Shown here one piece after another: positions 1 to 27,162 of a DNA stretch of 27,162 nt. Source of the stretch: a virus. The stretch's first letter is position 1. Every line of letters begins with the position of its first letter. A program made the translations under genes and the position numbers. The stretch covers positions 1-27,162 of IMG/VR virus record IMGVR_UViG_3300048591_001025; one strand, 5' to 3'. The notes under the pieces were generated by a model. It saw nothing but the letters and a program-made list of their open reading frames with translations, did no database searches and was not told where the DNA came from.

Positions 1-1
1 A

Positions 2-244
2 TCGGCAGCTCTCAATAACGCAAAAGATGTTATCCCTGGTTTAAAAAAGGGATGGATCGATGCCGGCGATGATCGCGTTCGTGATTCTCATGCCGAGGTT
101 TCTGGTGAAGTTGTAGACGCTGATGATACGTTCTCAAACGGTCTTCGTTGGCCAAGGGATACAAATGTTGACGACCCTGCAGAGGTAATAAATTGCCGTT
201 GCACTCTGGTAATGCTTCCCCCTGGTGAAGATTTGGACATATAG
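2..244 (+). CDS. Head morphogenesis protein, Mu F / SPP1 gp7-like, C-terminal end (partial)
   Basis: The reading frame enters from outside the window and stops with TAG at 242-244, leaving about 80 residues. The visible part has the ending typical of the Phage_Mu_F / SPP1 gp7 head morphogenesis family: a basic Arg-Asp-Ser-His motif, then a Phe-x-x-Gly-x-x-x-Pro stretch, and finally an Asn-Cys-Arg-Cys motif close to the C terminus. Proteins of this family are minor head proteins that usually lie between portal and protease genes, which fits the prohead protease starting 30 bases downstream. The family call rests on these motifs and on position. The N-terminal part, and any fusion to portal, cannot be seen. 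Confidence 0.75.
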   Translation, partial: SAALNNAKDVIPGLKKGWIDAGDDRVRDSHAEVSGEVVDADDTFSNGLRWPRDTNVDDPAEVINCRCTLVMLPPGEDLDI

Positions 245-274
245 TAGAATTAACCTTAACGGAGATGGTAAAGC

Positions 275-2017
275 ATGGAAAACAAGAAAGCAGAAAGCCT
301 GCTTGGCTTTGGCACTATAAAATCAATGGCAAGTGGTGAAGTTGTTATTGAAGGTCTTGCCAACAAAAAGATTGTGGATCGCGGCAACGACATTATCAAC
401 ACCGACGCTTGGGATCTTGAAAATTTCAAGAAAAATCCCGTGATTTTATATAACCATGGCTTCGACCCTCAACTTGGTGGAACACCGATTGGAAAGGCCA
501 TCGACGTAAAACCAACAGAAGATGGCCTTTATATTAAAGCCAAGCTTTCTAACCTTGATGACCCAATGCTTAACCGCATCCGAGGGCTCGTTAAAGAAAA
601 AATATTGCGAGCTTTTTCAGTTGGCTTTAATCCAATTGAGGCCGACATGGACCCTAAAACTGGTCTTCGCACGATCAAAAAGGCAGAGCTTTTTGAAGTT
701 TCTGTCGTTGGCGTTCCCATGAATCAAGATTCTCTGTTTGAACTTTCATCAAAAATGCTAAATATGCCTGTGGATAAATTGAAAAAAGATATATTAACGA
801 GAAAAGGCGCTTGGGTCGCTGCAACCATTCACGATAAGATCTACGAACGCCAAAAGGATGGAAACCTCGATCGAGAGGCCGCTATTAAAGAAATAGCCGA
901 AATGGCAGGCGTTGAAATCGACGACATTATGAACGTGCTCGCCGGTAACACGACTCCAGTTCCGGAAAGTATTTTAGCGGCTGTCTCGAATGTTCTTGAG
1001 ATCGACATCGACGAATTAAATCGTTTGAACGCTGGAGATGTTGAAGTTGAAAAAGACGAAACACCAGAAGGAACTGAAGAGGAAGAAGAAGAGGAAGATG
1101 TTGAAGGCGATATCGAATCAGAAGAAAGCATGGGCGCGGGAAGCGAAGCGTCAAATAAAGATGATGCTAGCACAAAAGATTTCCAAGACTGCGTAGCTGA
1201 AAAAATCCCAAAACTTATTGAAGAGGGACGCGAGCAAGAGCAAGCGATTGCCATTGCTATTTCCATGTGTTCGGAAGGAAAATGCAAAACAAAACCAACA
1301 AAAGATCAATATTCTAAGTGGTTTAAGATCGCTGACGCTGTAAAAAAACAAGCCGATCAAAACGAAGCTGGTGTGTCCGATGTAACGACGACCATCAACG
1401 CAACAAAAACAGAAGCTGAGAACAATGATTTCGGTTCTCCGATGCTCGACGCGCAAAAGCAAACAAACGTGTTACTAGGCGCACTTATTAATGAAATTCA
1501 AAAACTTTCTGCTAAAATGGATCAAACTCAAAAACAAAATCCAGAAGAAGTAGCGGACGAGGTGGGGGCGGCGACCGATTCACAATCGTCGTCGTCTTTG
1601 GAAGACAGGAAAAATCGTTCAGAAAAGTTTGGAATTGAAGTCCTAGAGTCGGCAAACGAAGCCTTTCCGGACGGTGGGCCGAAGACAATAGACGGCTATG
1701 GCGATCCTGTCAATTTAAAGTATCCAATCGATTCAGCCGAACAAGCTAATAGTTCAAGAAAGAAGTTTAAAGAGAACGCTTCTGAATACTCAAACGATAA
1801 GTCAAAGTCTGTAGTCCATAGTCGTATAGTGAGCGCGCAGCTTGGCTTTGGAGAGAAAGTCGACTACTCGGACGAAGATGAAATGGATAAGATGCTTAAC
1901 GATGAATTGAAGTCGAAGCTGAAGGAAAGTCAAGCAAAGATGCTTGACTCATTCATAAAACGCATAGAAAATGTAAAGAAGAAATTAAACGACGTCGAAC
2001 AGGCAATCTCCAAATAA
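275..2017 (+). CDS. HK97-type prohead serine protease with long C-terminal extension
   Basis: Residues about 15-155 match the caudovirus prohead protease family (peptidase S78). The probable catalytic His61 is in Asn-His-Gly, Ser115 is in Ala-Phe-Ser-Val-Gly-Phe, and Glu141 is in the Phe-Glu-Val-Ser-Val-Val-Gly-Val-Pro strand. The family cleaves scaffold and capsid N-terminal segments during head maturation. At 580 residues it is far longer than a stand-alone protease (about 200). The extension has a helical, HTH-like segment (about 172-250), a Glu-rich acidic tract (about 255-290), a Cys-flanked helix (about 304-338), a segment with Tyr-Gly-Asp-Pro-Val-Asn-x-x-Tyr-Pro-Ile (about 470-485) and a charged coiled-coil-like C terminus. 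The extension may act as scaffold, which is inference. GGAG at 261-264 supports the ATG. The gene precedes the capsid gene by 18 bases. Confidence 0.88.
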   Translation: MENKKAESLLGFGTIKSMASGEVVIEGLANKKIVDRGNDIINTDAWDLENFKKNPVILYNHGFDPQLGGTPIGKAIDVKPTEDGLYIKAKLSNLDDPMLNRIRGLVKEKILRAFSVGFNPIEADMDPKTGLRTIKKAELFEVSVVGVPMNQDSLFELSSKMLNMPVDKLKKDILTRKGAWVAATIHDKIYERQKDGNLDREAAIKEIAEMAGVEIDDIMNVLAGNTTPVPESILAAVSNVLEIDIDELNRLNAGDVEVEKDETPEGTEEEEEEEDVEGDIESEESMGAGSEASNKDDASTKDFQDCVAEKIPKLIEEGREQEQAIAIAISMCSEGKCKTKPTKDQYSKWFKIADAVKKQADQNEAGVSDVTTTINATKTEAENNDFGSPMLDAQKQTNVLLGALINEIQKLSAKMDQTQKQNPEEVADEVGAATDSQSSSSLEDRKNRSEKFGIEVLESANEAFPDGGPKTIDGYGDPVNLKYPIDSAEQANSSRKKFKENASEYSNDKSKSVVHSRIVSAQLGFGEKVDYSDEDEMDKMLNDELKSKLKESQAKMLDSFIKRIENVKKKLNDVEQAISK

Positions 2018-2035
2018 AAGCCTTGGGAGCTCCGA

Positions 2036-3424
2036 ATGGATTTAAGTCAATTAGAAGCAGAAACTAAAAAATTAGAAGATCGCATTTCAGACGTTGAAAA
2101 ACACGTTCAGACAAGTGATGAATCTAAGCTCAACAATATTACGAAAGGAAACAACACAATGACGCCGACTGTCGGTAGCCGATCCAATTCGGATGAAGCT
2201 CGTGCGCTGATGTATTTCGGCGTCCCCCATGTGAAAAAATTGCTTGAAGTAAACGTGGGTCATCCGCGATTTGCTAAAGTACCAGACGAGTTAAAATATC
2301 TCGTTTTGGAACTCAAGCGAGATATGGACGTTGCACGCATGATGCAACAAATCGTTGGCGGTGAACCAACTGACCGTGACGAAAAACCAGTCATGGTTAA
2401 AGGTATCCTTGATTCCTATTTCGGAAAAAATATTCTTGCTCCAAAACTTAAAGCTTTTGGTTCAACTGTTTCTGGTGCCGGTGATGAGTGGGTTCCAACT
2501 GGAATATCCGCTTCTTACATCGAAGAGTATCAACTTGAGCACCAAGTTGCGCGTCAGTTCCGTCAAATCAACATGCCGACCGATCCATATGATTTGCCGG
2601 TTCAAAAAGATGTGACCGAAGCCCGTATCCAAGCCGAAGGCAGTGGTCTTACTGGTGCAAATTTCGGAACCGACAAGATCCGTCTTGACGCGATCAAATT
2701 GACTGAGTTCATGGTATTGCCTGAAGAATTAAACGAAGACTCTGCGCCTGATATTTTGGGCCTTGTTCGTTCAGAAGTTATCGAAGCGCAAATCCGCGCC
2801 GTCGAGCAAGCAATCATCAATGGTGATTCTGATGGAACGCATCAAGATTATGATACCCATAACGGAGCGGCTAACCTTGCTGCAAAGGCTTGGGACGGCT
2901 TGATCAAATTGGGTATGGCAAACTCTGCCAACGGCGGTAACAAGGATTTCAGCGGCGCTGCTGTTGATGTCACCAAGCTTCGCGACATGCGAACCAAGAT
3001 GAAAAAATATGGAGTTAATCCTCGTGAATTGGTTTGGCTTGTTTCAACCAAGGTCTATAACCAATTCTTGGGTCTTAGCGATGTGACCACAGTTGAAAAA
3101 TTCGGCCCTATGGCGACAATTTTGCAAGGCGCACTAGCTGCCCTTGATGGAATACCCATCGTCATTTCCGAATACATGCGCGATAATGTTGCAGCAACTG
3201 GTTTCAATACCATGGCCGGTCCTAACACGTTCAGCCGCATAGCTCTTGTAAACAAGCAACGTTTTTTCTTCGGCGTTCGTCGTCCAATCCGTGTAAAAGC
3301 GGTTATGGATCCAACACCACCGAACGATCAATGGTTGCTTTGTTCATGGTGGAGAGGTGATTTCAAAGGTCACGCTCAATCCGCGACTGAAATTTCTGTC
3401 GTAACTGGATACAATATCGTCTAA
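2036..3424 (+). CDS. Major capsid protein, HK97 fold
   Basis: This 462-residue protein has the size, position (directly after the prohead protease) and sequence character of HK97-like major capsid proteins. An N-terminal charged helical segment is followed by a long helix, a conserved middle (ARQFRQI, then a Leu-Pro-Val strand), a Glu-Ala-Gln-Ile-Arg-Ala-Val-Glu-Gln helix leading into an Asn-Gly-Asp turn, and a C-terminal P-domain with a Leu-Asp-Gly-Ile-Pro-Ile-Val-Ile-Ser strand. Residues 1-41 look like a delta/scaffold-like coiled coil that the neighbouring protease could remove. GGGAG before 2036 supports the long start. A second in-frame ATG at 2159-2161 (residue 42) has its own AAGGA at 2145-2149, so a shorter product is possible. 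A hairpin terminator follows at 3453-3485. Confidence 0.9.
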   Translation: MDLSQLEAETKKLEDRISDVEKHVQTSDESKLNNITKGNNTMTPTVGSRSNSDEARALMYFGVPHVKKLLEVNVGHPRFAKVPDELKYLVLELKRDMDVARMMQQIVGGEPTDRDEKPVMVKGILDSYFGKNILAPKLKAFGSTVSGAGDEWVPTGISASYIEEYQLEHQVARQFRQINMPTDPYDLPVQKDVTEARIQAEGSGLTGANFGTDKIRLDAIKLTEFMVLPEELNEDSAPDILGLVRSEVIEAQIRAVEQAIINGDSDGTHQDYDTHNGAANLAAKAWDGLIKLGMANSANGGNKDFSGAAVDVTKLRDMRTKMKKYGVNPRELVWLVSTKVYNQFLGLSDVTTVEKFGPMATILQGALAALDGIPIVISEYMRDNVAATGFNTMAGPNTFSRIALVNKQRFFFGVRRPIRVKAVMDPTPPNDQWLLCSWWRGDFKGHAQSATEISVVTGYNIV

Positions 3425-3452
3425 GACTAAAATTAAGTCGAACGAACATGAG

Positions 3453-3485
3453 GGGGACTGTATGATAAGTGCAGTCCCCTTCTTT
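3453..3485 (+). terminator. Rho-independent terminator after the capsid gene
   Basis: GGGGACTG (3453-3460) pairs perfectly with CAGTCCCC (3472-3479) around an 11-base loop, followed by TTCTTT. It lies 28 bases after the capsid stop codon. A terminator here would let the capsid mRNA end separately from the accessory genes downstream. The T tract is interrupted by C, so read-through is likely, and no separate promoter is evident for the next gene. Confidence 0.7.
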
Positions 3486-3501
3486 GTTGGAGCTTGATCT
3501 C

Positions 3502-4374
3502 TTGGCTTTACCATCCGTCGTACAACTAAATGAATATGCTTCAGGGGAATTATTTGAGCTCGCAAACCCGCCTGTTTTAGCTGTTCGTGGTCCCGGCACT
3601 TATAAACAAGTTGCAGAAATACGCGGAAACTCTCTTTTGTCTTCTGTTTTTATTCGAAGCATAGACCCCGGCGCTACGCTTAAAATAAACTATTATGACA
3701 CGACGACAGGCGCAACGTTTAACGAACGTTTTGAACTTACTGGCCATGACTTAATTGATGATTCTGTTGCGCCGCTTACCACATTCAGAATCCTTGTTAC
3801 AAAGATTCATCACCGTATTGTGGCTGAAGCCGTTGTTATGGGCGGCAATGTTGATTTCAGTCTCTACGCAACAACTGTTTCGAGTACAGCTTCTGATCTT
3901 GATGCGGCTCTTATTCGTGATGAAGACGTTTTTAATCAACCCACTAACAAAGCAATACCGGTTGCCACGCTTGATGAGTCGGATGGAAAGCTTTATTTCT
4001 TAAGATCAAAAGCCGGTGTTTTAACGATTGAACAAAACTTTGGTTTGCCTTTTTATCTTAAAAGCACGGACGCCAAACAAACTTTACCTAATTCCAATTT
4101 GGTTCTTGTTTCTGGAGTTGTCCCGGTTTCTAAAGTTTGGCGTCTTCGCCGTCTTGAGGCTCAATGCCGAGCCTACGGCTATTTTGAAATTTTCATTGAT
4201 TCTACGCGTATAGCCCGTTCGAACTCTAGTCCTGTGAGTGATAATCCTTTTTTTCATTTTGATCCTTTCGTCGAAGCTACCGCTGGAGAAACGGTTACGA
4301 TACAATATACCCAATCCTACGGGCCAAGTTTGGATGTTTCCGCGTTTTTATTTGCGACCGAAGAAAACGCCTAA
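3502..4374 (+). CDS. Hypothetical virion protein (probable head accessory)
   Basis: I do not recognise a family. The product is about 291 residues, soluble, rich in beta-forming and polar residues, with no membrane segment or signal peptide. It lies directly after the capsid gene, where decoration or head-fibre proteins are common. The frame is open from a GTG at 3469, but that codon sits in the loop of the terminator hairpin. TTG at 3502 has GGAG at 3489-3492 with a 9-base spacer and gives a product starting Met-Ala-Leu-Pro-Ser, so I prefer it. The C-terminal half contains strand-like stretches around a Phe-Glu-Ile-Phe-Ile-Asp-Ser segment, which suggests a beta-sandwich. The role is inferred from context only. 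Confidence 0.75.
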   Translation: MALPSVVQLNEYASGELFELANPPVLAVRGPGTYKQVAEIRGNSLLSSVFIRSIDPGATLKINYYDTTTGATFNERFELTGHDLIDDSVAPLTTFRILVTKIHHRIVAEAVVMGGNVDFSLYATTVSSTASDLDAALIRDEDVFNQPTNKAIPVATLDESDGKLYFLRSKAGVLTIEQNFGLPFYLKSTDAKQTLPNSNLVLVSGVVPVSKVWRLRRLEAQCRAYGYFEIFIDSTRIARSNSSPVSDNPFFHFDPFVEATAGETVTIQYTQSYGPSLDVSAFLFATEENA

Positions 4375-4426
4375 AGACAAACATTTGTAACCCGATAAAA
4401 GAGAAAACAAAAACAAGGAGTCAATC

Positions 4427-4975
4427 ATGGCTGACGTAAGAACCAGTTTTATAACGCTTGAAGATGTTGCAACCGGCGCTGGTGTGCCACTGCATAAAGC
4501 AGTTGAAGGGGACGCGGCGGCTGGTAAGAACGCTCATGGTGCCCTTGTTGCAAAAGACGACTCTGGAAACCTGCAATACGTTCGCGTTAACTCAAACCGT
4601 GAGATTGTTGTTTCCAGTGATTCTGCCGATTTAGCATGCCTTACGGATGAAGGTGGCGTTGTCGGAACAACTTCTTTTCAAGATATCGCAACAATCGCCC
4701 TGAATGATGGCGCTGTTTATAAGAAAATCGGGTTTTCTGGTTCGTCGTTTCGCGATGCCATATTTGAACTGCTTTGGGTCGACGATGTTGGTGGAACAGA
4801 CACGGAAACCATTTTGCATACGTTTCGCGTGGGTGCTGGTGCTTACAATGAAGTTGCAGAGCTTTCTTGCCTTGAGTTCACGGCTGGAACCACTGCCGAG
4901 CTTCGTTTAAGGGGAAAAAATTTGAACGTTGCCAGCGATATTGATGGCATGATTTCCGTTCTTGAGGTTCAATAA
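4427..4975 (+). CDS. Hypothetical virion protein, possible head decoration protein
   Basis: This 182-residue protein has a strong ribosome-binding site (AAGGAG with a short spacer to ATG). It is rich in Gly, Ala, Val and Thr, with no Lys/Arg-rich or membrane segments, as is typical of surface-exposed phage beta proteins. Its first half, with Lys-Asp-Asp-Ser-Gly-Asn-Leu followed by alternating hydrophobic residues, reads like a small beta-barrel. The second half has a repeated strand pattern. The strong translation signal suggests a high-copy product, consistent with capsid decoration. I do not recognise a named family, so the decoration role is inference from position, composition and translation signal. 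Confidence 0.75.
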   Translation: MADVRTSFITLEDVATGAGVPLHKAVEGDAAAGKNAHGALVAKDDSGNLQYVRVNSNREIVVSSDSADLACLTDEGGVVGTTSFQDIATIALNDGAVYKKIGFSGSSFRDAIFELLWVDDVGGTDTETILHTFRVGAGAYNEVAELSCLEFTAGTTAELRLRGKNLNVASDIDGMISVLEVQ

Positions 4976-4996
4976 TCGTAAAGGGGAAAAAGGATT

Positions 4997-5212
4997 ATGG
5001 CTCTTAAATTCGATAGATTAACATTCAAGTCTGGCGTTATGATCATCAACGAAACACGCGACACAGGTGTAAAAACAGAGGATGGCAAGCCAGTGATCGA
5101 AGTTAAACACTTAAAATTAAAGCCATCCGACAAAGGAAAGTTCTTCGAATTTTGGAACGAAGATGACATACTAAAGCGATATCCGCATAGTTTTACAAAA
5201 GAAGGGAAATAA
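4997..5212 (+). CDS. Small hypothetical protein (71 aa)
   Basis: Short Lys-rich protein preceded by AAAGGGGAAAAAGG, a clear ribosome-binding region. It has one central basic strand (Ile-Glu-Val-Lys-His-Leu-Lys-Leu-Lys) and an aromatic, acidic segment near the C terminus (Phe-Phe-Glu-Phe-Trp-Asn-Glu). No signal peptide, membrane segment or metal-binding motif is visible. It lies 21 bases after the decoration candidate and 3 bases before the next gene, so it is almost certainly cotranslated with the head accessory cluster. I do not recognise a family. Confidence 0.7.
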   Translation: MALKFDRLTFKSGVMIINETRDTGVKTEDGKPVIEVKHLKLKPSDKGKFFEFWNEDDILKRYPHSFTKEGK

Positions 5213-5215
5213 AAA

Positions 5216-5443
5216 ATGGAATCATTGAAAATAAGTCATTTGGTTGATTACACTCCAGATAGCAACGATCCGATTGCAACACCTGAAATCATGTGTCGTC
5301 TTTTGGCAAAAGCCTTGATAGCTATGGCTGCAAAAGTTGATGTGCTGACAGCAAAATTGAACGCTGACGCCGGTGTCACGGACACAAATTATGCCATTGA
5401 TTTTGAGACAGTGGTAACTGGAACCGAATATACTGGCGCTTAA
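5216..5443 (+). CDS. Small hypothetical protein (75 aa)
   Basis: ATG lies 3 bases after the preceding stop, with GAAGGG just upstream. The product has a central amphipathic, Ala/Leu/Met-rich helix (about residues 25-50) that could mediate oligomerisation, followed by a Thr/Gly-rich tail. There is no membrane or signal sequence: the helix carries Lys and Asp on a regular face. Its place in the accessory head cluster suggests a minor virion or assembly factor, but no family is recognised. Confidence 0.68.
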   Translation: MESLKISHLVDYTPDSNDPIATPEIMCRLLAKALIAMAAKVDVLTAKLNADAGVTDTNYAIDFETVVTGTEYTGA

Positions 5444-5463
5444 TCTTTATTCCGAGTTGAATT

Positions 5464-5787
5464 GTGGCCGACGTCGAAGCACAGATGGAAATTGAAGATA
5501 ACGCTGGTTCGACGTCGCACTATTCTGGAACCGTCGGCACCACGCCGACGACCATGCCTGCTGTTTCTAACAAAGTGATTTCTTCATTTTGGATTGAAAA
5601 CAATGCAAATTTAAATACACCAAACAAATTGTTAGAATTTTCATGTGACGGCGGAACTTCTTATACTCAACTTTACATTGGCGAATCCATGGTTTGGTCA
5701 CCAAAGGGTTACATTAAACAAATCTATATTCGCGGCAATGTTGCGTCTGTTGCTTATAGATCTGTTGTGAATTATGAGGATTATTGA
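5464..5787 (+). CDS. Hypothetical virion protein (107 aa)
   Basis: The start is GTG at 5464 (Met-Ala-Asp-Val-Glu), with only a weak CGAG upstream; ATG at 5485 is an alternative. The rest is Ser/Thr/Gly/Asn-rich with strand-like segments (for example Ser-Phe-Trp-Ile-Glu-Asn-Asn-Ala-Asn), as in small beta-rich capsid decoration or fibre-tip proteins. The stop TGA overlaps the next ATG as TGATG, indicating translational coupling. No family is recognised, and the virion role comes from context and composition. Confidence 0.7.
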   Translation: MADVEAQMEIEDNAGSTSHYSGTVGTTPTTMPAVSNKVISSFWIENNANLNTPNKLLEFSCDGGTSYTQLYIGESMVWSPKGYIKQIYIRGNVASVAYRSVVNYEDY

Positions 5788-6092
5788 TGCTTGGAAAATA
5801 TTTCAGCTCAGTAAACCAAGAAGAAATCTTGCGTATGGCCTTGCTCCCTGGCTTTCATGTCGGAGAGGTCTACGACAATTTAACGATTAGCTATGTCAGT
5901 GAAGAATTGAAAATACTTCAATTTGAGAATGAAGGGATTATTCAATTCCAGATGTTTATTGAGCGCCAAGATGACGGAGGTTATGTTGTTCAAAAGCGAC
6001 CTGGCGAATTCTTCATGTTGCAAGAAAATGGCGACGTGTTACTTCAAGAAAACGGCGATAAGTTAAAAGTTTCTGGTCTTATTCCAGTTTAA
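5787..6092 (+). CDS. Hypothetical virion-associated protein (101 aa)
   Basis: The ATG at 5787 overlaps the preceding stop (TGATG) and has GAGG at 5776-5779, so it is preferred over the in-frame TTG three bases earlier. The C terminus carries a short tandem motif, Leu-Gln-Glu-Asn-Gly-Asp twice (about residues 79-93), of a kind often found in small phage proteins next to fibre or decoration genes. The N-terminal half is mixed alpha/beta with a Glu-rich strand region. The function is not known, though its position ties it to the head accessory cluster. Confidence 0.72.
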   Translation: MLGKYFSSVNQEEILRMALLPGFHVGEVYDNLTISYVSEELKILQFENEGIIQFQMFIERQDDGGYVVQKRPGEFFMLQENGDVLLQENGDKLKVSGLIPV

Positions 6093-6110
6093 AATAAAAG
6101 GGTTTTTCCT

Positions 6111-6674
6111 ATGGCTGACGCAAAAATCAGTGATTTAACCGAACTAACCCAAGTGGCTAATGATGATCTTTTGCCAATTGTTGATGTTTCGGCTATGCCG
6201 GCAACAACAAAAAAAATCACTGTTCAAAACTTGCGTCTTCGAGGTTTTGTTTTTTCTCAGCTTAACACTGGACAAGCAACGGGAAACACAAACGGCACGT
6301 TTACGACCATGAACTTTAACTTAGACTACGCCTCTGTTCTTGCCAGCATTATTGATCGACCGACTGCTTCACAGTTTAGGGCTCTTATTGCTGGTTGGTA
6401 TCGAATTACCTATCAAATGTATGGTGTGCCGTCGGCTAACGATCGCGGTGCTGAAATTCGTCTTATTAAAAACGGAGTTGGTACAGCTCTTTCTGGTTCA
6501 ACCATGAGAATAACCAGAGCTAACGCTACGCTTGGCGGTTTTGGTGGAAAAATTTTTGCAGTCCAACTTGCTGCAAACGACTATATCGAATTGCAAGCAG
6601 CACCTCTTGATGCAAGCATTGTTACATTCAGTAATTTTTCAAACTTATCTTTTGAACTTATAGCTTTGGTTTAA
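6111..6674 (+). CDS. Probable head or tail fibre protein with C1q-like C-terminal domain
   Basis: The N terminus has the phage fibre motif Ala-Lys-Ile-Ser-Asp-Leu-Thr-Glu-Leu followed by Asp-Asp-Leu-Leu-Pro-Ile-Val-Asp (about residues 4-25), which occurs at the base of many phage fibre and capsid-fibre proteins. Residues about 50-187 form a strand-rich domain containing Ala-Gly-Trp-Tyr-Arg-Ile-Thr-Tyr and a final Leu-Ala-Ala-Asn-Asp-Tyr-Ile-Glu-Leu-Gln-Ala strand. This resembles C1q/TNF-like jelly-roll domains that trimerise in phage fibres. The location between capsid and connector genes, far from the main tail fibre, suggests it decorates the head. The motif match is from family knowledge, and the head location is inference. 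Confidence 0.72.
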   Translation: MADAKISDLTELTQVANDDLLPIVDVSAMPATTKKITVQNLRLRGFVFSQLNTGQATGNTNGTFTTMNFNLDYASVLASIIDRPTASQFRALIAGWYRITYQMYGVPSANDRGAEIRLIKNGVGTALSGSTMRITRANATLGGFGGKIFAVQLAANDYIELQAAPLDASIVTFSNFSNLSFELIALV

Positions 6675-6677
6675 ACC

Positions 6678-7328
6678 ATGATGCGTGTTGATTGGTCGAC
6701 TTTTAAATCACTAGCTGAAGCAAAAGGTTTAAGCCCGCAAGTTGTTGAAACTAGTGGTTATTATCATCTTTATGCTTACGACGGGGCTTTTAATTTTGAG
6801 TGTCGGCTTTTTAAAAATAACGACCAAGAAGCGATAGCTGATTTTCAAGAAACATTTTCAGGGAAAATAAATAAACCACTGAAACCTCGTGACAGCGTTC
6901 TTGGTCGTGAAGTTGTTGTCACGACGGCTTTTGCAATCAATACAGACTACGAAGTCAAGGCAACAGGCTATTCAGGGACGGCAACAAAAACAGAAACGAC
7001 TAACCTTGATTTTCCAATTGGCAACGAGGACCGTTATATCGATGGTCTTCGCATCATTCTTTATAACCATCATGAAGACGATAAAATTGATTTTAGCGTT
7101 GTTGATAAAGACGGTGTTCTTGCGCCGCCTGGAACCGTGCTAAAACAATTTGGCTTTGATTGGAACGTCGATGCTTCAAAAGCCTGCCAAGAAAAAGAGG
7201 GATTTAATTATCTGGCTCGTATTCCTGCTGGTCTTTACATGCGGTTTACCTATAAATCACAGGGCACACAAAACGACGTAAAAGTTAAACTTAACGCCTA
7301 CCTACATAAAAGAGTTCTTCCTACATGA
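6678..7328 (+). CDS. Hypothetical virion protein (216 aa)
   Basis: ATG lies 3 bases after the preceding stop, with no good Shine-Dalgarno, so translation probably depends on coupling. The N-terminal 60 residues look globular and mixed alpha/beta. The remainder is a strand-rich region with Gly-Asn-Glu-Asp-Arg-Tyr-Ile-Asp-Gly and Leu-Lys-Gln-Phe-Gly-Phe-Asp-Trp-Asn segments. No signal peptide, transmembrane helix or enzyme motif is visible. It follows the C1q-like fibre candidate and may be its partner, but no family is recognised. The stop TGA is overlapped by the next gene's ATG (ATGA). Confidence 0.7.
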   Translation: MMRVDWSTFKSLAEAKGLSPQVVETSGYYHLYAYDGAFNFECRLFKNNDQEAIADFQETFSGKINKPLKPRDSVLGREVVVTTAFAINTDYEVKATGYSGTATKTETTNLDFPIGNEDRYIDGLRIILYNHHEDDKIDFSVVDKDGVLAPPGTVLKQFGFDWNVDASKACQEKEGFNYLARIPAGLYMRFTYKSQGTQNDVKVKLNAYLHKRVLPT

Positions 7329-7546
7329 TGTTTAAAATATCGCTTAACATTAGCGACATGAACCTTGCTCCTTGGCGGGTCATTGATGAGACTGGGAATT
7401 CTCATTATTTTGAAAAGATAACGTTTACCTGCGAATCTCGCACGTTTGCGGAAAAAAACAAAGAGCAAGACACGTATCGCGGCCACCTTATTTGTCATGG
7501 TAAAATGACTACAAATAAACAAGGATCAGAGGCCGTTTTTTATTGA
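7325..7546 (+). CDS. Small hypothetical protein (73 aa)
   Basis: The start overlaps the preceding stop codon (ATGA at 7325-7328; a second ATG follows at once). The product is a compact basic protein with strand-like segments and two Cys residues (about residues 36 and 57), the second next to a His. It ends in TGA overlapped by the TTG start of the next gene. The tight coupling on both sides argues for a real gene, but nothing about its function can be read from the sequence. Confidence 0.62.
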   Translation: MMFKISLNISDMNLAPWRVIDETGNSHYFEKITFTCESRTFAEKNKEQDTYRGHLICHGKMTTNKQGSEAVFY

Positions 7547-8103
7547 AATTCCTTTTCGTTAGCTCTCCAAAAATTGGATCCAGAATCATACGTTGGGCTC
7601 TTAAAGCACGTTCGTCGCATTTTGCTATTTGCTTTGACGAAGATCCATTCATAGAAAACGCCATTGTTTTCCATAGTTATGGTGTATCTGGAACACACCT
7701 TGTTTGGTTCGAGGACTTTATTGCCAATTACAAAATCGAATATGCTTTGACTTTGAAGGGTGAATCAACGCTTGAAAAAGAAGAAAGCGTTTATAAAAGA
7801 ATTATCCGTGAGTCAAAAGCCAAGGGATATGATTTCTGGGCTCTTGCCTGGTGGGTTTGGCATGGTGCCATGGAACGTTTTTTTGGAAAAAAGATACCTC
7901 TCGAAAACGGTTGGCAGCGTGATGGATATGCTCTTTGTACGCAACTTGCAGAAGCGCCGATCAAAGCTCTTGGGATTAATATTCCGATTGATTTTGAGGC
8001 AACCGAGCCAGACGAACTGGCAGAAACACTCATCGAATCGAGTTACTTTTATGACGATAGACATTGGAAAATGAAGGCCAACCGTTTAAGGTTATCCTTA
8101 TAA
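7543..8103 (+). CDS. Circularly permuted papain-like (NlpC/P60-type) protein
   Basis: The 186-residue product has a candidate catalytic His26 in Ser-Ser-His-Phe-Ala-Ile near the N terminus, a His44 in Val-Phe-His-Ser, and Cys132 in Tyr-Ala-Leu-Cys-Thr-Gln-Leu towards the C terminus. This His-before-Cys order is that of permuted NlpC/P60 (YiiX/YebB-like) proteins, which cut peptide or amide bonds in cell wall or lipid substrates. Between them lies an aromatic amphipathic region (Trp99, Trp103, Trp104, Trp106). The start is TTG at 7543, overlapping the previous stop, with GAGG at 7528-7531. There is no signal peptide. In this cluster it may be a virion-borne entry enzyme or a processing peptidase. 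The fold is moderately supported, and the substrate is unknown. Confidence 0.62.
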   Translation: MKFLFVSSPKIGSRIIRWALKARSSHFAICFDEDPFIENAIVFHSYGVSGTHLVWFEDFIANYKIEYALTLKGESTLEKEESVYKRIIRESKAKGYDFWALAWWVWHGAMERFFGKKIPLENGWQRDGYALCTQLAEAPIKALGINIPIDFEATEPDELAETLIESSYFYDDRHWKMKANRLRLSL

Positions 8104-8133
8104 CGTAAAGACATTTTTCCGAGGTTGAAAATT

Positions 8134-8430
8134 ATGAAAATCCGTCTAAAAGCGCGAAGAATTCCTGGCGACGATCCTGTAACGTTTAAAAATCCTGGCG
8201 GTGATCCAATTTATTTAAAAGACATTGGCTCTGTAAGCCAAGAAATAAGCGATCAAGTGGCCGTTGAACTGGTTTCAAGATATCCAGATATCTTGGAATA
8301 TGAAACCGAGAAAAAAGTTGATTACGAACCGAAAATGGCCAAGAATTATGAGAACAAAACCACACGCAGTCGCATTCGAGACATAGCTGAAACATCGGCT
8401 AAGGACGTAACTGATGCCATTCACGATTGA
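8134..8430 (+). CDS. Small hypothetical protein before the connector gene (98 aa)
   Basis: ATG at 8134 has GAGG at 8121-8124 with a 9-base spacer; an in-frame TTG at 8125 overlaps that site and is less likely. The N-terminal half is basic and strand-like, with Asn-Pro-Gly-Gly-Asp-Pro-Ile-Tyr-Leu. The middle is a helix (Gln-Val-Ala-Val-Glu-Leu-Val-Ser-Arg-Tyr), and the C-terminal third is charged. The 3' end overlaps the connector gene by 17 bases. Small genes in this position often encode head-joining or virion accessory proteins, but I cannot assign a family. Confidence 0.7.
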   Translation: MKIRLKARRIPGDDPVTFKNPGGDPIYLKDIGSVSQEISDQVAVELVSRYPDILEYETEKKVDYEPKMAKNYENKTTRSRIRDIAETSAKDVTDAIHD

Positions 8431-9034
8431 TTCTTACGCGTTAACGACGCTGGCTGACGTAAAGGAACATTTAAATATTCCGACGGCAACCACTACAAAT
8501 GATAACATCCTTATACGTCAAATAAACGCAGCCAGTGAAATGATTGAAACTTACATAGATCGAAAAGTTCGGCAGCGTTCATTTACTGAATATTATGACG
8601 GACGCGGAAATGACCGTATTTTGCTTCGTCAATGGCCGGTAACAAAACCAACCGAGCTCTGGGATGATTCTTCGGGGTTGTTTACAGACAGCTCAAACCA
8701 GTTTCAAGCCACGGAGTTTGAGGTCGAGGGCGATCCGGCAACGGGCGTTATATTGCTTGGCGGTCGAAAGTTTTCAAAAGGTACGCGCAATATTAAAGTG
8801 GTTTATCAAGGTGGCTATGCCACAACCCCATATATCATAGCCGAATGCTGCATTTGGACCGTCGAGTTTCTTTACGACATGAAGTCCGATAGGAGCATTA
8901 GGGTTCAGTCGAAGGGTAAAAATCAAGAGACAACAACGTTTTTGGGCGACTTGCCACCAGTGGTTAAAAATATGCTTGAGCCTTATCGTCGTTTCGAGGT
9001 GCCGCTTGCCTACGTTGGAGTTCAAAACACATAA
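8414..9034 (+). CDS. Head-tail connector protein, HK97 gp6-like
   Basis: The 206-residue product begins with a helical domain (Leu-Ala-Asp-Val-Lys-Glu-His-Leu-Asn-Ile) and a segment Gln-Ile-Asn-Ala-Ala-Ser-Glu-Met-Ile-Glu-Thr-Tyr-Ile-Asp-Arg. Both are typical of the gp6/gp15-like connector family, which forms a ring below the portal. A following Tyr-Tyr-Asp-Gly-Arg-Gly and a strand-rich insertion with Val-Tyr-Gln-Gly-Gly-Tyr precede a C-terminal helical segment ending Pro-Pro-Val-Val-Lys-Asn-Met-Leu-Glu-Pro-Tyr-Arg. The next gene starts on its stop codon (TAATG). The order connector, gp10-like protein, terminator, tube is standard, which strengthens the call. Confidence 0.8.
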   Translation: MPFTIDSYALTTLADVKEHLNIPTATTTNDNILIRQINAASEMIETYIDRKVRQRSFTEYYDGRGNDRILLRQWPVTKPTELWDDSSGLFTDSSNQFQATEFEVEGDPATGVILLGGRKFSKGTRNIKVVYQGGYATTPYIIAECCIWTVEFLYDMKSDRSIRVQSKGKNQETTTFLGDLPPVVKNMLEPYRRFEVPLAYVGVQNT

Positions 9035-9516
9035 TGGCCGAATTTATAAAAATTGGAAATATTGGCACAGTGCTTGAACGGCGTGTTTCGGAAAGATTGG
9101 CTCGATTATCGCCAAAAGACCCTAGGATAAATGAAGTTTTAACAAGAATTGGCATTTTGATTGAAACTGAAGCGAAACTTAATATTCGTCGAAAAAGAAT
9201 TATTGATACCGGAACTCTTCTTAATTCGATTCGTTACCGTCTGCAGCAGTCTGGTTCTATAGCCGAAGTGAAAATTGGATCATTCGGCGTTCCTTATGCC
9301 GCCGCACATGAGTTTGGTTTTTCTGGTCCGGTTGCTGTGCGGTCATTTACAAGGATTCAAACGACGGCCTTCGGACGCGTTATGCCGCAAGCTAGACCCG
9401 TAACAGTCTCGGCTCATACCCGGTTCATGCGCGTTCGGGAAAGGCCATATTTGCGCCCTGCTTTAAGAAAACATCAAACAAAAATTGTTGAAATGCTGCG
9501 TGAGGTCTATCGTTAA
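9034..9516 (+). CDS. Tail completion / virion morphogenesis protein (HK97 gp10-like)
   Basis: This 160-residue protein contains Asp-Thr-Gly-Thr-Leu-Leu-Asn-Ser-Ile (about residues 59-67) and Pro-Tyr-Ala-Ala-Ala-His-Glu-Phe-Gly (about 88-96). This pair defines the HK97 gp10 / Mu gpG-type virion morphogenesis family, which joins or completes the head-tail interface. A C-terminal Glu-Arg-Pro-Tyr-Leu-Arg-Pro-Ala-Leu motif is also characteristic. The protein is strongly basic, as is usual. The ATG overlaps the connector's stop, and the tail terminator follows 2 bases after its own stop. Confidence 0.82.
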   Translation: MAEFIKIGNIGTVLERRVSERLARLSPKDPRINEVLTRIGILIETEAKLNIRRKRIIDTGTLLNSIRYRLQQSGSIAEVKIGSFGVPYAAAHEFGFSGPVAVRSFTRIQTTAFGRVMPQARPVTVSAHTRFMRVRERPYLRPALRKHQTKIVEMLREVYR

Positions 9517-9518
9517 AC

Positions 9519-9947
9519 ATGGAAGCTGATATCGCAGATAAAATTGTCGAAATCCTGGAAGCCATTCCTGGCCTCAATTACGTGTCATTTGATAAAATAA
9601 TTTTGGCAACCAGTGACTTCAGAGATCATGAGCTTCCAGCGGTTCAGGTTTGGGACGTGGCTCAAACGATTCAGCATGAACGCGGTCGAATCTTGGTTAA
9701 TTGGTCGCTCAGTGTTGAAATTATTATGAAGTCACTAACGTCTGGTCTCGTGAATCAAAAGGATCTTTGGGATCTTCGCCGCGACGTGCAGCTTGCGCTT
9801 TGGGCAAATCCAAATTTAGGCATTCCAGGCGTGGTTCATTTAATTTATACTGGGAACATAACTGACCTACATTCAATAGAGCCTTACTATATTGCGCGGC
9901 TTGATTTTGATGTTCAGTATTACGACAATCTCACGGGTTCATGCTAG
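9519..9947 (+). CDS. Tail terminator protein (lambda gpU-like)
   Basis: The 142-residue product lies between the gp10-like gene and the tail tube gene, where tail terminator proteins sit. It begins with a helix (Asp-Ile-Ala-Asp-Lys-Ile-Val-Glu-Ile-Leu), continues with strands, and ends with Leu-Asp-Phe-Asp-Val-Gln-Tyr-Tyr-Asp-Asn, a common ending in terminator/minor tail proteins of this type. Terminators cap the tube when it reaches the length of the tape measure. The assignment rests on size, order and the C-terminal strand rather than on a diagnostic active site. Confidence 0.7.
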   Translation: MEADIADKIVEILEAIPGLNYVSFDKIILATSDFRDHELPAVQVWDVAQTIQHERGRILVNWSLSVEIIMKSLTSGLVNQKDLWDLRRDVQLALWANPNLGIPGVVHLIYTGNITDLHSIEPYYIARLDFDVQYYDNLTGSC

Positions 9948-9978
9948 AATTTTAAAAGTAAATTGGAGGCTGTAATAA

Positions 9979-11211
9979 ATGTCAAAGAACTTTCCCGCGT
10001 TGCACGCAAGCGCCAATGACTCGGTTGCCCTTGAGCAAAAAATATATGTAAAGCTTGAGTCCGTGCGCGGAACCATGGTTTTGCCTACTGGAAGTGATTT
10101 TATTTATCATATAGGCGGCGGTTCAGTTAACTTTGTTCAGCCGATTGAATCTTCACCACATAAGTCAGGGCGCCACCATACTAGCGTCATTAAGCAAAAA
10201 ACTGAAACAACTTGGACAATACCAACGTTTTTCAACATCGACACCACACTTGGTTCTGCTTCTCCAAACGAGATATCAGCGGGCATGAAAGTTCTTCATA
10301 AGTCTATGTTTGGATACGAAGACCTTTCGACTTCACCTGTTTACAACACGTCTCAAGATCCAGACATCACGTTTACCATTATGGAAATTGGCGACGTTTG
10401 GGCAAAGCAAGCGCCTGGATGTTTTGTTGAGGCTTGTAACATGACTTTCCCTGGTGATGGCCAAGCGCAAGCTGAATGGTCCGGCATGGGAAAAACTGTT
10501 TTGCTTGTTGGAATTGGGAAATCAGTGACCAACAATAACGCAAATACAGTTACACTTGCGACTGGTGAAGGAAAACGGTTTCCTGTTGGCGCAAAAGTCA
10601 TGATTATAAAAGACGACAACACTAAGTCGACGGATACACCTGCTGGCACAGCTAGGACAGTGACTTCTGTAACCGGTGATGTTGTAACCGTTGACGGCGC
10701 TGTTTTAGCTGATGCCGACGGCACTACTGATCCAGTTTACTTGGTTTATTACGAGCCAGAATCACCGACATCAATTAACGATCCGCAAACTGGTCTTCAA
10801 GGTTCGATTACAATCGCAGGGTTTGGAGCCATTGATAACTGCGTTCGTTCGCTTTCAATTAGTGCTGCAAATAACCACGAGTTGCAGGACTTCTGCTACG
10901 GGGAAGAAGGTCTCGGGGGGCCTCTCTTCACTCCGGGCGGACGATTCACAGCCGAAGTTAGTATCGAGCTTAACTTGAACAAAGAGCTTGTTGCATTTAT
11001 CAATAACTTAAAAGAGTTTGATGGCGATGATATTACTTTGATCTTGGGTGATGCTACAAGTCGACACCTGCAAATCGAAATTCCAAAGGTCATATTCCCA
11101 ATCCCAGAAATACCTGTTCCAGAAACAGGGACAATTCCAGTAACGTTTACTGGAAACGCTTATCAGACGGCGCTTGACGCCGCCGACGAGATAACGTTAA
11201 GCTATCTCTAG
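9979..11211 (+). CDS. Major tail (tube) protein
   Basis: At 410 residues, downstream of the terminator and upstream of the frameshifted chaperones and tape measure, this is the tail tube protein. It has a strong ribosome-binding site (TTGGAGG). The sequence is beta-rich: an N-terminal tube domain, an inserted small domain (about residues 168-250) with Phe-Pro-Val-Gly-Ala-Lys-Val-Met-Ile and alternating Val-Thr strands, and a C-terminal part rich in Pro-Ile and Gly-Thr strands ending near Asp-Glu-Ile-Thr-Leu-Ser-Tyr. Tube proteins with an extra surface domain are common in long-tailed phages. The gene is followed at once by an unusual interleaved stem structure ending in a terminator. Confidence 0.82.
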   Translation: MSKNFPALHASANDSVALEQKIYVKLESVRGTMVLPTGSDFIYHIGGGSVNFVQPIESSPHKSGRHHTSVIKQKTETTWTIPTFFNIDTTLGSASPNEISAGMKVLHKSMFGYEDLSTSPVYNTSQDPDITFTIMEIGDVWAKQAPGCFVEACNMTFPGDGQAQAEWSGMGKTVLLVGIGKSVTNNNANTVTLATGEGKRFPVGAKVMIIKDDNTKSTDTPAGTARTVTSVTGDVVTVDGAVLADADGTTDPVYLVYYEPESPTSINDPQTGLQGSITIAGFGAIDNCVRSLSISAANNHELQDFCYGEEGLGGPLFTPGGRFTAEVSIELNLNKELVAFINNLKEFDGDDITLILGDATSRHLQIEIPKVIFPIPEIPVPETGTIPVTFTGNAYQTALDAADEITLSYL

Positions 11212-11212
11212 T

Positions 11213-11270
11213 CGAAAAGGTAAAGACGTTTTTATTTGCCTTTTCGCAGATGAAAACGTCTTTTCTTTTT
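11213..11270 (+). terminator. Terminator with interleaved inverted repeats after the tube gene
   Basis: AAAGACGTTTT (11222-11232) pairs perfectly with AAAACGTCTTT (11253-11263), followed by TCTTTTTT: a good Rho-independent terminator between tube and chaperone genes. A second perfect pair, CGAAAAGG (11213-11220) with CCTTTTCG (11239-11246), starts 2 bases after the tube stop codon and interleaves with the first. The two stems could form an H-type pseudoknot or compete. Partial termination here would lower chaperone and tape measure expression relative to the tube, which is needed in far greater amount. Confidence 0.75.
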
Positions 11271-11282
11271 TAAGAGGTTCCA

Positions 11283-11723
11283 ATGTTTGGTTTTGAAGAA
11301 GATTCCGAGCTAGTCGAAGTTATTGTTTTTAAAGATGCCTCGGTTCAATGCACACGTGACGAGTATGCTGAGTATCTAAAAACACTCGATGAAAGCCTTT
11401 TAAAAATTAAAGAAGACATGAATCCAACACGCTGGGTCATGAAAAAGACACTGACTTACGGCGAACAACGAAAAATAAAGGATTCACAAGTCGGATTTAA
11501 AGATGGTGATATGACTTTAAGACTTGGTTTTATGCTCGACGAAGTGCGGTTTTCGCTTGTTGACATAAAAAATGCTGGTAAAGGTGTTGAATTCAAGAAA
11601 GACTCTGACGGATATGTTTCAAAATCTTTGATTGAAAAATTAGATGCCGCTGGGATTGTCCGAGAACTTCATGAAGCACGCCAAACGGCTCTTTCCTTGA
11701 AAAGCTTTCCAAAAAAAAGCTAG
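11283..11723 (+). CDS. Tail assembly chaperone, short product (lambda gpG-like)
   Basis: The 146-residue acidic/basic mixed protein is preceded by AAGAGG and lies between the tube and tape measure genes, the position of the G/GT tail chaperones. Its last sense codons are CCA AAA AAA AGC before tandem TAG TAG, so the ribosome crosses a run of eight A just before termination. A shift of -1 there joins this frame to the next open frame (11717-12181). In lambda, G and GT bind the tape measure and recruit tube subunits, and the ratio is set by frameshift efficiency. The chaperone call comes from order and the frameshift architecture, since these proteins diverge strongly in sequence. Confidence 0.8.
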   Translation: MFGFEEDSELVEVIVFKDASVQCTRDEYAEYLKTLDESLLKIKEDMNPTRWVMKKTLTYGEQRKIKDSQVGFKDGDMTLRLGFMLDEVRFSLVDIKNAGKGVEFKKDSDGYVSKSLIEKLDAAGIVRELHEARQTALSLKSFPKKS

Positions 11724-11779
11724 TAGCACTATTAGAACTAGCTTATGCGAATACGTCGGCCCTTGAAAAAGAGGGCCGA
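11711..11779 (+). promoter_or_regulatory. Programmed -1 ribosomal frameshift site with downstream hairpins
   Basis: Eight A (11711-11718) followed by G contain the slippery heptamer A AAA AAA in the zero frame (CCA AAA AAA AGC), six codons or fewer before the stop. Shifting by -1 gives AAG CTA GTA and an open frame up to 12181. Two perfect hairpins follow: GCTAGT (11719-11724) with ACTAGC (11737-11742), and the GC-rich TCGGCCCT (11756-11763) with AGGGCCGA (11772-11779). Either might stimulate slippage. The second is farther from the site than usual, and the first directly abuts it, so the effective structure is uncertain. Confidence 0.78.
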
Positions 11780-12181
11780 AATTTTAATTGCGCAACTTGC
11801 CCAAAATCCATTCAAAAAATAAGACGCTGTCGAGAGGATCGCGAAGACTTTACGTCGGCTGACGGAGCGATTTGGCCGCTTTATATAAACAAAGGCGGCG
11901 AATTATATAGTTTCTGCCCATCAAAGGCGACTTGGGACCAACGCTTAAAAGCTATGTTTGACGAATTAATCTTGATAGCTGAAATGGGTTGGCTTCCCGT
12001 GAAGGGAACATTCTATGATCAACCGTCTTGGCTCATAGAAACGCTTGCCTGGTTCATTCCCCGCTACGATTTCATGAAATTCATGCGAAAAGCCGATACA
12101 ATATTAGGTGGAAATGATGTTAAAAATAATAAAGTAACTAATCCGAATAAAGCGCCCGTCCGTTCAAGAGGGAGAAGATAA
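11717..12181 (+). CDS. Tail assembly chaperone, T domain of the frameshift fusion (GT-like)
   Basis: This frame has no convincing start codon of its own at its 5' end. It is entered by the -1 shift at the A run and adds about 154 residues to the short chaperone, giving a fusion of roughly 300 residues (11283-12181). The internal ATG at 11954 lies in the middle of the conserved open frame and is probably not the true start. The T part has four Cys (a Cys-x2-Cys pair, a third Cys nine positions later, and one in Phe-Cys-Pro) that could bind metal, then an aromatic helical region with Trp-Leu-Ile-Glu-Thr-Leu-Ala-Trp-Phe-Ile. The tape measure starts directly after its stop. Confidence 0.75.
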   Translation, partial: KLVALLELAYANTSALEKEGRNFNCATCPKSIQKIRRCREDREDFTSADGAIWPLYINKGGELYSFCPSKATWDQRLKAMFDELILIAEMGWLPVKGTFYDQPSWLIETLAWFIPRYDFMKFMRKADTILGGNDVKNNKVTNPNKAPVRSRGRR

Positions 12182-12182
12182 A

Positions 12183-15100
12183 TTGGCTGTTTCTGATGAA
12201 CTGCTAGTTAGCGTAAAAATCGATACAAAAGATGGAACGGTCGCGGTTAAGGACCTTGCTGTTTCATTTAAAGACCTTGAAAAAGCCGCAAAAGACGGCG
12301 GCAAGTCTCTTGAACAGTCTGGAAAACAAGGAAAAGATGCCGGTCTTCGTTTCACCGAGTTAAACAGTGTTCTTGAGCTAGCTAGCAAAGCTTATACAGC
12401 CCTTGTTGGACCAATTAATAAGGTACTTTCTGGCTTTATTGACCAAGAAAAAGCACAGACTGATCTTCGGAATACGCTTAAAGGTCTTGGTTTTGATACG
12501 CGTGGGGCTTTAAAAGACCTTGTCGACTTTGCCGACGAGCTTGAATCGCTTAGTGGAGTCGAAGCTGAAACAACTTTGGGTCTGGCTCGTATGGCTAAGA
12601 CTATGGGTCTTACGAATGCAGAAACAAAGCGTATCACGGAAGCAGCTTTTGGACTTTCCAACGTTATGGGTATGGATGTCAATTCGGCATTTAATGATCT
12701 TATTGGCCAACTTAACGGGGCTACGGGTCGATCGGCTAAATTTGTGGCCGGTCTTAAAGATCTAAATCAAGAGCAATTGAAAACTGGGGAAGGTATCGAG
12801 CTTGTTTATAAACAGTTTGCTCAGTTTGCGAGTTTATCGGGCGGATCTCTTGCTGGAAATATCAAGATTGCACAAGAAGCATTCAATAGCATTCTCGACG
12901 AAATAGGTCAGATCATTGTTGAGTTTATTGATCTGCCAAATCTTGTTCGTGAATCGGCTAAGATGTTTAGAGAAATTGCAAAAGATGTTGCAGCGTTTGG
13001 TGAACGTTTAAAAATATTAAAACAAGGTCTTTCAGAGATAAGTTTTGATGAATTTATTTCTGGAATTAGGGCTTTGGGTATTGCTCTTACAACAGCGTTT
13101 GTTGCTGTTAATTTTCAAGCTATTTTAGCAGGATTTACTGCTATAAGGACTGCATTAACAGCAACAGCTATTCCCGCTGCTCTTGTTGCTGCAAAATTTG
13201 CACTCATTACGGCGGCTGTTGTTGCGTTTGTTGTTGCTGTTGAAACAGTTATCGCAAACCTAGACCAGTTAACAGTTCTTGGAAAAGCCATTGAACTTGC
13301 ATTCTTGACCATGGTTTCAAGAGTGATTCAGGGCTTTACATTTATTGCAACGGCTGGTCTATCTGCTGTCGAGTCTATATTAGAACCTCTTTCTAAGTTT
13401 TCTACCGTTGCCGATTCAGCTTTGCAAAAAGTAAGAGAAGGCATGGTTTCTTTGACTAGATCGTCTGACGAGTCACAAGAAAGCATAGATTTATTAAATG
13501 AAAGCCTTAACGATACTGGAAAAGATTTAAAAATAGGTTCTACGCTTAGTTTTATTCTTAAGGGTGTTGATGCCGTAAAGAATGTGTTCGGTGATTTAAA
13601 CAAAGAGTCTGATGATCTAAATAATACATTTGAGGATATAGCTAGAAGATCACAGCAATCATTGCAGCTTTCAAAAGAGCAGCTTCAAACTATTCAACAA
13701 CTTAAAACAGAAAATGAAGCCATCTTAACCGAGACGGCAAACATGAATGCGAGTCAGTTTGATATTATTGAACGTCAACTCGCTCTTGAACTTAAGAAGA
13801 TAGATGCTAAACGTGAACAATTGATCCTTGAGGGCAAGATTTCTAAGGAAGCATTAAAGCTTTTAGAAGAACAAGCATCGGCGCAAAAAGCCAAATCAGA
13901 AGCACAGATAAATCAAATTGGTAAAGTTGACATTATCCCACAGGGTACAATAGACGCGCTCCGTGCTTCAGTTAGCGACGGTGCAGCAGATTTGGCTTCT
14001 GGTATATCATCGGCTTTTAATGCTTTTGCTGGCGCGGCTACCGCAATTATGGGCGCTGTTAATGGCGTTCTCGATTTCGCGCAGCAAGTTATAGATTTTA
14101 TCCCACAAGTTTTAGGTAAAATTGCCAACATATTTAACTCTATTACTGAGCTGCCTGGAAAAATAGTTGAGGGTTTTAAAAATGTTTTTACTGCTGTCAC
14201 AAGATTTATACAGGAGTTTATCCCGAATTTAATTGCTGGAATTGAAGATCTTGTAAATGGATTGGTTGATTTTTTAATAGAGGGATTACCAGCGGCTTTT
14301 GAAAGTCTTTTAGCAAGGCTTCCAGATATTATTGTTGGTTTGATCGACAGGCTGCCAGAATTAATAGAGAGATTTGTAACAGGCTTTATTGATTCGATGC
14401 CAAGAATAACCATTGCTTTGATAAATGGTCTTGTTGAAGGAGCGCCTAAAATAGCTCTTTCGATGATTAAAGTTTTCGTGGTTGAAATACCAAAAGCAAT
14501 AATTCGCGGCATTCTTGAAGGCGCCAAGCAACTTGAAAAAAGGCTAAGAAACTTTTTTACTGGAGTTAAGCTTCCAAAAGAGATAACCGACCTGCCAAAA
14601 GAGCTTGATAAAAACATCAAGAACCTTGGAAGAGGTATCGCAAAAGAATCGTCGAAATTGTTTAAGGTCTTGGATCTTGATCAAGCCGCAAAAGCAGAGG
14701 ATCGTTTTAGGCAGCTTGAAGACATAACAGAAATGTCGATTGAGAAAATAAAAAGCCTTTGGCAGTCGTTCATTGACGGCTTGGTTGCTATTTGGCGTTA
14801 TATTTATGAGACATTTCTTAAGCCGTTTATCGATGCGTTGACTGCTGTTTGGAGATATATATGGGAAAACATACTTAAACCGTTTCTTGATGTGCTTTGG
14901 GCTGTTTGGAACCGTATTTATACAGGTATTATTCTTCCAATCATAAATGCTTTTAAAGAGACTTGGGGTCTTTTAAAGAATTTTGTCGAAAATGCTTGGT
15001 CAAATATTATTAATTTTTTCCAAAATTTATTTAAAGGAAAAATTGAAGAGGCTTTTTCAGGAATTCTTAAATCACTCAGCACGGCTGGAAAGCAAATATG

Positions 15101-16079
15101 GGATGGTTTCAAGTATGGCCTAGAATCTGCTGGGAATTTATTTACTAGCATGGGAACAAAAATATGGAACGGCCTAAAGAGCGGACTTGATGGTTTAAGT
15201 AAGTTCTTTTCAGATATGTTTAATAAGCTTAATCCTGCCAATCTTTTTGAAAAGATTTTTAGAATCGATTACAAGGGAAAAGATACAGTCGAAAAAGCTT
15301 TAAATATAGATATCCCATTCGCAAACTTCGCAACCGGCGGTATGGTTCCAGGTAAGCCAGTAACAAATGGTGATAGTCTTTTAAACGATAGAGTCCTAGC
15401 TTTACTCTCACCTGGAGAAGCCATCATCCCAAGATCGGCTATGCAAAGCCCAGAAATAGCTTCCATTGTTCAAGCAATTTTAAATGGAAGACTTAGGGTC
15501 CCACAATTTGCATTTGGTGGCATTGGTAAAGCAATCGGCGGTGCCGTTAGTGGAGCTAAAGATCTTGGTGGCACAATCTCAGATGTTGGAAAAAACGTTG
15601 GCGGTGGAATTTCAGGAACGGTTAAAGACATTGGTGGGCAGGCTTCAGAACTGGGTAAACAAGCCTTAAAAGAAATAGGGTTAGATCTGAATGCAGCTTG
15701 GCGAATGGTACAAGAACGAACGTTCGCCATGGTCATGCAGATGTTCCGAGAAAACGCTTTTGCCAATGGCGGTATTGTTTCCGGTTCTGGACTTGGCGAT
15801 ACGGTTCCTGCCATGTTAACGCCTGGTGAATATGTCATGAATCGAAACGCTGTTAATTCACTTGGTCAAAATTTCATGAACCAAGTGAATAAAGGCAATG
15901 TTCCAAATGGTCAGCCTATTTATAACGTCGATATGAAAGTTTCAATTGAAGCGTCTTCACAGTCACTCGATGAATCATTTATTAGAAACAGGCTTATTCC
16001 TTCGATAAAAGATGAATTTCGACGTGCATCAATTCGCGGCGAATTTTTAATGTCTCCGAAAGGACTTAGAACAACATGA
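12183..16079 (+). CDS. Tail tape measure protein
   Basis: The longest gene in the window (1298 residues) follows the chaperones, as expected for the protein that sets tail length and is ejected with the DNA. It starts at TTG 12183 with AGAGGGAGAAG just upstream, 1 base after the previous stop. It is mostly helical, with a strongly hydrophobic stretch at about residues 292-360, a second amphipathic membrane-like region at about 590-650, and Trp-rich repeated helices (about 856-940) in which Leu-Lys-Pro-Phe recurs. The C-terminal part has two Gly-Gly-Met/Ile-Val segments, each leading to Leu-x-Pro-Gly-Glu, a motif pair typical of tape measure ends. By the usual 0.15 nm per residue, a tail near 195 nm is expected (inference). 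Confidence 0.92.
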   Translation: MAVSDELLVSVKIDTKDGTVAVKDLAVSFKDLEKAAKDGGKSLEQSGKQGKDAGLRFTELNSVLELASKAYTALVGPINKVLSGFIDQEKAQTDLRNTLKGLGFDTRGALKDLVDFADELESLSGVEAETTLGLARMAKTMGLTNAETKRITEAAFGLSNVMGMDVNSAFNDLIGQLNGATGRSAKFVAGLKDLNQEQLKTGEGIELVYKQFAQFASLSGGSLAGNIKIAQEAFNSILDEIGQIIVEFIDLPNLVRESAKMFREIAKDVAAFGERLKILKQGLSEISFDEFISGIRALGIALTTAFVAVNFQAILAGFTAIRTALTATAIPAALVAAKFALITAAVVAFVVAVETVIANLDQLTVLGKAIELAFLTMVSRVIQGFTFIATAGLSAVESILEPLSKFSTVADSALQKVREGMVSLTRSSDESQESIDLLNESLNDTGKDLKIGSTLSFILKGVDAVKNVFGDLNKESDDLNNTFEDIARRSQQSLQLSKEQLQTIQQLKTENEAILTETANMNASQFDIIERQLALELKKIDAKREQLILEGKISKEALKLLEEQASAQKAKSEAQINQIGKVDIIPQGTIDALRASVSDGAADLASGISSAFNAFAGAATAIMGAVNGVLDFAQQVIDFIPQVLGKIANIFNSITELPGKIVEGFKNVFTAVTRFIQEFIPNLIAGIEDLVNGLVDFLIEGLPAAFESLLARLPDIIVGLIDRLPELIERFVTGFIDSMPRITIALINGLVEGAPKIALSMIKVFVVEIPKAIIRGILEGAKQLEKRLRNFFTGVKLPKEITDLPKELDKNIKNLGRGIAKESSKLFKVLDLDQAAKAEDRFRQLEDITEMSIEKIKSLWQSFIDGLVAIWRYIYETFLKPFIDALTAVWRYIWENILKPFLDVLWAVWNRIYTGIILPIINAFKETWGLLKNFVENAWSNIINFFQNLFKGKIEEAFSGILKSLSTAGKQIWDGFKYGLESAGNLFTSMGTKIWNGLKSGLDGLSKFFSDMFNKLNPANLFEKIFRIDYKGKDTVEKALNIDIPFANFATGGMVPGKPVTNGDSLLNDRVLALLSPGEAIIPRSAMQSPEIASIVQAILNGRLRVPQFAFGGIGKAIGGAVSGAKDLGGTISDVGKNVGGGISGTVKDIGGQASELGKQALKEIGLDLNAAWRMVQERTFAMVMQMFRENAFANGGIVSGSGLGDTVPAMLTPGEYVMNRNAVNSLGQNFMNQVNKGNVPNGQPIYNVDMKVSIEASSQSLDESFIRNRLIPSIKDEFRRASIRGEFLMSPKGLRTT

Positions 16080-17689
16080 GCGTTGTCACCACAATAAACA
16101 ATTATTTAGACGATGCCTATCTTGACGAAGGTCCATATTTGACAAGTCATGCCCAAGGCAATCAGGGCATGCAAGCACGTATTGTTATCAATGCTTTAGA
16201 AAGTTTAGCTTTTCAATCACAGATAGAAATTGAAAATTTCTTAAACGCAGTTGCTTTACAAGCTGAAATAACGATTGCAAATGCTTTATTTGAAAACGCA
16301 TTTCAAGCATCGATAACAATAAATGCTGAAAAATATTTGGCTATGCAAGTCCTCGTTGATATCGAGGATGTTTTAAAAAACGTAGCCATGCAAAGTCAGA
16401 TAACAATTCAGGATAGTCTTTTTGCAAATGGTTTCCAGTCTCTTTTAACGATTGATGCGGATAATCAGGCGGCTATGCAGTCGCTTAGAGAAATAAAAGA
16501 CAGACTTAAAAACCAAGGAATGCAAGCCGAGATCATAATCAACGCTCTTCTCGCTAAAGGCTTCGAGGTTCGTGTTGATAAATATCCAACGTCTACTTGT
16601 CAAAGCGGCGCTGGTTATCTTGAAATGGATTATCTTGAATCACCTTATCTAATTGATATTTGGTGTACGCGTCCTGGAATGCAAGCTTTGATTCAGATTG
16701 TTGACTTCCTTGTTCCAAAAGGAATGCAATCTGAAATTACGATTGTTGATTTCTTGAAACCTGTCTCTTTTCAATCAAAGATTCAAATTGTCGATTTTAA
16801 ACGTCCTGTTGGTATGCAGGCCGATGCCGTTCGTACAACTAACATAGGTATGCAGTCGCTTGCGACAATTTACAATACAAAAAATCTTCGTATTCTTTGT
16901 AGCTTCCCGTCGCGTGGTTTAACCAATACAAATTGGACAGCTAACAGCACTGCGGCTGGTGATTTTTCAGTTCAAAATCTTGATACTGATATTGTTGAGC
17001 AGGTTTGGAGGTCAAACAGTGTTGTAACTGGTCTTCAACTTGTGTGCGATACTGGCCTTGCGCAAGGTGTGTTCCTTGATACCATGGCTATTTTAAATCA
17101 CAACATGACAAGATCGGCTAACATCAGTCTTATAGGTTCAAATGATCCAACATTTTCTGTTGTTGGTATTACTATTCCGATTCAATCAAGGTCGAATAAC
17201 ATATTTTATATTTCTCCAACACTTCCAACCAGTGGTTATAGGTATTGGCGTTTTGATATAGATGATGCAACAAATCCAGACGGTTTTGTTCAAATAGGAA
17301 CAATTATTTTTGGTGCTTCTGAAATATTCCAAGGTGAATGCTTTGTTGATGAGATTGAATTTGAATTAAAAGATTATGCTTCAACAGTTAGAACCGAGGG
17401 TTTTACCCATGTTTCTAACTCAAGGTCGCAAAAACGCCGTGTTCGTCTTGATTTTAGGTTCTTAGATTCAAACCGAAGAAACTTTGGAATTTTAAGAAGC
17501 ATGTTTGAAAACGAACGAACTACACATAAATGTCTTTGGATACCGACACCGTCGGAAACAAATCAAGAAGTAACGGCTAAGTTCGCTGCGTTTGCAAAGC
17601 TGTCGCAAATACCAGTGGAACGCCATAACAACAAAGGTCCAGACGCCGATTATGTTTCGTTTACAATTGAAGTTGACGAAGGCAGATAA
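16076..17689 (+). CDS. Repeat-containing tail protein, possible distal tail (Dit-like) protein
   Basis: The gene overlaps the tape measure stop (ATGA). Residues 31-161 and 201-267 consist of about fourteen tandem 14-15-residue units beginning Gly/Ala-Met/Phe-Gln-Ala/Ser and continuing with alternating Ile/Val and a helical half. Each block is preceded by a Tyr-Leu-Asp/Glu-rich segment ending Pro-Tyr-Leu (residues 10-22 and 181-192). Residues about 268-400 look like a discoidin-type beta-sandwich, and the last 130 residues (Glu-Ile-Glu-Phe-Glu-Leu onward, with many Arg and Phe) resemble the body of distal tail proteins. Position right after the tape measure supports a role at the tail tip. The repeat function is unknown. 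Confidence 0.75.
   Translation: MSVVTTINNYLDDAYLDEGPYLTSHAQGNQGMQARIVINALESLAFQSQIEIENFLNAVALQAEITIANALFENAFQASITINAEKYLAMQVLVDIEDVLKNVAMQSQITIQDSLFANGFQSLLTIDADNQAAMQSLREIKDRLKNQGMQAEIIINALLAKGFEVRVDKYPTSTCQSGAGYLEMDYLESPYLIDIWCTRPGMQALIQIVDFLVPKGMQSEITIVDFLKPVSFQSKIQIVDFKRPVGMQADAVRTTNIGMQSLATIYNTKNLRILCSFPSRGLTNTNWTANSTAAGDFSVQNLDTDIVEQVWRSNSVVTGLQLVCDTGLAQGVFLDTMAILNHNMTRSANISLIGSNDPTFSVVGITIPIQSRSNNIFYISPTLPTSGYRYWRFDIDDATNPDGFVQIGTIIFGASEIFQGECFVDEIEFELKDYASTVRTEGFTHVSNSRSQKRRVRLDFRFLDSNRRNFGILRSMFENERTTHKCLWIPTPSETNQEVTAKFAAFAKLSQIPVERHNNKGPDADYVSFTIEVDEGR
16166..16876 (+). repeat. Tandem 14-15-residue coding repeats in the tail protein
   Basis: About fourteen degenerate units of the pattern Gly/Ala-Met/Phe-Gln-Ala/Ser-x-Ile-x-Ile plus a six-to-seven-residue second half are seen, nine in residues 31-161 and five in 201-267. 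They are separated by a 39-residue spacer with two Cys (175 and 197). The nucleotide sequence differs between units while the protein pattern is kept, which points to old, selected repeats rather than recent slippage. Confidence 0.8.
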
Positions 17690-17692
17690 TCA

Positions 17693-17860
17693 ATGAAACT
17701 TAAAACATTGAAAGTTCCAAAACATAGTTGCGTCGAGTGTGATGAAGTTGCTCTTTATTCGTTAACAATAGGCGAAGAAACCAACTACCTATGTGAAGAA
17801 TGTTTTTTAAAGCTTTACGACACCATGGAACAATCCATGCTTGGCGGGAATGAACAATAA
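17693..17860 (+). CDS. Cys4 zinc-ribbon microprotein (55 aa)
   Basis: A short gene fills the gap between the distal-tail-like gene and the hub gene: ATG at 17693, TAA at 17858-17860. The product has Cys-Val-Glu-Cys (residues 13-16) and Cys-Glu-Glu-Cys (residues 34-37), a two-knuckle arrangement expected to bind one zinc or other metal. It is otherwise charged, with a helical C terminus, and has no signal peptide. The upstream stop lies 3 bases before the ATG, and the next gene starts 3 bases after its stop, so it is part of the tail operon. It may be a small structural part of the tail tip or a regulator. The metal site is seen, and the role is not known. Confidence 0.75.
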   Translation: MKLKTLKVPKHSCVECDEVALYSLTIGEETNYLCEECFLKLYDTMEQSMLGGNEQ

Positions 17861-17863
17861 GGT

Positions 17864-19582
17864 ATGGCAACAAACGATCGAAAACCTTACGATTCGGCAA
17901 TGGTCTTAGACCAAGCTTTTTTGGATGATTGTCACGACAATCTTACAAATCAGTTAGAGCTTGTTGTTGAGATCGATAGTCCTATTGGAACGCTTTATCT
18001 TTCTGACCGAAACAAATATGTTGGTTCAACGTTTTACGAGGCACGCTTAAACTTTCCTATTATCACGCGCACAGTCGGTGAATTTCTTTCGCCTGTGCTT
18101 GAATTTTCGCAGCTTCAACTGGAGATCAACAACGTCGACGGCGCTTATAACGACGTGCTTCCAGCGGGTCCAGACTATGCTGGCTGGATTGGCCGGCAAG
18201 TCTCTGTCAAAATGGGTCTTCGCGACGTGGCTAGCACATATAAAGAAATCTTTCGTGGTCGTGTTACGGATCAAGGCGGCTTCGTGCGAACGGTTAATAG
18301 TTTCACTCTGATTGCGCGAAATGATTTTGATAGAATCAATGTGGATTTCCCGAAAAGCGTTTTTAAAACAAGCGTTTACACTGATTTGGAACCAAACTAC
18401 GAGAACGTGGTTGTTCCAATTATTTATGGTGATTGGACGGTTTCCGTGCAGCCCGACGGTGCTTCGGTGCCCGGTTATCCCGTAAACGGCAACGATCCAG
18501 ATGTTAACGGTGATGTGTCAAACTCGACACTTATTGACGTAGTTATTTCTCATAACGATAACGTCTTTTTCGACACATCAGCTGTCTATCTTTTTCGCCA
18601 AGAAACTTTTTATCCGTTTGATAGCGGTGATATCGTTGGCGTGGTTAACAATAAGGCGTTTCAGATTCGACAGTCTGGGACAACACCCGCGGGAACAACC
18701 CTAATTGATGGCGCTCCTTATTCGTTTCAACGTGGCGATCGATTCTTTGTGAAAGTCAGAGGCAAAGACTTAGGCGCCTACGATGATAACCTTGTTTGGC
18801 AAGCTCGCGACATATTGATTACATACGCCGGTTTGGTATCAGGCGATTTTGACGCGAATTGGGCAACTTATCGCGATAAGGCGTCACCCGCGGAGTCGGC
18901 TATTGCCAACTTTAAAAGCAGAGTTTGGATCCAAGAACCACAGCAAGCCTTAACCTATGCGCTTTCCATGCTCGAACAGGTACGTTTAGAGGCTTTCGTC
19001 GATAGGAATTTAAAACTAAAATTAAACTCTCTTCATCTTGATGATTTTCAGGCTTCGCCAACGTTTGCAGTAAAGAATTGGGATGTGGAAGCCGGTACGT
19101 TTCAGCCGCGCATTGACGATAGAAACAATTTCAACCGTGCCCGTGGCTCGTTTAATTTTCTTCCAAATCGAAACGAGAATTTTAATGAAACACCAATTTT
19201 TAAAAACGATGCGGCCATAACACAGGCTGGCAAAGAGATATCTAAAAGGATAGTATTTCCAAATCTTTACGTTTCATCAGATGTTAACTATCAAGTCAAA
19301 GAGCTTTTGCGCGTTGCCTCGTCTTATATCGAGGTCGTGCAAGCGAATTTAACTTGGCGATCTATGCTGCTTGATATCGGTGATTTTGTTAAGATAAACG
19401 TAGCTATTCAAGGCACGCAATTTACAGACGTTCCTGCTATGATTAGGGAAATAGGCTACGACCCTGATGGCATTAAGATACCGATCAAGCTTTGGTCGTT
19501 TCAGCTTATGCCGTTTTCTGGTCATAGCCCTGGCTTTGCTGGCATAACAGGCGGCTCGACCGCAACTATAACAGAGGAATAA
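17864..19582 (+). CDS. Tail-tip hub / baseplate-like protein
   Basis: This 572-residue protein follows the distal-tail-like gene. The N-terminal 170 residues are strand-rich, with Pro-Ile-Gly-Thr-Leu-Tyr-Leu-Ser-Asp, Thr-Phe-Tyr-Glu-Ala-Arg-Leu and Phe-Arg-Gly-Arg-Val-Thr, as in hub proteins that thread the end of the tube. The middle has a Pro-Ile-Ile-Tyr-Gly-Asp-Trp segment, seen in tail proteins of several siphovirus tip modules. The C-terminal part has a helix followed by strands, with Leu-Asp-Ile-Gly-Asp-Phe-Val-Lys-Ile, typical of the last domain of gp27/Tal-like hubs. No enzymatic domain is apparent. The assignment is by order and domain character, not by a close homologue I can name. 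Confidence 0.65.
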   Translation: MATNDRKPYDSAMVLDQAFLDDCHDNLTNQLELVVEIDSPIGTLYLSDRNKYVGSTFYEARLNFPIITRTVGEFLSPVLEFSQLQLEINNVDGAYNDVLPAGPDYAGWIGRQVSVKMGLRDVASTYKEIFRGRVTDQGGFVRTVNSFTLIARNDFDRINVDFPKSVFKTSVYTDLEPNYENVVVPIIYGDWTVSVQPDGASVPGYPVNGNDPDVNGDVSNSTLIDVVISHNDNVFFDTSAVYLFRQETFYPFDSGDIVGVVNNKAFQIRQSGTTPAGTTLIDGAPYSFQRGDRFFVKVRGKDLGAYDDNLVWQARDILITYAGLVSGDFDANWATYRDKASPAESAIANFKSRVWIQEPQQALTYALSMLEQVRLEAFVDRNLKLKLNSLHLDDFQASPTFAVKNWDVEAGTFQPRIDDRNNFNRARGSFNFLPNRNENFNETPIFKNDAAITQAGKEISKRIVFPNLYVSSDVNYQVKELLRVASSYIEVVQANLTWRSMLLDIGDFVKINVAIQGTQFTDVPAMIREIGYDPDGIKIPIKLWSFQLMPFSGHSPGFAGITGGSTATITEE

Positions 19583-19595
19583 GGGAGAATTTTAA

Positions 19596-20264
19596 ATGAC
19601 TGTTCTTTTAACTATTTCCGAAACGCTTGGCGGCGCGGCAGTTGCCGACTCTTTAGCGGGCGGCGGAACTGGCGTTGATCTTGGTTCGGTTGTTAATAAC
19701 CAGTATGCTCCAATCACTTTGAAGTCAGCAAATACCGGGCATCAAGATTTATTTATATCGCACGATGCTGTTTTAGATCCGATTACGGATGTAAAAACAT
19801 TTATTCAGCAGTATGGCGTTGGCACTGGTTTTACCTATGGCGGTGCTGACACAGCAGCCAACGATTTCACAACTCTTGTTAACTTGGGGAACGCTTCTGG
19901 TTCTTCAAAAAACAACGCTGACGGACTTTCCGGCGGTATTTGGATTGATATGGATTGGAATGCTTCAACGGCTAACCAGTTTGATCAAGCAAACTTTCCA
20001 ACACTGGTTAAAATCTATGGTGATGGTTTAACCGATGGCGTTGATCTTGCTTCTGCTTTTATTTTAAAAGCCGATGCTATGGTTTACGATGCTCCGCCTG
20101 AAACAGCCGCTGGAACTCCAGTTGATGGACAAATTGGTATTTCTGGTGACACAACACTTGGCGACACCGCACATGTGAAGTTGAGAATTTACATACCAAA
20201 TGCATTTTCAGACGGCGGTATCATTCAATGGGAATGGGTTATAGCCTATTCTTTTACGAGTTAG
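19596..20264 (+). CDS. Tail structural protein (222 aa), function unknown
   Basis: A good ribosome-binding site (AAGGGAGA) precedes the ATG. The protein is low in charge, rich in Gly, Ala, Asp and Thr, with strand-like segments and no helix-rich, membrane or signal regions. Its C-terminal half (Leu-Arg-Ile-Tyr-Ile-Pro-Asn-Ala and a final Trp-Glu-Trp-Val-Ile-Ala-Tyr strand) resembles small tail-tip or fibre-adaptor beta-sandwiches. It lies between hub and fibre genes, so an adaptor that attaches the fibre is a reasonable inference. No family is recognised. Confidence 0.7.
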   Translation: MTVLLTISETLGGAAVADSLAGGGTGVDLGSVVNNQYAPITLKSANTGHQDLFISHDAVLDPITDVKTFIQQYGVGTGFTYGGADTAANDFTTLVNLGNASGSSKNNADGLSGGIWIDMDWNASTANQFDQANFPTLVKIYGDGLTDGVDLASAFILKADAMVYDAPPETAAGTPVDGQIGISGDTTLGDTAHVKLRIYIPNAFSDGGIIQWEWVIAYSFTS

Positions 20265-20267
20265 AAA

Positions 20268-20633
20268 ATGTTTTTGCTTCGTTGGGGTTTTGAATATTTA
20301 AATGGCACGAGAAAAACAGGTATGTGGTCCAATCCTGGTCATAGGGATGATTTAACCACGAAAGCTTGGTGCCATAATAAAAATGTTCGTTATGCATTTA
20401 TCGAAGCAAAAAATATTGAAACAAGAGAAATAAAAGAAGTTGTCAGGTGCGATGGTCAAAAGTTTAGAAATTTCCAATGGATTTCTGTAAGGCAGCTTTT
20501 TTCTGGAACGACAAAGCAAGTTGGAATTTCTCTTTTGGCTTCGGACGAATCGGTTGACGTTCTTTCAAACGGAACGGCAAAACGCGGACCAGTTAGAAAC
20601 GAAAACATAAATTTTGCGACATATGGCAAATAG
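20268..20633 (+). CDS. Hypothetical tail-region protein (121 aa)
   Basis: The ATG lies 3 bases after the preceding stop. The product is basic, with Lys/Arg spread evenly, Trp residues at about 6, 20, 34 and 66, and two Cys. It is mixed strand/helix and has no signal peptide or membrane segment. It differs from its low-charge neighbours, so it may be an assembly factor or small adaptor rather than a fibre part. I do not recognise a family. The fibre gene follows 15 bases later with its own ribosome-binding site. Confidence 0.68.
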   Translation: MFLLRWGFEYLNGTRKTGMWSNPGHRDDLTTKAWCHNKNVRYAFIEAKNIETREIKEVVRCDGQKFRNFQWISVRQLFSGTTKQVGISLLASDESVDVLSNGTAKRGPVRNENINFATYGK

Positions 20634-20648
20634 CGGGAGTTACCCAAG

Positions 20649-23417
20649 ATGGCAATAGTATCACGTCTTCAGTTAAATCATCCAGCACTTGGCACAGCTG
20701 GTGGCGCTTCTTTACATGCCAGCATTGAAGATCTTTACGAAAAAATCGGCGATAATATGAATGATCGCTGGTTTGCAATATCTGATTTTGATGACACTGA
20801 AACAGTTGATTTGCTGCACAACTTCGAAACTGATTTTGGAAACATAAACTACGATATTTGGCAATATACCGGCAGCGAGTGGGTTTTATTAACCGAACAA
20901 ACAACGCCAGCAAGATCTGATTTTTCCATAGTTGAAAAGACTGGTTTTGAAGATACAACTCTTGAAATAACGAACAATTCTGGAACCAACGATTTGGTTA
21001 TTGCCGTAAGCATGACCATGCAAGCTTTATATCTGTCACAAGACGATATTAAAGACGTTGATGTTACGACTACACCGCCAGAAGACGGCCAAGCTTTAGT
21101 TTACGATGTTGCCGATGGAAAATTTAAACCGGGCGCATCTGGTGATGCTAGTTTCAAGTTACAATCAGTAAGTGATCCAAACGCTACGATTAAGGGCGGA
21201 TTTATTCTCTTAGGCGACGGTCGCGAGCTAGCAACGTATGACGGCGCTGGTTCAGCGAGCACGGATTACGGCAAAGATATTACGATAAACCTTGATACGA
21301 TTTTAGGCACAGACCCAACGAATGCGACGACTTATTATCTATACATTGATCTTAACTCCCTTTCTAGTGAGGTCACACTTTCCGACAATGGCCGGAAGGT
21401 TTATGGAGTCGTTGAGGCAAATTTCCATCTTTCAACCATTGCTCCTGAGCTTAAAGACCAGGTGCGCTACGTGCCCGTCGGATTTATTCGCTCGGCCACG
21501 AGTGGAACAGTTTGGAGCGGTGCCGGTGCTGCGTTTGGAACCCTTGCCACGCGAGCACATCAAAAATATGCAAGCAGAGCACAACGAAACTATTTGGATA
21601 GCTGGTTCGACGGCTCAAAGACAATAGAATCTGTTACCAGTGGGCTGACCGCGACCGGAAACATTACGCCAAGCACCAGGTGGAAGGCGAGCAACACGTC
21701 GCTGCTCACGATTGCGAATCAAACGGGCTCGGCGCTTCGAGAAACAAAATCTCTCAAGCTTGACCACATAGCAGTTGGCGCAGCTTTTGTGCAAGCGCCA
21801 GAGTTCACTTTAGACACTGTCGATTTAGGTAAGCCCGTAACCGTTAGCTTTGATCACGGTGCCGTTACAGCGGCGGACGATTATCAAGTCTATATGGTTC
21901 GCTACAATTCAAGCGGTGTTTATCAAGAAAGCATTCCGATTTTTGGAACGGCTTCAGCAACGAGCCCGAATTCTGCGCAAATCCCATCGGGCAGCGTGGG
22001 CACGTTCCAAGGGTTTTTCATTGCTGGTTCAACGGCAACCGATCTTTATGCTTTGCGGTTCTATCGAAACAGTGGTTCTGATGGGACCGATATCTTGATT
22101 GATACGCTTTATGTTGGGCCGCAAAGTGTTGTGCAAGGCGCGGCAATAACGGATTGGGTGTCGTATACGCCGACGGATGCTTTAAGCAGGATGGGTTCTT
22201 CGGTTTATACTATGAAGGGCTGGTGGCGTCGAGTTGGTGACAGTATGAATGTTGTTGGGGTGATGGATGTCACCTCAGTATCTGGAGCTGTCAACAATAA
22301 CTTTGCTATGAGCATACCAAGTGGTTACTCAGTTGATGAATCAAAATGGGAAGTATCTGGTAATGACGGAAAAGATATCCTCCCAGGTTATGCCTATTGG
22401 TTTGATGCTGGTGCGACCAACGAGCAAATGCCTCTAATACCAGTGTTTAGCACAGGTTCAAATAATTCGGTTTTCTTTGGGAAAAGTGCAGGAGCAGTAG
22501 ATTTTATTGATGGGACAGAGTTTGGCGCTGGCGATGCAATCTCATTCAATATTACTGTCCCAATCGTCGGTTGGTCTTCGAACGTGGCCATGGCGAATCG
22601 GGCGGTTGAGGAGTATGCGAGCCATAATGGTTCAAGCATTGTGTTGGGTTTAGCAGGAGCGGCAATCCCTACGTCTACTCCAGCGGGTACAAAAGACGAA
22701 TACGACATAACCTCTGCGTTCCAGAATATTCAGCCAACAGATCGATTTTTTGCAGAGATTCAAAGAGGAGCGGTCGGACCGTGGTTGGGTGGAAGTTTAG
22801 AGGCAGATCGTCTCAGATTCGATGGCACAAACTACATAGGCTATGACGTTATATTTAACGGCACAAGCGTAAAACTAGTTCGTGGGAAGTATAGAGTTGG
22901 AACTTCGACAGCTTGGAGTGGCGTTGTTGCGAACACGGCTTGGAGAGTTGGCAGAGTAAAAAGCGGTGCTTCGGTCGGGTATCCTGTCTCTGCTAGAAAC
23001 GTAGTCGGCAATACTTCAGGCACAGCGGTTCCGAGTGGGTTTATTGGCGAGAAGATTTCCGCTTCATTAAGTAATACAAGTTTATCAAGTGGAACAGATA
23101 CAACTGTTACTGGAACTTTAGCGTTGCCTCCAGGTGTTTGGCTTATATTGGCTCAGGGTTATTTTGATGGGACTGGTTCGACTACGTGGAACAATATATC
23201 CATATTGTCTATCAGCACCACTCTAGCAACCCATGATTTTACTTCTCATGACCAAAGATCGCCAACGTCATTGCAAGATCACACGTTGGCTTGTCATAAG
23301 CTGGTGAATATATCTGCTAACACCAATTATTACATGATCGCATCTGCGAATTTTGGAGCGTCTACAGCACAAATATTAGCCTCAAGGAGCATATTTGAAG
23401 CAGTGAGGATCGCTTAA
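20649..23417 (+). CDS. Modular tail fibre / receptor-binding protein
   Basis: At 922 residues and last in the tail block, this is the main fibre candidate. An N-terminal attachment segment (Leu-Asn-His-Pro-Ala-Leu-Gly-Thr-Ala-Gly-Gly, then a helix with Tyr-Glu-Lys-Ile-Gly-Asp) is followed by linker and beta modules, a carbohydrate-binding-like module (about residues 320-495), and a Trp-Val-Ser-Tyr-Thr-Pro-Thr ... Trp-Trp-Arg-Arg-Val-Gly-Asp module (about 498-650). A C-terminal region has Leu-Pro-Pro-Gly-Val-Trp-Leu-Ile-Leu-Ala-Gln-Gly (about 845-856), as in C1q-like fibre tips. Base composition varies along the gene, consistent with domain exchange. GGGAG precedes the ATG. Confidence 0.82.
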   Translation: MAIVSRLQLNHPALGTAGGASLHASIEDLYEKIGDNMNDRWFAISDFDDTETVDLLHNFETDFGNINYDIWQYTGSEWVLLTEQTTPARSDFSIVEKTGFEDTTLEITNNSGTNDLVIAVSMTMQALYLSQDDIKDVDVTTTPPEDGQALVYDVADGKFKPGASGDASFKLQSVSDPNATIKGGFILLGDGRELATYDGAGSASTDYGKDITINLDTILGTDPTNATTYYLYIDLNSLSSEVTLSDNGRKVYGVVEANFHLSTIAPELKDQVRYVPVGFIRSATSGTVWSGAGAAFGTLATRAHQKYASRAQRNYLDSWFDGSKTIESVTSGLTATGNITPSTRWKASNTSLLTIANQTGSALRETKSLKLDHIAVGAAFVQAPEFTLDTVDLGKPVTVSFDHGAVTAADDYQVYMVRYNSSGVYQESIPIFGTASATSPNSAQIPSGSVGTFQGFFIAGSTATDLYALRFYRNSGSDGTDILIDTLYVGPQSVVQGAAITDWVSYTPTDALSRMGSSVYTMKGWWRRVGDSMNVVGVMDVTSVSGAVNNNFAMSIPSGYSVDESKWEVSGNDGKDILPGYAYWFDAGATNEQMPLIPVFSTGSNNSVFFGKSAGAVDFIDGTEFGAGDAISFNITVPIVGWSSNVAMANRAVEEYASHNGSSIVLGLAGAAIPTSTPAGTKDEYDITSAFQNIQPTDRFFAEIQRGAVGPWLGGSLEADRLRFDGTNYIGYDVIFNGTSVKLVRGKYRVGTSTAWSGVVANTAWRVGRVKSGASVGYPVSARNVVGNTSGTAVPSGFIGEKISASLSNTSLSSGTDTTVTGTLALPPGVWLILAQGYFDGTGSTTWNNISILSISTTLATHDFTSHDQRSPTSLQDHTLACHKLVNISANTNYYMIASANFGASTAQILASRSIFEAVRIA

Positions 23418-23487
23418 TGATCGAAAGCCGACTTGATAAATTATGATCGCCGTAACGACCAACACGCATAATATTGAGGGAAAATGA
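23417..23487 (+). other. Chain of two mini-ORFs coupling fibre and lipoprotein genes
   Basis: The fibre stop TAA (23415-23417) overlaps an ATG (23417) with GAGGA at 23405-23409, opening a 9-codon frame that stops at TGA 23444-23446. That stop overlaps ATG 23443, which opens a 14-codon frame ending at TGA 23485-23487, itself overlapping the lipoprotein ATG at 23484. The peptides are too short to assign. A leader or translational relay is possible, but chance cannot be excluded. Confidence 0.4.
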
Positions 23488-24428
23488 ATAAATTATTGTT
23501 TTATGCGCATATAGTGTTTGTTTTATTCATTTCTTGTGCCGAACGAGATAATAAAGTTGAGTATGAACCAAATAAACTTCCAGAAAGTTTAGTTGAGAAA
23601 AAAAGACTTTATTGTAATGCCGGTTTTAGCAATGGTGAATCGGTTGCGTGGAATATTCATGCTTGCGATTCACTTCTTCACGCATCGCTTTGGGGTTTTT
23701 CTTGCGGTCAAATCCCAATTGAATCTTTCATGGCCGAGCCTGGAAAATGGCACAGGAAAACAACGCATGACTGTCTGGCAAACGGTGAATCAAAAACCAC
23801 GATATCAAAAGACATGTTTCGTGGTTTGTTCTTTTATCTTTTAAAACATAGAAAATTAGATCTCGTTAACAAAACAATCGAATATGGGAAAAAACATAAT
23901 TGGGTTATGGGCGAAGGAGAGTCACCAAACGATCCAGAAACTATTGCTCGCGTGGTTTTGAGTCCTGGTCTTATTAGTGAACTTTTTGATTTGCAAAGCG
24001 TTTTAAAAGGAACGCGTTTAACTGCTACATCTGAAGCTTTAGGTTTTAACACTGGTTTTCGAGCTCACCTTGATGTTCTTGGTATTATTTTCCGCGGTCA
24101 GCTTTACGGTGGAATTACGGATAACGAAATCGATACATTGAAAAAGCAGTCAGATCGACAGCCTCAAAACGTGATGTTTCAATTTGCAAGGCATCTTTAC
24201 GGGACAGAACATAATATAGAGGGCGCAATTGCCTTATTAGAAAACGAAAAATATTTCCCGCTTGATCGGCTACCGAATTCTGCCGATAGGTGTGTTGGAA
24301 ACTTATTTGAGCACGACCAAAAAGATTCTGATTGGCTACCTTGTCCAGATAGAAACGAAACACATAGCGGCACAGACTTTGTTTTTGCGGTTTCTCTTTT
24401 AGATGGAACCTTAGATGAATGGAAATAA
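23484..24428 (+). CDS. Predicted phage lipoprotein (314 aa)
   Basis: The N terminus is a short signal peptide: Met-Asn-Lys, then a hydrophobic core ending Leu-Phe-Ile-Ser-Cys18, a somewhat non-canonical lipobox. After cleavage the protein would carry lipid on Cys18. Six more Cys (44, 61, 74, 97, 270, 287) suggest disulfides and a periplasmic or outer-surface location. The body is helical, with Ser-Lys-Asp-Met-Phe-Arg-Gly-Leu and Asn-Trp-Val-Met-Gly-Glu-Gly segments. GAGGG precedes the ATG. It sits between fibre and lysis genes, and its 3' end overlaps the next gene by 10 bases. Possible roles are superinfection exclusion, envelope modification or lysis control. No family is firmly recognised. 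Confidence 0.7.
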   Translation: MNKLLFYAHIVFVLFISCAERDNKVEYEPNKLPESLVEKKRLYCNAGFSNGESVAWNIHACDSLLHASLWGFSCGQIPIESFMAEPGKWHRKTTHDCLANGESKTTISKDMFRGLFFYLLKHRKLDLVNKTIEYGKKHNWVMGEGESPNDPETIARVVLSPGLISELFDLQSVLKGTRLTATSEALGFNTGFRAHLDVLGIIFRGQLYGGITDNEIDTLKKQSDRQPQNVMFQFARHLYGTEHNIEGAIALLENEKYFPLDRLPNSADRCVGNLFEHDQKDSDWLPCPDRNETHSGTDFVFAVSLLDGTLDEWK

Positions 24429-24853
24429 ATCTCGTTGAATTTGCAAAAGACTATGGTCCAGCATTCCTATCAATAATCGGCACATTGCTTGGCCTTTTGG
24501 TCAGCGGTGTTAGTGTTGTGGTTCGTTATGCTTGGAAACAGCATACGGCACGCATGACGACACTTCTTGAAGCAACAAAAGAGCTTGCCGAACGGATTAA
24601 TGTTCATGAAGAAAACACAAAATCTAGAACACAAACCACAGAAAAAATAGTTCAAGGTCTTCGTGCTGAAATTCATATGGTTCAGCAAAAATTCGAACAT
24701 ATTCGAGTTAGTTTAATGGGTTGCGAAGCAAACGTTAAAAGCCAGCAAAATACGATTACCGAACATATTAGAGAACTTGCTAAAATAGACTCAAAACTAG
24801 AAGCCGTTTTTAGGTTTGTGGATGCGCCGCGCCGGTCGTCGGACGTTCGTTAA
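24419..24853 (+). CDS. Membrane-anchored coiled-coil protein in lysis region (144 aa)
   Basis: One transmembrane helix (about residues 14-36, Leu/Ile/Val/Gly-rich) is followed by a basic stretch (Arg-Tyr-Ala-Trp-Lys-Gln-His-Thr-Ala-Arg) and a long charged heptad-like helix (about 45-135). By the positive-inside rule the coiled coil would face the cytoplasm, which argues against a spanin and for a holin-associated or antiholin-like protein. It overlaps the lipoprotein gene and is followed 17 bases later by another membrane protein. The lysis role is inferred from the neighbouring amidase. Confidence 0.68.
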   Translation: MEINLVEFAKDYGPAFLSIIGTLLGLLVSGVSVVVRYAWKQHTARMTTLLEATKELAERINVHEENTKSRTQTTEKIVQGLRAEIHMVQQKFEHIRVSLMGCEANVKSQQNTITEHIRELAKIDSKLEAVFRFVDAPRRSSDVR

Positions 24854-24870
24854 AAAAAAGGAGTTTATTT

Positions 24871-25242
24871 ATGTGGTTTTTTGTTTTGGCCTTGGCCATG
24901 CTTTTCAGTGATATTGCCTTGTCACAAGAACAAGGCGAAGTTTTTTTAGATCTATTTAAAAGTTGGCCTGAAATTGGAAAACTTGTAGCCTTTATTGCTG
25001 CGTTGCAGGTTTTTATGCGAGGTCTTGCCGAGGCTTTAACCCGTATAGCTGATTACACAGAAACCAATTGGGATAATAAGCTTGCTGCTTGGCTATCCGA
25101 AGCTTCATGGCTTGTTGGCGTTGTGCTTGGCAAGATTGGCTACGGAACACCGAAGCTTGTTGTAAAAGAAGAGGCAAAAAATGAGCGCGAAAAAAGCAGT
25201 AACGACAGTGGACCTGGCTCTATCGGCGCTAAGCCTTCTTAA
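24871..25242 (+). CDS. Putative holin-like membrane protein (123 aa)
   Basis: A strong AAGGAG precedes the ATG. An N-terminal hydrophobic segment (residues 1-18, possibly a signal peptide ending Ala-Leu-Ser-Gln) is followed by an acidic loop, a second hydrophobic helix (about 35-55, Leu-Val-Ala-Phe-Ile-Ala-Ala-Leu-Gln-Val-Phe), a third weaker one (about 76-92, Trp-Leu-Val-Gly-Val-Val-Leu), and a charged cytoplasmic-type tail. This topology and size match class I/II holins. It lies upstream of the endolysin but three genes away from it. Its 3' end overlaps the next gene by 62 bases. No sequence family is recognised, so holin is a topology-based guess. Confidence 0.62.
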   Translation: MWFFVLALAMLFSDIALSQEQGEVFLDLFKSWPEIGKLVAFIAALQVFMRGLAEALTRIADYTETNWDNKLAAWLSEASWLVGVVLGKIGYGTPKLVVKEEAKNEREKSSNDSGPGSIGAKPS

Positions 25243-25459
25243 AGGTGCGCTTGTTGTCTTGGCACTTGTCCTTATTGAGTGGTCCAGAAAACGAGCTCGC
25301 ATAGCTGAGATTAAACAAGCGGTTGCCGAAACTGATCTCAGTATAAAAAACAAGCAAGACGAAATTCAAAAGGCCGCCGATGAAAAAGATCCTGACACTA
25401 TTATTAATGATTACCTTGCCAAGCAAAGCGGCAAGGTCGGAAACAAAAATATTCCCTGA
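25181..25459 (+). CDS. Small single-pass membrane protein (92 aa), lysis region
   Basis: GAAGAGG precedes the ATG, which lies inside the 3' end of the previous gene in another frame. There is one hydrophobic helix (about residues 12-33), then Glu-Trp-Ser-Arg-Lys-Arg-Ala-Arg, then a charged coiled-coil-like helix rich in Lys, Glu and Ala. The layout resembles the i-spanin plan, but the Arg-rich segment after the helix predicts a cytoplasmic C terminus, so the call is open. The next gene begins inside it, with 80 bases of overlap, in the way spanin pairs often nest. Confidence 0.62.
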   Translation: MSAKKAVTTVDLALSALSLLKGALVVLALVLIEWSRKRARIAEIKQAVAETDLSIKNKQDEIQKAADEKDPDTIINDYLAKQSGKVGNKNIP

Positions 25460-25700
25460 AACATCGGTTTGCTACTCGTATGCCGATCGCGAAAAGATTG
25501 CAGACACAATCGTTCAGCTTGAAAAATGTCGTGTTGAGGTAGCAGAACAAGACTGGCTTATCCGCGAACGCCTTACAACGTTCGGCAACGCAAATGAGCC
25601 GTCTTTTTGGCAAGACCCGAGTTTTGTCGTCGGTGGAATGTTGGTGAGCTTCTCCATGGGGGCTATTTTGACTTATCTTGTGGTTCGCGATAGGGGGTAG
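25380..25700 (+). CDS. Signal-peptide plus C-terminal TM protein, possible spanin-like (106 aa)
   Basis: The start lies within the previous gene, with AAAGG upstream. Residues 1-19 form a signal peptide (Met-Lys-Lys-Ile, then Leu-rich, then Lys-Ala-Ala). A helical periplasmic-type segment with two Cys follows, and residues about 80-102 form a C-terminal membrane helix ending Arg-Asp-Arg-Gly. A periplasmic domain held at both ends resembles unimolecular spanins such as T1 gp11, which link inner and outer membranes, but no lipobox Cys is present at the signal cleavage site. It therefore could be a spanin variant or an inner-membrane lysis regulator. The amidase follows 183 bases later. Confidence 0.6.
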   Translation: MKKILTLLLMITLPSKAARSETKIFPETSVCYSYADREKIADTIVQLEKCRVEVAEQDWLIRERLTTFGNANEPSFWQDPSFVVGGMLVSFSMGAILTYLVVRDRG

Positions 25701-25739
25701 GGGTCTCGCCTGAACCTGAACCGACGATCGGGAGATATG

Positions 25740-25805
25740 CTAATTCTTCTTTTTAGGCCTAACAAAACCGTCCGGGCAAGACCCCTTCTTTATTGTCGTC
25801 GCCAT
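25740..25805 (-). CDS. Possible - strand microprotein (21 aa)
   Basis: On the - strand an ATG (25805) with AAAGGG just upstream opens a 21-codon frame ending TAG at 25740. The product is strongly basic at its end (Pro-Lys-Lys-Lys-Asn) and has one Cys in Gly-Ser-Cys-Pro-Asp-Gly-Phe. It fills most of the otherwise gene-free stretch between the lysis genes and the amidase (25701-25883). The good ribosome-binding site is the only evidence besides the open frame. The same frame stays open further upstream, antisense to the amidase. Confidence 0.35.
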   Translation of the reverse strand: MATTIKKGSCPDGFVRPKKKN

Positions 25806-25851
25806 TAAGAAACCCTTTAGCGTTGGTTCATTTTTTATCGGAAATAAGCGG

Positions 25852-25863
25852 GAAAATATTTTC
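25852..25863. promoter_or_regulatory. Perfect 12-base palindrome upstream of the amidase gene
   Basis: GAAAATATTTTC is a perfect palindrome 20 bases before the amidase ATG, in the only sizeable intergenic stretch (25701-25883). It could be an operator, but AT-rich palindromes of this length also arise by chance. No convincing -35/-10 pair is seen near it. Confidence 0.25.
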
Positions 25864-25883
25864 GAAATTGGTAAAATAACCGC

Positions 25884-26501
25884 ATGCTTCCAACAATATA
25901 TGACCACGTCACGAACATTGTATCTTTGGACAAGACGGCAAAGGATCCATTTCCCGATGGCTCGCCGCTTGGTGTTACCGTCCACTATACGGGCGGTCCA
26001 AAGGTCGTTTCCGCTATCCGTACACTTATTGCGGCAGATCTCGGCTATCATCTTCTTATCGATCGTGATGGTGCGGTTTTTCAAATGACGTCGTTTAATC
26101 GAAAATGCTGGCATGCGGGTAAAGCCGTTTGGCTTGGACGTTCGCCAAATCATCATCATGTTTCCGTCTCCCTATCGTCTTGGGGTTATCTCGATCAAAA
26201 CCTTAAGACCTATACTGGTCAAAAATTAAGCATTGATGAATCATCTTACCGCCCTGACAATGTGACGGGAAGAATGTATTACTGGCATAAAGCGACGGAT
26301 AAACAAATTGTCGCGCTCCGTTCATTTCTTTATTGGACGGTTCAACACGGGATTGATCCAGATGCGGTTTGCGGTCATGACGAAGCGTGCTTGCCAAAAG
26401 GTCGAAAGCTTGACCCTGGTGGCGTGCTGCCATTTCATATGAGCGAGCTTCGAGACGAGCTTCGAGCTTATAAAAAGAATAGTGCATCTATTTTGGCCTA
26501 G
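25884..26501 (+). CDS. Endolysin: N-acetylmuramoyl-L-alanine amidase (Amidase_2 / PGRP type)
   Basis: The 205-residue product has the amidase_2 core, which cleaves the bond between muramic acid and L-alanine in peptidoglycan. Probable zinc ligands are His34 (Val-His-Tyr-Thr-Gly-Gly), His165 (Cys-Gly-His-Asp-Glu) and Asp177 in Arg-Lys-Leu-Asp-Pro-Gly-Gly, with Lys175 in the usual catalytic place. Tyr-His-Leu-Leu-Ile-Asp-Arg-Asp-Gly (55-63) and Cys-Trp-His-Ala-Gly (75-79) are further family hallmarks. There is no signal peptide or cell-wall-binding domain, so export would depend on a holin. The ribosome-binding site is weak (GGTAAAAT). The 3' end overlaps a convergent - strand gene by 14 bases. 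Confidence 0.88.
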   Translation: MLPTIYDHVTNIVSLDKTAKDPFPDGSPLGVTVHYTGGPKVVSAIRTLIAADLGYHLLIDRDGAVFQMTSFNRKCWHAGKAVWLGRSPNHHHVSVSLSSWGYLDQNLKTYTGQKLSIDESSYRPDNVTGRMYYWHKATDKQIVALRSFLYWTVQHGIDPDAVCGHDEACLPKGRKLDPGGVLPFHMSELRDELRAYKKNSASILA

Positions 26502-26712
26502 CTATTCTGACCCATACGTCATTAGTTAATTTTACCAAAGTCAGAGTTAAAATTGCTGGAAGAAGTGGACCAAAGACGATCATCAAAAAAACGAAACCGA
26601 ATTGTTTTTTTAAGCTTCCATAGGGATAGGCAGCGATTGAGAAGAGGGCGCAAAACACAGACCATCCTAGTAAGATAAACCAAACTAACTTAAGATCGAC
26701 AGTCACAATCAT
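26488..26712 (-). CDS. Small two-helix membrane protein (74 aa)
   Basis: The - strand ATG has AGGAAAG 5 bases upstream. Two hydrophobic helices (about residues 9-28 and 38-60) are separated by a short basic loop (Tyr-Gly-Ser-Leu-Lys-Lys-Gln). The ends are Asp/Lys and Arg/Pro-Lys, so both termini may face the same side. It runs opposite to the late genes, starts 21 bases from a divergent + strand gene, and converges with the amidase gene. Candidates are an antiholin, an exclusion protein or an early membrane protein. No family is recognised. Confidence 0.7.
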   Translation of the reverse strand: MIVTVDLKLVWFILLGWSVFCALFSIAAYPYGSLKKQFGFVFLMIVFGPLLPAILTLTLVKLTNDVWVRIARPK

Positions 26713-26733
26713 TGACTTTCCTATCGTGAAAAA

Positions 26734-26877
26734 ATGGATAAAGGCAAAAAAACAAAAATCGTAAACTTTAAACTTTCGCTTGCCGATTATCGTTCGCTTA
26801 AAAAACTGGCCAACGAACAGACCAAGGGCAATGTTTCGGCTCTTATTCGTCTATGGATTGTTTCGAAGAAGCCTTAA
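26734..26877 (+). CDS. Ribbon-helix-helix type small DNA-binding protein (47 aa)
   Basis: ATG at 26734, TAA at 26875-26877. The pattern is that of Arc/MetJ/CopG proteins: a basic start, a short strand (Lys-Ile-Val-Asn-Phe-Lys-Leu), a first helix (Leu-Ala-Asp-Tyr-Arg-Ser-Leu-Lys-Lys-Leu-Ala), a turn with Gly-Asn-Val-Ser, and a second hydrophobic helix (Ala-Leu-Ile-Arg-Leu-Trp-Ile). Members bind operators as dimers and repress transcription. The ribosome-binding site is weak. It is divergent from the membrane protein gene with only 21 bases between starts, and its 3' end overlaps the convergent - strand gene by 35 bases. The target is unknown. Confidence 0.6.
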   Translation: MDKGKKTKIVNFKLSLADYRSLKKLANEQTKGNVSALIRLWIVSKKP

Positions 26878-27162
26878 ACGTGTAATAACTTGTGCCTGGT
26901 TTTCTGTACTCCTCTAAATCCAAGTCTTTTAAAGCAGGTATTTTTGAGTAATCGACATTGCCTTTTCTGTAGGACTTATAAATCTTTACGCCTTTATGAA
27001 CCATGTTTTGATGGCTAAGTTTACCAATGATTTTTTCACGAAGTTCGGAAATAAGCTTTTGTTTTTCTTCGACTTCATTGGTTAAGCTTTGCCACTGCTC
27101 GATGGCTAATTGAAGCTCTTTATCTCGAACCTTTTTAAAATCTTTATCGCTTAGTTCAGGCG
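26843..27162 (-). CDS. C-terminal end of probable YqaJ-type phage exonuclease (partial)
   Basis: The - strand frame enters from beyond the window and stops at 26843-26845 (TAA), leaving 105 residues. A charged coiled helix (Glu-Gln-Trp-Gln-Ser-Leu ... Glu-Val-Glu-Glu-Lys-Gln) is followed by Gly-Val-Lys-Ile-Tyr, Arg-Lys-Gly-Asn-Val-Asp-Tyr, Lys-Ile-Pro-Ala-Leu-Lys-Asp-Leu-Asp-Leu-Glu and Tyr-Arg-Lys-Pro-Gly. This is the ending I associate with YqaJ/lambda-exonuclease-like recombination proteins of phages. The catalytic core lies outside, so the call rests on the C-terminal pattern. Its direction suggests an early or recombination operon on the - strand. Confidence 0.5.
   Translation of the reverse strand, partial: PELSDKDFKKVRDKELQLAIEQWQSLTNEVEEKQKLISELREKIIGKLSHQNMVHKGVKIYKSYRKGNVDYSKIPALKDLDLEEYRKPGTSYYTFKASSKQSIDE

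Follow-up and report, generated by a model that had tools for sequence, protein, structure and literature searches.

The gap behind the tail tube gene of the virus record analysed here holds an 18-bp A-U-rich hairpin with a U tail, and this element is probably a partial rho-independent terminator lowering transcription from the tube gene to the chaperone and tape-measure genes. The hairpin, its tail and the conserved position of such elements were read from the sequence, from predicted folds and from related loci; from these we infer termination, its partial efficiency and its purpose. Starting 11 nt past the tube stop codon, the hairpin would act as a terminator that halts a fraction of the transcription arriving through the tube gene, and tube mRNA would then be more abundant than chaperone and tape-measure mRNA. 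The terminator hairpin would also constitute the 3' terminus of the tube mRNA, and the chaperone and tape-measure genes would be transcribed by leakage or antitermination.

Gene context

The window, i.e. the whole stretch of DNA that was analysed, is a virus record of 27,162 bases with a siphophage-like structural cluster. The cluster encodes a prohead protease (Peptidase_S78), an HK97-type capsid protein (Phage_capsid), neck/connector proteins, a tube, a frameshifted chaperone, a tape measure and an amidase. The tube, chaperone and tape-measure genes are located on the plus strand, as are all parts of the hairpin region between the first two. The tube (major tail) gene is an ORF at 9979–11211 with the stop codon TAG at 11209–11211. 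Its sole family match is PHROG phrog_290 'minor tail protein' (1.3e-14), and the tube role was assigned to its product from the position directly 5' of the frameshifted chaperone and tape-measure genes. The upstream frame of the tail assembly chaperone (gpG-like, 11283–11723, stop codon TAG at 11721–11723) yielded no match in family searches and was assigned by position and frameshift arrangement. The tape-measure gene (12183–16079) matches phrog_1272 and others (4.8e-22).

The T tail and the chaperone start are just 11 nt apart, and this interval is occupied by a Shine-Dalgarno-like AAGAGG (11272–11277), which was recognised by inspection and adjoins the U tail. A promoter cannot fit into this gap. 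Transcription of the chaperone and tape-measure genes should therefore pass through the terminator, which would have to be leaky or overridden. In the minimum-energy fold, the Shine-Dalgarno-like motif pairs with UCUCU in the terminal part of the tube gene (11204–11209), a pairing that could tie chaperone translation to ribosomes that finish translating the tube gene.

A AAAAAAAAG run was observed where the chaperone ORF ends (11710–11718), and from this run the −1 frame is open to 12181 (chaperone frames 11283–11723 and 11693–12181). This run is a candidate gpG/gpGT-type frameshift or polymerase slippage site. A run of A7–A9 is present at the equivalent place in nearly all related loci. The strong hairpin TCGGCCCTTGAAAAAGAGGGCCGA (11756–11779), about 38 nt past the slip run, is a candidate frameshift stimulator, and hairpins were also observed in the +500 to +750 region of other loci.

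Just 3' of the capsid gene stop at 3424, the window features a canonical terminator, GGGGGACTGTATGATAAGTGCAGTCCCC plus a T-rich tail (3452–3480). The corresponding upstream region of several relatives contains a terminator as well. The capsid and tube genes of the window, both for many-copy proteins, each end in a terminator.

Structure of the hairpin region

The first-pass annotation had described two interleaved perfect inverted repeats directly behind the tube gene. All four arms were recovered where it had placed them, with exact complementarity, and stem 1 begins just past the tube stop, at 11213. The length of both stems had been underestimated, however: stem 2 comprises 18 pairs and stem 1 comprises 12.

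Stem 1 was found by folding and by inverted-repeat search. Its 12-nt 5' arm (11213–11224), of which the first 8 nt had been noticed before, pairs with a 12-nt 3' arm (11235–11246) across a 10-nt loop; the stem includes one G-U pair and is worth about −13 kcal/mol. Stem 2, the terminator stem, was obtained by folding and consists of 18-nt arms at 11222–11239 and 11246–11263, which enclose the 6-nt loop CUUUUC (11240–11245). Its 18 contiguous pairs, including one G-U pair, yield −22.3 kcal/mol and run through what had been taken for the loop. Directly 3' of stem 2 follows UCUUUUUU, with T at 7 of 8 positions, which gives the U-rich tail TCTTTTTT (11264–11271).

The nucleotides 11222–11224, 11235–11239 and 11246 are common to both full-length stems. 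The two stems are therefore alternative, mutually exclusive folds, and the order 1-2-1'-2' of a pseudoknot is valid only for shortened arms. In the minimum-energy fold, GAAAAGG, the core of the 5' arm of stem 1, pairs with the U tail (11264–11270). Both the loop and the tail are U-rich and complementary to this A-rich segment, which makes stem 1 less surprising.

Compared to shuffled sequences, the fold of the region has a z-score of −5.8, and none of 200 shuffles was equally stable. The folding significance of the region is due to stem 2, and the stem 2 region is also the longest inverted repeat within the window. A second inverted repeat of 25 nt, which is imperfect (72%), was observed at 5565–5637 inside an ORF at 5464–5787.

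The element thus combines a stable hairpin with an adjoining U-rich tract, as expected for an intrinsic terminator. A G-C-rich stem base is usual in intrinsic terminators and optional; here the base is AAAG/CUUU. The G-C pair fraction of stem 2 (0.28) is the lowest among the 49 terminators found in the related loci including the window, for which the median is 0.55. An A-U-rich stem base lowers the expected efficiency and leaves the membership as an intrinsic terminator unaffected. The earlier description of stem 2 as a good terminator is therefore apt as far as the terminator-like form and the T tail are concerned, whereas 'good' is doubtful given the G-C pair fraction. The unusually A-U-rich stem fits with leakiness.

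Searches of the element yielded no match in Rfam and no tRNA or tmRNA. Bidirectional termination was considered and rejected: the minus strand folds as well (−22.7 kcal/mol), but only ACCUUUUCG follows as a tail, and a minus-strand gene ending there is not evident.

Terminators in related tail loci

Tube homologues from IMG/VR, mostly with 43–74% identity, served as relatives and resulted in 64 loci including the window; the locus and gap counts given here include some near-copies. A terminator was defined as a hairpin with a ΔG of at most −9 kcal/mol that is followed by 8 bases with 6 or more T and lies in the 260 nt past the tube stop. Such a terminator was found in 49 of 64 loci, in most cases 15–75 nt from the stop. 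With a stricter ΔG of at most −12 kcal/mol, a terminator is present within the first 250 nt in 45 of 63 loci, compared to an average of 5% for the other 250-nt bins within 8 kb. When predicted same-strand gaps of 25–400 nt were compared, 31 of 45 tube gaps contained a terminator, as opposed to 36 of 210 other gaps. The drop in expression from the tube to the chaperones and tape measure, as proposed by the first-pass annotation, agrees with these position-conserved terminators.

Among the 55 distinct tubes placed in a tree, a terminator is present in 42 and absent in 13. The window falls into a well-supported clade of 14 tubes, 11 of which lack a terminator at this place. The feature is hence not essential, and the window either regained its copy or retained one that was lost by its sisters.

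The hairpin sequences are unrelated among divergent relatives, while the position is conserved. None of the relatives examined shares the hairpin sequence of the window, and a scan of viral_contigs for the exact inverted-repeat pattern yielded no second occurrence. A search of genome_contigs for relatives and a search for tube homologues among named phages both gave no result. Uncultured divergent phages have accordingly kept a terminator at the tube/chaperone boundary while its hairpin sequence turned over completely. This suggests that selection acts on the transcript drop-off at this boundary and not on any one RNA structure. As far as the terminator is concerned, conservation in the related phages extends to stem 2 alone, an outcome which the first-pass annotation itself had named as refuting its interpretation.

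Alternative explanations

Instead of causing much termination in vivo, the hairpin might mainly be a 3'-end stabiliser, a processing signal or a decaying remnant. Its A-U-rich stem, with the lowest G-C pair fraction among the 49 terminators, and the absence of a terminator in most close relatives would be in line with this, as would the locus L034, which is sister to the window by its tube (support 84/86). The corresponding gap in L034 contains a long imperfect hairpin, TGAGTGAACGATACGGGTC...TGATTGACTCA (9234–9323, the same as L005 5231–5320), and no U tail. In the window, however, the T run adjoins the stem as in the terminators of the relatives, and we regard this explanation as unlikely.

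A further question is the role of stem 1, for which the first-pass annotation had assumed that it forms first. Equilibrium folding of the growing transcript bears this out thermodynamically: the probability of stem 1 is about 0.99 from an RNA end at 11246 to about 11256 and falls below 0.05 from 11260, where it is replaced by stem 2, which is about 9 kcal/mol more stable. Stem 1 would thus be a transient fold that persists until the 3' arm of stem 2 has been transcribed and then gives way.

For a comparison of competing folds, each of the 49 terminators was folded over a stretch that starts 20 nt upstream of the stem and ends with the initial base of the 3' arm. The value of the window (−13.0 kcal/mol) is the lowest of all, with −2 to −6 kcal/mol being typical. 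A counterpart of stem 1, in the sense of an equivalent conserved fold, was absent among the 48 other terminators of the related loci. Given stem 2, the energy of stem 1 was reached by about 0.7–1.3% of control flanks, which were randomised or random window flanks, and by 0.1% with single-base shuffles; an exact 8-mer match occurred in 0.8–1.4% of control flanks. The test was performed post hoc, and the value of about 1% is weak evidence obtained after the fact. Stem 1 is most likely a chance product of A-rich and U-rich flanks. A chance origin is not an entirely satisfactory explanation, since none of the 49 competing folds is stronger than stem 1 and only about 1% of controls match it.

Stem 1 could alternatively be part of an attenuator-like switch. 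As an antiterminator, it would then delay stem 2 during the pause of RNA polymerase at the U tail, and a ribosome finishing the tube gene would cover the 5' arm of stem 1 and promote termination. The alternative folds and their right order of formation are consistent with such a switch, and so are the start of the stem 1 arm 2 nt past the stop codon and the chance probability of about 1%. The equilibrium crossover at an RNA end of 11256–11260 also coincides approximately with the stretch of RNA that is presumably exposed by a polymerase paused at the U tail. On the other hand, the 3' arm of the more stable stem 2 can invade stem 1 via its open 10-nt loop, which should make exchange fast, and the 1% value was obtained after many features had been inspected. 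Mutually exclusive hairpins, as in an attenuator, are present, but conservation of the alternative hairpin was not found among the 48 other terminators. The proposed stem 1 regulation by a ribosome-linked switch is thus left without comparative support, since no relative has an equivalent stem 1 or a comparable competing fold. We consider the switch quite improbable, and that stem 1 is a real antiterminator coupling post-tube termination to ribosomes completing the tube gene appears very improbable. If true, it would constitute a self-limiting stoichiometry switch inside a phage tail operon.

The coexistence of both stems in an H-type pseudoknot, as a stable RNA element affecting pausing, translation or stability, is highly improbable despite the arm order 1-2-1'-2': by a crude steric rule and an approximate initiation penalty, only trimmed forms fit, and the best sterically allowed one (9+9 pairs) reaches about −20 kcal/mol compared to −22.3 kcal/mol for stem 2 by itself and −28 to −31 kcal/mol for the hairpin with its A/U extension, which favours the full hairpin by 2 to 10 kcal/mol. 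The 8+11 pair form described earlier leaves an L1 of 1 nt to span 11 pairs, and none of the relatives examined shows a pseudoknot. A trimmed pseudoknot could be a passing intermediate.

Comparison with known systems

The window shares the arm order with H-type pseudoknots, but its full stems overlap and the 18-bp hairpin is favoured. Attenuators of the trp-leader type employ alternative hairpins. The window resembles them in having two overlapping, mutually exclusive hairpins, the later of which is the predicted terminator. It differs from them in that a leader peptide, a sensor and a conserved competing hairpin are absent and in that the later hairpin wins strongly at equilibrium.

T-phi of phage T7 is a partial terminator located after the capsid gene 10. 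As predicted for the window, it is a leaky stop past an abundant structural gene which tunes the expression of later genes; it differs in being read by the phage RNA polymerase and in its sequence, which is unrelated to that of the window.

Experimentally mapped 3' ends at an intrinsic termination site lie behind the tail tube gene of the Listeria phage CKA15 (PMC12282133), and an intrinsic terminator was predicted downstream of the major tail gene of the mycobacteriophage Corndog (PMC4351075). CKA15 is contractile-tailed, and a separate start site nearby serves its chaperone transcript. In contrast to both phages, the stem in the window is A-U rich and the element adjoins the next ribosome site; termination is predicted here, whereas it was mapped in CKA15. 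Common to the window, CKA15 and Corndog is a hairpin with a T-rich tail directly after the tail tube or major tail gene on the same strand. The window has a predicted terminator at a type of site for which terminators are already known.
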